In this document: piece after piece, positions 1-64,000 of the stretch
Layout: each line of letters opens with the position of its first letter
How positions within the stretch are numbered: position 1 is the stretch's first letter
Source: Komagataeibacter nataicola
GTDB lineage: Bacteria > Pseudomonadota > Alphaproteobacteria > Acetobacterales > Acetobacteraceae
NCBI RefSeq assembly: GCF_003207795.1
Contig: NZ_NIRT01000002.1
Coordinates: forward strand, 1-64,000
DNA: 64,000 nt
Reading direction: 5' to 3'
Position numbers and translations under genes: made by a program
Notes under the pieces: model-generated
Seen by the model: the letters and a program-made list of their open reading frames with translations, nothing else
Databases searched by the model: none
What the model was told of the DNA's origin: nothing

Positions 1-432
1 CTCACCCAGTCCAGACCGCCAATCATCGCCCCATAAAGAGCAACAACCGCGCCGCCAGCATATCCCTTCCAGATACTCTCTCTATTCTCTTGTCAAAGAA
101 CACCGACCCAACAGGGCCGAGTAACCTAGCAAATCCACCAAAGAAGCTCAAGAAGTTTCCTCAGCGCCGCCGGTGATTGGGGATATAGGACCCACACCAT
201 CTACCGTCAATCAGAAAAATGCACAGAAAGTGAAAAAAGTTATCCCAACAGAGGGACATATATCCAAAAAATGGCTTCAGACTGCGGATCATGGGCCATA
301 AAAAAACAACCTGCAAAAAGGCGCTTCCCCCATCCATGGCATAAATCCTATCCATTTAAGGCAGGCGCAAAGCGACATATTTTGAGACATACCGCCTGAA
401 TCAGTGTCATTCATTGCAAAAAGTAGAGTCTC
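1..432. other. Left-edge region without a confident gene
   Basis: This stretch is visibly richer in A and T than the rest of the window and has no convincing complete gene. On the minus strand a short frame from a TTG at 151 to a stop at 23 (42 codons, preceded by GAGGAAA) reads like a small hydrophobic Gly-rich protein. A second minus-strand frame, open to position 1, continues in the same style (contains AGGAVVALYGAMIGGLDW). The two frames together could be a gene interrupted by a frameshift and cut by the window edge, or chance. The last 50 bases hold a weak TAGAG ribosome site for the gene at 433. Confidence 0.3.
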
Positions 433-885
433 ATGACGAATCAATCTCCCAAATCTTCCCTCATCAGCGAGGTCAATGAGCGCGTTGCCGTGCGCATGAC
501 CATCATATTCGGTAGCATCTGGTGCGTTTACGGCTTTCTGGTTTTCTCGCTCATTCCGCTGGCGGCCCCTGCATGGCAGAACACGCTGCTCTATATAAGC
601 AACTGCATTCAACTCGTTGCCCTGCCCGCGCTGATGGTGGGCAACGCGGTTCTGAGCCGGGGGGCGGACCAGCGTGCGGCGGAAGACCATGCGGCGCTGA
701 TGGAAATTCTCAATGACGTGCGCAATGAGGTGACCGAGTTGAAAACGGTCATCAATGACCTGACCCGCAAAACGGATGAGGTAGCCCATCGCCCGCCATC
801 GGAAGTGGTATCGATTTCCGATGAGGCTGTTATCAATGTAACGGATGAAGCGCCGCATGTCACTCCGCCTGCCCCGACATCCTGA
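433..885 (+). CDS. Two-TM membrane protein, unknown function
   Basis: This 150-residue protein is not one I recognise by name. A short polar N-terminus is followed by two hydrophobic segments (about residues 22-45 and 50-70), which would place it in the inner membrane as a hairpin. After them comes a charged helical stretch (about 75-115, heptad-like EILNDVRNEVTELKTVINDL) that probably forms a coiled coil in the cytoplasm, and a low-complexity Pro/Val-rich tail. The layout recalls DUF1003-type small membrane proteins, but that is only a resemblance of shape. It sits 29 bp upstream of the HpxZ-like gene on the same strand, so co-transcription is possible. Confidence 0.75.
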   Translation: MTNQSPKSSLISEVNERVAVRMTIIFGSIWCVYGFLVFSLIPLAAPAWQNTLLYISNCIQLVALPALMVGNAVLSRGADQRAAEDHAALMEILNDVRNEVTELKTVINDLTRKTDEVAHRPPSEVVSISDEAVINVTDEAPHVTPPAPTS

Positions 886-914
886 CCAGTCACATACATA
901 TAAGGGAAAACCGC

Positions 915-1304
915 ATGCCACCGGAACTGAACCGCAGTGAAATCGTGGCGGAACTGACCGCCATGTCCGACCGCTACGAGCGTGCATTGGGTGAGAACGA
1001 TATCCCTGAACTCGATGCCCTGTTCTATCACGGGCCTGAAACGGTGCGTTATGGCGTGGGCGAAACGTTATATGGATATGACGAGATTGCCGCCTTCCGC
1101 CGCAACCGCACGGGCGGCTCGCCGCCGCGCGACGTGCTGCGCCGGCACATCACCGCCATTGGCACGGATCTGGGCACGGTTGACCTGGAATTCCGCCGCC
1201 ATGGCAGCGACCGCATCGGGCGGCAGAGCCAGACATGGGTACGCATGCCCGATGGCTGGAAAATCATCGCAGCGCACGTCTCCCTCATGGCTGATATTTC
1301 CTGA
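915..1304 (+). CDS. hpxZ: HpxZ / AtzH-like protein of oxalurate catabolism
   Basis: The 129-residue product belongs to the AtzH-like (DUF3225) branch of the NTF2/SnoaL fold. The family is recognisable from the N-terminal helix MSDRYERALGENDIPELDAL, the F(Y/W)HGPETVRYGVGE stretch and the C-terminal SQTWVRMPDGWKIIAAHVS strand. In Klebsiella the homologue is encoded in hpxWXYZ, the end of the urate pathway after oxalurate; in atrazine degraders AtzH accompanies AtzG-AtzE. Its exact activity is not settled. Here it is separated by about 50 kb from hpxW, hpxX and hpxY (47.9-51.1 kb), and it converges with thiM almost end to end. Confidence 0.85.
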   Translation: MPPELNRSEIVAELTAMSDRYERALGENDIPELDALFYHGPETVRYGVGETLYGYDEIAAFRRNRTGGSPPRDVLRRHITAIGTDLGTVDLEFRRHGSDRIGRQSQTWVRMPDGWKIIAAHVSLMADIS

Positions 1305-1305
1305 T

Positions 1306-2100
1306 CTAATCGTGCGCCAGGCCCTGCAACTGCGCCAGGGCATCGACAAACCCTGTGGCAAAAGAGCCTGGGCCCCGTGCAGGCCCGGCCGCTTTCTCGG
1401 CCGCGCGGGCATACAGGGCATGCACTGCGGCAACGGCTGTCAGCCGCTCGCCCGGCGTGGGCGTTACGGCAAGGCCTGCGGCAATCAGGCCGCCGAGGGC
1501 GCAGCCTGCTCCGGTTACAGTTGTCAGCCAGGCATGCCCCCCCGATATGATGACCTGCGCGCCATCAGGAGACAGGACATGATCCTCCGGCCCGCTGATG
1601 GCCACGATCGCGCCCAGCCTGTGTGCCAGCACCTGCCCCAGCGGCACGGCCTGCGCGATCGAGGCCGTTGTCTCCACCCCGCGCGCGGTGGCGGCTCCGC
1701 CTGCCAGCGCCATGATCTCGCTAGCATTGCCACGAATGACAGCAGGCCTGCGCGCCGCCATGCGCCGAATGATATCATCATATTCCGCAACACCCGCCCC
1801 CATGGCGACGGGGTCGAGCACCCAGGGCACTTCTGATGCATTGGCGGCGTCGATTGCGGCCAGCATATCGTGCGCCGTCGCGTTGATCAGCCCCGCCGCA
1901 TTCACCCATAGCCCACCGGCATGCGCCCCGAAGGCGGCTGGCCAGCCGGGCGCAGCCCCGATGGCAGGCGCCGCCCCTGCTGCAAGCAGCACATTGGCGC
2001 TCAAGGTGGCTGCGACATAATTCGTCAGGCCATAAACAAAAGGCGCCTGTGAGCGGATGCGCCGTAGAATGGGGCCGCAATCTGGACTGTCATGCTGCAT
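1306..2100 (-). CDS. thiM: Hydroxyethylthiazole kinase
   Basis: ThiM phosphorylates 4-methyl-5-(2-hydroxyethyl)thiazole, the salvage route to the thiazole half of thiamine. The 264-residue protein has the N-terminal GLTNYVAA and NVLLAAGAAP segments of the family, the central LDPVAMG stretch, and the C-terminal TVTGAGCALGG anion-hole motif with the catalytic Cys. I chose the ATG at 2100 because family homology begins shortly after it (SQAPFVYGLTNYV); the frame is open to 2235 but the extra 45 residues look non-homologous. thiL at 8.9 kb acts later in the same pathway, on thiamine phosphate. No TPP riboswitch is recognisable upstream. Confidence 0.93.
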   Translation of the reverse strand: MQHDSPDCGPILRRIRSQAPFVYGLTNYVAATLSANVLLAAGAAPAIGAAPGWPAAFGAHAGGLWVNAAGLINATAHDMLAAIDAANASEVPWVLDPVAMGAGVAEYDDIIRRMAARRPAVIRGNASEIMALAGGAATARGVETTASIAQAVPLGQVLAHRLGAIVAISGPEDHVLSPDGAQVIISGGHAWLTTVTGAGCALGGLIAAGLAVTPTPGERLTAVAAVHALYARAAEKAAGPARGPGSFATGFVDALAQLQGLAHD

Positions 2101-2298
2101 GCGACGCGTGACACATGTTACAGAATGCATGGATGCGTTACCTTCCCTTCCCGTCACACTGCCAGAGGGCATGACACAGACAGGGGTTGCCTTTTGATGA
2201 TAATCAACTGAAAAACAAAGAACGAAGCCGGTCAACCATACCGGACCCCAGTGACGGCCTTCATGCTCCCAGCCAGCCTATCGTAACAGGAACATATC

Positions 2299-2796
2299 GT
2301 GCGCCCAGCTCTTCTTTCCGCCCCCGTCCTTTTTGCAGCGGGCCTCCTGGCAGCCCCCTCCGCCTGGGCTGCTGATGCGCTGGGCCAGCCAACGGCTTCG
2401 CTGTGTTTTCGCCTGCATGACGCCGCCCTTGCCGGTGGATACTCCTGGGGCAAGGGACGGCTTTATTTTGGCGGCCACTCCTACCTGGTCAAGATCACGG
2501 GCGGTGGCGCCGTGGGAATCGGCTACAGCACGCTGCGGGGCGAAGGAAAGGTCTATAACCTCGCCCGCCTGTCCGACATCAATGGCACGTACTGGTCGGT
2601 TCGGGCCGAAGGCACGATTGGCCGGGGCCGCAACGTGACGGTGCTCGATAACAACCATGGGGTCGATATCAAGGCGACCATGCACACGAGCGGGGCACAT
2701 CTGGCTGCCGCCGTCATGCGCCTGACCCTCAAGGTCAATCCCGGTAGCGAACGGGTCGAGGCCTTGCCCGCAGCCTGCACCTTTCCCATCCGCTGA
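2299..2796 (+). CDS. Exported protein of unknown function
   Basis: A 165-residue protein starts with a clear Sec signal peptide: Arg2, a hydrophobic core (about residues 4-20) and a likely cleavage after AWA at residue 24. The mature part is small (about 140 residues), Gly-rich and probably beta-rich, with two Cys (in SLCFRLHD and PAACTFPIR) that could form a disulfide. It should be periplasmic. I do not recognise the family. It is divergent from thiM and convergent with the ThDP enzyme; the hairpin at 2804-2833 lies between the two stop codons. Confidence 0.7.
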   Translation: MRPALLSAPVLFAAGLLAAPSAWAADALGQPTASLCFRLHDAALAGGYSWGKGRLYFGGHSYLVKITGGGAVGIGYSTLRGEGKVYNLARLSDINGTYWSVRAEGTIGRGRNVTVLDNNHGVDIKATMHTSGAHLAAAVMRLTLKVNPGSERVEALPAACTFPIR

Positions 2797-2803
2797 CGGT
2801 CAT

Positions 2804-2833
2804 GGGGATCGCTTTTTTTTCAAAAGCGTCCCC
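2804..2833. terminator. Hairpin between convergent genes
   Basis: GGGGATCGCTTTT pairs with AAAAGCGTCCCC across a T-rich loop, in the 43 bp between two convergent stop codons. It probably terminates both genes, but no T-run follows the stem on either side, so the assignment rests on position and stem. Confidence 0.5.
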
Positions 2834-2839
2834 AATCAG

Positions 2840-4540
2840 CTAGATCGTACTGATCACAATTTCGACGAGGTTGGGCCGCCCCGACGCCATCGCGGCCTCA
2901 ATGGCCGGGGCAATGTCGGCTGCCCGCGTGATCTGGCGGGCCTCCAGCCCGTATGAAGTCGCCATCGCCTGATAATCAATGGGCGGATCGCACAGATCCA
3001 TCGCCAGGAAATTCCCCTGCCGGGCCGAGACATAATGCGTCTGCCCGCGCATGAAGCCCTTGAGCACGTTATATTCGCGGTTGTTCATCACCACAAATGT
3101 CACGGGCAACTGTTCATGCGCCGCAGTCCAGATCGCCTGCGGGGAATAAAGTGCCGCACCATCGCCCACAAGGCAGACCACCGGCTCGCGCCCCAGCCCG
3201 AGCGAAGCCCCCACCGCCGCCGGCATGCCCCAGCCCAGCGCACCGCCACGCAGGAAGGAATACTGCGCCGCCCAGTCGCTGTTGAGGAACATGCGCGTGT
3301 AGGATGACGTGGCGATGGCCTCATCCACAATGGCAACCTGAGGGCCAATGGCGCGCACGGCCTCGTGGGCGGCGACACAGGGGGCGATGACCGCATCATC
3401 CTGATGGGCGGCCACCAGTGCTTCGGCCTCGAGGTGCCTGCGGGCACGGGCCGCCACGACTTTTTCGCGTGCAGCGACATAGGCAGCGCGGCGGGGTTCG
3501 GTCTCGCGCTGCAGCAGCGGTAGCAGCACGTCGAGCGAGGCGCGGATATTGCCCACGAGAGAGAGCGGCGTCTGGAACGTGCGGCCAAGGTCACGCGCAT
3601 CGGCCGAGACCTGATAGACCGCACAGCCCGGCGGCACGGGCGAGCCCTCGGAATAGAGGATGGTGATGAGCGACTTGCCGCCCAGCGCGAAAATCGCATC
3701 ATAATCCGCAAGGCGGCCAGCGATATCAGTGGCGCGCGTGGGCATGTTGCCTGCCCAGAGCGGGCACGACGTGGCAAACGGAATGCGCGAGGGCCACGAC
3801 GCGCCATAAACCGGAGCCCCCAGCATGTCAGCTACGGCGGCAACCTGCGCTGCGGCATCGGCCCCATGCACCTCGTCGCCCGCAATGATGGCCAGCCGCC
3901 CTGGCACAATGCCAGCCAGAGCGCGGGCCAGTTCCGGCAGGCCGCCGGCTATGGCCTCGCGGTTGATGACCGAAGGCCTGCCAATGTCGATATCGCTGGC
4001 CTCCTCCATCACATCCATGGGCAGCGACAGGAAAACCGGCCCCGAGGGTGCTGCCATCGAATCGTTGAAGGCCCGGCGCACCAGCACGGGCAACTGATCG
4101 GCATGCAGCACTTCCTGCGCCCATTTCACGGCCGGGGTGGCGATGCTGACCAGATCGCCAAACAGCAGCGGGTCGGAAATGGTATGCCGCGAATCCTGCT
4201 GGCCCGCCGTCACCACCAGCGGCGTCTGCGATACGCTGGCATTGAGCAGGTTGCCCATGCCATGCCCCAGCCCCCCCGCCGTGTGCAGGTTGAGAAAGCC
4301 GGGACGGCCCGCCGCCTGGGCATAGCCATCGGCCATGGCCACCACGCTCGCCTCCTGCAGGGCCAGGATGTATTTCAGGTCGGGGCGGCGCTGCAGGGCA
4401 TCGATCAGGGGGAGTTCCGTTGTGCCGGGATTGCCGAAGATATAGCGAACCCCTTCATTTTCCAGAATTTCCAGAAGGATGTCGGCGCCGCGCCGTCCGC
4501 CTGTTCCCCGTGCTGCGACCTCAAGCGGTGTAATGGCCAT
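2840..4540 (-). CDS. ThDP-dependent decarboxylase, benzoylformate-decarboxylase-like
   Basis: This 566-residue protein has the full three-domain layout of thiamine-diphosphate 2-oxoacid decarboxylases. The N-terminal PYR domain carries FGNPGTTELP and the catalytic Glu in LQEAS (Glu63). A His in NLHTAGG (His86) matches the conserved active-site His of benzoylformate decarboxylase. The C-terminal PP domain has VGDGAALYSPQAIWTAA followed by VVMNNREYN (from about residue 458), the ThDP/Mg motif. The benzoylformate decarboxylase active-site Ser of GNPGSNE is Thr here, and I cannot find the second His (His281 of the Pseudomonas enzyme), so the substrate is uncertain; an acetolactate-synthase-like or oxalyl-CoA-type role is less likely. 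The Fur box at 4636-4666 lies about 100 bp upstream and could control it. Confidence 0.8.
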   Translation of the reverse strand: MAITPLEVAARGTGGRRGADILLEILENEGVRYIFGNPGTTELPLIDALQRRPDLKYILALQEASVVAMADGYAQAAGRPGFLNLHTAGGLGHGMGNLLNASVSQTPLVVTAGQQDSRHTISDPLLFGDLVSIATPAVKWAQEVLHADQLPVLVRRAFNDSMAAPSGPVFLSLPMDVMEEASDIDIGRPSVINREAIAGGLPELARALAGIVPGRLAIIAGDEVHGADAAAQVAAVADMLGAPVYGASWPSRIPFATSCPLWAGNMPTRATDIAGRLADYDAIFALGGKSLITILYSEGSPVPPGCAVYQVSADARDLGRTFQTPLSLVGNIRASLDVLLPLLQRETEPRRAAYVAAREKVVAARARRHLEAEALVAAHQDDAVIAPCVAAHEAVRAIGPQVAIVDEAIATSSYTRMFLNSDWAAQYSFLRGGALGWGMPAAVGASLGLGREPVVCLVGDGAALYSPQAIWTAAHEQLPVTFVVMNNREYNVLKGFMRGQTHYVSARQGNFLAMDLCDPPIDYQAMATSYGLEARQITRAADIAPAIEAAMASGRPNLVEIVISTI

Positions 4541-4635
4541 GCTGTTCCCTGCCTGCTTTGAAGGTGTGGGTTATGGCAACACGTTTTGGGGTGCGGGTCC
4601 AGCAGCGGCAGGGAAAAGCAGGCGTCAATTTTTAT

Positions 4636-4666
4636 CTTGATAATAATAATGATTATCATTATCAAG
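4636..4666. promoter_or_regulatory. Fur box (31-bp dyad)
   Basis: The stretch starts CTTGATAAT and ends ATTATCAAG, an almost fully symmetric dyad. The inner 19 bp (4645-4663) match the classical Fur consensus at 17 of 19 positions by eye. A rightward promoter overlaps it: TTGATA at 4638-4643, 16 bp, TATCAA at 4660-4665. The mirrored arrangement could serve the leftward gene starting at 4540. Iron-loaded Fur bound here would block RNA polymerase in both directions. Confidence 0.85.
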
Positions 4667-4672
4667 AATGCA

Positions 4673-4769
4673 ACCCGTGGGTTCACCGACAGATTTCCAA
4701 CCGTCGATTTCCCAACCCTTCCCACGGAAACTTACGGCATCACCTGCATCCGGGTGATGCCGTTTTTTT
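4673..4769 (+). ncRNA. Candidate Fur-repressed small RNA
   Basis: A start about 7 nt after the -10 element that overlaps the Fur box gives a transcript of about 97 nt ending at a strong intrinsic terminator. Two stems are visible: CCGTGGG (4675-4681) with CCCACGG (4721-4727), enclosing a smaller CGAC/GTCG hairpin (4687-4690 with 4703-4706), and then the terminator. Between the stems lie unpaired C-rich stretches (TTCCAACC, TTTCCCAACCCTTCCC) of the kind that pair with ribosome binding sites. No good ORF fits inside. The plan, Fur operator then about 100-nt structured RNA then terminator, is that of RyhB-type iron-sparing sRNAs, but the sequence does not look like RyhB or PrrF. It could instead be a terminated leader of the gene at 4887. 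Confidence 0.6.
4734..4769 (+). terminator. Intrinsic terminator
   Basis: ACGGCATCACC (4734-4744) pairs perfectly with GGTGATGCCGT (4753-4763) around an 8-nt loop, followed by a run of seven T (4763-4769). It is a textbook Rho-independent terminator for rightward transcription. There is no upstream rightward protein gene, so its natural client is the candidate small RNA. Confidence 0.88.
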
Positions 4770-4886
4770 ATCGCGCGCCAGAACAGGTCCGTGCCTGCAG
4801 GGCGGCACAACCGTGCATCTTGTGATTGACCACCCGCCACAACCCGAAGATGATACACGCTTACGCGACCATGAAAGTACGCTCCC

Positions 4887-5342
4887 TTGCCTGCCGACAG
4901 TACCGCGCCACCACCCCAGACAACTGCTCCTGGCGCGCAGGCGGATCATGACCCGGCACTTCCCGTCATTATCGAGACCCTGCGCCATGATGGCATCATT
5001 ACCGCACGCCAGCTCGAGGCGGCACGGTTCTGGGCCACGGATTACCGGATTGGCGTGATGGGGCTTGAAGACCCGCTGTTTGACCGGACATCGCTCGGCC
5101 TGTCACGCCGCCCGCTTAACGGGCGGAGCGGGTCGATCAACCGGTATCGCCATATTCACGATATCATCGGGGCGCGTTACGAGCGTGTGCTCATCGCCGC
5201 CATGATCGATCACCGCCCCCTGCATGAACTCGCCCGCCATGCCCGCCACGACCCGCAGCATATGGGGCAGGTGCTCGCGCTGCTGCTTGATTTCCTGACG
5301 CGACATTACGATGCGATGCCGGGCCACCTGTGGCGCGGCTGA
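4887..5342 (+). CDS. DUF6456-like helical protein
   Basis: The 151-residue product has a disordered Pro/Ala-rich start and then a helical domain (about residues 25-150: IETLRHDGIITARQLEAARFW, then RYRHIHDIIGARYERVL and a C-terminal amphipathic helix). This resembles the DUF6456 domain often found at the end of helix-turn-helix proteins, but I am not certain. The reading frame has no ATG near the start; the best start is TTG at 4887, and the frame is closed just upstream at 4872. A 26-codon ORF with an ATG (4871-4951) overlaps the start in another frame, so translational coupling or a misplaced start is possible. The gene lies about 115 bp after the terminator at 4734-4769. Confidence 0.65.
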   Translation: MPADSTAPPPQTTAPGAQADHDPALPVIIETLRHDGIITARQLEAARFWATDYRIGVMGLEDPLFDRTSLGLSRRPLNGRSGSINRYRHIHDIIGARYERVLIAAMIDHRPLHELARHARHDPQHMGQVLALLLDFLTRHYDAMPGHLWRG

Positions 5343-5374
5343 AGCCGATGACCCTTGTAACAAACTGAAATCAT

Positions 5375-5434
5375 AAAAGTTTTTTTGAAGCTTATTTAAA
5401 AAAATACCGCCTTTCCTTACGGAAAAGGCGGTAT
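5375..5434 (-). repeat. Dispersed palindromic element, acts as glk terminator
   Basis: The segment reads AAAAGTTTTTTTGAAGCTT followed by an A-run and the hairpin ATACCGCCTTT...AAAGGCGGTAT (5404-5434). On the minus strand the hairpin is followed directly by seven T, so it is a convincing terminator for glk. Its parts (AAAAGTTT, GAAGCTT, CGCCTTT/AAAGGCG) recur at 8.8, 28.8, 34.4, 43.6, 58.6 and 60.1 kb. Confidence 0.75.
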
Positions 5435-5459
5435 CAGGCAGCCATTTTTAAATGGACTG

Positions 5460-6434
5460 TCAGTCCTGGCGGTAAGCCTCGGCGAAGGCGGCGGCCGCAC
5501 CGAGCAGGCCGGGCTGCGGATAGGTGATGAGCTTCACCGGCATTTCCGACATCATGCCCTCGAACCGGCCCTTGGCCACGAAGCGTTCGGCAAAGCCGGA
5601 ATTGGGCAGGTGCTTGGCCAGGCGCAGCCCCAGCCCGCCTGCAATCACCACGGCACTGCCGCCCTGCGCCAGCGCAAGGTCGCCCGCCACGGTGCCAAGG
5701 CTGAGGCAGAACCGCTCGAGGGCTGCGGCCGCCACGGGGTCGGAGCCTTCCAGCGCCATGGTCCACAGGGCCTTGTCATCACGCGCCTTGACCGAGAGTT
5801 CCCCCATCTCGGCAATCGCCTCATACAGGTTCAGAAGGCCCGGCCCCGACACCACACGCTCAACCGACACGCGGCGGTAACGGCGGCGCAACACGGTCAG
5901 TATCCGGTCTTCAAGCGGGTCGAGCGGCGAGAAATCGATATGTCCGCCCTCGGTCTCGCACACGAAGTAACCGTTCTTGCGCCGCACGATGTAAGCCGAC
6001 CCCAGCCCCGTGCCCGGCCCCACCACGGTGGTCACGCCCTGCTCGGGCAGCGGAACGTCAGGCCCGCAGATGTGCTGGAGGCTATCCACGCCCACCTGCG
6101 CCACGGCATGGGCCACCGCGCCGAAGTCATTGACCAGGATCAGCTCGTCCACCCCCAGCTTGACCGGCAGCCACGCGGGCTGGATCACCCACGGGTTGTT
6201 GGTCAGCTTGAGGATATCACCCTTGATCGGGCACGCCACGGCAATACCGGCCGCCTTGGGCAGCGGGCGGTCGACCACGCGGGCGAAGGCTTCCCATGCC
6301 AGCTGCAGGCTGGCGTGATCGGCACATTTCAGGGTCGTGGCCTCCCCCAGCGTGACGACACGGCCCTGGTCCACCTGGGCAATGGCGAACCGCGCATGGG
6401 TTCCACCAATATCAACTGCTACGATCTCTTTCAT
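5460..6434 (-). CDS. glk: Glucokinase
   Basis: Glk phosphorylates glucose with ATP in the cytoplasm, feeding the pentose phosphate and Entner-Doudoroff routes. The 324-residue protein has the family-typical length and motifs: phosphate-1 loop DIGGTHARF at residues 8-16, LTNNPW and LVNDFGAVAHA in the middle, GPGTGLGSA, ETEGGHIDF, and the C-terminal VIAGGLG adenosine motif. It matches the bacterial Glk (Pfam Glucokinase) branch rather than the ROK branch. It is a single-gene unit ended by the hairpin at 5404-5434. The 253 bp upstream contain no gene I can see. Confidence 0.93.
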   Translation of the reverse strand: MKEIVAVDIGGTHARFAIAQVDQGRVVTLGEATTLKCADHASLQLAWEAFARVVDRPLPKAAGIAVACPIKGDILKLTNNPWVIQPAWLPVKLGVDELILVNDFGAVAHAVAQVGVDSLQHICGPDVPLPEQGVTTVVGPGTGLGSAYIVRRKNGYFVCETEGGHIDFSPLDPLEDRILTVLRRRYRRVSVERVVSGPGLLNLYEAIAEMGELSVKARDDKALWTMALEGSDPVAAAALERFCLSLGTVAGDLALAQGGSAVVIAGGLGLRLAKHLPNSGFAERFVAKGRFEGMMSEMPVKLITYPQPGLLGAAAAFAEAYRQD

Positions 6435-6687
6435 GTCCGGTCACGCTCCGTGGCCATACGGCAGCTTGCTGCCCGCATTATTGTAATAAAAATGGCCTGC
6501 GAGTGTGCCTGCCCCCGGCATTGCATGCAACAGGCAGATTAATCCGGGCTTCGCAGGCCTGTGGGTTATCATCTCATGGCTGAAAAAAGACCAGCCGGGT
6601 CGGCCTTTCATTGATCGAGGTCACAAAATGGCCATAATCGTTGCGGTCAGGACTAAAATACATTTTATAACCCCGCGCCCGGCCCGA

Positions 6688-7485
6688 TCAATCCGTCTGG
6701 TCCGCCTTGATGGCGGCAAGAATGCGCCGCTTGAGCGGCCACGGCACCAATGTGTCGACCAGCCGCAGCACCGAGAACACGAACGGAAAGACCAGATGCG
6801 GCTGGTTGCGCGCCACCGCGCGCGCAATGCGGCGGGCGGCAGAGGGCGCGCTCTGCAAGAAGGGCTTGGCTCCCACCACGCGGCGGCTCATGGGCGTATC
6901 GACAAACCCCGGCGAGACCAGCGTCACCCCGATGCCCAGCGGGGCCAGGGCCATCTGCTGGGCCTCGGCAAAGCGCTTGAGCCCGGCCTTGGAGCCGGAA
7001 TAGGCAGCGGCAAACGGCAGCGCATGAAAGGCCGCGACCGAGCTGAGCATGACGATATGCCCCCGCCCGCGCGGCACCATGCATTCGGCCGCCGCCGCCG
7101 CCATGGCGGAAGGAGTGGCGTAATTGACCAGCCCCAGCCGCAGCACGTCTTCCGCCTTTTCCACCACGTCATCGCTGCGCCGCATGTCGCCCAGCCCGGC
7201 AGCAAGAATGGCAATGCCGATGGGATGGGCTGCATCATCGGCGCGCAGGGCCGCGATGGCGGCGGCCCCATCCGTCAGGTCGAGAACGCGGGTCTGCACC
7301 GCAACGCCATGGCCACGCGCGCGCGCCGCCACCGCATCGAGCCGCCCCGCGTCGCGCCCCCACAGCACAAGCGGCCGCCCCTGGGCCGCATAAAGCCATG
7401 CCAGTTCCGCTCCTATCCCGCTCGAGGCCCCCGTAATCAGCACATATCGGCCTTCATCCGTGCGTGATGCGGCGCTTACTGTCAT
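6688..7485 (-). CDS. Short-chain dehydrogenase/reductase
   Basis: A 265-residue classical SDR. It has the Rossmann motif TGASSGIG (about residues 19-26) near the N-terminus, the catalytic Ser in MLSSVAAF, the YSGSK catalytic Tyr-Lys pair (about residues 160-164), and the SPGFVDTP stretch after it. A basic-rich C-terminal extension (VPWPLKRRILAAIK) with a hydrophobic segment (LVFPFVFSVLRLV) may bring it to the membrane, as in the YbbO/DltE-like SDRs. The substrate cannot be told from sequence. Neighbours give no pathway hint. Confidence 0.85.
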   Translation of the reverse strand: MTVSAASRTDEGRYVLITGASSGIGAELAWLYAAQGRPLVLWGRDAGRLDAVAARARGHGVAVQTRVLDLTDGAAAIAALRADDAAHPIGIAILAAGLGDMRRSDDVVEKAEDVLRLGLVNYATPSAMAAAAAECMVPRGRGHIVMLSSVAAFHALPFAAAYSGSKAGLKRFAEAQQMALAPLGIGVTLVSPGFVDTPMSRRVVGAKPFLQSAPSAARRIARAVARNQPHLVFPFVFSVLRLVDTLVPWPLKRRILAAIKADQTD

Positions 7486-7641
7486 TGTCCATCTTCCTTT
7501 TCAGGGTCCATCTGTGCCATGAGCACAGCAACAGGACGGACCACCGAATCATTTCTTTCAACCCATGCCTGCATAGCCTGCCCCGTTTTGCCACGGAATG
7601 AAGGTCGATGCCGGTAATGTTCAGGATGCAACGAACCGGTC

Positions 7642-8802
7642 ATGAACGAAACCGATCGTCTTACTATCATACCCGTTTCCGGTTTTCGTCAGATGACCAC
7701 CTTCATCCAGTTGCCCCGCCACCTCTATGCGGGGCTGCCGGGCTATGTGCCGCCGCTTGACCTGACCCAGCGCGACCTGCTCACCCCGCGCAAGAACTCC
7801 TTTTTCCGCAACGGGCGGGCGCAGTATTTCCTCGCCATGCGCGGCAGGCGGGCGGTGGGCCGCATCTCGGCGCAGATCGATCCGGTCTCGATGGAACATT
7901 ACGGCGAGCCGATCGGCTTTTTTGGCGCGCTCGATGCGATTGACGACCTTGAGGTGGTCTCCGCCCTGCTCGATGCCGCGGGCACCTGGCTGCGCCAGCG
8001 CGGCATGAAAACCATGCGCGGCCCCCAGACGCTCGACAGCAATGGCGAGTTCGGGATGATGCTCGAAGGTCACCACGCGCTGCCCATGGTTGCCATGCCA
8101 TGGCACCCAAAGTGGCTGCCCGCCATGATGGATGCCTGTGGCTGCACCAAGGTGCGCGACCTTGTGGCCTACCAGATGCACACCGGGCCCGATGCGGAGG
8201 AAGCCCATCTCGTGCCCGCCAGCCTGCGGCTGGGCGAAGGCAGGCTGGGCAATGTCACCACACGCGGCCTGCGCATGGACCGCATCAAGGAAGATGGCGA
8301 GATCCTGCGCCAGCTTTACAACGATGCCTGGCGCAATAACTGGGGTTCGATTCCGCTGGCGCGTGAAGACATCGAATCCATGATCGTGGAGATGAAGCCA
8401 CTACTCAAGCCCGAGCATTTCGTGCTGATCGAGCAGGCGGGCAAGCCGGTATGCGTAGCACTGGTGGTGCCCAACGTGTTCGACATCTCGGCTGACCTGA
8501 ACGGCGACCCCTCGCCGCTGGGCTGGCTCAAGCTGGGCAAGCGGCTGCTGCGCCACGAGTTTCATTCCGCCCGCGTGATCCTGCTTGGCGTAAGCTCCGT
8601 GCTTGATGGCACGGCACTGGGCGCGATCATGCCCGCCCTTGCCATTACCGAACTCATGAAGCGTGGCCGCAGCCTGCCCTACCGCACCATCGAGCTGGGC
8701 TGGGTGCTGGAAACCAACACATCTATGCGCCGCCTGATCGAGCGCATCACGCCCGAGCCGTGCAAGCGCTACCGGGTGTATGATCGTCCGCTGGAAGATT
8801 AA
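7642..8802 (+). CDS. YghO-like GNAT-fold protein
   Basis: This 386-residue protein resembles the YghO family: an N-terminal segment with FIQLPRHLYAGLPGYVPPL, then FFRNGRAQYFLAMRGRRAVGRISAQID, a GFFGALDAIDD stretch, LRQRGMKTMRGPQTLDSNGEFGMM, and a C-terminal acetyltransferase-like half ending IELGWVLETNTSMRRLIERI. The family is predicted to have one or two GNAT folds but no substrate is known to me. The start at 7642 is the ATG closest to the beginning of the homology. It converges with thiL across the palindromic element at 8811-8866. Confidence 0.75.
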   Translation: MNETDRLTIIPVSGFRQMTTFIQLPRHLYAGLPGYVPPLDLTQRDLLTPRKNSFFRNGRAQYFLAMRGRRAVGRISAQIDPVSMEHYGEPIGFFGALDAIDDLEVVSALLDAAGTWLRQRGMKTMRGPQTLDSNGEFGMMLEGHHALPMVAMPWHPKWLPAMMDACGCTKVRDLVAYQMHTGPDAEEAHLVPASLRLGEGRLGNVTTRGLRMDRIKEDGEILRQLYNDAWRNNWGSIPLAREDIESMIVEMKPLLKPEHFVLIEQAGKPVCVALVVPNVFDISADLNGDPSPLGWLKLGKRLLRHEFHSARVILLGVSSVLDGTALGAIMPALAITELMKRGRSLPYRTIELGWVLETNTSMRRLIERITPEPCKRYRVYDRPLED

Positions 8803-8810
8803 GGAAAAAC

Positions 8811-8866
8811 AAAAGTTTCCGGGTGCCGCCTTTTTCCAAAAAGGCGGCATTCCCTGAAATCTTTTA
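8811..8866. repeat. Dispersed palindromic element between convergent genes
   Basis: AAAAGTTTCCGGGTGCCGCCTTTTTCC is followed by AAAAAGGCGGC; the core GCCGCCTTTTT (8825-8835) pairs perfectly with AAAAAGGCGGC (8838-8848). It sits between the stops of the YghO-like gene and thiL and can terminate either strand. It is a clear member of the repeat family also seen at 5.4 and 60.2 kb. Confidence 0.75.
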
Positions 8867-9862
8867 TGCTTTGGGGCCTGCCTGCGGGTCAGCCACGTGG
8901 CTCCAGCCCCGACGGGCCAGCGGAATGTCTTTTCCCGCTTCATCGCGCACCTGAACGCCGTTCCCTGGCACGATCTGGCCAATGCGGGTCATGGCCACGC
9001 CCTCGCGGGCGGCATGGGCCAGCAGGCGTGCTTCATGGCCGGGCGGCACGGCCAGCAGCAGTTCATAATCATCGCCACCTGTCAGGCAACGGGACAGCCA
9101 TGTGGGGCCAAGCGCGCGCACCGCAGGTGAAAGCGGCACCATTGCGGCCTCGATCACCGCGCCCACCCCGCTCTCGCGCGCCATGTGCCCCAGATCCTGC
9201 ACCAGCCCGTCCGACACATCCATGCCCGCCGAGGCAATGCCCCCGAGTGCCAGCCCCAGCCGCGGGCGTGGCATCTGGTAGCGGCTGGCCAAAAAGCCAT
9301 CAGGGTCAGGCACCTGCCCCTGCCGGGCCAGAAGGCCCATGGCGCCATCGCCAATCGTGCCGGTAACCCATATCCCGTCACCCACCCGCGCGGTATTGCG
9401 CCGCAGCGCCATGCCGGGCGCCACATGCCCCAGTATCGTGAGCGAGAGCACCAGCGGGCCGGTTGTAGCCGTGGTGTCGCCGCCCAGCAGGGTAATGGCG
9501 AACTGCTGCTGATCCTGCGCAAGACCTGCCGCAAAACCGGCAAACCAGGCCTCATCACGCGCAGGCGGCATGGAAACGGTCAGCAGATAGCCCAGCGGCG
9601 TCGCATCCATGGCCGCAAGGTCGGACAGGTTGCAACGCAGCAGTTTACGGCCAATGGTGTGCGACGGATCATCGGGCAGGAAATGCACACCCTCGACCAT
9701 GGCATCCGCCGCAACAACAAGCTGTCGCCCCGCAGGGGGCGTGAACACGGCAGCATCATCGCGCAGGTCCAGCGCCCCGTCACCCGCCAGCGGGCGGAAC
9801 ACACGGGCAATAAAGCCGAATTCAGGCGGCAGGCCATTCTCCTCGGCGCGATCCGGTGCCAT
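8864..9862 (-). CDS. thiL: Thiamine-monophosphate kinase
   Basis: ThiL phosphorylates thiamine phosphate to thiamine diphosphate, the last step of cofactor synthesis. The 332-residue protein carries the PurM-like fold motifs: GFIARVFRPL near the start, LRDDAAVF (about residues 33-40), VAADAMVEGVHF with the Mg-binding Asp, NLSDLAAMDATPLGYLLTVS, LLGGDTT, VTGTIGDGAMGL, and the C-terminal MDVSDGLVQDL and LTGGDDYELL. Length is normal. It follows nusB with a 23-bp gap on the same strand, the usual alphaproteobacterial order. Confidence 0.95.
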   Translation of the reverse strand: MAPDRAEENGLPPEFGFIARVFRPLAGDGALDLRDDAAVFTPPAGRQLVVAADAMVEGVHFLPDDPSHTIGRKLLRCNLSDLAAMDATPLGYLLTVSMPPARDEAWFAGFAAGLAQDQQQFAITLLGGDTTATTGPLVLSLTILGHVAPGMALRRNTARVGDGIWVTGTIGDGAMGLLARQGQVPDPDGFLASRYQMPRPRLGLALGGIASAGMDVSDGLVQDLGHMARESGVGAVIEAAMVPLSPAVRALGPTWLSRCLTGGDDYELLLAVPPGHEARLLAHAAREGVAMTRIGQIVPGNGVQVRDEAGKDIPLARRGWSHVADPQAGPKA

Positions 9863-9885
9863 GACCGCCCTCCTTCATCCCCGCT

Positions 9886-10431
9886 TCAGGAAACCGGGCT
9901 GTCGGGTGCTTCATCAACAACGTCCTGCGGCGCCCCGGCGGGGGCTGCGGGAGCCGGTTCGTTCACGCGGCGTGACAGGGCATCGAGCACGCCGTTGAGC
10001 ATGCGCGGCTCATCACCGGCCAGAAAGCCGTGGCCGATATCCATGTATTCATTGATGATGACGCGCGCGGGTGCCGGGTCGGCGGCCAGCATCTCGCCGC
10101 CTGCCGCATGCATGATGGCGCGCAGCACCGGGTCAAGCCGACCCAGCGGCCACGAGGCGGGCAGGATCTCGTGCAGCAGCGCGTCAATGCGCTCCTGCCG
10201 GGCCATGGCCCCGCGCACCACAATGCCGAACAGCCGGGCATCGGCCTCGGGCACCTGGCCTTCGGCATACTCGGAACTGGCTCCGCCCAGCCGGTGGCGG
10301 TTGAACTGGTTGATGACCTGCTCCGCCCCTTCATGGCCCTGCTCGATCTGGAACAGGGCCTGCACCGCTGCCACGCGTGAAGCGGTGCGGGAACGGACCT
10401 TGGGCTGCCGGTCGCCGTCTGTCTGTGTCAT
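9886..10431 (-). CDS. nusB: Transcription antitermination factor NusB
   Basis: NusB binds boxA RNA with ribosomal protein S10 and prevents early termination in rRNA operons. The 181-residue protein shows the family's N-terminal RVAAVQALFQIEQ helix, the IDALLHEIL segment, LGRLDPVLRAIMHAAGGEM in the middle and VIINEYMDIGHGF in the second half, followed by the conserved MLNGVLDAL. A Pro/Ala-rich C-terminal tail of about 20 residues is extra. In many alphaproteobacteria the genes ribH or other rib genes lie between nrdR and nusB; here only 72 bp separate them. Confidence 0.95.
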   Translation of the reverse strand: MTQTDGDRQPKVRSRTASRVAAVQALFQIEQGHEGAEQVINQFNRHRLGGASSEYAEGQVPEADARLFGIVVRGAMARQERIDALLHEILPASWPLGRLDPVLRAIMHAAGGEMLAADPAPARVIINEYMDIGHGFLAGDEPRMLNGVLDALSRRVNEPAPAAPAGAPQDVVDEAPDSPVS

Positions 10432-10503
10432 GGCGCGTTACTCCTGCTGTGGCGTTGCTGCAAAATCACGGCTTCATCGCCTCTTTGGGCGGCGGGGTCC
10501 AGT

Positions 10504-11010
10504 TCAATCTTTGTCTTTCGGGCCGGAAGGCGGAAAGTCCTCGCCGCGCTCGGCCGGCCCGGCGGTTGAAATCGTGGCCAGAATATCAGCAAAATCCTTG
10601 GTTTCGCGGAAATCCCAGTGCACGCTGGCAAAGCGGATATAGGCGACCGAATCAATTTCGCGCAGCGTTTCCATGACCAGCCGCCCGATATCGCGCGAGG
10701 GGATGTCCGTCTCCCCCATCGCCTCGAGCCGGCGCACCAGCCCGTTGACGATCCGCTCGATCCGCTCGGCATCCACCGGGCGCTTGCGCAGCGCGACCTT
10801 GACCGAGCGGGCAAGCTTGTCGCGCTCGAAGGGCACGCGCCGCGCATCGGCCTTGATGACCACAAGATCACGCAGCTGCACGCGCTCGATGGTGGTGAAA
10901 CGCTGCCCGCATGAGCCACAGATGCGCCTGCGGCGGATGGCCGCCCCATCTTCATGCGGGCGGCTATCCTTTACCTGTGTGTCGTCATGTCCGCAAAAAG
11001 GGCAACGCAT
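10504..11010 (-). CDS. nrdR: Ribonucleotide reductase regulator NrdR
   Basis: NrdR is the ATP/dATP-sensing repressor of ribonucleotide reductase genes. The 168-residue protein has the N-terminal zinc ribbon (Cys3, Cys6, Cys31, Cys34, in [10 protein letters not shown] and ICGSCGQRF), the following basic QRFTTIE motif, and the ATP-cone domain from about residue 48 ([21 protein letters not shown]), with the [11 protein letters not shown] sequence typical of NrdR. It starts an apparent nrdR-nusB-thiL unit. I cannot see a convincing NrdR box in the 47 bp upstream, nor any reductase gene in the window. Confidence 0.96.
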
Positions 11011-11057
11011 GGGCAGACTGTTCCTGATCTGGGGGACAAGGCACGCATGGCGTGGCC

Positions 11058-12896
11058 TCAGGCCCCGGTTTGCGCCAGCACATCGAGCACCGCCTCGCCA
11101 TAGCGGGCCAGCTTCGAGCCGCCTACGCCACGGATCATGCCAAGCTCATCAAGCGAGGTCGGGCGCTCGAGGGCAATATCATGCAGCACGGCATCATGAA
11201 AAATGACATAGGGCGGAATTTCCTGCTCACGGGCCTCGCCCAGCCGCCATGTGCGCAGCGCCTCGTAACGGGCGGCGGCCTCAGGCGTCAGGTCGGCCAT
11301 GGCCGGGCGCGTGCCGCCACCACCGCCACGCGTCGTCGCGGCCCTGAGATCCTCGGTCGCGTCCTCGCGCAGCATGATTGGCGCCTCGCCCCGCAATATG
11401 GGGCGCGCGCGGCCTTCCTCAAGGGCAAGGGCGTTATATTCGCCCGTTACCCTGATGGCGCCACGCGCAATGAGCTGGCGGATCACGCCGCGCCAGAACG
11501 GCTCGGGCCGGTCGCGGCCTATGCCAAACACGCTCAGCTTTTCATGCCCGTGCCGCGCCGTCATGTCCGATGTCTTGCCCCGCAGCACGCCCGCCACATG
11601 CACCGCGCCAAAGCGCTGCCCGGTGCGGTAGATGGCCGAGAGCACCTTCTGCGCGGCCACCGTGCCATCAAACGTGGCCACCGGGTTGCGGCAGTTATCG
11701 CAATGGCCGCAGGCTTCATCGAGTTCCTCGCCAAAGCACGAAAGCAGCGCCTGGGTGCGGCAACCCGTGGTTTCGGTCAGGGCGATCATGGCCTCGAGCC
11801 GTGCGCTCATGATGCGTTTCTGCGCATCCGGCGCGTTGGACTGCTCCAGCCAGTACCGCGCACGGGCCATGTCGTCGCCACCATAAAGCAGCACGGTTTC
11901 CGCCTGCTCGCCATCGCGCCCGGCGCGGCCAATCTGCTGGTAATACCCTTCGGGCGAGGAGGGCATGTCCAGATGCACCACGGCGCGCACATCGGGCCGG
12001 TCGATACCCATGCCAAAGGCGATGGTGGCCACGATCACCACCGGCTCGCCCGAGCGGAAGCGCATCAGCGCGGCGCGCTTTTCCACCGGCGAGAGACCGG
12101 CATGAAACGGCAGCGCCGCATACCCCTTGCCCGCAAGCGAACGCGCCACGCGCTCGGTCTTGCTGCGGCTGCCGCAATACACGATGGAGGCAGCCCCCCG
12201 GTGCCGGTCGAGAATGGCGGTAAGCTGGCGGATTTCCGATGTCTTGGGCTTGACCGCGATATCAAGATTGGGGCGGTGGAAGCTGGCCTTGAACACCGTG
12301 GCATCGGGCATGGCCAGGGCTTCAAGGATATCACTGCGCGTGCGCCCGTCCGCCGTGGCGGTGAGCGCGATGCGCGGCACATTGGGGAAATGCTGCGGCA
12401 ATGCCGCAAGCTCGCGGTATTCGGGGCGGAATTCATGCCCCCAGGCCGAGATGCAGTGCGCCTCGTCAATGGCGATGACCGAGAGCGTGAGCCTCCCGAG
12501 CCGGTCGAGCATGCCCGGCGAGAGCAGGCGCTCGGGCGAGACGTAAAGAATGTCGAGCCGCCCCGCCATAAGGTCCGAGCGCACGCGGGCGGCGTCCTCG
12601 GGTTCCTGCTCGGAATGCAGCGCGCCCGCGTTGACGCCAAGCTGCCGCAGGGCGGCAACCTGATCGTCCATCAGCGCGATCAGGGGGGAGATGACCAGCC
12701 CCGTACCGGGCCGGGCAAGGGCGGGCACCTGATAGCACACGCTCTTGCCGCCGCCGGTGGGCATGAGCACGAGGCAGTCGCGCCCGGCCATGACTTCATC
12801 CACCGCCTGCTGCTGCAGACCACGGAAATCGGGAAAGCCGAAAACCTCGGCCAGCACCGCACGCGGGTCGCGCGTGCCGCCTTCGGGCGCTGTCAT
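11058..12896 (-). CDS. recQ: ATP-dependent DNA helicase RecQ
   Basis: RecQ unwinds DNA 3' to 5' in recombinational repair. The 612-residue protein has the complete family layout: Walker A PTGGGKS (about residues 46-52), [17 protein letters not shown] (motif II plus the RecQ aromatic loop), LTATA, the second RecA lobe with [16 protein letters not shown] and [10 protein letters not shown], a zinc-binding RecQ-Ct domain (Cys residues in [15 protein letters not shown]), the winged helix, and a C-terminal HRDC domain (about residues 530-610) after a Gly-rich linker. It ends 47 bp before nrdR on the same strand. Confidence 0.96.
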
Positions 12897-12919
12897 ATCA
12901 TGAAAAGCGGGGCCTTCGC

Positions 12920-13294
12920 TCAGCGTCCACCAACCTCGATCTCGACCCGGCGCGAGGCCAGGGCACCGTCCTCGTTATTCATCGGGCCACGCGGCTGCTG
13001 GCTGATATGGCCTGCATCCACGCCGTCAACCGCAAGCTGGCGGGCCACGATCTTGGCGCGGTCAATGGCCAGCAGTTCATCAGCCGACAGGTCATGGCTG
13101 GCGGCGGCATAGCCTTCAACGCGCACCTTGGCGTTATGCGCCACCGCGCGCTGGGCCGCCTGCGAGATCACGGTCTGGGCCGGGGCGTCAAGCTGGGCCG
13201 AATTGGGAGTGAAGAACACGACATACTTGCCCGGATGGCCACCAGCGCATCCTGTCAGCAGACCAAGACCAAGAAGAAGGGACAGGCGACGCAT
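12920..13294 (-). CDS. Small OmpA-like lipoprotein
   Basis: The 124-residue product has a lipoprotein signal peptide with lipobox LTGC (Cys16), so it should be anchored in a membrane. The rest is a compact OmpA/MotB-type domain: VVFFTPNSAQLDAPAQTVISQAAQRA is the F-x-x-x-S-x-x-L start of such domains, VRVEGYAA matches the strand after it, and the C-terminal ASRRVEIEV is the R-R-V-E-I motif that contacts peptidoglycan. It is a short variant (about 105 residues mature). It may tether the envelope to the cell wall. It lies between recQ and cydC on the same strand. Confidence 0.85.
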   Translation of the reverse strand: MRRLSLLLGLGLLTGCAGGHPGKYVVFFTPNSAQLDAPAQTVISQAAQRAVAHNAKVRVEGYAAASHDLSADELLAIDRAKIVARQLAVDGVDAGHISQQPRGPMNNEDGALASRRVEIEVGGR

Positions 13295-13428
13295 GATGGA
13301 GTTACTCCCGTTTCAGATATGCATGACGGACCGCGCCCAGCCTTGAGGTGTGTCCGATCCGGTTTTCCGCTACTTCGTGCCCGCTGGGGCGGGGCACGTC
13401 AATCCTTTCGGCAGGCGGAACGGTCCCT

Positions 13429-15126
13429 TCATGCCGTAGCCGCCACGGTTTTACCACCCACGATACGCCATGCCTGATCCAGCTTTTCCACACCCGTCAG
13501 CCGGTGCACGATCAGAATGACCGTGCGCCCCTGCGTCACTTCATTGAGGGTAAGGAGGAATTCACGCTCGGTCCGGGCATCCAGCCCGGTCGCCGGTTCA
13601 TCAAGGATCAGGATCGGCGCGCGCGACAGCAGCACGCGGGCCAGCGCCAGCCGCCGCCCCTGCCCGCCCGACACACTCGCCCCGCCTTCACCCAGCCAGC
13701 TATCCAGCCCATCTGGCAGGGCGCGGACCACATCGGCCACGCGGGCCTGCTCCAGTGCCGCCCACAGGTCAGCCTCGGTGGCGTCGGGGCGGCCAAGCAG
13801 GAGGTTGGCGCGAATCGTGTCCGTAAACAGATGCGTCGCCTGTGACAGCCATGCAATCCGCTCACGCATCGCTTCATCGCGAATGGTGGCGATATCCTCG
13901 CCCCCCAGCGTAATGCGCCCCGCCTGCGGCCCCACCACCTTGAGCAGAAGGGCTGCCAGCGTGGACTTGCCCGCCCCCGAAGGCCCCATGACCGCAATGC
14001 GCTGGCCTGCGGGAATATTCAGGTCAAGGTGATCAAGCACGGGCGCGCGGGACTCATCCCAACGGAAGGAGACCTGCTCGAAACGGATATCGGTGCCCTG
14101 AGGCGCAGGCTGCGTGCCTTCGGGCGGCGCATGCTCGGGCAGATCGCCCACCGCCACCACGCGGGCGGCGGCGCGGGTGATGTTGCCAGCCAGCGCACCC
14201 GCGCGCGTCAGCCCGCCAATGCTCTCGAAGGCCGCAACCGTCAGGAATAGCACGGCGGCGGCAGGCAGCGGAGCAATGTGCGGCAGGCCCAGCCCCATGG
14301 CCGCTGCCAGCACCGCCACAACTGCTGCCTGCCCGCACAGATAGGAGGCGGCCCCAGCCAGGGCCAGCATGCGGGCCTGCTTCATCTGCGCGCGGCAGAG
14401 TGCTGCATCACGGTCGCGCACATGGTCGAGCATGCGCCCCTCCGCCCCGAAGGTCGTGATTTCGCGCAGGCCACCCACCATGTCGAGCACGCCCACGCGC
14501 AGTTGCGCCGCCTCATGGTTGACCAGCCCGCCTTCGCGCCGCCCCAGCATGGCGGCACAGAGCGGCAGCCCGAACGCCCCGCAGGCGAACAGCGCGCACA
14601 CCACCACGGCCAGCACCGTACTGACCATGTTGATGGCGATGAACAGGAACGGCAGCACCAGGCACGCGCCCGCCAGCGGCAGGATGATGCGCAGGTAAAG
14701 CCCGTCCAGCGTCTCGACATCCGACACAAGGCGCGAGAGCAGGTCGCCCGCGCGGCGGAAGCCAAGCCCCGCCGCAGCCCCGCGCGCAAGGTGGCGGAAG
14801 AACCATACCCGCACATCCGCCAGCGCGCGGAACATGGCATCATGCGCGACCAGCCGCTCCGCGTAGCGCAGGATCACCCGCGCACTGCCAAAAATGCGCA
14901 GCGCCCCGGTGGTGACCACGATCATGCCCATGGTCATGGCCGCGACGCGGATGCCTGCCTCGCGCATCAGCACAAGGCCGATGATGAGCGCCAGCAGCGA
15001 CAGCAGCGCACCCGCCGTCAGCAGCGGCGCGCGACGCTGCCAGATCTGCAGGATGCGGCCTACGGGGGCGAGCACGCCCTCGCGCCGGGCCATGCGGTTG
15101 AGTTCCCCTGTCTGTGAGGATTTCAC
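13429..15126 (-). CDS. cydC: Thiol exporter ABC subunit CydC
   Basis: CydC pairs with CydD in a heterodimeric ABC transporter needed to assemble cytochrome bd; it has been described as exporting cysteine and glutathione to the periplasm. The 565-residue protein has a six-helix transmembrane domain (about residues 35-310) and a C-terminal ATPase domain (about 350-560) with Walker A GPSGAGKST, Q-loop LSQATHLF, signature VSGGQGRR, Walker B LILDEPATGLD and the switch His in VHRLTG. Its start overlaps the cydD stop by 4 bp (ATGA), indicating translational coupling. No cydAB genes are in the window. Confidence 0.93.
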   Translation of the reverse strand: MKSSQTGELNRMARREGVLAPVGRILQIWQRRAPLLTAGALLSLLALIIGLVLMREAGIRVAAMTMGMIVVTTGALRIFGSARVILRYAERLVAHDAMFRALADVRVWFFRHLARGAAAGLGFRRAGDLLSRLVSDVETLDGLYLRIILPLAGACLVLPFLFIAINMVSTVLAVVVCALFACGAFGLPLCAAMLGRREGGLVNHEAAQLRVGVLDMVGGLREITTFGAEGRMLDHVRDRDAALCRAQMKQARMLALAGAASYLCGQAAVVAVLAAAMGLGLPHIAPLPAAAVLFLTVAAFESIGGLTRAGALAGNITRAAARVVAVGDLPEHAPPEGTQPAPQGTDIRFEQVSFRWDESRAPVLDHLDLNIPAGQRIAVMGPSGAGKSTLAALLLKVVGPQAGRITLGGEDIATIRDEAMRERIAWLSQATHLFTDTIRANLLLGRPDATEADLWAALEQARVADVVRALPDGLDSWLGEGGASVSGGQGRRLALARVLLSRAPILILDEPATGLDARTEREFLLTLNEVTQGRTVILIVHRLTGVEKLDQAWRIVGGKTVAATA

Positions 15127-16835
15127 GATACTTTCTCCCCACTGGTCACGACATGACCCTGCGCCAGATCAATCCGCTGCCCCTCAAACCCCGTCACCGC
15201 ACCGGAATGGGTGGCCAGGATGACGGTGCGCCGGGCGGCAAGGCGGCGCAGGCTTTCAAACACATCGGCCTCGGTATCGGGATCGAGATGCGCGGTTGGC
15301 TCATCAAGCACCACCAGCGGCGCATCTTTCAGGAAGGCGCGGGCAATCGCCACGCGCTGCGCCTGACCGCCAGAGAGGCCAAACCCCCCCTCGCCAATAA
15401 AGGTATCAAGCCCTTGGGGCAGACTGGCCACGAAATCTCCGGCCGCCGCAGCAGCCACGGCGGCGCCAAGCTGCTCCTGCGTTGCATCGGGGCGGGCGAA
15501 CAGGATGTTCTCGCGCAGCGTGCCCGCGAACAGCACCGGCTTCTGCCCGATCCACGATGTCATGGCCACCAGCGCCTCGGGGGCGAGGGTGGTCATGTCC
15601 ACGCCGTTGAACATAATGCGCCCGCTGGCGGGCTGGATGAAGCCGAGCAGCAGTTCGATGATGGTGGACTTGCCCGAACCCGATGCGCCACACAGCAGCA
15701 GCGTCTGGCCCGCGGGCACGCTGAAGGAAACATCATCAACCGCCATGCCGCGTGCGATATCCCATGCGAAGCTGACATGCTCGAAGGCAACCGCAACGCC
15801 CCCCGTCATGTCGCATACCGCCTGCCCGCCGACCCGCACGGGCGTGGCATCGGGCAGGATGCGCATGGCACTCGCGGCGCCAGAGGCGTGCGCCCGGTCC
15901 TGATAGGCCAGGGCGAGACTGCGGAAGGGCGCAAAGAATTCCGGCACCACCAGCACCACGAACAGCCCGCGTGCGACCTGCCCCGCCATGATGGCGGCGG
16001 GCACGCCCTGCTCATGGAGGTCCATCAGGTGGGCGCCGTTGCGCAGTGCGACGAGCACAAGGGCCACGACCATGGCGCAGTCGATGGAGGCGGAAGACAG
16101 GAAAGCGACGCGCAGCACCTTCATGGTGCGCAGGCGAAGCTCCTCGGCGCTTGCCGCAAGCCTGCGGGTTTCATCCTCCGTGCGGCCGGACAGGACAATG
16201 GTGGCGATGCCGCGCACCCGGTCAAGGAAGCGGGCCTGCAGGCGGGTCATGGCCAGGAACTGGTTGCGCGAGGCCACCGCCGCCCCGATGCCGAACAGCG
16301 CCTGGCCAAACGGCACGGCAATGCCGCACACGGCCATAATCAGCGCCGAGCCTGGCTGCACGAACGCCGCCAGCACGCCAATGACAAGTGGCGCCGCCAC
16401 CCACAGCACGGAAGCGGGCAGCCACCGGGCGAAAAACCCGTCCAGCGCCTCGATCCGGTCAACGGCCAGCGCGGTCAGCTCGCCCGTGTGGTGCTGGCGC
16501 AGGAGGCCCGGTCCGCCGCGCATGATGGCCTCGATCACGCCACCACGCAGCCGGGCGCGCCCCTTCATGCCCGCGCGCGCGGCCAGCGTGTCAGACGCCG
16601 CCTGCAGGCCCGCGCGTGCCACCGCCAGCCCGACCAGCCCGGCCAGCGGCCACGCAACCACCGGCATGCCACCGGGCACCAGCACGCAGGCCAGCGCGGT
16701 GGCGATGCACCACACCTGCCCCACGGCGATGGCGGATATGGCCAGACCCAGCAACACGACAGGCATGGCCTGCCTGCGCCCCAGGCGCGACTGTGCCCGG
16801 GTCCACGCCTTCATCACTGTCTTGTCATCGTTCAT
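15123..16835 (-). CDS. cydD: Thiol exporter ABC subunit CydD
   Basis: This is the first gene of the cydDC pair. The 570-residue protein has six predicted membrane helices in its N-terminal half and an ATPase domain from about residue 350: Walker A CGASGSGKST, Q-loop IGQKPVLFAG, signature LSGGQAQRVAIARAFL, Walker B LVVLDEPTAHLD and switch ATHSGAV. The signature and Walker regions are intact. It is 98 bp downstream of the sensor kinase stop; the gap holds a small CATGCA/TGCATG dyad but no clear FNR or ArcA site. Confidence 0.93.
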   Translation of the reverse strand: MNDDKTVMKAWTRAQSRLGRRQAMPVVLLGLAISAIAVGQVWCIATALACVLVPGGMPVVAWPLAGLVGLAVARAGLQAASDTLAARAGMKGRARLRGGVIEAIMRGGPGLLRQHHTGELTALAVDRIEALDGFFARWLPASVLWVAAPLVIGVLAAFVQPGSALIMAVCGIAVPFGQALFGIGAAVASRNQFLAMTRLQARFLDRVRGIATIVLSGRTEDETRRLAASAEELRLRTMKVLRVAFLSSASIDCAMVVALVLVALRNGAHLMDLHEQGVPAAIMAGQVARGLFVVLVVPEFFAPFRSLALAYQDRAHASGAASAMRILPDATPVRVGGQAVCDMTGGVAVAFEHVSFAWDIARGMAVDDVSFSVPAGQTLLLCGASGSGKSTIIELLLGFIQPASGRIMFNGVDMTTLAPEALVAMTSWIGQKPVLFAGTLRENILFARPDATQEQLGAAVAAAAAGDFVASLPQGLDTFIGEGGFGLSGGQAQRVAIARAFLKDAPLVVLDEPTAHLDPDTEADVFESLRRLAARRTVILATHSGAVTGFEGQRIDLAQGHVVTSGEKVS

Positions 16836-16933
16836 GACCGCTCCCTATACCGAATGACACGGCACAGGGACAGCCATCATACGCCGCCATAAACTGCCCG
16901 TGAGATAACTCTGCCATGCATTTTTGCATGCAT

Positions 16934-18739
16934 TCAGTCGGCCAGTTCGTCCTGATCGGGCTGCTTTAACGGAAAAACAAGCACATAGCGGGTGCCATTT
17001 TCCTCGAACATCTGCAACGTGCCGCCCAGCTGGCGCGCAAAGCCGCGGATCAGCTGCATGCCGATCCCGCTGCGCTCGTCTTCCGCTCCCCTGAGATTGC
17101 GGCCCGCCGCCATGCCCACGCCATTATCGGCAATCCACAGGCACGCCCGCCCGCCATCAAGCGCGCGCAGGCCCACTTCCAGCGTGCCGTGCAACTGGTC
17201 GGGAAAGGCGTATTTGATGGTGTTGCTGACTGCCTCGGTCACGATCAGGGCCAGCGGCACGGCCTGGTCGGGCACCATCAGCAGGTCATCGACGCGGATA
17301 TCAAGCGTGATGCGGTCTTCATCGGATTCACCAATGGCATGCATGATCTGGCCACACAGTTCGCGCACGAAGCTCTGCATGTTCAGGCTGTACAGCTCGC
17401 CATCGGCATACAGGTAGCGATGCAGGGTGGCCAGCGCGCGCACGCGGTCACGCGCCTGGGCGAATTCCTCGCGCGCGCCGGGCTGGCGGATGCGACCCGC
17501 CTGCAGGTTGAGCAGGGAGGCCACGATCTGCAGGTTGTTCTTGACGCGGTGATGCATTTCCTTGAGGAGCAGCTCCTGGCGCACCTGCGCGCGTTCAAGG
17601 CGCTTTTCATGCCGCGCCAGCCTGCGCGTGGCCTTGCTGAAGGCATGGGCCAGCTGCCTGACCTCAAGCGGCATGGCCCAGTTCGATCGCACGTCATACA
17701 CCCCGCCAAGCTGCCACTGGTTGACCGAGGCCGTAAGCTGTCGCAGCGGCGTTATGACCAGCACATCCGCACTTTTCGAAGCCCCCAGAAGCCCCACGAG
17801 CAGCAGCACCCCGCTGGTGACGAGCGAGATGGCGAACATGACCACCGCATGCCGCTCGCTGGCGTTGCGCCGCGTCATGGTCAGCACATGCACCCCGCCC
17901 TGCACCCGCCCGATGGAATACGAGCCTTCGGGCAGGGTGATGTGGTCGTGTTCCACGCCATGCATGACCTCGAAACGCGCCCACTGCATGATCCGCGCCG
18001 GTGGGTGATCCTGCCAGTTACAATCCGCGCAAAGGGGGACCGTGGCGCGGGCGTGGGTGTCCATGACCCAGATCTGGATCGGGCCGTTCTGCTGCATCAG
18101 GTCAAGCCGGGGGTCGCTGCTCTGCAGCATCGCGCTGCGCCATGACAGCGGCATGATGGCCGTAAGATAGCCCGAGCGGGCCGGGCGACCGGCGTCATCG
18201 CCAATCATGGCCCCAACCGTGATGCGGAAATGATCGGGCACGCCCGTCAGCGCATCGGGTATGGCCACGAGCTTCACATCGCCCTGAAAGCGGGGCATCT
18301 CGTCAATGCTCAAGGGTGTCGCGTCATGGTCGGGGCCAACGGCGGCGGCGATGTTGCCCCGGTCATCGGCTAGCGCGATCTGGCTGTAATGCCGCCCGGT
18401 CAGGGACTCGACAAGCTGCAGCATGCGTGCAAGCCCGCCACTATCGAGCCGCATGCGCGCGACCGCCTGCAGCAGCGAGGCGAGATGCTCGGATTCATGG
18501 TGCAGTTCAAGATCGATGCGCGCCACAGCCATATCCGTGCGGTAGCCGGGCGCCTCGAGAGTATTGTGATAACTGTGCCATGCCTGCACGGCCCCGATCA
18601 GGGCAATGGGCATGGCCGCAAGCAGGATAATTGCCATCATCCGGCCACGCACGGCGTCGAACACGCGCCCGACACGCGTAAACAGGCTGCGATGACGCCC
18701 CCGCCTGCCGCGCCGACCGGAGGAAGGTGGAACGGGCAT
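16934..18739 (-). CDS. Membrane sensor histidine kinase (HisKA_2/HWE type), general stress response
   Basis: A 601-residue kinase with a basic N-terminus, one membrane helix at about residues 35-52, a long periplasmic sensor region (to about 295), a second helix (about 297-317), a HAMP-like linker, then the phosphoacceptor helix LLLKEMHHRVKNNLQIVASLLNLQ (His at about 400) and an ATPase domain with TEAVSNTIKYAF, IADNGVGM and GIGMQLIRGFARQLGG. This HisKA_2-type core is typical of the kinases (such as PhyK) that phosphorylate PhyR. The gene directly follows nepR (adjacent bases 18739/18740), so it is the likely input kinase. The sensor region has Cys in LCADCNW that might bind a ligand or metal; the signal is unknown. 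Confidence 0.87.
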   Translation of the reverse strand: MPVPPSSGRRGRRGRHRSLFTRVGRVFDAVRGRMMAIILLAAMPIALIGAVQAWHSYHNTLEAPGYRTDMAVARIDLELHHESEHLASLLQAVARMRLDSGGLARMLQLVESLTGRHYSQIALADDRGNIAAAVGPDHDATPLSIDEMPRFQGDVKLVAIPDALTGVPDHFRITVGAMIGDDAGRPARSGYLTAIMPLSWRSAMLQSSDPRLDLMQQNGPIQIWVMDTHARATVPLCADCNWQDHPPARIMQWARFEVMHGVEHDHITLPEGSYSIGRVQGGVHVLTMTRRNASERHAVVMFAISLVTSGVLLLVGLLGASKSADVLVITPLRQLTASVNQWQLGGVYDVRSNWAMPLEVRQLAHAFSKATRRLARHEKRLERAQVRQELLLKEMHHRVKNNLQIVASLLNLQAGRIRQPGAREEFAQARDRVRALATLHRYLYADGELYSLNMQSFVRELCGQIMHAIGESDEDRITLDIRVDDLLMVPDQAVPLALIVTEAVSNTIKYAFPDQLHGTLEVGLRALDGGRACLWIADNGVGMAAGRNLRGAEDERSGIGMQLIRGFARQLGGTLQMFEENGTRYVLVFPLKQPDQDELAD

Positions 18740-18976
18740 CTATTTTGTCCGCTTCCGGTCTTCCTCAATAAGACGCAACAGTTCCTCGGGAACAGGCTCT
18801 TTGGTCACATCATCGAACAACTGATGCAGCCCTCGCTTCAGCCATAGCTCGAACGCATCATCCGATTTGCTTGTGGACTTCTTTCCTGGTTGCCTGGGAG
18901 GACACCTGTCCTTCAGAGCCATCGCATTATCCCGAAGTAAATTCCCGTTCGTAGCTGTATTCTCGGGCAGTTTCAT
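18740..18976 (-). CDS. nepR: Anti-sigma factor NepR
   Basis: NepR holds EcfG-type sigma factors inactive until phosphorylated PhyR binds it away. The 78-residue protein has the diagnostic C-terminal core WLKRGLHQLFDDVTKEPVPEEL (two helices with the EPVP turn, about residues 45-68) after a basic, disordered N-terminus, which is the family pattern. The ATG at 18976 gives the full frame; an alternative ATG at 18922 would still keep the core. Its neighbours (kinase, two EcfG-like sigmas, PhyR) fix its role. Confidence 0.9.
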   Translation of the reverse strand: MKLPENTATNGNLLRDNAMALKDRCPPRQPGKKSTSKSDDAFELWLKRGLHQLFDDVTKEPVPEELLRLIEEDRKRTK

Positions 18977-19023
18977 TGGAAATGTATCTTGCTTTTCCTT
19001 CAGGCATAACCGCAGGGCATGCC

Positions 19024-19047
19024 AACGGCTCCAGGCATGGAGCCGTT
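19024..19047. terminator. Strong hairpin between nepR and the upstream gene
   Basis: AACGGCTCCA and TGGAGCCGTT form a perfect 10-bp stem with loop GGCA, just after the stop of the 126-residue gene on the minus strand and 48 bp before nepR. There is no proper T-run, so it could be a terminator or an RNA-stabilising stem that sets nepR levels apart from the upstream gene. Confidence 0.5.
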
Positions 19048-19068
19048 TATCCCGATCAGTTCATGCCC

Positions 19069-19449
19069 TCAATCCGCCCCGAGGCTGGCCGCCCTGTCTT
19101 CCTGCCGCCAGTAACGGGAAACCGCCAGCAAGACACACGGTATGACAAGCACGAACGGACCAATGGCACCCATGAGGAGAAACATCATGAAATAGGCAAG
19201 GCCATGCTCGTACACAAAAGATATGCCAGAAAGAATAAGCTCGCCGAGCGTCTTCTCACTGTTGCCTTTTTTCTTCTTTTCCTCGCCCTCGCCGGAGGCC
19301 GTGATATTGGCGATGGCCCGGTTCAGCAGGTGCGAGGAAAAAAGCCATACCAGCAGCATGCTGACAAGCAGGGCCGCCGTGTAGGAAGGACGCTCATACC
19401 ACCAGCGCGTGTTGAAGAGTCCGAATATATACTGCTCATGATCGTGCAT
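19069..19449 (-). CDS. Two-TM membrane protein in the stress locus
   Basis: The 126-residue product is not a family I recognise. It has a hydrophobic segment at about residues 24-46, a highly charged loop (GEGEEKKKKGN, about residues 53-64), a second segment at about 85-108 and a short polar tail. An AGGTGA ribosome site sits 6 bp before the ATG. Its place between nepR and an EcfG-like sigma gene, on the same strand, suggests membership of the general stress regulon. Confidence 0.75.
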   Translation of the reverse strand: MHDHEQYIFGLFNTRWWYERPSYTAALLVSMLLVWLFSSHLLNRAIANITASGEGEEKKKKGNSEKTLGELILSGISFVYEHGLAYFMMFLLMGAIGPFVLVIPCVLLAVSRYWRQEDRAASLGAD

Positions 19450-19577
19450 ATGTCACCTACCCCCATACAACCGCTGATTGCGCCAGCACGCTCTTCCCTT
19501 CTGAAGCCAGGGATATCAACGGTGGTGCCACTGTCAGTGCCATATTCACGCCATAATTCAAAGCAGGAATTCCCGGC

Positions 19578-20177
19578 TCAGGCCGATGCCGCTGCCGTAG
19601 CGACACGGGCCTGCGTGCGCGAACGCAGGCGCTGGACTGCTCCGCGCAGTTCAACGGTGGAGATATCGCGTTCTTCCCCATACAACCACGTGGCGAGCTG
19701 GCGGCGGGCGCGGAACACGCGGCTCTTGGCGGTGCCCACGGCGCAGTTCGTGGCGGCGGCGAGTTCATCGTAGCTCATGCCCTGCATCACCACGAGCACC
19801 AGGGCCTCGCGCTGGTCAGCGGGCAGGCGGTTCATGGCCTCGGCCAGTTCCTTGACCATCAGGCGCTCTTCATGCGCGCCGCTGCCGGCCATGGCGGAGG
19901 CGGGCACATCCTCGATATTGCCGGTCTCGCGCTTCTTGCGCAGGTCGGAAATGAATCGGTTGCGCAGGATGCGGTGCATCCATGCCGAGAAATTGGTGCC
20001 CGGCGTAAAGCTGTGCTGGGCGGCCAGCGCATTGCACACGGCATCCTGCACCAGGTCATCGGCTGCCGCACGGTTGCGCGTGAGCGACAGGGCCTGCACA
20101 CGCAGTCGGGGCAGGATTGCGATCATCTGGTCATGAAAGCTGCTGGTCATTTTCATCTCCCCTGTTTCGTCGTTCAT
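19578..20177 (-). CDS. ecfG: EcfG-family sigma factor (first paralogue)
   Basis: A 199-residue ECF sigma factor of the EcfG (ECF15) type. Region 2 is visible as RNRAAADDLVQDAVCNALAA and the FSAWMHRILRNRFISDLRKKRE helix; region 4 as LPADQREALVLVVMQGMSYDELAAATNCAVGTAKSRVFRARRQL. A 35-residue C-terminal tail (rich in Arg, Ala, Thr) follows. It would direct RNA polymerase to stress promoters once NepR is sequestered. An EcfG-type promoter (20229-20253) lies about 52 bp upstream of the ATG, so the gene is probably autoregulated. In-frame ATGs at codons 8 and 10 are possible alternative starts. Confidence 0.9.
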   Translation of the reverse strand: MNDETGEMKMTSSFHDQMIAILPRLRVQALSLTRNRAAADDLVQDAVCNALAAQHSFTPGTNFSAWMHRILRNRFISDLRKKRETGNIEDVPASAMAGSGAHEERLMVKELAEAMNRLPADQREALVLVVMQGMSYDELAAATNCAVGTAKSRVFRARRQLATWLYGEERDISTVELRGAVQRLRSRTQARVATAAASA

Positions 20178-20228
20178 GCCGGTGCAATGAACGGGAAGGA
20201 GGAAAGGTTACATTTCCCATGTAACGAA

Positions 20229-20253
20229 AACGCGAGCACTGCGCAGGGGTTCC
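20229..20253 (-). promoter_or_regulatory. EcfG-type promoter (GGAAC-N16-CGTT)
   Basis: Read on the minus strand, GGAAC (20253-20249), exactly 16 bases, and CGTT (20232-20229) match the alphaproteobacterial EcfG consensus. It lies between the two sigma genes and points at the 19578-20177 sigma gene. This gives a 5' leader of about 45 nt. Confidence 0.85.
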
Positions 20254-20254
20254 C

Positions 20255-20746
20255 TCAGCCTCCGCCCCTGCTGTCCGTCTGCATGTAGTCCATGATCTGG
20301 GCGCGCGCGCGTGAAACACGGGCCTTGAGCGTGCCCACCGTCACGCCGCACACATGGGCGGCCTCGACATAGGTCATTTCCTGCACGCCCACCAGCACCA
20401 GCGCCTCGCGCAGGCGGGGGGTGAGCTGCCAGATCGCGCCATTGAGGTCGCGCAGCGCATCGACCTCCCCCGCACCATTGTCACTTTCGGCCTGATCGGG
20501 GCGCTGCGCGTAATCCGACATGACATCACGCTCGCGCCGGCCTTTGCGCGCCTGCTCGTAAAACAGGTTGCGCGCGATGGTATAAAGCCACGCCTTCATG
20601 CTGGTGCCCGGCGTGAACTGCCCGAGCGCGCCGAGCGCGCGCAGCACGGTTTCCTGCACCAGATCATCCGCCGCCGCGGACTGACCGGTCAGGAAACGGG
20701 CAAAACCACGCAATTGTGGCAGGAGAGACAGGATCTCCCCACGCAA
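20255..20746 (-). CDS. EcfG-like sigma factor (second paralogue)
   Basis: A 163-residue ECF sigma factor related to the one at 19578-20177. Region 2 has GQSAAADDLVQETVLRALGAL and MKAWLYTIARNLFYEQARKGRRE; region 4 has LTPRLREALVLVGVQEMTYVEAAHVCGVTVGTLKARVSRAR. It lacks the long C-terminal tail of its neighbour. It lies directly upstream of the first sigma gene, 77 bp apart, and is divergent from phyR. I see only a poor match to the EcfG promoter consensus upstream, so its own control is unclear. It may be a second effector of the NepR-PhyR switch or respond to something else. Confidence 0.88.
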   Translation of the reverse strand: MRGEILSLLPQLRGFARFLTGQSAAADDLVQETVLRALGALGQFTPGTSMKAWLYTIARNLFYEQARKGRRERDVMSDYAQRPDQAESDNGAGEVDALRDLNGAIWQLTPRLREALVLVGVQEMTYVEAAHVCGVTVGTLKARVSRARAQIMDYMQTDSRGGG

Positions 20747-20873
20747 GTGCGTGACCCGTGACGGATCGGATGGTATTCTGGATTCCAGTTTGTTTACTCT
20801 TCAACTCTTGCAGCACAGTCTAACGCTGTCATGATCCGGAGTGTAACAGTTTATCTGGGGAGATGAATGCCTC

Positions 20874-21614
20874 ATGCCGCTATCACGGCGTCAAGACCTG
20901 CTTCGCGCCCTGCCCTATGCCCGGCGTTACGCCCGTGCATTATGTGGCAGCCAGTCGAGCGGCGACCTTCTGGTGGCCGAAAGCCTGCGCGAACTCATGG
21001 CGGTGGATGACCCCACCCTGCCCCCGAGGCTACGCCTTTACCAGTGGATCTCGCGCCACCATGCCCAGCACGGCACACAGGAGGCGAAGGCGGGCGGCAT
21101 GCCGCCGCTGGCGCGCAAGCTGCTCCTGCTCACCTCGCTCGAGGAACTCAGCGTGGCTGACGCCGCCCGCGTTCTGGCCATTGCCCAGCCGCAGGCCGCC
21201 GCCATGCTGGAGGATGCCCACGCCCGCCTGCGCTCATGTGCCCAGACCAGCGTGCTGATCATCGAGGATGAACCGATCATCGCGATGGATATCGAGGAGC
21301 TGGTGCGCCAGTGCGGCCACACCATTGCAGGCGTTGCCAGCAGCGAGGCCGAGGCCGTGCGCCTTGCGCGCGAGACCCGGCCCGGCCTGATCCTGGCCGA
21401 CATCAACCTCGGTGATGGCGGCGACGGGATGAATGCCGTCTCGGCCATATTGCAGCACCAGGATATTCCGATCATCTTCGTCACCGCCTACCCCGAGCGG
21501 CTGCTCACGGGCGATACGATCGAGCCGGCCTTTGTCATCACCAAGCCGTTCGAACCGCTCACGCTGGCGGTCTCCACCTATCAGGCCGTATCGGGCGGCG
21601 TACCACTGAACTGA
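20874..21614 (+). CDS. phyR: Anti-anti-sigma response regulator PhyR
   Basis: PhyR consists of an N-terminal sigma-like domain that mimics EcfG and a C-terminal receiver. In this 246-residue protein the sigma-like part spans about residues 1-120 (region 2-like helices, then LTSLEELSVADAARVLAIAQPQAAAML resembling region 4), and the receiver about 125-240 with the acidic pair in IIEDEP (131-133), phosphoacceptor Asp176 in ILADINLG, Thr204 in FVTAYPE and Lys224 in ITKPFEP. Phosphorylation should free the sigma-like domain to bind NepR. The start at 20874 is preceded by GGGGAGA about 10 bp upstream. Confidence 0.94.
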   Translation: MPLSRRQDLLRALPYARRYARALCGSQSSGDLLVAESLRELMAVDDPTLPPRLRLYQWISRHHAQHGTQEAKAGGMPPLARKLLLLTSLEELSVADAARVLAIAQPQAAAMLEDAHARLRSCAQTSVLIIEDEPIIAMDIEELVRQCGHTIAGVASSEAEAVRLARETRPGLILADINLGDGGDGMNAVSAILQHQDIPIIFVTAYPERLLTGDTIEPAFVITKPFEPLTLAVSTYQAVSGGVPLN

Positions 21615-21739
21615 CACAGCCGCATGCCAGTCCCGGCGCAACCGGCATCCCCCTGCCCGGCCAGATGTGTATGCTGCCCCAGTCGTGCTGCCGGACGAAG
21701 CTGGGCCGCCATGCGACAGCTGAGTGAAGAGAGGGCAGA

Positions 21740-23119
21740 ATGAAACGGCTGGTCATTGTCTCCAATCGCGTTCCCGTTCCCAAGGAGGGGCTGCGGCCCG
21801 GTGGCCTCGCGGTGGTGCTCAAGGACCTGCTGGCCCGCCAGGGCGGCATGTGGTTCGGCTGGAACGGCACCTGCCACCCCGACGCCGCCCACCTCCCGCC
21901 CGAACACCAGCAGGCCGAAGGGGTGGAATACGCCACCATCGGCCTCACCCCTGCCGAGCACCGCAATTACTACACCGGTTTTTCCAACTCCACGCTGTGG
22001 CCGCTCATGCACTCGCTGCCCGAGCACATCCACTTCGAGCGCCGCGAGCTTGAAACCTACTGGTCGGTCAACCAGCGTTTCTGCGAGAACCTGCTGCCCC
22101 TGCTCCGGCCTGATGACATCATCTGGATTCACGACTACCACCTGCTGCCGCTGCCCGCCCTGCTGCGCCGCAACGGGGTGCGCCAGCCCATCGGCTTTTT
22201 CCTGCACACCCCCTTCCCCGCGCCTGACATGCTGGCCACCGCGCCTGATGGCGGCACGTTCCTGCGCGACCTGCTCAAGGCGGACCTGCTGGGATTCCAG
22301 ACCGCTGATGACACCGCCAATTTCATCTTCGCCGCCACCCGCACCGCAGGCGCGGTTCCTGATGGCGAGGACACGCTGGTGTTCGAGGGGCGTACGGTGC
22401 GCGTGGGCACCTTTCCCGTCGAGATCGACCCGCAGGCCTTTGCCCGCACCGCAGCCGCCGCAGCCGATTCGCAGGACCTGAAGCGCCTTTCGGGCTCGCT
22501 TGCCGGCCGCAAGCTGATCTTTGGCGTGGACCGCATGGACCCCACCAAGGGGCTGGACCACCGGCTGGCGGGCTACGAGCGCATGCTCGAGACCTATCCC
22601 GAGCGCGAGCGGCAGGTCACCTTCCTGCAGATCGCGGCCGAAAGCCGCACCGAGGTCGCATCCTACAAGGCGCTGCGCAGGAAACTCGAGCACCAGATCG
22701 GCAAGCTCAACGCCCATCGCGGCCAGGCGGACTGGACGCCGCTGCGCTTTCTCACCCGCGGCAGCCCGCGCCCCACGGTGGCGGGTTACATGCGCCTGGC
22801 CGATATCGGCTACATCACCCCGCTGCGCGATGGCATGAACCTCGTGGCCAAGGAGTTCATCGCAGCCCAGGACCCCGAGAACCCCGGCGTGCTCATCCTG
22901 TCGCGGCTGGCCGGGGCGGCGAAGCAGCTTGACGCGGCCCTGCTGGTCAACCCGCTCGACCATGACGGCATGGCCGATGCGCTCGAGCAGGCGCTGGCCA
23001 TGTCGGCACCCGAAAAGCGTGAACGCTGGCAGGCCTGCTGGAACGCCATCGCCAACCGCACGGCCCTGGGCTGGGGGCTGTCCTTCCTCAAGCTGCTGGA
23101 AAGCACGGCACGCAAATAG
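21740..23119 (+). CDS. otsA: Trehalose-6-phosphate synthase
   Basis: OtsA joins UDP-glucose and glucose-6-phosphate to trehalose-6-phosphate. The 459-residue GT20 enzyme has the N-terminal SNRVPVPKEGL and PGGLAVVLKDLL, WFGWNG, FSNSTLWPLMH, WIHDYHLLPL, HTPFPAPDML, GVDRMDPTKGLDHRL and the sugar-nucleotide site region LRDGMNLVAKEF. The start has a GAGAGGGCAG ribosome site. No otsB phosphatase is in the window. It follows phyR by 125 bp; trehalose synthesis is a common general-stress output, but I see no EcfG promoter in that gap. Confidence 0.95.
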   Translation: MKRLVIVSNRVPVPKEGLRPGGLAVVLKDLLARQGGMWFGWNGTCHPDAAHLPPEHQQAEGVEYATIGLTPAEHRNYYTGFSNSTLWPLMHSLPEHIHFERRELETYWSVNQRFCENLLPLLRPDDIIWIHDYHLLPLPALLRRNGVRQPIGFFLHTPFPAPDMLATAPDGGTFLRDLLKADLLGFQTADDTANFIFAATRTAGAVPDGEDTLVFEGRTVRVGTFPVEIDPQAFARTAAAAADSQDLKRLSGSLAGRKLIFGVDRMDPTKGLDHRLAGYERMLETYPERERQVTFLQIAAESRTEVASYKALRRKLEHQIGKLNAHRGQADWTPLRFLTRGSPRPTVAGYMRLADIGYITPLRDGMNLVAKEFIAAQDPENPGVLILSRLAGAAKQLDAALLVNPLDHDGMADALEQALAMSAPEKRERWQACWNAIANRTALGWGLSFLKLLESTARK

Positions 23120-23172
23120 GGGTTGCCCACACGGACCTTGCGCCCGCCCCGCCTGACACGACATAAGCGGGT

Positions 23173-24999
23173 ATGGCTCCTCCTCCCCTTCTCCTCCTCC
23201 AGGACATTACCCTTACCCTTGGCGGCGCGCCGCTGCTTGATGGCGCGGGGTTTGGCATCGGCCCCGGCGAGCGTGTCTGCCTTGTCGGGCGCAATGGCTG
23301 CGGCAAGTCCACCCTGCTGCGCATTGCGGCGGGCGAGATCCAGGCCGATGACGGCACGGTATTCCTCCAGCCCGGCACCACGGTGCGCTACCTGCCGCAG
23401 GAACCTGACCTGTCGGGCTTTGCCACCACGCTGGATTACGTGCGCGCGGGCATGGGGCCGAACGACCCGGAATACCGCGCCGAACTGCTGCTGGGCGAAC
23501 TCGGCCTGAATGGCACGGAAGACCCGGCCACGCTCTCGGGCGGGGAAGCCCGGCGCTGCGCGCTGGCCCGCGCGCTGGCCCCCGAGCCGGACCTGCTTTT
23601 GCTCGATGAGCCGACCAACCACCTCGACATGCCCACCATTGAATGGCTGGAGCGCGAACTGCTCTCGCTGTCATCGGCCATGGTCATCATCAGCCATGAC
23701 CGCCGCCTGCTCGAGACGCTGTCGCGCTCGGTGGTGTGGCTCGACCGTGGCGTGACCCGCAGGCTCGACCAGGGCTTTGCCCGCTTCGAGACCTGGCGCG
23801 AGGAGGTGCTTGAGCAGGAGGAGCGCGACAGCCACAAGCTCGACCGCCAGATTGCGCGCGAGGAAGACTGGATGCGCTACGGCGTGACCGCGCGCCGCAA
23901 GCGCAACGTGCGCCGCGTGGCTGAACTGGCCGAACTGCGCAACCAGCGCCGCACCGCCATCCGCCCGCAGGGCGGGCTGAAGATGGAAGCCCGCGAGAGC
24001 GACCTGTCGGGCAAGCTCGTCGCGGTGGCCGAGGATGTCTGCCGGGCCTATGACCCCGCCCACCCCGTGGTCAGCCACCTTGACCTGCGCGTGCTGCGCC
24101 GCGACCGGCTGGGCATCGTGGGGGCGAACGGCGCGGGCAAGAGTACGCTGCTGCGCCTGCTCACCGGGCAGGACAAGCCGGATTCGGGCACGATCAATAT
24201 CGGCAGCGCGCTGTCGGTCGTTACCCTCGACCAGCAGCGCCGCACGCTCGACCCCAGGGCCACCCTGGCCGATACGCTGACCGGCGGCGGTGGCGACATG
24301 GTGCAGGTGGGCGACGAGAAGCGCCATGTCATTGGCTACATGAAGGACTTCCTGTTCCGCCCCGAGCAGGCGCGCACCCCGGTGGGCGTGCTGTCAGGCG
24401 GCGAGCGCGGGCGGCTGATGCTGGCCTGCGCGCTGGCGCGGCCCTCGAACCTGCTGGTGCTTGATGAGCCGACCAATGACCTTGATCTTGAAACGCTCGA
24501 CCTGTTGCAGGAAATGCTGGCCGCCTATTCCGGCACGGTGCTGCTCGTCAGCCACGACCGTGATTTCCTCGACCGGGTCGCCTCCTCCATCCTGATGGCT
24601 GAAGGAGGGGGCAGATGGGTGGAATATGCCGGTGGCTACAGCGACATGCTGGCCCAGCGGCAGGATGCAACACTCGCCGCCCGCCCCCGCACCGAGCGCA
24701 ATGAGGCCGCACCCGCCACAACCGATGTGACCCCCACCACCTCGCCCCGCCAGCCCGCGCGCAAGATGACCTACAAGGACAAGCATGCGCTCGAGCAGTT
24801 GCCCAAACAGATGGCCGCACTCGAGGCGGAAATCGAGCGCCTGCGCGCCATCCTGAGCGATGCGGGGCTTTATGCCCGCGACCCTGCCGCCTTCACCGCC
24901 GCCACCGCTGCACTGGAAAAGGCGCAGGCCGACCTGACGGCGGCCGAGGAACGCTGGCTGGAGCTTGAAATGCTCCGCGAGACGCTTCAGTCCTCCTGA
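23173..24999 (+). CDS. uup: ABC-F ATPase, Uup-type
   Basis: A 608-residue soluble ABC-F protein with two ATPase domains and no membrane part. The first has Walker A GRNGCGKST (about residues 38-46), signature LSGGEARR and LLLDEPTNHLD; the second has GANGAGKST (about 317-325), LSGGERGR and LVLDEPTNDLD. The linker (about 205-245) is charged. The C-terminus after a Pro/Thr-rich spacer is a coiled coil (about 530-600, MTYKDKHALEQLPKQMAALEAEIERLR), diagnostic for Uup, which binds branched DNA and affects ribosome and transposition-related processes. Its 3' end overlaps the convergent oxidoreductase gene by 13 bp. Confidence 0.92.
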   Translation: MAPPPLLLLQDITLTLGGAPLLDGAGFGIGPGERVCLVGRNGCGKSTLLRIAAGEIQADDGTVFLQPGTTVRYLPQEPDLSGFATTLDYVRAGMGPNDPEYRAELLLGELGLNGTEDPATLSGGEARRCALARALAPEPDLLLLDEPTNHLDMPTIEWLERELLSLSSAMVIISHDRRLLETLSRSVVWLDRGVTRRLDQGFARFETWREEVLEQEERDSHKLDRQIAREEDWMRYGVTARRKRNVRRVAELAELRNQRRTAIRPQGGLKMEARESDLSGKLVAVAEDVCRAYDPAHPVVSHLDLRVLRRDRLGIVGANGAGKSTLLRLLTGQDKPDSGTINIGSALSVVTLDQQRRTLDPRATLADTLTGGGGDMVQVGDEKRHVIGYMKDFLFRPEQARTPVGVLSGGERGRLMLACALARPSNLLVLDEPTNDLDLETLDLLQEMLAAYSGTVLLVSHDRDFLDRVASSILMAEGGGRWVEYAGGYSDMLAQRQDATLAARPRTERNEAAPATTDVTPTTSPRQPARKMTYKDKHALEQLPKQMAALEAEIERLRAILSDAGLYARDPAAFTAATAALEKAQADLTAAEERWLELEMLRETLQSS

Positions 25000-25988
25000 A
25001 CGGGGGGGATAATCAGCCCCGAGGCCTCCATCCGCGCCCGCGTGGCGGCAATGCCCTGCGTTACCGCAAGGGCTGCCGCCAGCGCCCGGCGGCCTGCCGC
25101 GCCATCAACCAGCACTTTCGCGCCATCAAGGCAGGCGGCGGCAAAGGCCGCATGTTCGGCGGCCAGCGTGTCATGGTCGCGCCATGTGACCGATTCGCGG
25201 CGGAAACCGCCGGTGCCCGGCAGCGGCAGGCCCCGCTCGCGCCCGATCATGGTCAGCTCGCGCTTCATGAAATCGGCGGAGAGATAACCCTCCTGCGAGA
25301 ACACGCGCATGCGCCGCTCGGTCTTGAGCGAGATACGGCTGGCAGCAATCGTGGCAACGCAGCCATTTTCAAAACGCACGCGGGCATTGGCGATATCCTC
25401 AAACGGGGAACTCACCGCCGCCCCCAGCGCATCCACGCTCTCGATCGGGCTATCAACAATGGCAAGCACCAGGTCGAGGTCATGGATCATGAGGTCAAGA
25501 ATGACCGATACATCCGTGCCGCGCGGCTTGTAGGGCGCGATGCGGGTCGCCTCGATATAGAGCGGACGGGTGATGCGCTCGGTAATGGCCCGGTGCTCGG
25601 CGGAATAACGCAGCAGATGGCCGACCTGAAGCACCACGCCGTGCTTTTGCGCCAGGGCCATCAGCTCATCGGCCTGCTCCAGCGTCGCGGCCATGGGTTT
25701 TTCCACCAGCACATGCCTGTTCGCCGCGAGTGCCTCACGGGCAAGGTCGAAATGATATTCCGCCGGCGCCGCCACGATGATCGCATCGGAACGGGCCAGC
25801 AGGTCGGGGTAGGACAGCACCGGCACGCCACCGGCCTCATCGGCCACCTTGCGCGCCCGCGCGGCATCGGGGTCATGGATGCCCACAAGCGCCTCCCGCG
25901 CGCCAGACAGCACCTTGAGCGCGTGAAAGCGGCCGAAATGCCCCGCCCCCACAATGCCGATGCGTAACCGCCGTGCTGCGTGCACCAT
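24987..25988 (-). CDS. Gfo/Idh/MocA dehydrogenase, GnnA-like
   Basis: A 333-residue NAD(P)-dependent dehydrogenase: N-terminal Rossmann fold with IGIVGAGHFGRFHALKV, the EKPMA motif with the catalytic Lys (LVEKPMAATLEQADEL), and a C-terminal domain with PRGTDVSVILDLMIHDLD. This last motif plus DIANARVRFENGCVATIAASRIS closely resembles GnnA, which oxidises UDP-GlcNAc at C3 for 2,3-diaminoglucose lipid A; that role would be an inference. The frame is open a further 567 codons upstream, but the family starts at the ATG at 25988, which has a GGAAGG ribosome site. Confidence 0.85.
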   Translation of the reverse strand: MVHAARRLRIGIVGAGHFGRFHALKVLSGAREALVGIHDPDAARARKVADEAGGVPVLSYPDLLARSDAIIVAAPAEYHFDLAREALAANRHVLVEKPMAATLEQADELMALAQKHGVVLQVGHLLRYSAEHRAITERITRPLYIEATRIAPYKPRGTDVSVILDLMIHDLDLVLAIVDSPIESVDALGAAVSSPFEDIANARVRFENGCVATIAASRISLKTERRMRVFSQEGYLSADFMKRELTMIGRERGLPLPGTGGFRRESVTWRDHDTLAAEHAAFAAACLDGAKVLVDGAAGRRALAAALAVTQGIAATRARMEASGLIIPPVQED

Positions 25989-26294
25989 ATCCTGCCTTCC
26001 CTTCGTGCCGTTCTTCGCGGCCATTTCAAAAGCGGGCCCGTGCCACAACACCTTTGAACCAGCCCCGTGCCGGAGTAGCAGCCAGCACGCCGGTCGCACA
26101 GCCCCCGGCATGCCTGCCTGCCACGCGCCAATGCGGCAAAACGGCAACGCCGGGCAGGCGCTCCGCGTATCAGCGGTTGCATCATCGGGCGTGGAGCGGC
26201 ATGTTCCCGCACTGATTTTACGTGCACACGACACATTGACCATGCCGGGCAAGGGAACCGGCTCAGCCGGGCGCAGGGAGCTTTCCATCAAGTC
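25989..26294. other. Divergent intergenic region
   Basis: These 306 bases separate the leftward dehydrogenase from secD. They must hold both promoters, but I see no convincing -35/-10 pair, hairpin or small ORF. No yajC gene, the usual companion of secDF, is present here. Confidence 0.5.
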
Positions 26295-27845
26295 ATGATG
26301 TATTACAGTCGGCTCAGAATGGCTTCGGTCATTGGCGTATGTCTGATCGGGCTGGCGCTGTGCCTGCCCAATTTCATCCGCCAGCCCAGCCCCTCCCTGC
26401 CATGGCGCCAGATCCATCTGGGCCTTGACCTGCGTGGCGGCTCGTACCTGCTGCTGCAGGTGGACATGGCCAGCGTTACCGCCGACAGGCTGCGCGGCCT
26501 GCAGGATGAAACACGCCAGACCCTGCTCAAGGCCGGGCTGGGTTACCGCAACCTTGCCACCGGCGCCCATGAGGTGACATTTACGCCCCGCACGCCGGAT
26601 GAAACGCAGCCCGACCTCAAGGCGCTGCGCGCCATGCCGATGAACGCGCCGGGCGAGTTTGAGGTAAAACAGGGCGAAAATGGCCAGATCGCCATCACGC
26701 TCTCGGCCGATGCCGCCCGCCAGCGCGCCTATGATGCAGTGACCCAGTCCATCGAGATCGTGCGCCGCCGCATTGACGCCACCGGCGCCATCGACCCCGA
26801 GATCACCCGCCAGGGCGAGGACCGTATCATTGTGGAGCTGCCGGGCATCAGCGACCCCGAGCGGGTGAAGAACCTGCTCGGCACCACGGCGAAGATGACC
26901 TTCCACCTTGTGGCCGATTCCGCCATTGGCTCCGCCGTGCCGCCAGCAGGGGTGGAAATGCTGCCCATGAGCAGCGGACAGGGCACGCTGCCGGTGTTCT
27001 CGCACGTGGACGTGGATGGCGCCGACCTGACCAATGCCAGCGCCTCGATCGACCAGCAGAGCGGCGAGTGGGCGGTGAACTTCACCTTCGATTCGACCGG
27101 CGCGCAGGAATTTGGCGACGTGACCCGCACAAATGTGGGCAAGCGCTTCGCCATCGTGCTCGATAACAAGGTGATCGAGGCCCCGGTCATCCGCACCGCC
27201 ATTACCGGCGGCAACGGGCAGATCACCGGGGGCTTTTCCGCCCAGCAGGCCACGGACATCGCCCTGCTGCTGCGCGCGGGCGCACTGCCCGCACCGCTCA
27301 ACGTCATCGAGCAGCGCTCCATCGGCCCGTCGCTCGGTGCGGATTCGATCCGCGCCGGCGGCTACAGCCTGGCTGCGGGTTTCGTGCTCGTGATCGCGTT
27401 CATGGCGCTGTTCTATGGCCGCTTCGGCTGGTACGCCAACATTGCGCTGCTGGCCAACCTGGTGCTGATGACCGCCATCCTCTCGCTGTTCGAGGCCACG
27501 CTGACCCTGCCGGGCATGGCGGGCATGCTGCTGACTTTGGGCATGGCGGTGGATGCCAACATCCTGATCAACGAGCGCATCCGTGAGGAAGTAGCCCGTG
27601 GCCGCAGCGCGCTGCAGGCCATGCAGGCAGGCTTCGAGCGCGCGACCGCCACCATCGTGGACAGTAACGCAACCGCCCTGCTGGCGCATGTGATGCTGTT
27701 TGTTTTTGGAACCGGGCCGGTGCGCGGCTTCGCGCTCACCATCACGATCGGTATCGTGACGACCCTGTTTACCACCCTTCTCCTCTCAAGGATGCTGATG
27801 GTGCGCTGGTATGCCCGCACGCGCCCCAGCACCCTGCCGGTCTGA
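26295..27845 (+). CDS. secD: Protein translocase subunit SecD
   Basis: SecD works with SecF to use the proton gradient to pull exported proteins out of the SecYEG channel. The 516-residue protein has an N-terminal membrane helix (about residues 10-27), the conserved LGLDLRGGSYLLLQVD, a large periplasmic P1 region (about 50-340) with GAIDPEITRQGEDRIIVELPG, then five helices with GAPLP-like GALPAPLNVIEQRSIGPSLG, MALFYGRFGWYANIALLANL, TLPGMAGMLLTLGMAVDANILI and NERIREE. It is followed after 10 bp by secF. Confidence 0.96.
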   Translation: MMYYSRLRMASVIGVCLIGLALCLPNFIRQPSPSLPWRQIHLGLDLRGGSYLLLQVDMASVTADRLRGLQDETRQTLLKAGLGYRNLATGAHEVTFTPRTPDETQPDLKALRAMPMNAPGEFEVKQGENGQIAITLSADAARQRAYDAVTQSIEIVRRRIDATGAIDPEITRQGEDRIIVELPGISDPERVKNLLGTTAKMTFHLVADSAIGSAVPPAGVEMLPMSSGQGTLPVFSHVDVDGADLTNASASIDQQSGEWAVNFTFDSTGAQEFGDVTRTNVGKRFAIVLDNKVIEAPVIRTAITGGNGQITGGFSAQQATDIALLLRAGALPAPLNVIEQRSIGPSLGADSIRAGGYSLAAGFVLVIAFMALFYGRFGWYANIALLANLVLMTAILSLFEATLTLPGMAGMLLTLGMAVDANILINERIREEVARGRSALQAMQAGFERATATIVDSNATALLAHVMLFVFGTGPVRGFALTITIGIVTTLFTTLLLSRMLMVRWYARTRPSTLPV

Positions 27846-27855
27846 GGCGCGCCGA

Positions 27856-28809
27856 ATGATGTTTGATCGTCCCCTCCTTCGGTTCGTGCCGCGTGGCACG
27901 AAAATCAACTTCATGCGCGGGCGCTTCATCGGGCTGGCCACGTCCGCCGTGCTGTCCATCGCCTCGCTGATCCTGTTCTTTCACCCCGGCCTGACGCTGG
28001 GGCTGGATTTCCGCGGTGGCATCGTGGTCGAGGCCCGCACGCAGGGGCCGGCTGATTTCAACGTCATCCGCGCGGCCCTTGCGAGCGAGCATGTCTCGGC
28101 TGCGGGCGTGCAGTCCTTTGGCGGGCCGGATGACGTGCTGATCCGCCTCGACACCCCGCCCGACAGCGAGCCCGACCACGAGGCCCGCACGCAGGCCATG
28201 GTCGACTCCGTGCGCCATGCCATCGCCACCCTGCCCGGCGCGCAGGTGCTGCGGGCGGATGCGGTGGGGGCTTCGGTTTCGAAGGAACTGTTCCGCAACG
28301 GCATGCTGGCGCTGGGCATCAGCCTGCTGATGATCCTGGCCTATATCTGGTTCCGTTTTGAGTGGGAGTTTGCGGTCAGCGCGGTGGTGACGCTGGTGCT
28401 GGACCTGACCAAGGCCATCGGCTTTCTGGTCATTACGCATTTCGAATTCGATCTGGTGATGGTGGCCGCCATCCTGACCATTCTGGGCTATTCCACCAAC
28501 GACAAGGTGGTGGTGTATGACCGCGTGCGCGAGAACCTGCGCAAATACCGCACCATGCCGCTGGCCGAACTGATCGACCTGTCGATCAACGAGACGCTGA
28601 GCCGCACGCTGGGCACATCGTGCACCGTGTTCCTCGCCGCCTTGCCGCTGGCGCTGTTTGGCGGGGCCAGCCTGTCCGGCTTTGCGTGGGTGATGCTGTT
28701 CGGAATCGTGGTGGGCACGTCGTCATCCATCTTCATCGCGGCACCGCTGCTGCTGCTGATGGGCGAGAAGCGCCTGCGGCGTGATGCACGGCCGCCCACG
28801 CGCCCCTGA
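27856..28809 (+). CDS. secF: Protein translocase subunit SecF
   Basis: The 317-residue partner of SecD. It has the LGLDFRGGIVVEA motif after the first membrane helix (about residues 20-45), a short periplasmic domain, then five helices including ILAYIWFRFEWEFAVSAVV, FEFDLVMVAAILTILGYSTNDKVVVYDRVRENLRK (the SecF signature) and TLSRTLGTSCTVFLAALPLALFGG. The ATG at 27856 (followed by a second ATG) gives a normal N-terminus. secDF is ended by the element at 28820-28869. Confidence 0.95.
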   Translation: MMFDRPLLRFVPRGTKINFMRGRFIGLATSAVLSIASLILFFHPGLTLGLDFRGGIVVEARTQGPADFNVIRAALASEHVSAAGVQSFGGPDDVLIRLDTPPDSEPDHEARTQAMVDSVRHAIATLPGAQVLRADAVGASVSKELFRNGMLALGISLLMILAYIWFRFEWEFAVSAVVTLVLDLTKAIGFLVITHFEFDLVMVAAILTILGYSTNDKVVVYDRVRENLRKYRTMPLAELIDLSINETLSRTLGTSCTVFLAALPLALFGGASLSGFAWVMLFGIVVGTSSSIFIAAPLLLLMGEKRLRRDARPPTRP

Positions 28810-28819
28810 GCGCATGCTG

Positions 28820-28869
28820 AAAAGTTTTGGGTGACGCCTTTTTGTAAAAAGACTTCACCACAAACTTTT
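28820..28869. repeat. Dispersed palindromic element after secF
   Basis: AAAAGTTTTGGGTGACGCCTTTTTG followed by TAAAAAGACTTCACCACAAACTTTT forms an imperfect inverted repeat between the convergent secF and lipoprotein genes. The outer arms (AAAAGTTTTGGGTG and CACCACAAACTTTT) are shared with the other copies. It probably works as a two-way terminator. Confidence 0.7.
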
Positions 28870-28876
28870 CTCAAAA

Positions 28877-29329
28877 TTATCTGGGGGCAGGTCCGGCCGG
28901 GGGTGGCGCGACCTGCCCTTTTGCATTGACGGGCATGGGGGGCGCGCCGGGAATGCACCGCGGGGGCGCCATGCCATGCAGCGTGGACGGGTCGGTCTGG
29001 TTGGTGCAGGCCACCATCAGCGCCACGGCCTGCCGACCATCGCGGCGCGCGCGACCCGAAGGCTTCTGCAGCATGGTCATGATCGTGTGCTTGCCGTATT
29101 TGAGCGAGGTCGCCATGTCATACACCTGCTGGCCCGACAGCCCGCCATCCTGCAGGCGGCTGACAAGCCCGCCCTCGGCCATGAAATAGGTCGAGACCAG
29201 CAGGTAATCCTGTGCCGGGCCAGGCAGGCGCGCCATGTCCAGGCGCTGCGGGCCATGGCAGCCCGCAAGCAGGCTGGCTGCGGCCACAAGCAGCATGCCG
29301 GAACGGACATGTCGTCGGATATCAATCAT
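28877..29329 (-). CDS. Putative lipoprotein of unknown function
   Basis: The 150-residue product begins with a basic segment, a hydrophobic core and the lipobox LAGC (Cys24), so it should be lipid-anchored. The mature part has a helical region (DYLLVSTYFMAEGGLVSRLQDGGLSGQQVYDMATSLKYGKHTIM) and ends in a Pro-rich tail (APPMPVN...APPPAGPAPR), which suggests an extended periplasmic end. Two further Cys occur (ACTNQT, PRCIPG). I do not recognise the family. The gene is single and convergent with secF. Confidence 0.75.
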   Translation of the reverse strand: MIDIRRHVRSGMLLVAAASLLAGCHGPQRLDMARLPGPAQDYLLVSTYFMAEGGLVSRLQDGGLSGQQVYDMATSLKYGKHTIMTMLQKPSGRARRDGRQAVALMVACTNQTDPSTLHGMAPPRCIPGAPPMPVNAKGQVAPPPAGPAPR

Positions 29330-29504
29330 GTAGCGCCAACCCTGTAACGGCTGTGAAAACTCTCATGCGGAACGCATGTCCCGCGCCGTGGCCAGGCCAG
29401 GCGGGCGGGTTGCGGCCATCGGGTTACACAAACACCGCATCCGATCAACCCGCGCCTGCGATAGTGGGCACGCGGGCCATCGGGCACAAGGGCGCAGGCG
29501 GACA

Positions 29505-29540
29505 CAAAAAAAACGGGCACCCACGCCGGGGTGCCCGTTC
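29505..29540 (-). terminator. Terminator of mscL
   Basis: On the minus strand AACGGGCACCCC and GGGTGCCCGTT (29539-29528 with 29522-29512) form a strong stem followed by a run of eight T (29513-29506), 25 bp after the mscL stop. Confidence 0.88.
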
Positions 29541-29564
29541 TTACGCCGCGTCCGGAGTGTGCGT

Positions 29565-30074
29565 TCAGGCCTTGGGGGCCTCGCCCTTCTGGGCGGCTTC
29601 GGTCTTGAGCACGTCGAGAATGTCCTGCAGCAGCAGTTCGCTGCGCGGGGGCGCGGGCGGGGTTGCCGGCTTCTCGGCTTCTTTCTTCGCGGTCAGGCGG
29701 TTGATGACCTTGACCACCCAGAAAATCACGAAGCCGATGATAACGAACTGGATCACGGCGTTGAGGAACAGACCCACGTTCAGCGTAACGGCGCCTGCCT
29801 TCTGGGCATCGGCCAGCGTGGCCAGATGCGGGCCGCGCAGGGTGATGAACAGGTTGGTGAAGTCGATGCCGCCAATGAGCAGGCCAAGGATGGGGGTGAA
29901 GATATCCTTCACCAGGCTGTTCACGATGGCCGTGAAAGCCGCGCCGACGATAACACCGACAGCGAGGTCAACCACGTTGCCACGCATGAGGAAGTTACGG
30001 AATTCGCCCAGCCAGCCGGGTACATGAATATCCTTGACGTGCAGTTCAGGCACGTGATCCGGCAGTTTTGCCAT
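29565..30074 (-). CDS. mscL: Large-conductance mechanosensitive channel
   Basis: MscL opens under membrane tension to release solutes during hypo-osmotic shock. The 169-residue subunit has the family core: FRNFLMRGNVVDLAVGVIVGAAFTAIVNSLVKDIFTPILG as the first helix with the Gly-rich gate, a periplasmic loop, and the second helix FLNAVIQFVIIGFVIFWVVKVINRL, followed by a cytoplasmic helix (PPRSELLLQDILDVLK). It is longer than the E. coli protein by an N-terminal extension of about 20 residues and a Lys/Ala/Pro-rich linker. Confidence 0.95.
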   Translation of the reverse strand: MAKLPDHVPELHVKDIHVPGWLGEFRNFLMRGNVVDLAVGVIVGAAFTAIVNSLVKDIFTPILGLLIGGIDFTNLFITLRGPHLATLADAQKAGAVTLNVGLFLNAVIQFVIIGFVIFWVVKVINRLTAKKEAEKPATPPAPPRSELLLQDILDVLKTEAAQKGEAPKA

Positions 30075-30235
30075 TAACGCCTATCCTTTATTTCTTTGAA
30101 GATATTCACTCCTAGCAACATCGGGCGCGCGTGACGACTGCATCAATGCCGCTTTTTTGCCATTCCGCTCCCCTGATGCAACGCGGTAACACTCCATCTG
30201 CCTGCGGCGGGCGCGGGTTTTCTTGCCATCGGGTG

Positions 30236-30265
30236 TTGATCTCGGGCATCCATCTCGTCTATAGG
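30236..30265 (+). promoter_or_regulatory. Likely housekeeping promoter of rpmE
   Basis: TTGATC (30236-30241), 18 bases, TATAGG (30260-30265) resembles a housekeeping promoter, about 58 bp before the rpmE start. It is the best pair in the 249 bp between mscL and rpmE, but the match is only moderate. Confidence 0.4.
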
Positions 30266-30323
30266 CCTGCCGAACATACGCCCCCGGTCGGCATCGGTGG
30301 GCCCAGCGCGAAAGTTGTTTGAA

Positions 30324-30554
30324 ATGAAATCCGGCATCCACCCCGACTACCACGAAATCAATGTCATCATGACCGATGGCACCGAGTACAAGACCCGCTC
30401 CTGCTACGGCAAGCCGGGCGACACGCTCCGCCTCGACATCGACACCAAGTCCCACCCGGCGTGGACCGGCGTGCAGCGCATGATGGACACCGGGGGCCAG
30501 GTCGCCAAGTTCAACAAGAAGTTCGGCGCGCTCGGCCAGCGCAAGAAGGGCTGA
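30324..30554 (+). CDS. rpmE: 50S ribosomal protein L31
   Basis: The 76-residue protein starts [19 protein letters not shown] and ends [15 protein letters not shown], clearly L31. It lacks the Cys pairs of the zinc-binding form (only one Cys, in TRSCYG), so it is the zinc-independent type. The frame is open 9 codons upstream, but L31 homology starts at the ATG at 30324. It is a single-gene unit; the stem AATGCCCGG/CCGGGCATT (30595-30603 with 30620-30628) after it may end its transcript. Confidence 0.95.
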
Positions 30555-30604
30555 TTACCCTCACCTCCACCGAACACACACTGCGGTTACCGGCAATGCC
30601 CGGT

Positions 30605-30633
30605 CCCTTGAACGGGGGGCCGGGCATTCCCAT
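30605..30633 (+). promoter_or_regulatory. RpoH (heat-shock sigma) promoter
   Basis: CCCTTGAA (30605-30612), 15 bases, TCCCAT (30628-30633) matches the heat-shock consensus CCCTTGAA-N13-15-CCCCAT closely. It predicts a start near 30640 and a leader of about 100 nt before hsp20. It overlaps the stem that may terminate rpmE. Confidence 0.7.
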
Positions 30634-30640
30634 GTCTGGA

Positions 30641-30740
30641 CTATGCGAACGCCCGAGCGGGTTCGCATAATCCCTACAGCGCGGCTCGCTCGAGCGAGGA
30701 GCCGCCCACCCGCAGACCTTGCTTCATGGAGGTTTTGAAA
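30641..30740 (+). promoter_or_regulatory. ROSE-like RNA thermometer in the hsp20 leader
   Basis: The leader folds into successive hairpins: TATGCGAAC/GTTCGCATA (30642-30650 with 30661-30669), GCGGCTC/GAGCCGC (30681-30687 with 30699-30705), and a last hairpin in which TTGCT (30719-30723) faces the ribosome site GGAGG (30728-30732). TTGCTTCATGGAGG is the hallmark of ROSE elements, in which a short, imperfectly paired stem hides the Shine-Dalgarno until heat melts it. The ATG follows 8 nt later. Confidence 0.8.
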
Positions 30741-31253
30741 ATGGCTTATGATTTCGCACCGCTGTTTCGCAGCGCGATCGGGTTTGACCGGCTGGCCCAG
30801 CTTGTCGATACGGCGGCCCAGAATCCGGTCAGCCCGTCCTACCCACCCTATAACATCGAAAAACTGTCCGATGCCCGCTACGTCCTGACCATGGCGGTGG
30901 CAGGGTTCGGCCCCGATGACATCGAGCTGACCGTGCAGGACAACACGCTGATCGTGGCTGGCCGCGTGGCGGAAAACACGCAGGACCGCGAGATGCTCCA
31001 TCGTGGCATCGCCACCCGCGCGTTCGAACGCCGCTTTGTGCTCGCTGACCATGTAGTCGTGGAAAAAGCGGACATGACCAACGGCCTGCTGCGCATTGCC
31101 GTGCGCCAGATCGTGCCCGAGGCGCTCAAGCCGCGCCGTATTCCCATCTCGTCAGGCCAGGTGATGGGCATGGAGGACGCACAGCCCGCGCCGGACTCCG
31201 TTGCAGCGCCCGCCATGGCGGCGCAGCCCGCCGCCTGTGGCTGCGCCGCCTGA
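30741..31253 (+). CDS. Small heat-shock protein, Hsp20/IbpA type
   Basis: This cytoplasmic holdase binds unfolding proteins during heat stress. The 170-residue protein has an N-terminal segment with LFRSAIGFDRLAQL and YPPYNIEKL, an alpha-crystallin domain (about residues 37-135; YVLTMAVAGFGPDDIELTV, and GIATRAFERRFVLADHVVVEKADMTNGLLRIAV), and an RRIPI sequence giving the I-x-I-like oligomerisation motif. A tail ending CGCAA is unusual and could bind metal or oxidise. The start is set by the GGAGG at 30728-30732; the ATG at 30726 is part of the ROSE hairpin. Confidence 0.93.
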   Translation: MAYDFAPLFRSAIGFDRLAQLVDTAAQNPVSPSYPPYNIEKLSDARYVLTMAVAGFGPDDIELTVQDNTLIVAGRVAENTQDREMLHRGIATRAFERRFVLADHVVVEKADMTNGLLRIAVRQIVPEALKPRRIPISSGQVMGMEDAQPAPDSVAAPAMAAQPAACGCAA

Positions 31254-31272
31254 ACAGGGTCATGGATTATGG

Positions 31273-31300
31273 GGGCGGGCCATCTGGCTCGCCCTTTTTT
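31273..31300 (+). terminator. Terminator of hsp20
   Basis: GGGCGGGCC (31273-31281) pairs with GGCTCGCCC (31286-31294, one G-T pair) around a 4-nt loop, followed by six T (31295-31300). Confidence 0.9.
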
Positions 31301-31515
31301 GCATGGTTGCGGATGCCCGCCCGATTGGCGGCCGTATTTTCAAACTCCGGGCTGATGGATGCGAAACATCCAGCGCGGGCGGATTGAAGCCTTGACCTTT
31401 GGCGCCCTCAACCTTCATATCACTTCCACGAGTGTTTTCCGTTTCTGGCGCGCCAGCAGGTACGCACGGTTCCCGCTTCGGGATGGAACCGTTTCAAACA
31501 CCCTTTCAGGTGCCT

Positions 31516-31533
31516 GCGTGTGGCGCCACACGC
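31516..31533. promoter_or_regulatory. Perfect 18-bp palindrome upstream of trcR
   Basis: GCGTGTGGCGCCACACGC is a perfect dyad 18 bp before the trcR start and just ahead of its AGGA ribosome site. It could be an operator (perhaps autoregulatory) or an RNA stem that controls translation. A second small hairpin (CGGTTCC/GGAACCG) lies about 50 bp upstream. Confidence 0.4.
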
Positions 31534-31551
31534 TGTAGGACCTGAGTGACA

Positions 31552-32139
31552 ATGACTGCCCTGCCCCTGATGCCCAAGGCAACCGCCGTGTGGCTTATTG
31601 AAAAGACGGCACTGACCTTTACCCAGATTGCCGAATTCTGTGGAATGCACCCCCTTGAGGTGCAGGCCATCGCCGATGGCGAAGTGGCGCAGGGAATCGT
31701 GGGCTATGACCCGATTGCCAACCACCAGCTGACCCAGGCGGAAATCGACCGCTGCGAAAAGGACCCTGAGTCGCGCCTCAAGATCCTGCCACCCGCCAAC
31801 CCGATCAACCGCCGCTCGAAGGGCGCGCGTTACACCCCGGTGGCCAAGCGTAACGACCGCCCGGATGCGATTGCGTTCATTCTGCGCAACTTCCCGCAGC
31901 TGTCCGAGCAGCAGACCAGCAAGCTGCTGGGCACCACCAAGGACACGATCGAGAAAGTGCGCAGCAAGCAGCACTGGAACAGCCCCAACATCAAGCCGCG
32001 TGATCCCGTCACGCTGGGCCTGTGCAGCCAGACCGACCTCAATGCCATGGTTGCCGCCGCCAATGAGCGCCTTGCCCGTGAAGGCCAGGCCGTTCCCCCG
32101 CCGCTGGAACTGGACGACGACAGCGAGCACTCACTGTAA
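31552..32139 (+). CDS. trcR: TrcR-type (DUF1013) transcriptional regulator
   Basis: The 195-residue protein belongs to the DUF1013 family, conserved across alphaproteobacteria and linked to the cell-cycle regulator TrcR/GapR-era network. The family hallmarks are LMPKATAVWLIEKTALTFTQIAEFCGMHPLEVQAIADGE at the N-terminus, an IERCEKDP-like DRCEKDPESRLK, and YTPVAKRNDRPDAIAFILRNFPQL with a second helix-turn-helix-like region (TSKLLGTTKDTIEKVRSK). The start is either ATG at 31552 or GTG at 31546; the AGGA is 5 bp before the GTG and 11 before the ATG. It has a terminator-like stem downstream. Confidence 0.9.
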   Translation: MTALPLMPKATAVWLIEKTALTFTQIAEFCGMHPLEVQAIADGEVAQGIVGYDPIANHQLTQAEIDRCEKDPESRLKILPPANPINRRSKGARYTPVAKRNDRPDAIAFILRNFPQLSEQQTSKLLGTTKDTIEKVRSKQHWNSPNIKPRDPVTLGLCSQTDLNAMVAAANERLAREGQAVPPPLELDDDSEHSL

Positions 32140-32145
32140 GCCTGA

Positions 32146-32189
32146 CCGCCCGGCAGCATGACCCGCCGGGCGGAAAGCAGGGCTTTTTT
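32146..32189 (+). terminator. Terminator-like hairpin after trcR
   Basis: CCGCCCGGC (32146-32154) pairs with GCCGGGCGG (32165-32173); a six-T run comes 10 bases later (32184-32189) and overlaps the stop of the convergent DUF465 gene. Plausible terminator, slightly atypical spacing. Confidence 0.5.
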
Positions 32190-32359
32190 CAGCCCAGCCT
32201 GGCCAGTCGCTCGATTTCTTCCTTTACGCGCAGTTTTTCCAGCTTGAGCCGCCTGATCGCGCCCTCGTCGGGCAGCGGCCTGCGGTCTTCATCAAAAATG
32301 CGGGCATCAAGCCGCGCATGGCGAGTTTTGAGGCTGTTGATACGTGCTTCATACGACAT
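32189..32359 (-). CDS. YdcH/DUF465 family small protein (minus-strand copy)
   Basis: A 56-residue protein of the YdcH/DUF465 family, a short helical hairpin. It reads MSYEARINSLKTRHARLDAR, then IFDEDRRPLPDEGAIRRLK and LEKLRVKEEIERLARLG, matching the family's two-helix pattern (helix, P-D turn, KxxKLxLKEEI). An excellent GGAGG ribosome site is 5 bp before the ATG at 32359. Its function is unknown to me. It is divergent from a second member of the same family at 32519. Confidence 0.85.
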   Translation of the reverse strand: MSYEARINSLKTRHARLDARIFDEDRRPLPDEGAIRRLKLEKLRVKEEIERLARLG

Positions 32360-32518
32360 GGAATCCTCCAGCGTCCTTGCTACGACCCGATCAGGCTAGA
32401 CCAGACGCGCAGGCGAATTCCATGCTAAAATTGCAGACCGTGGGCGAAGGCGCGCATTTCGCCTTTTGGCGCGGATATGCTTAGACTAGCGCCCTGCCCA
32501 CCGAACAGATGAGCCGCC

Positions 32519-32719
32519 ATGCTGACAGATCGCGAGACCCTCCTTCGCAAGCTGCATGAACTGCGCAGCGAACATCGTGACCTTGATACGGTCATAAGCC
32601 GCATGGCCCTGCAGATATCGGACCAGTTGCAACTGCAACGGCTGAAAAAGCGCAAACTGCTGCTCAAGGACGAGATCACCTGGCTGGAAAGCCGCCTGAT
32701 CCCCGACAGTATTGCCTGA
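32519..32719 (+). CDS. YdcH/DUF465 family small protein (plus-strand copy)
   Basis: A 66-residue protein of the same YdcH/DUF465 fold as its divergent neighbour: [22 protein letters not shown] then [33 protein letters not shown]465 genes often precede purE in alphaproteobacteria, as here (25 bp before the PurE start). The function is unknown; a cytoplasmic coiled-coil adaptor is a guess. Confidence 0.87.
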
Positions 32720-32744
32720 CGACCTGACGAGAGTATTTCAAACC

Positions 32745-33254
32745 GTGAGCCACCCTTCTCCCGCCTCTTCCGCCGCCCCCCGCGTGGGGATCATCATGGG
32801 CAGCCAGTCCGACTGGGAAACCATGCGCCACGCCACCGCCGTGCTGGAAAAGCTTGAGGTTGCGCATGAGGTGCGCATCGTCTCCGCCCACCGCACGCCT
32901 GACCGGCTGGCGGAATATGCAAAATCCGCCCAGGGGCGTGGTCTTTCGGTCATTATAGCGGGCGCTGGCGGGGCGGCGCACCTGCCGGGCATGTGCGCGG
33001 CGTGGACGGCGCTGCCGGTGCTGGGGGTTCCGGTCGAATCGCATGCGCTCAAGGGCATGGACAGCCTGCTTTCCATCGTGCAGATGCCCGGCGGCATTCC
33101 CGTGGGCACGCTGGCCATTGGCAAGGCTGGGGCCACCAATGCCGCCCTGATGGCATCTGCCATCCTTGCCCTGTCCGACCCCGCGCTGGGCGCGCGGCTG
33201 GCAGCATGGCGCGCGGCCCAGACGGCGGCCGTGGCGGATGAGCCGACCCGATGA
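32745..33254 (+). CDS. purE: N5-carboxyaminoimidazole ribonucleotide mutase
   Basis: PurE moves the carboxyl group of N5-CAIR to C4 to give CAIR in de novo purine synthesis. The 169-residue protein has the class I motifs: [27 protein letters not shown] (catalytic His), [13 protein letters not shown] and [24 protein letters not shown]. The start is taken as GTG at 32745; a TTG at 32712 overlapping the DUF465 stop would add 11 residues. The stop overlaps the purK ATG by 4 bp. Confidence 0.95.
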
Positions 33255-34450
33255 GCATGCTGCTCCCCGGTTCCGTTCTGGGCATTGTTGGCGGTGGCCA
33301 GCTTGGCCGCATGTCCGCCATCGCCGCCGCCCGCCTTGGCTACCGCGCCCATATCCTGACCACCGAGGCCGATGGCCCGGCGGCCCAGGTGGCGCATGCC
33401 GTAACCCTTGGCAAATATGATGACCACGACGCCCTGCGCCGCTTTGCCGGTGCGGTGGATGTCATTACCTTCGAGTTCGAGAACATCAGCGCCGACGGGC
33501 TTGACCTGCTCTCGAGCCTGCGCCCGGTTCACCCGGCGGGCGCGATCCTGCGCATCAGTCAGGACCGCATTGCCGAGAAAAGCTTCATGGGCGAGCACGG
33601 CATTCCCGTAGCCCCCTGGCATGCGGTGGAAAGCCGGGCCGACCTTGACCGCGCGGCCGAAGTGCTGGGCTACCCCTTTATCCTCAAGACCACGCGGCTG
33701 GGCTATGACGGCAAGGGGCAGGCCCGCATCCATAGTGCTGCCGATCTGAACGCCGCATTTGATACGTTGCGCCCCCACCCGCTGGTGGCCGAGGGCATGA
33801 TCCGCTTCGCCTGCGAGGTCAGCGTGATGGTGGCCCGCAACGAACGCGGCGAGATCAGCACCTTTGACGTGACCGAGAACCGCCACCGCAATGGCATTCT
33901 CGACATCAGCCTGGCTCCGGCCCGCATCAGCCCTGATCTGGCGGCGCAGGCCCATGACCTGGCCCGGCGCATTGCCACGGCCCTCGGCCTTGTGGGCCTG
34001 CTGGGCGTGGAGATGTTCGTGGACCATGACGGTAGCCTGCGCGTGAACGAGATTGCCCCCCGCCCCCATAATTCCGGCCACTGGACCATGAATGCCTGCC
34101 CGGTTGACCAGTTCGAGATGCATGTGCGTGCCGTAACCGGCCTGCCGCTCCCGCCCGCTACCCGTCATAGCGATGCGGTGATGAAAAACCTGATTGGCCC
34201 CGATGACATGGCGCTGTGGCCCGAAATCATGGCCACTCCGCACCTGCTGGCCCACCATTACGGCAAGGCCGAGGCCCGACCGGGGCGCAAGATGGGGCAT
34301 GTGAACGTGATCTTTCCGCCCGGCAGCCTGCCCGGTGAGTTTGGCGTTGAAGCCGCACTCGGCCCGCTGGCCACACCTGCCGCCCCCCAGGGACGACACC
34401 TTCAGCGCCTAAACGTTTTGATGAAGCTTTTTTCAAAAAGCTTCAGATAG
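33251..34450 (+). CDS. purK: N5-carboxyaminoimidazole ribonucleotide synthase
   Basis: PurK makes N5-CAIR from AIR, bicarbonate and ATP. The 399-residue ATP-grasp enzyme has [10 protein letters not shown] at the N-terminus, [34 protein letters not shown]-like [38 protein letters not shown] and HVNVIFP near the end. The last 13 residues ([12 protein letters not shown] and stop) are encoded by a copy of the dispersed palindrome that starts at 34411. That copy therefore changes or replaces the native C-terminus. Translation is coupled to purE by the ATGA overlap. Confidence 0.95.
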
Positions 34451-34489
34451 TGCTGCCTTTTTGAAGTAAAGGCAGCGCCCGGAAACGTT
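34411..34489. repeat. Dispersed palindromic element overlapping the purK 3' end
   Basis: Two hairpins: GAAGCTTTTTT/AAAAAGCTTC (around 34423-34444) and CTGCCTTTTTG...AAAGGCAG (34452-34474). The outer arms are AAACGTTTT (34411) and GGAAACGTT (to 34489). It encodes the last 13 codons of purK, including the stop. Confidence 0.75.
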
Positions 34490-34522
34490 GTCCTGACGGC
34501 AAACCGTTGCCCATGCGTCTGC

Positions 34523-35194
34523 TCAGGCAATCAGCCCCATGGCGCGGAAACTGTGGGTCCGCCCGTTGCCCACAATAATGTGGTCATGCACCACAACGCC
34601 CATCAGCTTGCCGATCTGGGCAATGCGCATGGTCATCTCGATATCGGCGCCCGAGGGTTCGGAGCGACCGGCAGGGTGGTTATGGGCCAGCACCAGCCTT
34701 TCGGCACCAAGCTGCAGGGCGCGCCGCATGATCTCGCGCGGATAGACGGGGGAATGATTGACCGTGCCGGTGCCCATCAGGTCATCGGCCAGCAGGTGGC
34801 ATTGCCCATCGAGAAACAGCACCCGGAACTGCTCGATCACCTCATGACCCATGCAGGCCTGCAGGTAGGCCTCCAGCCCCTTGCGCCCCGAGAGCACATC
34901 CGTGCGCCGCACCCGACCCCGATACAGCCGTAACGCCGCCTCGCGCGCCACCGCCAGCAGCGGCGGCACCAGGGCGCTACGCCCGGCTACTTCATCAAGG
35001 CCGCCCACATGCGCCGACAGCGCCATACCCGCCGAGCCGAAACGCGCCAGCAGGTTCGCGGCCAGGCGATCGGGGGCGGGATGCGCCGTATCGAGCGTGC
35101 GGATGAGGCGATGGAGGAGCGCATGGTCCTGCGCGCGGCTGATGCTGCCGCCCAGAGGCACCGATGCGGAAGCAGGTGGCCTAGAATCGGACAA
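34523..35194 (-). CDS. radC: RadC (UPF0758) JAMM-domain protein
   Basis: RadC-family proteins carry a JAB/MPN metalloprotease-like fold; a DNA-repair role was proposed but is not firmly established. The 223-residue protein has an N-terminal helix-hairpin-like region, the central YLQACMGHEVIEQFRVLFLD, GTVNHSPVYPREIMRRAL, and the intact JAMM metal motif HNHPAGRSEPSGAD (His, His and Asp), ending VHDHIIVG. It lies on the opposite strand to a HAD phosphatase gene; the second, degenerate RadC (36010-36705) is on the other side of that gene. Confidence 0.92.
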   Translation of the reverse strand: MSDSRPPASASVPLGGSISRAQDHALLHRLIRTLDTAHPAPDRLAANLLARFGSAGMALSAHVGGLDEVAGRSALVPPLLAVAREAALRLYRGRVRRTDVLSGRKGLEAYLQACMGHEVIEQFRVLFLDGQCHLLADDLMGTGTVNHSPVYPREIMRRALQLGAERLVLAHNHPAGRSEPSGADIEMTMRIAQIGKLMGVVVHDHIIVGNGRTHSFRAMGLIA

Positions 35195-35277
35195 AACGGC
35201 CCTTCCTCAACAATTGCAGGACAGAACACGCTGCCATGGTGCATGATGGCGACAAAATAAGGAGGTTATGAACCTGC

Positions 35278-35970
35278 ATGCGTCTCCATCAGTCCCATAC
35301 CGTACTTTTTGACCTCGATGGCACCATCATCCGCTCGCGCGATGGCATTGTCGAATCCATCCATGCCGTGCTGCGCGACCTCGGGCATGAACCCGACATG
35401 TCGATGGACCTGACCTGGGTGGTCGGCCCGCCGCTCGAGGAACTGATCGGCCATATCCTCGCCCATTATGGCGATGACCGGGTGCACGAGGCAATGGCGC
35501 TGTACCGCAGGCATTACGAGTCGGGCGGCATGCACAAAAGCCCGGTTTTCGAGCATATGCGCGAGGTGATCGAGACCCTCTCGGCCGAAGGCGTGCGGCT
35601 GTTCGTGGCCACGTCCAAGCCGCGCTATCTGGCGCGCAAGATCCTGCACATGCGCGGCCTCGTACAGTATTTTGATGGCCTGTCCGGCGCGCGCGAAGAT
35701 GAAAGCGGGGCCGAAAAGCCCGAACTGATCGCCGCCGTGCTGCGTGAATATGCGGTCAATCGTGAAGATGCACTGATGATCGGCGACCGCCGCTTCGACA
35801 TCAGCGGGGCGCATGCCAACCACGTGCGCGCGCTCGGCGTGCTGTGGGGCTACGGCACGCGCGAGGAACTGGTGCAGGCGGGCGCGGACGCGCTGGTCAG
35901 CCAGCCTGCCGAACTGCTGGCTGCCATCCGCCAGCAATTCGCGGCGGCCGAGGCGCATCCCCACGGCTGA
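35278..35970 (+). CDS. HAD hydrolase, phosphoglycolate-phosphatase-like
   Basis: The 230-residue protein is a class I HAD phosphatase: nucleophile motif LFDLDGTII (Asp11, Asp13), a helical cap (about residues 20-90), motif II FVATSKPRYLA, the Lys in EKPELI, and acidic motif IGDRRFDISGAHAN. This fits the Gph/PGP subgroup that dephosphorylates phosphoglycolate or related small phosphates; the real substrate is uncertain. It is flanked on both sides by divergent or convergent RadC-like genes. Confidence 0.88.
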   Translation: MRLHQSHTVLFDLDGTIIRSRDGIVESIHAVLRDLGHEPDMSMDLTWVVGPPLEELIGHILAHYGDDRVHEAMALYRRHYESGGMHKSPVFEHMREVIETLSAEGVRLFVATSKPRYLARKILHMRGLVQYFDGLSGAREDESGAEKPELIAAVLREYAVNREDALMIGDRRFDISGAHANHVRALGVLWGYGTREELVQAGADALVSQPAELLAAIRQQFAAAEAHPHG

Positions 35971-36009
35971 ACACGCCGCCTGCACTCAAAAATGACTGTC
36001 CTGCCGCTT

Positions 36010-36705
36010 TCAGCGTTCCATCATCGCCCGCATGCTCACCGTCTGTCCTGCGCCGCGCACCAGGCAGTCCTGAAACATCAGGCCGAGCAGGCGGGCATGC
36101 GTGTGCAGCATGCGCAAAAAGCGGAGTTCGGGCAGGTTTTCCGGCGGTGGCGGCGCGTGCTGGCCCATATCGCGCACTGCAATAAGCGAGACCGCATGCA
36201 GCTCAAGCGCGCGGGCCAGCACCGTGCGGCACTGTTCGGACGCCGGACCTGCGGGCACGACCTCATCGGCCAGCATGTGGCATGCTGAATCAAGGTAGAA
36301 CAGCCGCATGCCATCAGGCGCGGTGGCAGGCAGGCGGTCGCAGTAATCGAGCAGCACCGCCATATCGGTAAAAACAACCTGCCCGCGCAGATCGGCATGG
36401 GCCAGGCGCTGCGCCACCTCCGCGGGCACGCCCATGACCGCGACCCCGCGCGGCCCCAGCCCCGCCGCGCGCAGGGCGGCAGGCGTGGCCTCGAGCACCG
36501 CCTCGAGGCTGCCAAACGTTGCCAGCAGCGCCTTGGCCTGCGGCTTGGTGTCACGCCGGGGCGTTGCCGCAAACAGCAGCACCTCCAGCAGTTCATAATC
36601 AGCCAGCGAGTGCGCGCCCGCCACGCGAATGCGCTGGCGCATGCGCCCCCTGTGGCCGCCGGGGCCCACCCGTGCCGGTGTTTTTGTGGGTTCCGTTTCT
36701 TTCAT
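36010..36705 (-). CDS. RadC-like protein lacking the JAMM metal motif
   Basis: The 231-residue product is clearly a RadC paralogue: N-terminal HRGRMRQRIRVAGAHSLADYELLEVLLFAATPR (the typical RadC start), HADLRGQVVF, and MRLFYLDSACHMLADEVVP. In the place of the HNHPxG...PSxxD metal site it has RDMGQHAPPPPENLPE, so both His ligands and the Asp are missing. It probably cannot bind the catalytic metal and may be regulatory or in decay. The start is the ATG at 36705 with a GGAGGGGGA ribosome site. It is divergent from uvrD. Confidence 0.88.
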   Translation of the reverse strand: MKETEPTKTPARVGPGGHRGRMRQRIRVAGAHSLADYELLEVLLFAATPRRDTKPQAKALLATFGSLEAVLEATPAALRAAGLGPRGVAVMGVPAEVAQRLAHADLRGQVVFTDMAVLLDYCDRLPATAPDGMRLFYLDSACHMLADEVVPAGPASEQCRTVLARALELHAVSLIAVRDMGQHAPPPPENLPELRFLRMLHTHARLLGLMFQDCLVRGAGQTVSMRAMMER

Positions 36706-36768
36706 TCCCCCTCCCTGCGCCTGATAGCATTGGTGCGCACTGCCCGGATTGGTATAGAAGAAAGCGTG

Positions 36769-38982
<2,214 letters not shown>

Positions 38983-39885
38983 ATGAGCCTTTCCCCCCGG
39001 CGTCACGCCACCGAACTTGAAACCATATCGGTCACCGTTCCGCCCGATGCGGTCGAGGCCTACGAATCGGCACTCGCCACCGTATGCGCCACCATTGGCA
39101 TCTTTGAACTCGATGACAGCCAGACCCTGTGGCGCGTGGAAGGGGTAAAGGACACCGGCTGCGGCGAGGACGAACTGCGCGCGGCCCTGATCCTCGCCGC
39201 CCTGACCAGCGGCGTGGATGCCGAACTCGAGCGCAGCCACACCGAGGCCGAAGGCTGGCTGGCCCGCACCTACGAATCATTCCCCGAGCAGCTTGCAGGC
39301 AGGCGCTTCGCCATTCGCGGCACGCACCTTGAAGATGCGCCCAACCCGCAGCGCATCACCATAACACTTGATGCGGGTGTTGCCTTCGGCTCGGGCGAGC
39401 ACGGCTCCACGCGCGGCTGCCTGCGCGCGCTCGAGATGGTGGCATATCGCAAACCCCGCCGCATTCTCGACCTTGGCTGCGGCTCGGGCATTCTGGCCAT
39501 GGCGGCGGCGGCACTGCTGCACAGGCCGGTGCTGGCAACCGATATCGACCCGTGGTCGGTGCGGGTGACAAAACGCAACGCCGCCATGAACGGGCTGGCC
39601 AATCTGGTTGACTGCCACCTGGGCAATGGCTGGGCCACACCCGCCATCCGCCGCCATGCGCCCTATGATCTTGTGTTCGCCAATATCCTCGCCCGCCCGC
39701 TGTGCAGCATGGCGGCTGACCTGGCGCTCAACCTGCTGCCCGGCGGCACCGCCATCCTGGCAGGCCTGCTCAACACGCAGGTGTGCATGGTGCTCGCCGC
39801 CCATCGCCGCCACGGGCTTGTTCTCGAGCGCCACCTGCGCGAAGGAGACTGGGGCACGCTGATCCTGCGCAAACCCCATGGCTGA
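38983..39885 (+). CDS. prmA: Ribosomal protein L11 methyltransferase
   Basis: PrmA methylates ribosomal protein L11. The 300-residue protein has an N-terminal substrate-binding domain (about residues 15-90), then the SAM-binding fold with ITITLDAGVAFGSGEHGSTRGCL, ILDLGCGSGILAMAAA (motif I), ATDIDPWSV and VFANILARPL (motif IV, NPP-like NIL). The ATG directly follows the uvrD stop (38982/38983); it overlaps the next gene by 8 bp, so uvrD-prmA-GNAT is an operon. Confidence 0.94.
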   Translation: MSLSPRRHATELETISVTVPPDAVEAYESALATVCATIGIFELDDSQTLWRVEGVKDTGCGEDELRAALILAALTSGVDAELERSHTEAEGWLARTYESFPEQLAGRRFAIRGTHLEDAPNPQRITITLDAGVAFGSGEHGSTRGCLRALEMVAYRKPRRILDLGCGSGILAMAAAALLHRPVLATDIDPWSVRVTKRNAAMNGLANLVDCHLGNGWATPAIRRHAPYDLVFANILARPLCSMAADLALNLLPGGTAILAGLLNTQVCMVLAAHRRHGLVLERHLREGDWGTLILRKPHG

Positions 39886-40396
39886 CACGCCCGCCCTCCT
39901 GATCCGCGATGCAACGGATGACGACATCCCCGCCATTGTCGAGATCGTCAACCACGCCATCCGCAACAGCACCTCGATGTGGGAAACGCAGGAAACCACG
40001 CTCGAGGCCCGGCTGGAGTGGCTGCACACCAGCCAGGCCAGCGGCTTTCCCGTGCTGGTGGCGCAGATGCCCGATGGCAATGTGGCGGGCTACAGTAGCT
40101 GGAAGATGTTCCGCCCGTTTTCAGGCTACCGCCATACGGTGGAGCATTCGCTCTATATCGCACCCGCCTACAAGCGCCAGGGCATTGGCAGCGCCCTGTT
40201 GCAGGCCCTGTGCGAGCGGGCGAAGGCGGCGGACGTGCACGTGATGATTGCAGGCATTACATCGACCAACATCGCCTCACGCAAGCTGCATGAGCGCTTT
40301 GGCTTCCAGCACGGGGGCCTGCTGCCTGAATGCGGCACCAAATACGGTCGCTGGATGGACCTGCTGTTCCTGTACCGCATCATGTCGCCGGTGTGA
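39878..40396 (+). CDS. GNAT acetyltransferase, phosphinothricin-acetyltransferase-like
   Basis: The 172-residue protein is a GNAT enzyme of the Pat/YncA subgroup: IRDATDDDIPAIVEIVNHAIRNSTSMWETQE, GYSSWKMFRPFSGYRHTVEHSLYIAPAYKRQGIGSALLQAL (acetyl-CoA-binding R-Q-G-I-G), and AGITSTNIASRKLHERFGF near the end. Relatives acetylate phosphinothricin-like glutamate analogues or methionine sulfoximine/sulfone; the native substrate is unknown. It overlaps prmA by 8 bp. Confidence 0.88.
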   Translation: MADTPALLIRDATDDDIPAIVEIVNHAIRNSTSMWETQETTLEARLEWLHTSQASGFPVLVAQMPDGNVAGYSSWKMFRPFSGYRHTVEHSLYIAPAYKRQGIGSALLQALCERAKAADVHVMIAGITSTNIASRKLHERFGFQHGGLLPECGTKYGRWMDLLFLYRIMSPV

Positions 40397-40423
40397 GTTC
40401 CAACCCCATCTGAGGATACGCCC

Positions 40424-42196
40424 ATGTCGCCTGCCCCGAACCGCCCCGATGCCCTGCGCGCTGCCCTGAGCCAGATGGGCGTGGACGGCTTCATCCTGCC
40501 GCGTGGCGATGAACATCTGGGTGAATACGTCGCCCCCTGCGCGGAGCGGCTGGCCTGGCTCACCGGGTTTACCGGCAGCGCGGGGCTGGCTGCCATCCTG
40601 CCCGACCGTGCCGCCGTGTTCTCCGATGGGCGCTACATTACCCAGATGGACCAGCAGGTTGATGGCGCGGCATGGGAGCGGCTGCACATCACCCGGACCC
40701 CGCCAGCCGGCTGGCTGGCGCAGCACGGCGCGCAACAGCGCATCGGCTACGACCCGCGCCTGATTGCCGAGAGCGCGCTGCGCCCCTTCAATGATGCCGG
40801 GCTGACACTCGTGCCGCTGGCCGAAAACCCGGTGGACCAGATCTGGACTGACCGCCCTGCCCCCCCCTGCACGCCCTGCGTGCCACAGCCCGAGGCCTGG
40901 GCCGGACAGGCCAGCGCTACCAAGCGCGAAGCCATTGCCACCAGCCTGCGCGCGGCGGGCGAGCATGCGCTGGTGCTCAGCGACCCCGCCTCGATCGCGT
41001 GGCTGCTCAACATCCGCGGCACCGATGTGCCCTACACCCCGCTCAGCCTGAGCTTTGCCATCGTGCATGATGACGGGCGGGTGACGCTGTTCATCGACCC
41101 GGCCAAGGTAACGCCGCAGACGCGCGACTGGCTGGGGGCGGACGTGACCCTGCTGCCGCCCGCAGCACTGGAGGCGGGACTGCGCGCCCTGGCCCCGGCC
41201 CGCGTGCAGGTGGACCCCGCCCGCAATGCCATCTGGTTCATGCAGGTGCTCGAACAGGCCGGGGCCACGGTCATCCGCAAGGATGACCCATGCCAGTTGC
41301 CCAAGGCCATCAAGAACCCGACCGAGCAGGAAGGCAGCAGGCGTGCCCACCTGCTTGATGGTGTTGCGATCTGCCGCTTCCTGCACTGGCTGGATGAAAA
41401 CGCGACCCGCACCACGGAACTGGCGGCTGCGGAACAGCTCAATGGCTTTCGCAACGACTGCCCCGATTACCGTGAGGAGAGCTTTCCCGCCATTTCCGGC
41501 GCGGGGCCGAATGGCGCGATCATCCACTACCGCGTCACCCCCGAAAGCAACCGCGCGCTGCACGCCAACGAGGTCTACCTGATCGATAGCGGCGGGCAGT
41601 ATCCCTTTGGCACCACCGACATCACCCGCACCATCTGGACCGGGCCGGGTGCGCCCGATGCGGATGTGCGCGATGCCTTTACCCGCGTCCTGCGCGGGCA
41701 TATCGCACTGGCCCGCGCGCGCTTCCCCAAAGGGGTGACCGGGCATGCGCTTGATGCGCTGGCCCGCCATGCCCTGTGGGAGGGCGGCCTGAATTACGAT
41801 CATGGCACCGGCCACGGCATTGGCAGCTACCTGTCGGTGCATGAAGGACCGGCCACGATCTCGCCCGTGTTCCGACCCGTGGCGCTGCATGCGGGCATGA
41901 TCCTGTCCAACGAGCCAGGCTATTACCGGCCGGGCGCGTTTGGCATCCGGCTTGAAAACCTGCACCTGATCCAGCCCAGCAGGGTGGGCGAGGCCAACCG
42001 TTCGTTCCTGGAGTTCGAGGTGCTGACGCTTGCCCCCTTCGACAGGCGGCTGATCGATGCCCCCAGCCTGTCAGCAGCCGAAACTGTATGGCTCGATGGC
42101 TATCATGCACGGGTTTTTGAAAGCATTGCCCCGCATCTGCAGACTCCGGCGCGCACGTGGCTTGCGGCAGCCTGCGCGCCGCTGCACGCCGGATAA
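40424..42196 (+). CDS. pepP: Xaa-Pro aminopeptidase
   Basis: This 590-residue M24 metallopeptidase removes the first residue of peptides with Pro second. The long form has two creatinase-like N-terminal domains (about 1-300) and the pita-bread catalytic domain with all metal ligands: LIDSGGQYPFGTTDITRT (both Asp), HGTGHGIGSYLSVHEGP (His), NEPGYYRPGAFGIRLEN (Glu, Glu). The length and ending match eukaryote-like aminopeptidase P. It is 27 bp after the GNAT gene and may belong to the same operon. Confidence 0.94.
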   Translation: MSPAPNRPDALRAALSQMGVDGFILPRGDEHLGEYVAPCAERLAWLTGFTGSAGLAAILPDRAAVFSDGRYITQMDQQVDGAAWERLHITRTPPAGWLAQHGAQQRIGYDPRLIAESALRPFNDAGLTLVPLAENPVDQIWTDRPAPPCTPCVPQPEAWAGQASATKREAIATSLRAAGEHALVLSDPASIAWLLNIRGTDVPYTPLSLSFAIVHDDGRVTLFIDPAKVTPQTRDWLGADVTLLPPAALEAGLRALAPARVQVDPARNAIWFMQVLEQAGATVIRKDDPCQLPKAIKNPTEQEGSRRAHLLDGVAICRFLHWLDENATRTTELAAAEQLNGFRNDCPDYREESFPAISGAGPNGAIIHYRVTPESNRALHANEVYLIDSGGQYPFGTTDITRTIWTGPGAPDADVRDAFTRVLRGHIALARARFPKGVTGHALDALARHALWEGGLNYDHGTGHGIGSYLSVHEGPATISPVFRPVALHAGMILSNEPGYYRPGAFGIRLENLHLIQPSRVGEANRSFLEFEVLTLAPFDRRLIDAPSLSAAETVWLDGYHARVFESIAPHLQTPARTWLAAACAPLHAG

Positions 42197-42369
42197 TGTG
42201 ACTGTAAAACCGCAGGCCCCACCCCGTGGCCCGATTGTCACGCCGGACTGGGGGGCCTAGGACTTTTAACCAGTTCCGACGGGGCACCCGGCAACGAACC
42301 GGGTCCGCCAAGCCGGTGCGTATGCTGAAACGCTTTTCAGTAGCAAGCACTAAAGGGAGACGTTCGAGA

Positions 42370-43398
42370 ATGTCCGCAGAAAAAACAATTCCCGCTACCC
42401 TGATTCCCGGTGATGGAATCGGGCCTGAAATTGTCGACTCCGTTGTCGAAATCCTTGATACCGTTGGCGCGCCCTTCAAATGGGAAAAGGCGCTTGGTGG
42501 TGTTTCCGCCCTTGAAGCCACCGGCAGCCCGCTGCCCAAGGAGACGATCGAGAGCATCCGCCGCACCGGCCTTGCGCTGAAAGGCCCGCTGACCACTCCC
42601 GTCGGTGGTGGCTTCAAGTCCATCAACGTGACACTGCGCCAGGAGTTCGGCCTGTTCGCGAATGTGCGCCCCACAAAAACGATCGTGCCGGGCGGCCGCT
42701 TCGAGAACATCAACCTCGTCATCTTCCGCGAGAACCTCGAGGGCTATTACGCCGCACTCGAAAATTACATTCCCGTTGGTGATGACCCGCATGCCATCGC
42801 AACGAGCGCAGGCTACACCTCGCGCGCGGAATGCAACCGCATCGTGCGTTATGCCTTTGAATACGCGGTCAAGAACAACCGCAAGCGCGTCACGCTGGTG
42901 CACAAGGCCAACATCCTGAAGCTGCTGACCGGCCTGTTCCTTGAGGAAGGCCGCAAGGTAGCCAAGGAATATGAAGGCCGCGTGGAAGTGAACGAGCGCA
43001 TCGTTGACGCCTGCGCCATGCAGCTCGTGACCGACCCGTGGCAGTATGACTGCATTGTCACCACCAACCTGTTTGGTGACATCCTGTCCGACCTGACCGC
43101 TGGTCTGGTTGGCGGGCTTGGCCTCGCACCGGGTGCGAACATTGGTGAAAAAGCCGCCGTGTTCGAGGCCGTGCATGGTTCGGCTCCCGACATTGCGGGC
43201 CAGAACAAGGCCAACCCGACCTCGCTGCTGCTGGCGGCGAACATGATGCTGGCACATGTGGGCCGCCAGGACCTGGCCACCCGCATCGACAAGGCCATCG
43301 AGAAGGTCATCTCCTCGGGTGCCGTGCGCACCGGCGATCTCGGCGGCAAGGCCAGCACGACCGATCTGACGGCGGCGCTGAAGCAGGCCGTTTCCTGA
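42370..43398 (+). CDS. icd: Isocitrate dehydrogenase (NAD+)
   Basis: It oxidatively decarboxylates isocitrate to 2-oxoglutarate in the TCA cycle. The 342-residue protein has IPGDGIGPEIVD at the N-terminus, the substrate loop KSINVTLRQEF (S-x-N-x-x-L-R, isocitrate type), RENLEGYYAALEN, and VTTNLFGDILSDLTAGLVGGLG. The cofactor loop reads HGSAPDIAG; Asp-Ile here, instead of Lys-Tyr, indicates NAD+ preference. The frame is open 48 codons upstream, but the ATG at 42370 has a GGGAGA site. A possible promoter is TTGTCA (42235-42240), 17 bp, TAGGAC. A small isopropylmalate dehydrogenase is the less likely reading. Confidence 0.92.
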   Translation: MSAEKTIPATLIPGDGIGPEIVDSVVEILDTVGAPFKWEKALGGVSALEATGSPLPKETIESIRRTGLALKGPLTTPVGGGFKSINVTLRQEFGLFANVRPTKTIVPGGRFENINLVIFRENLEGYYAALENYIPVGDDPHAIATSAGYTSRAECNRIVRYAFEYAVKNNRKRVTLVHKANILKLLTGLFLEEGRKVAKEYEGRVEVNERIVDACAMQLVTDPWQYDCIVTTNLFGDILSDLTAGLVGGLGLAPGANIGEKAAVFEAVHGSAPDIAGQNKANPTSLLLAANMMLAHVGRQDLATRIDKAIEKVISSGAVRTGDLGGKASTTDLTAALKQAVS

Positions 43399-43440
43399 TC
43401 CTGCCATAGCCTGCGGCGGGGCAACCTGCCGCAGGTACAT

Positions 43441-43480
43441 GCAAAAAGGGCCGTGGCATGACTGCCACGGCCCTTTTTGC
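43441..43480. terminator. Perfect bidirectional terminator
   Basis: GCAAAAAGGGCCGTGGCA (43441-43458) pairs over all 18 bases with 43463-43480 around the loop TGAC. The A-run on one side and T-run on the other make it work in both directions. It ends the icd transcript. Confidence 0.9.
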
Positions 43481-43581
43481 TTCCTGATGACGTGCTTGAG
43501 CGCACTGACCCTGAGCTATCCGGTAAGGCCGGTCGGCGATGTGCCCGCCGCGCGCCTCCTGCGCCGAGGGCCGCGTCCTTT

Positions 43582-43616
43582 GCAGCTTTTTGAAAAAAGC
43601 GTTACCAGAAACTTCC
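43582..43616. repeat. Dispersed palindromic element downstream of the purine operon
   Basis: GCAGCTTTTTGAAAAAAGCGTTACCAGAAACTTCC is a shortened member of the repeat family (compare 60122-60156). It lies 22 bp after the uraH stop on the minus strand and probably terminates the purine operon. Confidence 0.6.
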
Positions 43617-43637
43617 GGTTTTTAAGGAAATCAGGTC

Positions 43638-43994
43638 TCAACTGCCACGATAGGTCGAAAACCCGAACGGTGAGACCAGAAGTGGCACATGGTAATGCCC
43701 ACCCTTGCCATCCGCCCCTGCTGCCGCCATGCCAAACGCAATCGGCACCATATCAAGGAAGGGCGGCTCGGACAGGGCCGCCCCCTGTGCGCGGAAATAC
43801 TCCGCCACGGCGAATTCCAGCCGGTAGGCGCCGGGGCGCATCTCGCCCATCTGCTGGCCCAGTTCGGGGCAACGGCCATCCGCGTTGGTCACGCCCCTGA
43901 ACAGGCAGTCCTGCCCCGCCCACAGGCTGATCGCCATGCCAGCGGCGGGCTTGCCCGATACGAGATCAAGCACATGGGTGGAAAGCGTGCTCAT
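43638..43994 (-). CDS. uraH: 5-Hydroxyisourate hydrolase
   Basis: UraH opens the unstable urate-oxidation product 5-hydroxyisourate to OHCU. The 118-residue transthyretin-like protein shows the signature LSTHVLDLVSGKPA with the active-site His, then Arg in the middle strand, and the diagnostic C-terminal YRGS. Full family length, no signal peptide, so it acts in the cytoplasm. It is the last gene of the operon; its start overlaps the uraD stop by 4 bp. Confidence 0.96.
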   Translation of the reverse strand: MSTLSTHVLDLVSGKPAAGMAISLWAGQDCLFRGVTNADGRCPELGQQMGEMRPGAYRLEFAVAEYFRAQGAALSEPPFLDMVPIAFGMAAAGADGKGGHYHVPLLVSPFGFSTYRGS

Positions 43995-44518
43995 ACTTCA
44001 TGCTCCAGGCGTTCGAGCACATCAACCAGGCGGAGTGCTGCAATCTTGTTGATCTCGGCCAACGCGGTCTGCTGCTCGGCCTCGGGCGTGTTTTCCAGCC
44101 GCGTCCGCAGCCCGTTCAGGATCGCCTGCTTGTCCGAGCGCCGCACGCAGATGATGAACGGCATGCCGAATTTGGCGGCATAAGCCTCATTGAGCGCACG
44201 GAAGTTGGAAAACTCATCGGGCGTCAGCCGGTCCAGCCCGGCGGAGGCCTGCTCGGCAGCCGAGGCCGAGGTAAGCGTGGGGTCCACCCCCATGCGCTGC
44301 GCAAGTTCGGGATGGGCGCGGATCAGGGCCATTTTCTCGGCCTCCTCCGCCTGCTCCAGCACCAGCGCCATGGCGGCCAGCATCGCCTCATGCCCGCTGA
44401 AGGGCGCACGGCCATGGGCACGCTGGGCAATCCAGGGGGAATGCTCGTATATCGGGCCAAACAGTTCCACAAACCGCACGGCGGAGAGCGCATTGACCCG
44501 GTCCATCACCCGGCTCAT
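43991..44518 (-). CDS. uraD: OHCU decarboxylase
   Basis: UraD decarboxylates OHCU to S-allantoin. The 175-residue protein has the family's FVELFGPIYEHSPWIAQRA (His essential for catalysis lies in YEHSPW), IRAHPELA, and FRALNEAYAAKFGMPFIICVR (the conserved NxxYxxKFGxPFI motif). I take the ATG at 44518, which makes the 4-bp overlap with puuE seen throughout this operon. Confidence 0.95.
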   Translation of the reverse strand: MSRVMDRVNALSAVRFVELFGPIYEHSPWIAQRAHGRAPFSGHEAMLAAMALVLEQAEEAEKMALIRAHPELAQRMGVDPTLTSASAAEQASAGLDRLTPDEFSNFRALNEAYAAKFGMPFIICVRRSDKQAILNGLRTRLENTPEAEQQTALAEINKIAALRLVDVLERLEHEV

Positions 44519-45426
44519 GCCGGGTGCGTCTCGAGCCAGTGCCGCGCGATGTCCAGCCGGGTGGCAACCCACACCTTCTCGCGCTGGGCAATATAGTCAA
44601 GGAAGCGCGCAACAGCCCGCGCGCGGCCTGGCCGACCGGCCACGCGGCAGTGCAGGCCCACCGACATCATGCGCGGCTTATCCGCCCCTTCCTCATACAG
44701 TTCATCAAACGTGTCGCGCAGGTAGTTGAAGAACTGCTCGCCCTCGGTAAAGCCGTTCAGCGCCACAAAGCGCATGTCGTTCACATCCAGCGTATAGGGC
44801 ACGATCAGTTGCGCCCGGCCCGTGCTGCGGTCGTAATAGGGCAGGTCATCGGCATAGGAATCGGCGTCATATACAAAGCCGCCTTCCTCCGCCACGATGC
44901 GGGCGGTGTTGGGGCTGGTGCGGCCCTGGTACCAGCCCAGCGGGCGCGAGCCGGTCAGCTTTTCATGCAGCGCGATGCATTCAAGAATGTGAGCACGCTC
45001 CACCGCCTCGGGCACATGCTGGTAGTCGATCCAGCGCAGGCCGTGGGAGGCGATTTCCCACCCGGCATCCTTCATCGCGGCAACCGCTGCGGGGTTGCGC
45101 GCCATGGCGGCGGCCACCGCAAAGACCGTAAGCGGCTGCCTGCGCTGGGTAAAGATGCGGTGCAGCCGCCAGAACCCGGCGCGTGAGCCGTATTCATACA
45201 GGCTTTCCATCGCAATGGCGCGGGCACCGGGAATGGACTGCGCGCCCACCATCTCGGACAGGAATGCCTCCGAGCCGCGATCACCATGGAGGACCGAGTT
45301 CTCCGCCCCCTCCTCGTAATTGATGACGAACTGGACCGCGATCCGCGCCCCGCCAGGCCATTTTGCATCGGGCAAGTTACCCGCGTAACCAACCATGTCG
45401 CGCGGATAGGCACCTGTCTCAGACAT
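44515..45426 (-). CDS. puuE: Allantoinase, polysaccharide-deacetylase type (PuuE)
   Basis: PuuE hydrolyses allantoin to allantoate. It belongs to the carbohydrate-esterase-4 fold, unlike the metal-dependent amidohydrolase AllB. The 303-residue protein has the features of that family: VNYEEGAENSV, EYGSRAGFWRL (the GxxGxWR region), WEIASHGLRWIDY (His), WYQGRTSPNT and DADSYADDLPY. The start at 45426 has a GGGAG 11 bp upstream; an ATG at 45444 lacks a ribosome site. Confidence 0.93.
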   Translation of the reverse strand: MSETGAYPRDMVGYAGNLPDAKWPGGARIAVQFVINYEEGAENSVLHGDRGSEAFLSEMVGAQSIPGARAIAMESLYEYGSRAGFWRLHRIFTQRRQPLTVFAVAAAMARNPAAVAAMKDAGWEIASHGLRWIDYQHVPEAVERAHILECIALHEKLTGSRPLGWYQGRTSPNTARIVAEEGGFVYDADSYADDLPYYDRSTGRAQLIVPYTLDVNDMRFVALNGFTEGEQFFNYLRDTFDELYEEGADKPRMMSVGLHCRVAGRPGRARAVARFLDYIAQREKVWVATRLDIARHWLETHPA

Positions 45427-45446
45427 TACGCCGTGGTCTCCCATTA

Positions 45447-46676
45447 TCAGTCGTTATAGGCGGCAAGGGCTGCATCGACGCCCGCGCCCGCGGCCAAGCC
45501 GTGGCCTTCGTGGCGCAGCACGGTTTCGAGCGCGCCCATGGTCAGCAGCACCTTGTGCTTCTCGGCGTTGTAGCCCATGGCCCCGATGCGCCAGATCTTG
45601 CCCTGTAGCGGGCCGAAGGCGGAACCGATCTCGATCTCGAAATCCTCGCGCATGCGGCCACGCACCTTTTCCCCATCAATACCCTTGGGAATGTACACGC
45701 CGGTCACGTTGGTCATGCGGTATTCGTCGCCACCAAACAGCTCCAGCCCCATGGCGCGCAGACCTGCGCACACCGCACGCGAGGCGGCGGCATGGCGGGC
45801 GAAGCGGGCCTGAAGTCCTTCCTCAAGCACCACGCGGGCGGCTTCACGCGCGCCGTACAGCATGGTGGTGGCCTCGGTGTGGTGGTTCAGGCGCTTTTCC
45901 GACCAGTAATCCATGATCATGGCCAGATCGAAATAGTTGGACGGAATACGCACGCGCGTGCCGTCCGTCGTGTCGCTGCCACGAATACCGGCCTCGACAT
46001 GGCGGCGGGCGAAGATGTGCTCGGCCGCACGGTCGGAGATGGTGATGGGAGCCGAGCCCGGCGGGCCGCCCATGCACTTCTGCAGGCCACCGCTGACCAC
46101 ATCCACGCCCCAGCGGTCGGTCGCCACCTCCATGCCGCCCAGCGTCGCCGTGGTGTCGACATAGGACAGCACATCATACTTGCGGCACAGCGCGCCCAGG
46201 CCATCGAGCGGCTGGGCCATGGTGGTGGACGTATCGCCATGAATGCACGCCAGCACATGCGGGCGGTGCGTTACGATGGCATCCTCGATCTGTTCAAGGC
46301 TCGCCACCTCGCCCCAGGGCAGGTCCAGTGTCACGATATCAGCGCCGATGCGCTGCGCAATCTCGGAAAGCAGCAGGCCGAAACGCCCCGCGCGCACGAT
46401 CAGCAGCTTCATGCCCGGCTCGACCAGCGAGACGAGCGCCGCCTCGATGCCCGCCCGCGCCGTGCCATCGACCAGCAGGGTCCAGCGGTTGTTGGTCATG
46501 AACACCTGACGGTAGAGTTCCATCGTCTGGTTCATGTAGTCGGTCATTTCGGGGTCGAACTGGCCCAGCATGTCGGCCGCCATGGCGCGCAGCACGCGCG
46601 GGTGCGCGTTGACCGGTCCCGGCCCCATGAGCAGTCGGGCGGGAGGGTTGATCTGGCCAAAAAATGTCTGGGTCAT
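45447..46676 (-). CDS. pucG: (S)-Ureidoglycine-glyoxylate aminotransferase (PucG)
   Basis: PucG transfers the amino group of ureidoglycine to glyoxylate, giving oxalurate and glycine. The 409-residue PLP enzyme is of the alanine-glyoxylate aminotransferase fold: LMGPGPVNAHPRVLRAM, VDGTARAGIEAAL, HGDTSTT, DTTATLGG, and the cofactor Lys200 in SGGLQKCMGGPPG. Context separates it from plain alanine-glyoxylate or serine-glyoxylate aminotransferases: it lies between allC and puuE and upstream of genes for oxalurate breakdown. It overlaps allC by 4 bp. Confidence 0.9.
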   Translation of the reverse strand: MTQTFFGQINPPARLLMGPGPVNAHPRVLRAMAADMLGQFDPEMTDYMNQTMELYRQVFMTNNRWTLLVDGTARAGIEAALVSLVEPGMKLLIVRAGRFGLLLSEIAQRIGADIVTLDLPWGEVASLEQIEDAIVTHRPHVLACIHGDTSTTMAQPLDGLGALCRKYDVLSYVDTTATLGGMEVATDRWGVDVVSGGLQKCMGGPPGSAPITISDRAAEHIFARRHVEAGIRGSDTTDGTRVRIPSNYFDLAMIMDYWSEKRLNHHTEATTMLYGAREAARVVLEEGLQARFARHAAASRAVCAGLRAMGLELFGGDEYRMTNVTGVYIPKGIDGEKVRGRMREDFEIEIGSAFGPLQGKIWRIGAMGYNAEKHKVLLTMGALETVLRHEGHGLAAGAGVDAALAAYND

Positions 46677-47944
46677 CCGAAATGTCTCTCAAAAAGTCCA
46701 ATAAAGTCGATCATCGCCCGCAGTGCCGCATCCGTATCCGCATCGGTTACGGACTCAGCGGGGTTATGGCTGATGCCGCCCGCGCAGCGGATAAACAGCA
46801 TGGAAACCGGGGCCAGATGCGCCATGATCATGGCATCATGCCCCGCACCGCTGACCAGCAGGCGCGGGTCAGCTCCGGTCACGTCGCGCACGGCCTGTTC
46901 CATGAAGGATGTCAGGCGCGCATCACACGGGGTGGCGTCGAGATCCTGCTGCATGCTGATGGCGAGTTCCAGGTTACGTGCCTGCGCCACCGCATGGGCC
47001 ACAGCCAGGATTTCCTTTGCCGCCCGGTCGCGCACCGCATTGGTGCCGGCACGCACATCAAGGGTGAACACCACCTCGCCCGGCACCACGTTGGCGGCAC
47101 CCGGCACCACATCAAGCGACCCCACGGTCGCCACCAGCCCCTCCGTGCCCGCGCGGCCGATGCGCTCGGCCGCGAGGACGATCTCGGCAGCTCCCGCCAG
47201 CGCATCACGCCGCAGATCCATCGATACGGTGCCCGCATGCCCTGCCATGCCGCGCAGGGTCATGCGGTAGCGGTGCTGGGCGGCAATGGCGCTGACCACG
47301 CCAAGGGCGCGGCCCTCGGCCTCCAGCACTGGCCCCTGCTCGATATGCGCCTCGACATAGGCAAGGATGTTTGCGCCCCTGCGCGATGCCTTGTGCATCT
47401 GGCCCACATCCAGCCCGAAGCCTTCCAGCGCGCTGGCCAGCGTTGCGGTCTCAGCCCAGTCGCTCATGGCGGGATCGGGGGGGGCGAGCACGCCCGCCAC
47501 GGCGTGCGAGGTCAGCATGCCTGAGGGAAAGCGCGAGCCCTCCTCATCGCCAAAGCCGATCACCTCCAGCGCAAAGGGAAAGCGTTTGCCTGTTGCCGCG
47601 AAATGGGCCACGGCCTCGATGCCAAGGATGACGCCCAGCATGCCATCAAAAAAACCGCCATCGCGCACGCTGTCGATATGCGAGCCGAGCAGCAGCACCG
47701 GGGCATCAGGCGTCAGCCCCTCGTAGCGCCCGAGCAGGTTGCCTGCCGCATCCATGCGCGTGGTCATGCCCGCCGCGTGCATCCAGGTGGCCAGACGGTC
47801 ACAGGTAGCGCGGTAGGATGGCCCGAGATAGGGGCGGAACAGCCCGCCCTCCATCTCGGAATACGGCGCGCGCCCGAGTTCCGTGCACCGCGCCACCGCA
47901 CGCTGGCCCGAAGGCTGATCCATGCTGTCCTGTGCGTTTACCAT
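46673..47944 (-). CDS. allC: Allantoate amidohydrolase
   Basis: AllC cleaves allantoate to ureidoglycine, CO2 and ammonia. The 423-residue protein is in the M20/hydantoinase-carbamoylase family with metal ligands in GSHIDSVRDGGFFDGMLGV (His, Asp), GDEEGSRFP (Glu), AHIEQGPVLE (His), and HNPAESV (His) near the end. The dimerisation domain lies between about residues 215 and 330. The ATG at 47944 overlaps the hpxW stop by 7 bp; a start 4 codons earlier is possible but lies inside hpxW. Confidence 0.94.
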   Translation of the reverse strand: MVNAQDSMDQPSGQRAVARCTELGRAPYSEMEGGLFRPYLGPSYRATCDRLATWMHAAGMTTRMDAAGNLLGRYEGLTPDAPVLLLGSHIDSVRDGGFFDGMLGVILGIEAVAHFAATGKRFPFALEVIGFGDEEGSRFPSGMLTSHAVAGVLAPPDPAMSDWAETATLASALEGFGLDVGQMHKASRRGANILAYVEAHIEQGPVLEAEGRALGVVSAIAAQHRYRMTLRGMAGHAGTVSMDLRRDALAGAAEIVLAAERIGRAGTEGLVATVGSLDVVPGAANVVPGEVVFTLDVRAGTNAVRDRAAKEILAVAHAVAQARNLELAISMQQDLDATPCDARLTSFMEQAVRDVTGADPRLLVSGAGHDAMIMAHLAPVSMLFIRCAGGISHNPAESVTDADTDAALRAMIDFIGLFERHFG

Positions 47945-49530
47945 GCTGCGACACACCCATCGCTGCGCGGGTCGGTCGCCCCTTCGAGCAGCCCGGATTC
48001 ATGGCGCACCAGTGCGCCAGCGTGCCCCATGATGGAGGAAAACGGCGCAACGCGTTCCATCTGGTGGCCCGCGGCACTCATGCGCGCAATCACCTCGGGG
48101 TCGAAGCGGTCCTCATATTTCAGGCTGACGCTGGATTCCCCCCATGTGCGGCCCAGCAGCCAGCGCGGCGCCGTGATCGCGCGCTGGAGCGGCATGCCGT
48201 AACGCGCATAACGGGTGAACAGGGCCGCCTGTGTCTGGGGCTGCCCCTCGCCGCCCATGGTGCCGTACACCATGGTCCGGCCATCCTCAAAACGCGCGCC
48301 CGCCGGATTGAGCGTATGGAACGGCTTGCGGCCCGGCTGCAGTCCGTTCCACCCCTGCGGGTCAAGGCCGAAGCTGGTGCCCCGGTTCTGCCACACAACA
48401 CCCGTGCGCGGCAGCACCACGCCCGAGCCATATTCAAAATACAGGCTCTGGATCATGCTTACGGCCAGCCCGTCGGAATCGATTACGCCCAGCCAGACCG
48501 TATCGCCCTGCTGCGACTGCCACGGCCAGGGGGCCGCCCTGTTGGGATTGATCGCGGCCGCCATGCGGTCGAGCGCCTTGCGGTCATCAAGGATATCCTG
48601 CGCCTGCACGGTCATGTAGGCGGGATCGCCCACATGCGTGTCGCGGTAGCGGAAGGCCTGCTTGGTGGCTTCAACCAGACCGTGCAGGTAATCGAAATCA
48701 TTCGCTTCCGCCGCCTTGAGCCGGTCGAACAGCGCCAGGATCAGCAGCGAGGCCACGCCCTGCGTGGGCGGCGCCATATTGTACAGGTCCGCGCCGTGAA
48801 TGCGGGCATGGAGGGCTGGCTGGTGCGTTGCCCTGTGCGCCTGCAGGTCGGCCAGGGCCAGCGGGCTGCCAAGGGCCTCAAGGTCGGCTGCAAGCTCGCG
48901 CGCCACCGTGCCGCGATAGAAGCTGGAAAGCCCTTCATCGACCAGCTGGCGCAGGGTCGTTGCCAGGCGCGGATTGTGCAGGATGTCGCCTGCCTGCGGC
49001 AGCTTGCCGCCGGGCATGAACTGCGCGGCAAAGCCGGGCACGTTTTTGAGTTCATCCACTTTCTGACGGGTGATCTCGGCTGCGCCCGCGGTTACGGGCA
49101 CGCCCTGCTCGGCATAGTACAGCGCATCGCGCAGCACGCGGCCAAGCGGCAGGCCCGGCGCCATGGCGTGACTCCATGACAGGGCCATCTCCCACCCCGA
49201 CACCGTGCCCGCAACCGTATTGGCCGCAAGCGGGCCACGCCACGGAATCGTGTCATGGCCTGCCGCGTGATAGAACGCGGCATCCGCCTTCTGGGCCGCG
49301 GCTCCGCAGGCATCAATGGTTTCGACCCGTCCATCGGGCCACATGGTCAGCCAGAAGGCATCACCGCCAATGCCGGTCATGTGCGGATAGACCACGGCCA
49401 ATGCCGCAGCGGTGGCCACGGCGGCCTCGATGGCGGTGCCGCCTGCCTTGAGCACGTCAAGCCCGGCCTGGCTGGCAAGGTGGTGGGGGGATGTGACCAT
49501 CCCCCGGCATGAACGCGGCGTGTTCAGCAT
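47938..49530 (-). CDS. hpxW: Oxamate amidohydrolase HpxW (gamma-glutamyltransferase-like)
   Basis: HpxW hydrolyses oxamate to oxalate and ammonia, the end of the oxalurate branch described in Klebsiella. The 530-residue precursor is a Ntn-hydrolase of the gamma-glutamyltransferase family with no signal peptide. The predicted self-cleavage site is before Thr344 in QQGDTVWLGVIDSDGLAVSMIQ, giving an alpha chain of about 36 kDa and a beta chain of about 20 kDa, which agrees with the reported Klebsiella protein. The C-terminal MVYGTMGGEGQPQ is the GGT oxyanion region. True gamma-glutamyltransferase function is less likely given the cluster. It overlaps hpxY by 7 bp. Confidence 0.9.
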   Translation of the reverse strand: MLNTPRSCRGMVTSPHHLASQAGLDVLKAGGTAIEAAVATAAALAVVYPHMTGIGGDAFWLTMWPDGRVETIDACGAAAQKADAAFYHAAGHDTIPWRGPLAANTVAGTVSGWEMALSWSHAMAPGLPLGRVLRDALYYAEQGVPVTAGAAEITRQKVDELKNVPGFAAQFMPGGKLPQAGDILHNPRLATTLRQLVDEGLSSFYRGTVARELAADLEALGSPLALADLQAHRATHQPALHARIHGADLYNMAPPTQGVASLLILALFDRLKAAEANDFDYLHGLVEATKQAFRYRDTHVGDPAYMTVQAQDILDDRKALDRMAAAINPNRAAPWPWQSQQGDTVWLGVIDSDGLAVSMIQSLYFEYGSGVVLPRTGVVWQNRGTSFGLDPQGWNGLQPGRKPFHTLNPAGARFEDGRTMVYGTMGGEGQPQTQAALFTRYARYGMPLQRAITAPRWLLGRTWGESSVSLKYEDRFDPEVIARMSAAGHQMERVAPFSSIMGHAGALVRHESGLLEGATDPRSDGCVAAW

Positions 49531-50897
49531 GCCTGCTCCTTCCGCGCGTAACCCGCATCAAGCGGGCGGCAGGCGGCAAGGCCCGCGCGCTGCAGTTCGG
49601 CGGCCACGGCAAACAGTTTTGCCTCAGCCCCCGGCGCGCCGATCAGCTGGATGCCCAGCGGCAGGCCCGGCGCGGCCAGCGGGGTGGCCAGCACCGGCAG
49701 CCCGGCCAGGCTGATGGGCTGGGTATAGATGCCCAGATTGGCCCGCGCGGAAACGCTTTTGCCATCCACCATGATGGAAGGCTGGTCAATGCGCGGCGCA
49801 ACGCCCACCGTGGTGGGCGCCACCAGCACATCGGCCTGCGTGAAGGCCGCATGCACCTGCGCGCGGAACCACCGGCGGAAGCGCTGCGCCTGCACGAAGG
49901 TTGCGGCAGGCAGCATGGCGCCTGCCATGAGGCGGCTGCGGGTAGCGGGGTCATACTGCATGGAGCGCCTGCGCAGGCGGGGCAGGTGCAGGTTGCCCCC
50001 TTCCGCCGCGCTGATGAGGAAGGCCGAAGCCCGCGCCCGCGCCACCTCAGGCAGTTCGATGACGCGGTCATGGCCCAGATGCGCCATCACGCCATCAATC
50101 GCGGCGGCAAGCTCGGTGCTGACATTGCGGGCAAACCAGCCCCCCAGCCGCGCCACTTTCACGGATGCCACATCGGGCAGGACTGACACGTCCCGGCCGG
50201 ACATGATGCCATAGACCGCCATCAGGTCTTCGAGCGTGTCGGCCATTGGGCCTGCGGTATCAAGGCTGGCCACGAACGGATAGACACCGTGCAGCGGCAC
50301 CTGCCCGTAGGTGGGCTTGAGCCCCCACACCCCGCACAGCGCCGACGGGATGCGGATCGAGCCATTGGTGTCCGACCCCAGCGTAAAGGGCAGCAGCCCC
50401 GCCGCCACGGCGGCCGCCGACCCGCCGGAGGAACCACCGGCAAGGCGGGCGCGATCATGCGGGTTGCGGGTGGTGCCGTTATGCGCGTTCTCGGTCGAGA
50501 AGCCGTAGGCGAACTCATCCATGTTCAGGGTTGCCACCGGCACGGCGCCGGCGGCGCGCAGGCGGGCAATGACGGTGGCGTCCTCGCTGGCGGGCAGGTT
50601 GTCGCGCAACACGATGGAGCCTGCGGTGGTGACCTCGCCACGCACGTCAAACAGGTCTTTCACGCCAAAGGGCACGCCCGCGAGCGGACCGGGGTCGCGG
50701 CCTGCGGCAATGGCTTTGTCCACGTCCTCGGCCTGCGCCACGGCGGCGGGGCCAAGGATGCGGGTCACGCTGTTGAAGCGGGTGTCACGCGCTTCAATAT
50801 CGGAAATGACCGCCGTGACCACGCCCACCGCATTGCGGCGGCCTGCGCGTATGTCAGCGGCGATGCCAAGCGCTGCGCCCATGGCATGTGCGGTCAT
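49524..50897 (-). CDS. hpxY: AtzE/HpxY family amidase
   Basis: A 457-residue amidase-signature enzyme: catalytic Lys in GVPFGVKDLFDVRG, GGSSGGSAAAVAAGLLPFTLGSDTNGSIRIPS with the two catalytic Ser of the Ser-cisSer-Lys triad, and a C-terminal PISLAGLPVLATPL. It belongs to the AtzE/HpxY branch, which works as a complex with a small AtzG/HpxX subunit, similar to GatA with GatC. In this cluster it probably acts on oxalurate; that is an inference from hpx operon context. Its start overlaps hpxX by 4 bp. Confidence 0.9.
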   Translation of the reverse strand: MTAHAMGAALGIAADIRAGRRNAVGVVTAVISDIEARDTRFNSVTRILGPAAVAQAEDVDKAIAAGRDPGPLAGVPFGVKDLFDVRGEVTTAGSIVLRDNLPASEDATVIARLRAAGAVPVATLNMDEFAYGFSTENAHNGTTRNPHDRARLAGGSSGGSAAAVAAGLLPFTLGSDTNGSIRIPSALCGVWGLKPTYGQVPLHGVYPFVASLDTAGPMADTLEDLMAVYGIMSGRDVSVLPDVASVKVARLGGWFARNVSTELAAAIDGVMAHLGHDRVIELPEVARARASAFLISAAEGGNLHLPRLRRRSMQYDPATRSRLMAGAMLPAATFVQAQRFRRWFRAQVHAAFTQADVLVAPTTVGVAPRIDQPSIMVDGKSVSARANLGIYTQPISLAGLPVLATPLAAPGLPLGIQLIGAPGAEAKLFAVAAELQRAGLAACRPLDAGYARKEQAC

Positions 50898-51130
50898 GGC
50901 GCGTACTCGTAGGCTGGCTCGCAGTCATCAGGCAGCACGAAGCCTGTCACGAGGTCGGCATAGCCCTGCAGCAACGCCGTATTGGCCACGACATCGGGCA
51001 GGCACGCCACCGGAATGTTCAGGCCGATCATCCGGGCCATGTCCGCCACGGGGGGAACCTTGTGGTCATTGCTTGCCCCCGCACCGGCAACACCCGGCGC
51101 GGAAGGTGAAAGGCTTACAGCGCTGCTCAT
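50894..51130 (-). CDS. hpxX: HpxX / AtzG-like small subunit (DUF4089)
   Basis: The 78-residue protein is the expected partner of the AtzE/HpxY amidase. After a Ser/Ala/Gly-rich start of about 25 residues the conserved DUF4089 part reads ARMIGLNIPVACLPDVVANTALLQGYADLVTGFVLPDDCEPAYEYAP (two helices and the P-x-x-EPA end). In the AtzE-AtzG structure the small subunit wraps around the amidase and is needed for its folding. Overlap with hpxY suggests equal production. Confidence 0.9.
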   Translation of the reverse strand: MSSAVSLSPSAPGVAGAGASNDHKVPPVADMARMIGLNIPVACLPDVVANTALLQGYADLVTGFVLPDDCEPAYEYAP

Positions 51131-51172
51131 CTACTCACTCTCTCCCGAATGGATAAATCTACCCGGGGCGCA

Positions 51173-52621
51173 TCATGCAACAGGAGGATCGAGACTGACT
51201 AGTTCCGCCACGTCATAGGACAGCAGACTTTCAAGGTGCTGCTGGCCATCGGCCACGTAAAGGTCACGCCCCAGCCCGTGGGCCAGGCGCTCGACGCCAA
51301 AGCGCATGCCGCTGATCGAGGCCCCCGACAGCCCCATGCTCGGCGTGGCCGAGAACGTGAAGTTGTGGATGTTGGCCAGCATGGGCGCCAGCGGATCATC
51401 CTTGTGGCGCGGCAGAAACTGATAGCAGTCGCCCAGGTAAGGATAGCTCTCGAGCACCGTGCTCTCGGCGCCTGCGGGCGCCCTGTAGCGCTCGCCCCAC
51501 AGGGCGACGGAGGGAGCGAAGGAGGCGGTCTCGGGCCTGCGGGAGAGGTCGGTGGCGAAGCCGGTGCCAATAATCACGAAGTCAAAGCGCATTTCGCCGG
51601 TGGGCGAATCGACAACGATTTCATCGCCTTCCATGCGCGCGCCCGTCCAGGGGCAGCCGGTGCGGTAGGCAAAGTTTTCATGCCTGCGGCACCGCCAGAA
51701 CGTATCCTGCGGGGGCGGCTGGTTGAGGTCGAAGATACGGCGCATGAAGCCCCAGCGCAGCTCATCGGACAGGGCGGGGTAGTAGGCGAGGAAGCCGGTA
51801 TTCTCCATCCACCGGTACGGGTTGATGGAAGGAATTTCCTTGCGGCGCAGGCAAAGCGTCACGCTGCCCACACCTTCCTCGAGTGCGGTGGCGGCGTTAT
51901 CGAACGCCGAGGCCCCGGCACCCAGCACGCCGACGCGCTTGCCCCTGAGTGCCGCGAAATCGATCGCCTCGGATGTATGAGCATAGCGTTCGCGCGGCAG
52001 GCCCCTGCTGATAAAGTCGGGCACATGCCACGTGCCACAGCCCTCGATGCCGGTGGCCAGCACCAGCTTGCGGGCATAATGCACGTGGCTCGTGCCATCG
52101 GGGCGGCGGAAGGTCAGGCGCAGCAGGCCATCTTCCCACGTAACGCCCGTGAATTCATGGTCATTGGCCACCGGCAGGTCGAGGATGTCGCGGTACCAGT
52201 CGAGATAGGCCTGCCAGTCGCCACGGGGGATCTTGTCCAGCTTCTCCCACGCGGCCACGCCGTACTGCGCCTCATACCATGAGCGCGGGGTAAGCGAGGG
52301 CACGCCAAGATCGGGGCCGGTCACGTATTTGGGGGTACGCAGTGTAATCATGCGCGCGAATGTCACCCACGGGCCTTCGCCGCCCTTCGATGCCCGATCG
52401 AATATGCGCACATTGGTGATGTTGTTGCGCTTGAGCGCAAACGCCGTGGCAAGACCACCCTGCCCCGCGCCGATGATCGCCACATCAAGCACGCGCTGGC
52501 CATTACGTTCGATGGGGGGAACCCATTCCTTGCGCGGGTAGCGGATGATTTCCAGATCACGGCGCACGGCTGCATCGAGTGCCGCCAGCCCCCCGTCTTT
52601 CGGCTGCATGTTGGTATCCAT
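51173..52621 (-). CDS. FAD/NAD(P)-dependent monooxygenase-like flavoprotein
   Basis: The 482-residue protein has two dinucleotide folds: FAD motif VAIIGAGQGGLATAFAL (GAGQGG at residues 51-56) and an NADPH motif GVLGAGASAFDNAATALE, plus the ATG-like FDFVIIGTGFATDLSRRPE. This is the flavin-monooxygenase/ornithine-hydroxylase/Baeyer-Villiger layout, not the aromatic hydroxylase (HpxO) layout. It is the first gene of the purine catabolic operon and has no assigned role in known pathways; because no uricase is present, urate hydroxylation is one possible role. The start at 52621 is chosen for its GGGGA site; the frame is open to 52714. Confidence 0.8.
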   Translation of the reverse strand: MDTNMQPKDGGLAALDAAVRRDLEIIRYPRKEWVPPIERNGQRVLDVAIIGAGQGGLATAFALKRNNITNVRIFDRASKGGEGPWVTFARMITLRTPKYVTGPDLGVPSLTPRSWYEAQYGVAAWEKLDKIPRGDWQAYLDWYRDILDLPVANDHEFTGVTWEDGLLRLTFRRPDGTSHVHYARKLVLATGIEGCGTWHVPDFISRGLPRERYAHTSEAIDFAALRGKRVGVLGAGASAFDNAATALEEGVGSVTLCLRRKEIPSINPYRWMENTGFLAYYPALSDELRWGFMRRIFDLNQPPPQDTFWRCRRHENFAYRTGCPWTGARMEGDEIVVDSPTGEMRFDFVIIGTGFATDLSRRPETASFAPSVALWGERYRAPAGAESTVLESYPYLGDCYQFLPRHKDDPLAPMLANIHNFTFSATPSMGLSGASISGMRFGVERLAHGLGRDLYVADGQQHLESLLSYDVAELVSLDPPVA

Positions 52622-52773
52622 CTGCGGGTCCCCATCTGTTTTTTTCGTCTTGTGCTGATGCAGCCCCGTATGACGTCCCCCGACGCCATACGGATTATCC
52701 CCCAACCGCACCATGATGGATTGATCTAATCAGCCCGCAGGGTGTTTCGTCCAGTAGAATGATTTCATCGTTA

Positions 52774-52792
52774 CGTTGCTTAAATAGCAACG
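52774..52792. promoter_or_regulatory. Candidate LysR operator (T-N11-A dyad)
   Basis: CGTTGCT, TAAAT, AGCAACG is a perfect 19-bp dyad containing a T-N11-A core. It lies in front of the flavoprotein gene that begins the operon. A second small dyad, TGAT-CTA-ATCA (52722-52732), follows closer to a GATAAT -10-like box (52699-52694, minus strand). This is a typical two-site arrangement for a LysR-type activator, presumably the one encoded next door. Confidence 0.55.
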
Positions 52793-52796
52793 GATA

Positions 52797-53753
52797 TCAG
52801 ACCACGCGCTCGTCGCTCACGCCCTGCACGCGGCGCAGTTCCAGGCGTAACTCCTCGATCACGGTTTCCAGCAGGGGCGGCAGCCAGCGGGATTCGCGCA
52901 CATAGGCCCCGAGGTCGGTCACGGCGCGGGTGTCACGCAATGGCACATGGCGCAGGCTGTCCTGGCCGGGCTGCACGCCCACGGCCAGCGGCGACTGGAA
53001 GGCCAGCCCCGCGCCTGCAAGCACCATGCGGTTGGTCAGTTCGATCGAGCCGGTCTGGAGCACAACGTTCAGCCGGTCCTGCCACGGGCGCAGCATGGGT
53101 TCCATCACGCGGTAGAGCGAGAGCGTGCGCGTGGGCAGGATCAGGCGGTAGGCCACGCATTCCTCTACCGTCACGGTCCGCAGATGCGCCAGCGGATGGT
53201 CGGCCCGCACCACGGCGCCGACGGGAAAGTGCCCCACCGCCACACGCCGCAGTTCGGGGTAAAGCGCCAGCGAGAACGCGATGCCAAGGTCAACCCGCCC
53301 ATCCTGCAACGCCGAGACGATGGTCTTGGGCGCGCCCACCTCCACATGCAGTTCAACGGTGGGAAAGGCGGAGATGATGCGCTCGAGCAGCGCGGGCAGG
53401 AGCTGGCCTGCAATGCCTTCCACCGCCATGATGCGCAGCCTGCCGTCATGCCGGCCGGACAGGGCGTTGATCTGCTCCTCCGTGCGGGCGGCATCCTGCA
53501 TCACGGTCACGATATGGCGGGCCATGATGGTGCCCACCTCGGTCAGGACCATGCCTTCGGGCAGGCGGTCGAACAGGGGCGCGCCGATCTCGGCCTCCAT
53601 CTGCGCAAGCTGGCGCGTCAGCGCCGAGGGCGTGACATTGAGCCTGCGCGCCGCCTCGCGGATGGAGCGGCATTCCCGCACCGCATTGAAGTAGGAAATG
53701 CCCCGCGCGTGCAGGCGCATCATGCGGGGCGTGCGCGAAAGCGGATCATTCAT
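52797..53753 (-). CDS. LysR-family transcriptional regulator of the purine cluster
   Basis: A 318-residue LysR regulator: helix-turn-helix at about residues 17-75 (YFNAVRECRSIREAARRLNVTPSALTRQLAQMEAEIGAPLFDR) and a periplasmic-binding-protein-like effector domain from about 100 (GRLRIMAVEGIAGQLLPALLERI). The effector is probably a purine pathway compound such as urate or allantoin. It lies between xdhC (4-bp overlap) and the operon head, so it is co-transcribed with xdhABC, and it may activate the genes downstream from the 52774 site. Confidence 0.9.
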   Translation of the reverse strand: MNDPLSRTPRMMRLHARGISYFNAVRECRSIREAARRLNVTPSALTRQLAQMEAEIGAPLFDRLPEGMVLTEVGTIMARHIVTVMQDAARTEEQINALSGRHDGRLRIMAVEGIAGQLLPALLERIISAFPTVELHVEVGAPKTIVSALQDGRVDLGIAFSLALYPELRRVAVGHFPVGAVVRADHPLAHLRTVTVEECVAYRLILPTRTLSLYRVMEPMLRPWQDRLNVVLQTGSIELTNRMVLAGAGLAFQSPLAVGVQPGQDSLRHVPLRDTRAVTDLGAYVRESRWLPPLLETVIEELRLELRRVQGVSDERVV

Positions 53754-54604
53754 AAGCGTCTCTCATCCCCATCTGCATCACCATCTTCCTGCGGCGCGTG
53801 CAGGAAGCGCGTGACGATTTCCGCCGCCACCAGCGCCGCGATGACCGGGGGCCGCTTGTCGCGCACGCCCTGCCCCCCGATGGGGCAGACCATGGCATTG
53901 ATGCGGTCTTCGGGCAGGCCGAGCGCGCGGAAGGCCAGCTCGAAACGGCGGCGCTTGGTGTGCGAGCCGATCAGGCCCACATAGCGAAAGTCGCCCCGTT
54001 CGAGGATGGATGCAACAATCACGCTGTCAAGCGCATGGCTTTGGGTGAGCACCAGCGCGCCGGAACCGGCGGGCGCATCTGTTACCAGGCGCTGCCAGTC
54101 ACCATCATCATGCACGTCCACCCCTGCGGGAATGACGGGACCGAATTCATGCGGGCGCGAATCGCACCATGCCAGCCGCAGCGGCAGTGGGGCCAGCACA
54201 TGGGCCAGCGCGCGCCCCACATGCCCTGCGCCAAACAGCAGGAGCAGCGGGGCCTCGCGGCGCTGGCGCTCGAGTTCCGCCATGATGCCATCGAGCCCCC
54301 TGCCATCGGGCACATCAATGAACAGCATCACCTCGCCCCCGCAGCACTGCCCGGAGCGCCCCCCGAGGTCGATGCGCATCTCGCGCGCCTGCCCCCCGCT
54401 GGCCAGCAGGGCGCGGGCGTGATGGATGGCGCTCCATTCCAGGTCACCGCCGCCCACCGTGCCGGACTGCCCGCTGGCCGTAACCAGCATGAACGTACCT
54501 GCCTCACGCGGGGTGGAGCCCCGCGCGGCTGACACGCTGATCCGGGCCACCGGCTGACCCATGAGCCGCCACCGGGCCAGATCGGCGCGCATTTCCATGC
54601 TCAC
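53750..54604 (-). CDS. xdhC: Xanthine dehydrogenase accessory protein XdhC
   Basis: XdhC binds the molybdenum cofactor and inserts it, in sulfurated form, into XdhB. The 284-residue protein has the family's N-terminal VARISVSAARGSTPREAGTFMLV, LDLGG-like RIDLGGRSGQCCGGEV with a conserved Cys, and the C-terminal Rossmann-like LLFGAGHVGRALAHVL, LTQSHALD and YVGLIGSHTKRRRF. It follows xdhB with a 6-bp gap. Confidence 0.94.
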   Translation of the reverse strand: MSMEMRADLARWRLMGQPVARISVSAARGSTPREAGTFMLVTASGQSGTVGGGDLEWSAIHHARALLASGGQAREMRIDLGGRSGQCCGGEVMLFIDVPDGRGLDGIMAELERQRREAPLLLLFGAGHVGRALAHVLAPLPLRLAWCDSRPHEFGPVIPAGVDVHDDGDWQRLVTDAPAGSGALVLTQSHALDSVIVASILERGDFRYVGLIGSHTKRRRFELAFRALGLPEDRINAMVCPIGGQGVRDKRPPVIAALVAAEIVTRFLHAPQEDGDADGDERRL

Positions 54605-54610
54605 GGGGGG

Positions 54611-56971
54611 TCAGCCAGCGGGAGGCGGGCCGCAGCGCAGGCGCTCTGCCGTGCGCAGGATCATCTCCGGCGTGGCGGGCGCATCGAGCCGGGGGCAGGT
54701 GCGGTAGCCATCAAGGCTGGCCAGCGCGTCCGATATCGCCTGCAGCACCGACACCCCATGCACGAAGGGCGGCTCGCCCACGGCCTTGGAGCGGAAGATG
54801 GTGTGCTCGCGGTTGGGCGCGTTTTCCAGCAGGTCCACGTTGAACACGCGCGGGCGGTCGGAACAGGCAGGGATCTTATAGGTGCTTGGCGCGTGGGTGC
54901 GCAGGCGGCCTGCCTCATCCCATACCAGTTCCTCGCAGGTCAGCCAGCCTGCGCCCTGCACGAAACCGCCCTCGATCTGGCCGATATCGAGTGCGGGGTT
55001 CAGCGACTGGCCTGCATCATGCAAAATATCGACGCGGTCGATTTTCGTCTCGCCGGTCAGCAGGTCGATCACCACCTCCGAACATGCAGCCCCGTAGGCG
55101 AAGTAATAGAAGGGCCGCCCCTGCCCCGTATCGCCATTCCACGAGATCTTGGGCGTTTTATAAAACCCGTTGGCCGACATGGACACGCGCGCGAAATAGG
55201 CCTGCCGCGTCAGGTGCGAAAACGCAATCACCTTGTGGCCCACATGCACGCCATCGGGAGCGAAGCGCACTTCATCCTCGCCCACGTTCCAGTGGCTGGC
55301 GGCAAATTCCACCAGCCGGCGCTTGATGCGACGCACGGCATCAAGCACCGCCATGCCATTGAGGTCAGCCCCGCTCGAGGCCGCTGTGGCCGAGGTATTG
55401 GGCACCTTGCCGGTGGTGGTGGCGGTAATGCGCACCTGGTCGGTCCCGAGGCCAAATTCACGCATGGCCACCTGAACCATCTTGGTGTGCAGCCCCTGCC
55501 CCATCTCGGTGCCGCCATGGTTCACCTGCACCGAGCCATCGGTATAGACATGCACCAGCGCCCCGGCCTGGTTGTAATGGGTGGCGGTGAACGAGATGCC
55601 GAATTTGACCGGGGTGATGGCGATGCCACGCCGCAGGTACGGGCTGGCGGCATTGAATTCGCGGCACGCCGCCCGGCGCTGTTCGTAATCGCAGCGCCGG
55701 GCCAGCGCGGGCAGCAGGTCGTGGGTAATCGAGTCTTCCACCACCATGTTATAGGGCGTGACGTTGCGGTCATGCGTGCCATAGGCGTTGCGCAGGCGGA
55801 CCTCGAGCGGGTCGAGGCCAGTGGCGAACGCAATCTCCTCGATCACGCGCTCGGCGGCGACGATACCCTGCGGGCCACCAAAGCCACGATAGGCGGTGTT
55901 GGACTGCGTGTTGGTGCGCAACGGCTCCGAGCGCAGGCGCACATCGGGGTAGAAATAGGCGTTATCGGCATGGAACAGCGCACGGTCGATGACCGGGCCG
56001 GACAGGTCGGCCGACCAGCCGCAGCGCGCGGCGAGCACCATGTCCACCGCCACGATCCGCCCTTCAGCGGTAAAGCCAACATCATAATCGATCACGAAGT
56101 CATGACGCTTGCCGGTCATGGTCATGTCGTCATCGCGGTCGAGGCGCATCTTGGCGGCCCGGCCCGTTTTATCAGCCACGAGGGCGGCGAGGCAGGCACA
56201 GGCATTGGCCTGCGTTTCCTTGCCGCCAAAGCCGCCGCCCATGCGCCGCACCTCGACGGTAATGAGGTTTGAGGGGCGGTCGAGCACATGGGCGACCATG
56301 TGCTGCGTCTCGGTCGGGTGCTGGGTGGATGAGGTGACATGCATCTCCCCTTCCTCGCCCGGCCGGGCAAGGGCCACCTGCCCTTCGAGATAGAAATGCT
56401 CCTGCCCGCCCACGGTAATGCGGCCCGCAAGCCTGCGGGGCGCGTGTTCCAGCCCGGCCAGCGCATCGCCGCGCTTCATTTCCATCTGTCGCCAGACCAT
56501 CGGGCTGCCGTTTTCACGCGCCTGCGCAATGTTCAGGATGGCGGGCAGGTCTTCATACTCCACCTGCGCCAGACGCGCCGCACGCCGGGCGGCGCCCCGC
56601 GTGGTGGCGGCGACCACGAACAAGGGCTGGCCGTAAAACGAGACAAGATCCTTTGCCAGCAGCGGCTCATCGCCCTTGCCCACCGGGCTGATCTGGTTCT
56701 CGCCCGGTATGTCGGCGGCCGTATAGACCGCCACCACGCCCGCGGCCTGCCGCACGGCGTCAAGGTTCATGGACACGATGCGGGCATGGGCGCGCGTGCT
56801 CAGCCCGGGCACGAGGTGCAGCGTGCCACGGGGTTCGGGCAGGTCGTCAATGTAGCTGGCCGTGCCCTGCACATGCATGGCCGCGCTCTCGTGCCGCAGG
56901 CTTTCCGATGCGCCGCCGGGCACGACACCAGCAGCGGGATCTGCGGTGGCCGTAATGTTGGCATCAGCCAT
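54611..56971 (-). CDS. xdhB: Xanthine dehydrogenase molybdopterin subunit
   Basis: XdhB is the catalytic subunit that oxidises hypoxanthine and xanthine to urate. The 786-residue protein belongs to the Mo-binding domain family: HVQGTASYIDDLPEPRGTLHLV, EDLPAIL, MGGGFGGKE with the Mo-contacting Gln/Gly loop, CGWSADLSGPVIDRALFHADNAYFYP, NTAYRGFGGPQG with the substrate-binding Arg, HGGTEMGQGLHTKM, and KAVGEPPF with the catalytic Glu. The start at 56971 gives the 8-bp overlap with xdhA; the longer frame (to 57097) lies inside xdhA. Confidence 0.95.
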   Translation of the reverse strand: MADANITATADPAAGVVPGGASESLRHESAAMHVQGTASYIDDLPEPRGTLHLVPGLSTRAHARIVSMNLDAVRQAAGVVAVYTAADIPGENQISPVGKGDEPLLAKDLVSFYGQPLFVVAATTRGAARRAARLAQVEYEDLPAILNIAQARENGSPMVWRQMEMKRGDALAGLEHAPRRLAGRITVGGQEHFYLEGQVALARPGEEGEMHVTSSTQHPTETQHMVAHVLDRPSNLITVEVRRMGGGFGGKETQANACACLAALVADKTGRAAKMRLDRDDDMTMTGKRHDFVIDYDVGFTAEGRIVAVDMVLAARCGWSADLSGPVIDRALFHADNAYFYPDVRLRSEPLRTNTQSNTAYRGFGGPQGIVAAERVIEEIAFATGLDPLEVRLRNAYGTHDRNVTPYNMVVEDSITHDLLPALARRCDYEQRRAACREFNAASPYLRRGIAITPVKFGISFTATHYNQAGALVHVYTDGSVQVNHGGTEMGQGLHTKMVQVAMREFGLGTDQVRITATTTGKVPNTSATAASSGADLNGMAVLDAVRRIKRRLVEFAASHWNVGEDEVRFAPDGVHVGHKVIAFSHLTRQAYFARVSMSANGFYKTPKISWNGDTGQGRPFYYFAYGAACSEVVIDLLTGETKIDRVDILHDAGQSLNPALDIGQIEGGFVQGAGWLTCEELVWDEAGRLRTHAPSTYKIPACSDRPRVFNVDLLENAPNREHTIFRSKAVGEPPFVHGVSVLQAISDALASLDGYRTCPRLDAPATPEMILRTAERLRCGPPPAG

Positions 56972-58463
56972 GAGCGTGATCTCCCGTGGCGGCGCAGGCC
57001 GCGTGCACGCTGGTGGGCACACGGTCGGCCTGCGGCCCGCACTCAGCGTAAAGCCGGGTGAGCAGGTTGGCGGCCACGGTGCTGCGGTACCACGCACTCG
57101 CCCGCATGTCGGTCAGGGGTGTGAAATCCTTCATGATCGCCTCACGCGCGGCCTGTAACGTGGCCTCATTCCACCTGCGGCCCGCAAGCGCTGCCTCCGT
57201 AAGCCGCGCGCGGCGCGGGGTGGCCGCCATGCCGCCAAAGGCGATGCGCGGGTTGCTGATGGTGCCATCAGGCGCAAGCGTGAGCGAAAACGCAGCCAGA
57301 ATGGCCGAAATATCCTGATCGAACCGCTTGGACACTTTCCATGCGCGGATGACCGTATCGGGCGCGGGGGTGGGAATGGTGATCCCCTCCACGAACTCGC
57401 CCGGCGCGCGGTCCTGTTTGCCATATTCGATGAAGAAATCTTCCAGCGCGATGGTCCGGCGCACGTCACCCCGGCGCAGGTGCAAAATGGCCCCGGCCGC
57501 GATCAGCACCGGCGGGCCATCGCCAATGGGCGAGCCGTTGGCGATATTGCCGCACACCGTGCCCGCATTGCGCACCTGCACCGAACCGATGCGGCGAAAC
57601 ACGTCCTCATCCGGCTGGGGCAGGATTTCCGCCAGCGCGGCGCGGGCTTCCTGCCATGTCACGGCAGCGCCGATGTACAGCCCTTCCGCCGTGGGCCCGA
57701 TACGTCGCAGGTCGGCAATCTGGCCAATGGAGACCACATGCGGCAGGTCGCGCAGGCCCTTGGTCACCCACAGTCCCACATCGGTCGCGCCCGCCACGAT
57801 ACGGGCCGCGGGGTTTTCAAGCAGCGTCTGGGCCAGCGCATCCGCCGTTACGGGAATGCTCAGGCGGCCCGCGGGAGCGGTGATGTCAACCGTGGCCCCA
57901 TCGCGCAGGGCGCGCAGGCGGTCGGCCATATCATCCGCCATGGCATCAAAATGGTCCGGTCCGGCCTGCATGGCATGACGCATCGCGCGCACGATGGGCG
58001 CATAGCCGGTGCAGCGGCACAGATTGCCTGCCAGCATGTCGTCAATGCCGCGCTCATCCTGCGCAAGCCCCGCCGCCTTGCGGCCCGCCACCATGGACAT
58101 GACAAAGCCCGGCGTGCAGAACCCGCATTGCGAGCCATGATGCTCCACCATGGCCTGCTGCACCGGATGCAGCGTGCCATCAGGCGCGCGCATGTCCTCG
58201 ATGGTGAGCACCTGCGCGCCATCGAGCATGCTCACGAACTGGATGCACGCATTGACCGCGCGCCAGACAAGGCGTTCGCCTTCAAGCCGCACCACAAGCA
58301 CCGTGCAGGCGCCGCAATCGCCTTCGTTACAGCCTTCCTTGGTGCCGGTGAGGCCACGTTCCTCGCGCAGCCAGTCCAGCAGCGTGCGTGTTGGCGCGAT
58401 GTTGGCCAACACATGATATTCGTTTCCGACATAGAAACGGATATCGTGTCTGATCCCCGTCAA
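56964..58463 (-). CDS. xdhA: Xanthine dehydrogenase iron-sulfur/FAD subunit
   Basis: XdhA passes electrons from the Mo site through two 2Fe-2S clusters and FAD to NAD+. The 499-residue protein has the plant-type cluster Cys45, Cys50, Cys53 and Cys73 (EGCNEGDCGACT), the second cluster Cys113, Cys116, Cys149 and Cys151 (SQCGFCTPGF and LCRCTGY), and a FAD domain from about residue 190 with ARIVAGATDVGLW, NAGTVCGNIANGSPIGD. All ligands are present. It is the first gene of xdhABC. Confidence 0.95.
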   Translation of the reverse strand: MTGIRHDIRFYVGNEYHVLANIAPTRTLLDWLREERGLTGTKEGCNEGDCGACTVLVVRLEGERLVWRAVNACIQFVSMLDGAQVLTIEDMRAPDGTLHPVQQAMVEHHGSQCGFCTPGFVMSMVAGRKAAGLAQDERGIDDMLAGNLCRCTGYAPIVRAMRHAMQAGPDHFDAMADDMADRLRALRDGATVDITAPAGRLSIPVTADALAQTLLENPAARIVAGATDVGLWVTKGLRDLPHVVSIGQIADLRRIGPTAEGLYIGAAVTWQEARAALAEILPQPDEDVFRRIGSVQVRNAGTVCGNIANGSPIGDGPPVLIAAGAILHLRRGDVRRTIALEDFFIEYGKQDRAPGEFVEGITIPTPAPDTVIRAWKVSKRFDQDISAILAAFSLTLAPDGTISNPRIAFGGMAATPRRARLTEAALAGRRWNEATLQAAREAIMKDFTPLTDMRASAWYRSTVAANLLTRLYAECGPQADRVPTSVHAACAATGDHAHG

Positions 58464-58638
58464 ACCTGTTCCCTTGTCCTGTGGCCACGGACCGCCTCAC
58501 CCCCCTCAAGGCAGACAGCCGGAACAGCCATTGATGTCTTATGATCCCCTTATATGGGAACGTGATCCTACCCTGTCACCCTGCCCGAAAGCAAAGGGGC
58601 AATGCCCTGAGGCCTCTTTTCAGGGTGCGGCCCGGAAT

Positions 58639-58686
58639 GCTGTCCTTTGGGAAAAAGGCAGCACCCGAAAACTTTTATCATTTTTG
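58639..58686. repeat. Dispersed palindromic element downstream of the hydantoinase-like gene
   Basis: TGCTGTCCTTTGGGAAAAAGGCAGCACCCGAAAACTTTTATC and a T-run. The stem TGCTGTCCTTT/AAAGGCAGCA is followed by the CACCCGAAAACTTTTATCATTT arm that is nearly identical to 60142-60162. It lies 14 bp from the hydantoinase-like stop and upstream of xdhA. Confidence 0.7.
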
Positions 58687-58700
58687 TCAGGGCGTTACTT

Positions 58701-60050
58701 TTAAACGGATAACCGCGCCGCCTGCCGCATACGTGCCGACAAGCCGGACCGGAAGGCCGGGCAGGGCACGTAGCCTCCCCGGCCCGCTCCCTCATGTAGC
58801 GCTCCGTTGCGCAATGCCACCACCCCGCCCCGGATCACGCACACCGCCTGCCCGCCCAGCGCGATGCCACCGTACAGCCCGCCCGCGCTGGCAGGGCGGG
58901 TCTCCTGCGCATCGGGGTTCCACAGCACGAGGTCGGCATCCGCGCCCGGCATGATGGCCCCCTTGCGGGGGTAGATGTTGAACGCCCTTGCCGCCGCCTC
59001 CGACGTGGCGCGGACGAATTCCTCCGCCTCCATCACGCCCGCCTGCACGCCATGCCGCCACACCACGCGCATCCGCTCGGCCAGCCCCCCTGCCACGCCA
59101 TGGCCCGCCTGCCCCACCGGGCTGAAGCCGCTGGCCACCATGCTCACCGCACCACAGGCCAGCGCGCCCCACAGCGCGCGGCGGTGCGTGCCATCCCGAA
59201 AAGGGGGACGGATCAGATAGGGGGAAGCATCATCGGCATCATATACCGCCTCATCAAGCACAAGATGCGGTGCAAGCACATGCGCCTGCACGCGCTGGGC
59301 CTGGGCGCGGGCGGCAATGATGGCGGCACACGCACCCGCGGTTGAAACCGGCCCCACATGCACCGGTGCGCCCACCAGCCCTGCCAGCATGATGGCCCGG
59401 CCCACGGCTTCCGCCTCGATGGCGGGCGGGCAGGCCAGCAGGCAGGCCTCGCCTCCGCTCACGCCCGCATGGTCAAGAGCCGCGCGGAGGTAACCCATGG
59501 CGTGCGCGTTCTGCGCTTCGATGATGCATAAGGCGCCAAGGCCCGCCGCATGAGCCGCCAGATCAAGGATTTCACGGTCCGCCATGCCGGATGCCATGGA
59601 CAGGTGAAAGCTGTTGACCCCATGGGCCACCAGCGTGTCCATGCCGCCCGTGACAGCGCCACCGGCATCCGGCAGCCCCATGCACAGCCCGACATCGACC
59701 GGCGCACGGACCGCCGCATGCCGCCAGTCGCGCCAGGCCTGCGCCATGTCCCGCCCGTGGGGCTGCATCACATCAATTACGGTGGTGGTGCCGCCTGCCA
59801 GCGCCGCAGCCGTTGCAGCAAAACCGGCCTCATCCGCGCCAATGCCGGTGTGGGGGTCAACCCCGCCCGGCAGCACCAGCAGGCCGTCGGCATCAATGAC
59901 CATGCAGCCGGTGGGGGCTTCAAGCTCCGGCCCCACGGCCAGAATTTCCCCCACGCCGCCGCACAGCACATCCACCCGCAGGCTGGCCTGCCCCGTTACG
60001 ACCGTGCCGCCGCGTATCAGCAGCAGGTCGCGTTGCTCTCCGTGCTTCAT
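58701..60050 (-). CDS. Hydantoinase/allantoinase-like protein with a degenerate metal site
   Basis: The 449-residue protein has the dihydropyrimidinase/allantoinase fold: LLIRGGTVVTG, VLPGGVDPHTGIG, ALAGGTTTVIDVM, and the C-terminal ARAFNIYPRKGAIMPGADADLVLWNP. The binuclear metal site is largely lost: DPHTH has become DPHTG, the carboxylated Lys of SFKxF is His (NSFHLSMA), the His of HAEN is Glu (IEAQNA), and the Asp of the SDHAP-type motif is Gly (VASGFSP). One His (VHVGP) remains. It is therefore probably inactive as a hydrolase and may be structural or regulatory. The start at 60050 has a GGAGG site. Its place before xdhA suggests a purine link. Confidence 0.85.
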   Translation of the reverse strand: MKHGEQRDLLLIRGGTVVTGQASLRVDVLCGGVGEILAVGPELEAPTGCMVIDADGLLVLPGGVDPHTGIGADEAGFAATAAALAGGTTTVIDVMQPHGRDMAQAWRDWRHAAVRAPVDVGLCMGLPDAGGAVTGGMDTLVAHGVNSFHLSMASGMADREILDLAAHAAGLGALCIIEAQNAHAMGYLRAALDHAGVSGGEACLLACPPAIEAEAVGRAIMLAGLVGAPVHVGPVSTAGACAAIIAARAQAQRVQAHVLAPHLVLDEAVYDADDASPYLIRPPFRDGTHRRALWGALACGAVSMVASGFSPVGQAGHGVAGGLAERMRVVWRHGVQAGVMEAEEFVRATSEAAARAFNIYPRKGAIMPGADADLVLWNPDAQETRPASAGGLYGGIALGGQAVCVIRGGVVALRNGALHEGAGRGGYVPCPAFRSGLSARMRQAARLSV

Positions 60051-60088
60051 GCCGCCTCCGTCACAGATATACCTGAGCGTTTCTGGAT

Positions 60089-60235
60089 GCCGCCTGTTTT
60101 CGGCAAAGGCGACGTATTCCGAAACTTTTGAAAAAAGCTTCACCAAAAACTTTTATCATTTCAGGATATTATTAGACCTGCCTTTTCAAACAGCCTGCAA
60201 GGAAACGCCGCCTTTTATGAAAAAAGGCGGCATCC
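60089..60235. repeat. Double copy of the dispersed palindromic element
   Basis: Three pieces stand in series: GCCGCCTGTTTTC...AAAGGCG (60089-60112), a GAAACTTTTGAAAAAAGCTTCACCAAAAACTTTTATC stretch (60121-60157), and a perfect GCCGCCTTTT/AAAAGGCGGC hairpin (60207-60231). They fill the gap between the hydantoinase-like gene and ppx and likely end the ppk-ppx transcript. Confidence 0.75.
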
Positions 60236-60267
60236 ATAAACTGCTGACCTTTCAATCAGCGCGCCAG

Positions 60268-61779
60268 TCAGTGATCGCGGATGCGCACCGGCATGTCCAT
60301 TGCACTGCCCAGGCGCTCGAGCCTGCGGCGCACGCTCTCGCCCTGCACCACATCGCGCCCCGGCGCAAAATGCAGCGACAGCGTGCCATCGGCCATTTCC
60401 AGCCGCGTGCCATCAAGCAGGGCTTCCGTGCCGCCACTCACCGTATAGGCCAGCCGCAAGGCCTGCCCCAGCACTACGGCATGGGCAAACTGCGCGGGGT
60501 CGAGCAACTGGCGCGAGGGTTGCAGATACGCCACCGACAGGTCAGCCCCGTAACGCACCGCAAGCGTAAGCGACAGGAAGGCCCGCGCCTGATGCGTAAA
60601 GCCCACCCCCTGCAGGCGCAGGATGCGCAGATAGGTCTGCTCGGCCCGGTATTCCGGGTGGTCATGCGCGCCAACATCCGACAGCCAGCACGCCACCGCG
60701 CGCAGGCGGCGGGCCACGGGGTCTTCATCGGGGAAGAGTGGCGCCGTCCAGTCCGCCAGGCGCTCGGGCAACTGCATGCTGCGGCCGAGCATGCAGCACA
60801 TCTCGCGCGCCACGGCATCCTGCGGGTCATTATCGGCCACGCTGGCGGCGACATTGCGCATGTACCACCCCTCGCGCAGGCCATCGACGCAGAAGACCAG
60901 CCCGTTGGGCTGCGCATGCCGCATGAGCCGGCGCAGCACGGTGGCGGCATAGGGCGCATCATCGAGCCGCTTGCGCGGCACGCCGGGCAGGCGCTCGATC
61001 GAGCGTTTGTTGGCCCCCAGGATCCAGTCTGTCATCTCGCGCGCGGTATCAGGCGCAAGCTGGTACAGATGCACGATATTGAGCGGATAGGCCGTGCGCG
61101 CGATCTGCATGCGCGCCAGCGCCCGAAAGGCGCCCCCCACCAGGTACAGATCCTGCCCGCGCACATCTTCCAGCCAGCCCACGCGGGCCAGGTCCTCATC
61201 GACCAGCGCGCGCGCGCGGGCCAGATCGCCATCGGCGCGGTCATTAAGCCGGATCACGCCCAGCGGCAGGGTGCAGGCATCGCGCTTGCGCCCGTTCTCG
61301 ATACGGATCAGCTCAAGCGAGCCACCGCCAATATCGGCCACCAGCCCGTTGGCGTCGGGGATGCCGCACAGCACGCCGGTGGCGGAATAATCGGCCTCCT
61401 CCTCCCCGCTCAGGATGCGGATCGGCACGCCGGGCAGGCGTGATTTCAGGCCCGCCACGAATTCCGGCCCGTTGGTGGCGTCACGCACCGCCGCCGTGGC
61501 CAGTACCTCGAAGGGGCTGGCCTCCATGCCGCGTGCAATGGCGTTGAAGCGGGCCATGACCTCCATGGCCAGCGGCACCGCCTCCTCGTTCAGCCGGCCC
61601 GTGGCGTTGAGCCCCCGGCCCAGCCTGAGCACGACCTTCTCGTTGAAAATGGGCGCGGGATTGCGCGAAATGCCGTCAAACACCACAAGGCGCACGGAAT
61701 TCGAACCCAGATCAATGACCGCCGAACGGCGAAACCCGCCAGCACCCGTCACATCGCGCCCCATATGCTGCCAGCGCAT
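60268..61779 (-). CDS. ppx: Exopolyphosphatase / guanosine pentaphosphatase
   Basis: Ppx removes terminal phosphates from polyphosphate, and related enzymes act on pppGpp. The 503-residue ASKHA-fold protein has VIDLGSNSVRLVVFD at the start, VLATAAVRDATNGPEFV, ILSGEEEADYSATGVL with the catalytic Glu, VADIGGGSLELI, and a C-terminal HD-like region with DVGAHDHPEYR. It follows ppk by 30 bp; the ppk-ppx pair makes and degrades polyphosphate. Confidence 0.94.
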   Translation of the reverse strand: MRWQHMGRDVTGAGGFRRSAVIDLGSNSVRLVVFDGISRNPAPIFNEKVVLRLGRGLNATGRLNEEAVPLAMEVMARFNAIARGMEASPFEVLATAAVRDATNGPEFVAGLKSRLPGVPIRILSGEEEADYSATGVLCGIPDANGLVADIGGGSLELIRIENGRKRDACTLPLGVIRLNDRADGDLARARALVDEDLARVGWLEDVRGQDLYLVGGAFRALARMQIARTAYPLNIVHLYQLAPDTAREMTDWILGANKRSIERLPGVPRKRLDDAPYAATVLRRLMRHAQPNGLVFCVDGLREGWYMRNVAASVADNDPQDAVAREMCCMLGRSMQLPERLADWTAPLFPDEDPVARRLRAVACWLSDVGAHDHPEYRAEQTYLRILRLQGVGFTHQARAFLSLTLAVRYGADLSVAYLQPSRQLLDPAQFAHAVVLGQALRLAYTVSGGTEALLDGTRLEMADGTLSLHFAPGRDVVQGESVRRRLERLGSAMDMPVRIRDH

Positions 61780-61809
61780 CCTGCCTTGAGCGTGCCCATG
61801 CCGTAATCC

Positions 61810-64000
61810 TCAGTCCTCAATAATCTGCTCCGCATGCCACGGCTGCGACGCGCTGACCCGGATCGGGGCTTCTGGCGCGCCACGTACCGGATAGCCCGGA
61901 TGCTCCATGAAATACTCATGCGATGAAAAGGGCCTGCGCCCCGGCTCCAGCCGCCGCCAGACCCCGTTACGCTGTAGAATCCACGACTGCAGGTTGTCTT
62001 TGAGATCGATCATCATGATCTGGTCAAGCACGCGGGCATGAATTTGTGGGTCGAGCATGGGCACCATGCTTTCCACCCGCCAGTCCATGTTGCGCTGCAT
62101 CCAGTCCGCCGAGGAAATATACAGCTTCGCCTGCTTCGATGGCAGGCGGTGCCCGTCGCCAAAGGCATAGATGCGCGCATGCTCGAGGAAGCGCCCCACG
62201 ATGGACTTGACCTTGATGTTCTCCGAAAGGCCCGGCACGCCGGGGCGCAGGCAGCAGATGCCGCGCACTACGGCCACAATACGCACCCCCGCGCAGGATG
62301 CGGCATACAGCCGGTCGATCAGGTCGGGATCGACCAGCGAGTTCATCTTGAGCCAGATCTGCCCCGGCCTGCCCGCCTGCACATGCGCGATCTCCCCTGC
62401 GATCAGCTCTTCAAGCGTGCGGCGGATGGTGACGGGCGAGAACGCGATCGCCTCCATCTTCGCGGGCATGGCGTAGCCGGTCATGTAGTTGAACAGCCGC
62501 GCCGAATCGCGCGCAAGCTCCGGGTTGCACGTAAAGAACGACAGGTCGGTATAGATCCGCGCCGTGATGGGGTGATAGTTGCCCGTGCCGAAATGCGCAT
62601 ACGAGCGCAGGCCGCTGCCCTCGCGCCGCACCACGAGGCTGAGCTTGGCGTGGGTCTTGAGGTCGGAGAAGCCGAACACCACCTGCACGCCAGCGGCCTC
62701 GAGCGCGCGGGCGAGGCGGATGTTCGCCTCCTCGTCAAACCGGGCGCGCAGTTCCACCATGGCGGTGACGGCCTTGCCTGCCTCGGCCGCCTCGATCAGC
62801 GCTTTCACGATCGGGCTGTCGCGCGAGGTGCGGTACAGCGTCTGCTTGATGGCCACCACGGCGGGGTCGAGCGCGGCCTGCCGCAGGAACTGCACCACCA
62901 CGTCAAAGCTTTCAAACGGATGATGCACGATCATGTCGCGCGCGCGGATGGCGGCGAAGCAGTCGCCCCCGCAATCGACAATCCGCTCGGGGAAGCGCGG
63001 CGTGTAGGGCGGGAACAGAAGGTCGGGCCGGTCATCGACGATCAGCTGCTTGAGGTCCACCACCCCGATCAGCCCGGACTGCACGAACACTTCATCCGGC
63101 GGCGGGGCAAGCCCGTCGGCCATGGAGCGGGCCAGATCCTCAGGCATGCGCGATTCGATATCGAGATGGATCACCACGCCACGCCTGCGGCGCTTGAGCG
63201 CACTCTCATACGAGCGGACCAGATCCTCAGCCTCGTCCTCGAACTCCACGTCCGTGTCGCGCACCACGCGCATCACCCCCCAGTCGCCCGCCACGAGGCC
63301 GGGGAAGAGGCGGTCGATGCACATCACGATCAGGCGCTCGAGCAGAATGAAGCGCGTGACACCAGGCGGCGAAAGGCTTGCTGGCAGCCGGATGAAACGC
63401 TCGATGCGCGCAGGCAGCAGGATCAGCGCCTCCATCACGAATTGCCCGGTCTCGGCATTCATCAGGCGCAGCGCCTGCGCAATGCCCATGTTGGGAATAA
63501 AGGGCAGCGGATGGGCGGGGTCGATGGCCAGCGGCGTCAGCACGGGGAAGACGCGCTCCATGAAGCAGCTATCGAGCCATTCCTGTTCCTCGGCGGTGAA
63601 CGAGACCTCATCGCACACCACGATGCCCGCGCCCTCAAGCTCACGCTGCAGGTCGCGCCAGATGCGCTGCTGCTCCTGCAACAGCCGCCCCGTACGCTCG
63701 CGCACGGCCGAAAGCTGCTGCTGGGGCGTCAGCCCGTCGGGCGAGGTCTTGACCAGCCCCTCGCGCACCTGCCCCACAAGCCCCGCCACGCGCACGGAAT
63801 AGAATTCATCAAGGTTGGAGGCGCTGATCGACAGGAAGCGCACGCGCTCGAGCAGCGGGTTGCGGGGGTTGTCGGCCTCATCGACCACGCGCTGGTTGAA
63901 GTCGAGCCACGACAGCTCGCGGTTGATGAAGCGCGCGGGTGATGTGGCGTCGATTGTGGTTTCAGGGGCTGCGCGCAGCGCAACCTGTCGCCCTGCCGCT
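61810..64000 (-). CDS. ppk: Polyphosphate kinase (5' end beyond the window)
   Basis: Ppk builds polyphosphate from ATP. The reading frame is open to the right edge, so the start codon is missing. The visible part begins within the N-terminus ([15 protein letters not shown], then [21 protein letters not shown]) and includes the PPK1 catalytic parts: [14 protein letters not shown], the phosphorylated His in [36 protein letters not shown], and [15 protein letters not shown]. About 729 codons are visible, so little is missing. The TTG/ATG inside the frame at 63888 is not the real start because homology runs past it. Confidence 0.95.

Follow-up and report, generated by a model that had tools for sequence, protein, structure and literature searches.

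The window analysed here, a stretch of 64,000 nucleotides of the Komagataeibacter nataicola genome (contig NZ_NIRT01000002.1), carries at 4673-4769 a gene that very probably encodes a Fur-repressed, trans-acting, iron-sparing small RNA, predicted to repress sdhCDAB by pairing through the loop segment CGUCGAUUUCCC. A preliminary description of the locus had proposed an iron-responsive small RNA and, with the response to iron as a prediction, this is still the best reading, considering that the genome holds a paralogue, that both stems show compensatory changes, that the loop core is conserved and that an sdhC site varies together with it. These RNAs appear to form an undescribed family in vinegar- and cellulose-making bacteria. 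The features of the window copy are the following.

4636-4666, no strand assigned: Fur-type operator, a 31-bp dyad CTTGATAATAATAATGATTATCATTATCAAG covering the whole promoter (script-checked on the sequence)
4637-4642, plus strand: -35-like element TTGATA (TTG-N3 and the 17-nt spacing occur in 57/57 loci)
4660-4665, plus strand: -10-like element TATCAA (the pairing of stem 1 begins at 4675)
4673-4769, plus strand: small RNA, type 1 copy (start predicted from the promoter; end at the U-run)
4675-4681, plus strand: 5' arm of stem 1, CCGUGGG (covariation in helix 1)
4691-4714, plus strand: conserved loop core (92% mean identity; columns mostly invariant over 34 aligned copies)
4702-4713, plus strand: sdhC-pairing segment CGUCGAUUUCCC (identical in 17/17 type 1 relatives; 12-bp pairing)
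4721-4727, plus strand: 3' arm of stem 1, CCCACGG (covariation in helix 1)
4734-4763, plus strand: intrinsic terminator hairpin (T-run at 4763-4769; double-sided changes in the family)

The claimed Fur box (a 31-bp dyad with 17 of 19 consensus positions) was borne out by a script check of 4636-4666: 14 of the 15 arm pairs match, and the 19-mer at 4645-4663 agrees at 17/19 positions with the E. coli consensus. Of the claim that it overlaps a TTGATA/TATCAA promoter, the overlap stood, while the spacer, given as 16 nt, is actually 17 nt (4637-4642 to 4660-4665). Judged on sequence alone, a Fur operator with a 17/19 box covers the promoter from the -35 to the -10 element, and the same arrangement (TTG-N3, a 17-nt spacer, TA-N4 and a stem a few bases further on) was found in all 57 loci examined. 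In the whole genome, TGANAATNATTNTCA with at most one mismatch occurs at 21 sites versus 1 for the reversed pattern, and 15 loci were fetched around sites of this type. The genome encodes a Fur-family gene (PF01475), and one such site lies 90 nt upstream of it. Another is located 121 nt upstream of a Fe2+ transport gene (PF10634, assigned from the first 70 residues and barely above the cut-off), and one lies near a gene that by eye resembles an ECF sigma factor. The boxes of the type 2 and type 3 copies are, by eye, less similar to the Fur consensus. Since the Fur protein of G. diazotrophicus complements an E. coli fur mutant, according to PMC9368920, an E. coli-like box is expected to be functional in Acetobacteraceae. 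Judging by its operators, the small RNA family is probably repressed by the iron sensor Fur. The stretch 4636-4666 reads TTGATA-N17-TATCAA on both strands and, because of this, the TPP-enzyme gene at 2840-4540 (minus strand; benzoylformate decarboxylase is the top NCBIfam model, at a score under its cut-off) may also be Fur-controlled.

Downstream of the operator, the stem CCGTGGG/CCCACGG was found as described (4675-4681/4721-4727) and encloses a large loop. The terminator, previously reported as 11 bp with seven T, likewise held: its 13 pairs at 4734-4763 include a single G-U pair, the outer 11 being all Watson-Crick, and the seven T lie at 4763-4769. The predicted fold of 4673-4771 has an energy of -37.8 kcal/mol (z -5.8), and 0/200 shuffled sequences were as stable. 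The covariance model described below gives the window RNA 100.9 bits, the window being among the model's own sequences. The ORFs spanning 4636-4769 are mechanical calls, and the length differences between family copies are not divisible by three. Fold, terminator and lengths together describe a short non-coding transcript, as a prediction, with an intrinsic terminator. The RNA bears a U7 tail, and an hfq gene is encoded in the genome (E 5.2e-32).

Our genome of interest (3.67 Mb) contains a second copy (G000:C74:70082-70184, minus strand), which also lies behind a Fur-like box, on a different contig from the window copy, flanked by a divergent Dps-like ferritin gene and a gene for a 326-aa protein, here called U326. 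The relatives bearing the window locus are Komagataeibacter; it is kept in 17/18 same-genus genomes, and the one genome without it (G005) has the second copy. The comparative search in other Acetobacteraceae that the preliminary description had suggested recovered a family. A covariance model built from 34 copies was searched over 397 family genomes (E <= 0.1) and matched 36, of which 32 remain after four matches were rejected that by eye have no box (G238, G292, G367 and G408, E 7e-5 to 0.07; that of G292 is, by eye, tRNA-like sequence). Each of the 14 Komagataeibacter genomes that the family scan lists carries a copy and 10 of them carry two; copies are also found in Novacetimonas, Gluconacetobacter and the genera g10 and g55, the matches in the latter two being G027 (8.8e-10) and G158 (1.8e-7), respectively. 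A class-wide search of 385 genomes with the model matched our own genome alone; the family and class scans ran with stricter filters, at which weak matches are lost. When the loop core was used to scan GTDB contigs, 78 stretches were obtained, among which copies with box, stem-loop and terminator were, by eye, seen in Komagataeibacter, Novacetimonas and Gluconacetobacter only; the remaining stretches, from other genera, were rejected for having no box and stem by eye, as was a blastn match in G055. The search of a plasmid collection gave no match to the RNA. Stem 1 differs between the three types: CCGUGGG/CCCACGG in type 1, UCACGGC/GCCGUGA in type 2 and CCACGGG/CCCGUGG in type 3.

Covariation was assessed in an alignment of the 34 copies made on sequence only (597 cells, 18 pairs). 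The compensatory changes that had been anticipated were present in both stems: 98.3% of the 597 cells are paired and 11 of the 18 pairs changed on both sides, comprising 5/7 pairs of helix 1, where 99.6% of the cells are paired, and 6/11 pairs of the terminator helix. None of 500 shuffles matched the stem pairing or the double changes, and 12/500 matched the count of pair types, a weaker measure; when the stem partner was slid by 1-3 columns, the paired share fell to 28-54%. As the copies are related, the alignment cells are not independent events. From this alignment, we conclude that the RNA structure is under selection. Sequence identity was taken from an 18-row type 1 alignment with the window as the reference. 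Between the divergent start codon and the box it amounts to 71%, compared with 86% for the box itself, 87% for the RNA (4675-4769) and 57% past the terminator. Within the RNA, the arms of stem 1 reach 98% and 93%, the 5' part of the loop 66%, the core 92% and 4702-4713 100%. The loop core is, hence, conserved more strongly than the operator (92% vs 86%). A box kept above a freely drifting RNA, the outcome that the preliminary description had set against its own proposal, was looked for and the opposite was seen, with the core at 92% and the downstream flank at 57%.

The segment CGUCGAUUUCCC can form 12 bp with the ribosome-binding region of sdhC, and this pairing stops 8 nt short of the AUG. 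The preliminary description expected exposed C-rich runs to bind targets, which was partly right, as CGUCGAUUUCCC ends in one such run. The sdhC start region reads CAGGGAAATTGACGAGACGACCATG in 8/8 genomes (seven Komagataeibacter and one Novacetimonas) and CAGGGAAATCGACGAGACGACCATG in 6/6 Gluconacetobacter, with the site GGGAAATYGACG present in all eight and all six. Twelve of these 14 genomes have the full 12-mer in their own RNA; G254 and G285 have 11 of 12. For type 2, the predicted structure has a large part of the pairing segment paired within the loop. In g55, where the RNA lies in the U326 leader, its loops are different and sdhC differs to match: the G158 RNA pairs with sdhC over 15 bp, start codon included, the G382 RNA pairs with the sdhC leader over 15 bp without gaps and 27 pairs in total, and that of G309 forms 29 pairs with mismatches. 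The RNA loop and the sdhC site thus appear, from these comparisons, to have changed in step between genera. By computation, the RNA is predicted to pair near the start codon of one iron-enzyme mRNA, sdhC.

Loops were scored on a matrix of 13 sdhC regions (2/8 from Komagataeibacter/Novacetimonas, 1/6 from Gluconacetobacter, 1/1 from g10, 4/7 from g55 and 5 of the 14 listed from other family genomes). RNAduplex energies without loop limits were set aside and replaced by helix scores, since the stem arms were used in the duplex, which makes those energies uninformative. Without gaps, the scores of the four Komagataeibacter/Gluconacetobacter loops lie between -21.5 and -23.5 for the sdhC of their own group, compared with -8.5 to -15.5 for the ten others. 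The G158 loop reaches -32.2 with its own sdhC and -32.0 with the G331 one, all remaining regions giving -11.0 to -19.6. The G382 loop reaches -32.8 both with its own sdhC and with that of G309, and -11.9 to -19.3 elsewhere. With their own sdhC, the loops of G309 and G027 reach only -19.2 and -17.8. Shuffled loops were equally good in 1, 0, 1, 2 and 1 of 1000 cases for five Komagataeibacter/Novacetimonas/Gluconacetobacter pairs, and in 0/1000 for both G158 and G382. Gapless pairing was weak for G309 (67/1000) and not significant for G027 (221/1000), whose helix requires a one-base bulge, with which 10/400 shuffles were equally good. When mismatches and bulges were allowed, the cognate sdhC was best or near best and the margins were smaller: -21.5 on sdhC vs -20.6 on the control G033 for type 1, -28.6 on the cognate vs -26.3 on G309 for type 3, -25.5 on its own vs -26.6 on G382 and G309 for G027, and -32.7 on its own vs -35.0 on the sdhC of G382 for G309. 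Among 3637 stretches of 70 nt from the window, none reached the sdhC value with the type 1 loop and 16 did with that of type 2; the type 2 loop is less specific than the type 1 loop. Conservation of the sdhC site alone proves little, because the sdhC leader is itself conserved. In G331, G406 and G417 the sdhC start region is G158-like, but nothing found in their U326 leaders matched the RNA model comparably; part of this site may, therefore, be kept for translation alone. A scan of genus g55 with a g55-type RNA pattern was dropped, the pattern being too loose.

Other targets were sought as well. The exact motif GGGAAATYGA occurs at 11 sites in G000 and 23 in G356, and among the 30 of these 34 sites inspected at their locus, sdhC alone was start-proximal in both genomes, with no other common target. 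A scan of our own genome for 21-nt sites (wobble and up to three mismatches allowed) gave six, which were rejected as targets, two being the RNA genes themselves and four lying in or beside unrelated ORFs. The full 12-nt complement GGGAAATCGACG is found at L311 1163-1174, about 30 nt inside an ORF of the own genome, and is a possible second target; we take the ORF to resemble a carotenoid oxygenase, an iron enzyme.

Taken together, the proposed mechanism would be as follows. With iron present, iron-loaded Fur would occupy the operator over the -35 element, the spacer and the -10 element and keep the gene off. When iron is short, an RNA of about 97 nt would be made and terminated at its own terminator. 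Its first hairpin would expose the loop, and CGUCGAUUUCCC would pair with the stretch GGGAAAUYGACG of the sdhC leader, 8 nt upstream of the AUG. This pairing would block ribosomes at sdhC, resulting in less succinate dehydrogenase, which contains heme and Fe-S clusters; Hfq and the pairing probably also promote decay of the sdhC mRNA. We infer the transcription start, Fur binding, the iron response, repression and the use of Hfq from the sequence.

Among the other explanations, the one we consider least unlikely, although we give it only a small chance, is that of a small RNA of this shape for which sdhC is not the main target, or whose target is a protein. The loop has two C-rich motifs, the type 2 pairing is equalled in random sequence (16/3637 window stretches), the margins shrink with mismatches and a single shared target was found; known iron-sparing RNAs have many targets. 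Against it, the pairing segment and the sdhC site vary together between genera. It is highly improbable that the Fur box alone matters, serving the divergent TPP-enzyme gene (2840-4540, minus strand) as its operator, with the hairpins a mere terminator. Although the dyad presents TTGATA-N17-TATCAA to either strand and lies about 100 nt from the divergent start codon, the RNA side is better conserved than the stretch toward the TPP gene, type 2 copies have other neighbours, and a two-way control, which is possible, would leave the RNA in place.

A cis-acting 5' leader is also improbable. Here the Fur box would drive an mRNA, with stem and terminator controlling read-through into the downstream gene, as in an attenuator. 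This is suggested by U326, whose start codon lies a few tens of nt past the terminator in the type 2 copies of Komagataeibacter/Novacetimonas and the type 3 copies of Gluconacetobacter, as well as in those of g10 and g55, and which in L203 (g55) and L205-L208 (four other genera) follows directly behind a Fur-like box with, by eye, no such stem-loop. However, no U326 match is present beside the window copy, where a non-homologous ORF begins 118 nt past the terminator, or beside eight Gluconacetobacter copies (L047, L068, L069, L092, L096, L102, L166 and L168). In G164 and G285, moreover, the U326 frame is broken (possibly by a sequencing error in G285), yet both genomes retain the sdhC site and an RNA, in which 12 and 11, respectively, of the 12 pairing bases are present, and the invariant part of the RNA fits sdhC. 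For ligand-binding or anti-terminator elements the search covered Rfam, where nothing reached the gathering score at these RNAs.

The small RNA reading leaves room for an origin in such a leader. Because many copies lie in front of U326, and U326 elsewhere stands directly behind a Fur-like box, the RNA may have arisen in the U326 leader and then been copied out; leader first and free-standing gene later is the simplest order. We lean slightly towards a history in which a new terminator arose between the promoter and the U326 start codon, the truncated leader turned into a regulator of sdhC, and this was copied out with its promoter to give free-standing genes like that of the window, the sdhC pairing being replaced outright between genera and the sdhC leader following. 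This history would include, at one position and within a single bacterial family, at least three RNA-target pairings, those of Komagataeibacter/Gluconacetobacter, of G158, and of G382 and G309, and, if true, would be a natural record of the co-evolution of a small RNA and its main target. In L191 and L193, U326 lies, by eye, behind a box and a diverged stem-loop, in L193 without a clear terminator; in this by-eye survey of leaders, L194, L202 and L204 were ambiguous, and for a second U326 paralogue (L201, L209-L212) no clear box was seen.

U326 is present in 41/397 family genomes and 10/102 genera. From its position directly behind a Fur-like box in L203 and L205-L208 (by eye), it is probably Fur-regulated and, as it often lies behind such a box, a candidate for a new iron-starvation protein. 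The 326-aa protein is encoded at G000:C74:69085-70062 in our genome (L032 3083-4063, minus strand), with a 42% identical paralogue at G000:C9:74802-75767. Invariant W, H, C and R residues are found among 17 homologues; no match was obtained in Pfam at 0.001 or in NCBIfam at 1, and the AlphaFold model (mean pLDDT 82.6) had no match in a fold search against the PDB at E <= 0.001. The Dps-like ferritin gene at L032 4342-4884 (plus strand) is divergent from the type 2 RNA and shares with it the intergenic region with the Fur-like box, as such a gene does at the type 2 loci of many Komagataeibacter and at nine of those of Gluconacetobacter. A fluoride riboswitch (Rfam RF01734, 35.4 bits, cut-off 34) is found at L032 7091-7170 (plus strand), some 3 kb away from the second RNA copy. 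In the window, an ORF of 151 aa at 4887-5342 (plus strand) is conserved beside the window copy in Komagataeibacter and has no Pfam or NCBIfam match.

The RNA concerns industrial organisms: in industrial acetic acid bacteria, the yield depends on respiratory dehydrogenases. It would offer an indirect route for iron control of sdh, and the changed RNA-target pairs of g55 look like natural compensatory mutants for testing the co-evolution of small RNAs and their targets. A transcriptome of G. diazotrophicus under iron limitation (2022) predicted a Fur site upstream of sdh, and its main text holds no mention of small or non-coding RNA, nor of RyhB (PMC9368920). Our literature search, with subscription papers mostly outside its coverage, returned no Fur-controlled iron-sparing RNA of acetic acid bacteria.

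That the RNA would work like RyhB, NrrF and PrrF is well supported by its parts and its target. RyhB of enterobacteria and PrrF1/PrrF2 of Pseudomonas combine a Fur box over the promoter with a short, terminated Hfq-type RNA and an iron-protein target, and PrrF comes as twin copies. The layout of this type that had been described for 4636-4769 (Fur box on the promoter, stem-loop, terminator) proved correct, and so did the remark that the sequence does not resemble RyhB. Likeness lies in the Fur box, the terminated RNA, the iron-protein target and, for PrrF, the twin copies; the loop differs, and both copies here are on different contigs. In Rfam, nothing reached the gathering score in the window or at the RNAs of L032, L167, L155, L191 and L193; membership of the PrrF and RyhB families is not supported, with PrrF at 18.4 bits vs a cut-off of 90 and RyhB absent from the matches at E <= 10. 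NrrF of Neisseria is likewise Fur-controlled and represses sdhCDAB by pairing, as stated in PMC5586341. It differs in being absent from the Rfam matches at E <= 10, a comparison made by model list, and in that the RNAs described here often sit in the leader of another gene. BrrF of Burkholderia, following PMC7377471, is a low-iron RNA with targets including sdhC, sdhA, acnA, fumA and sodB and is similarly tied to a neighbouring Fur-regulated gene; unlike the present RNA, which comes first, at the promoter, it lacks its own Fur box and is believed to be expressed together with hemP. RusT of Caulobacter is, following PMC11005374, an alphaproteobacterial iron-starvation small RNA that uses Hfq; it is under NtrYX control and acts on many mRNAs of outer-membrane transporters. 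Its locus lies between lolA and xth, whereas the neighbours here are the TPP enzyme, an unnamed ORF and glucokinase. The RusT paper also states that in the Fur regulon of Caulobacter no Fur-controlled iron-sparing RNA has been identified, the role for which the RNA described here is a candidate in the acetic acid bacteria.
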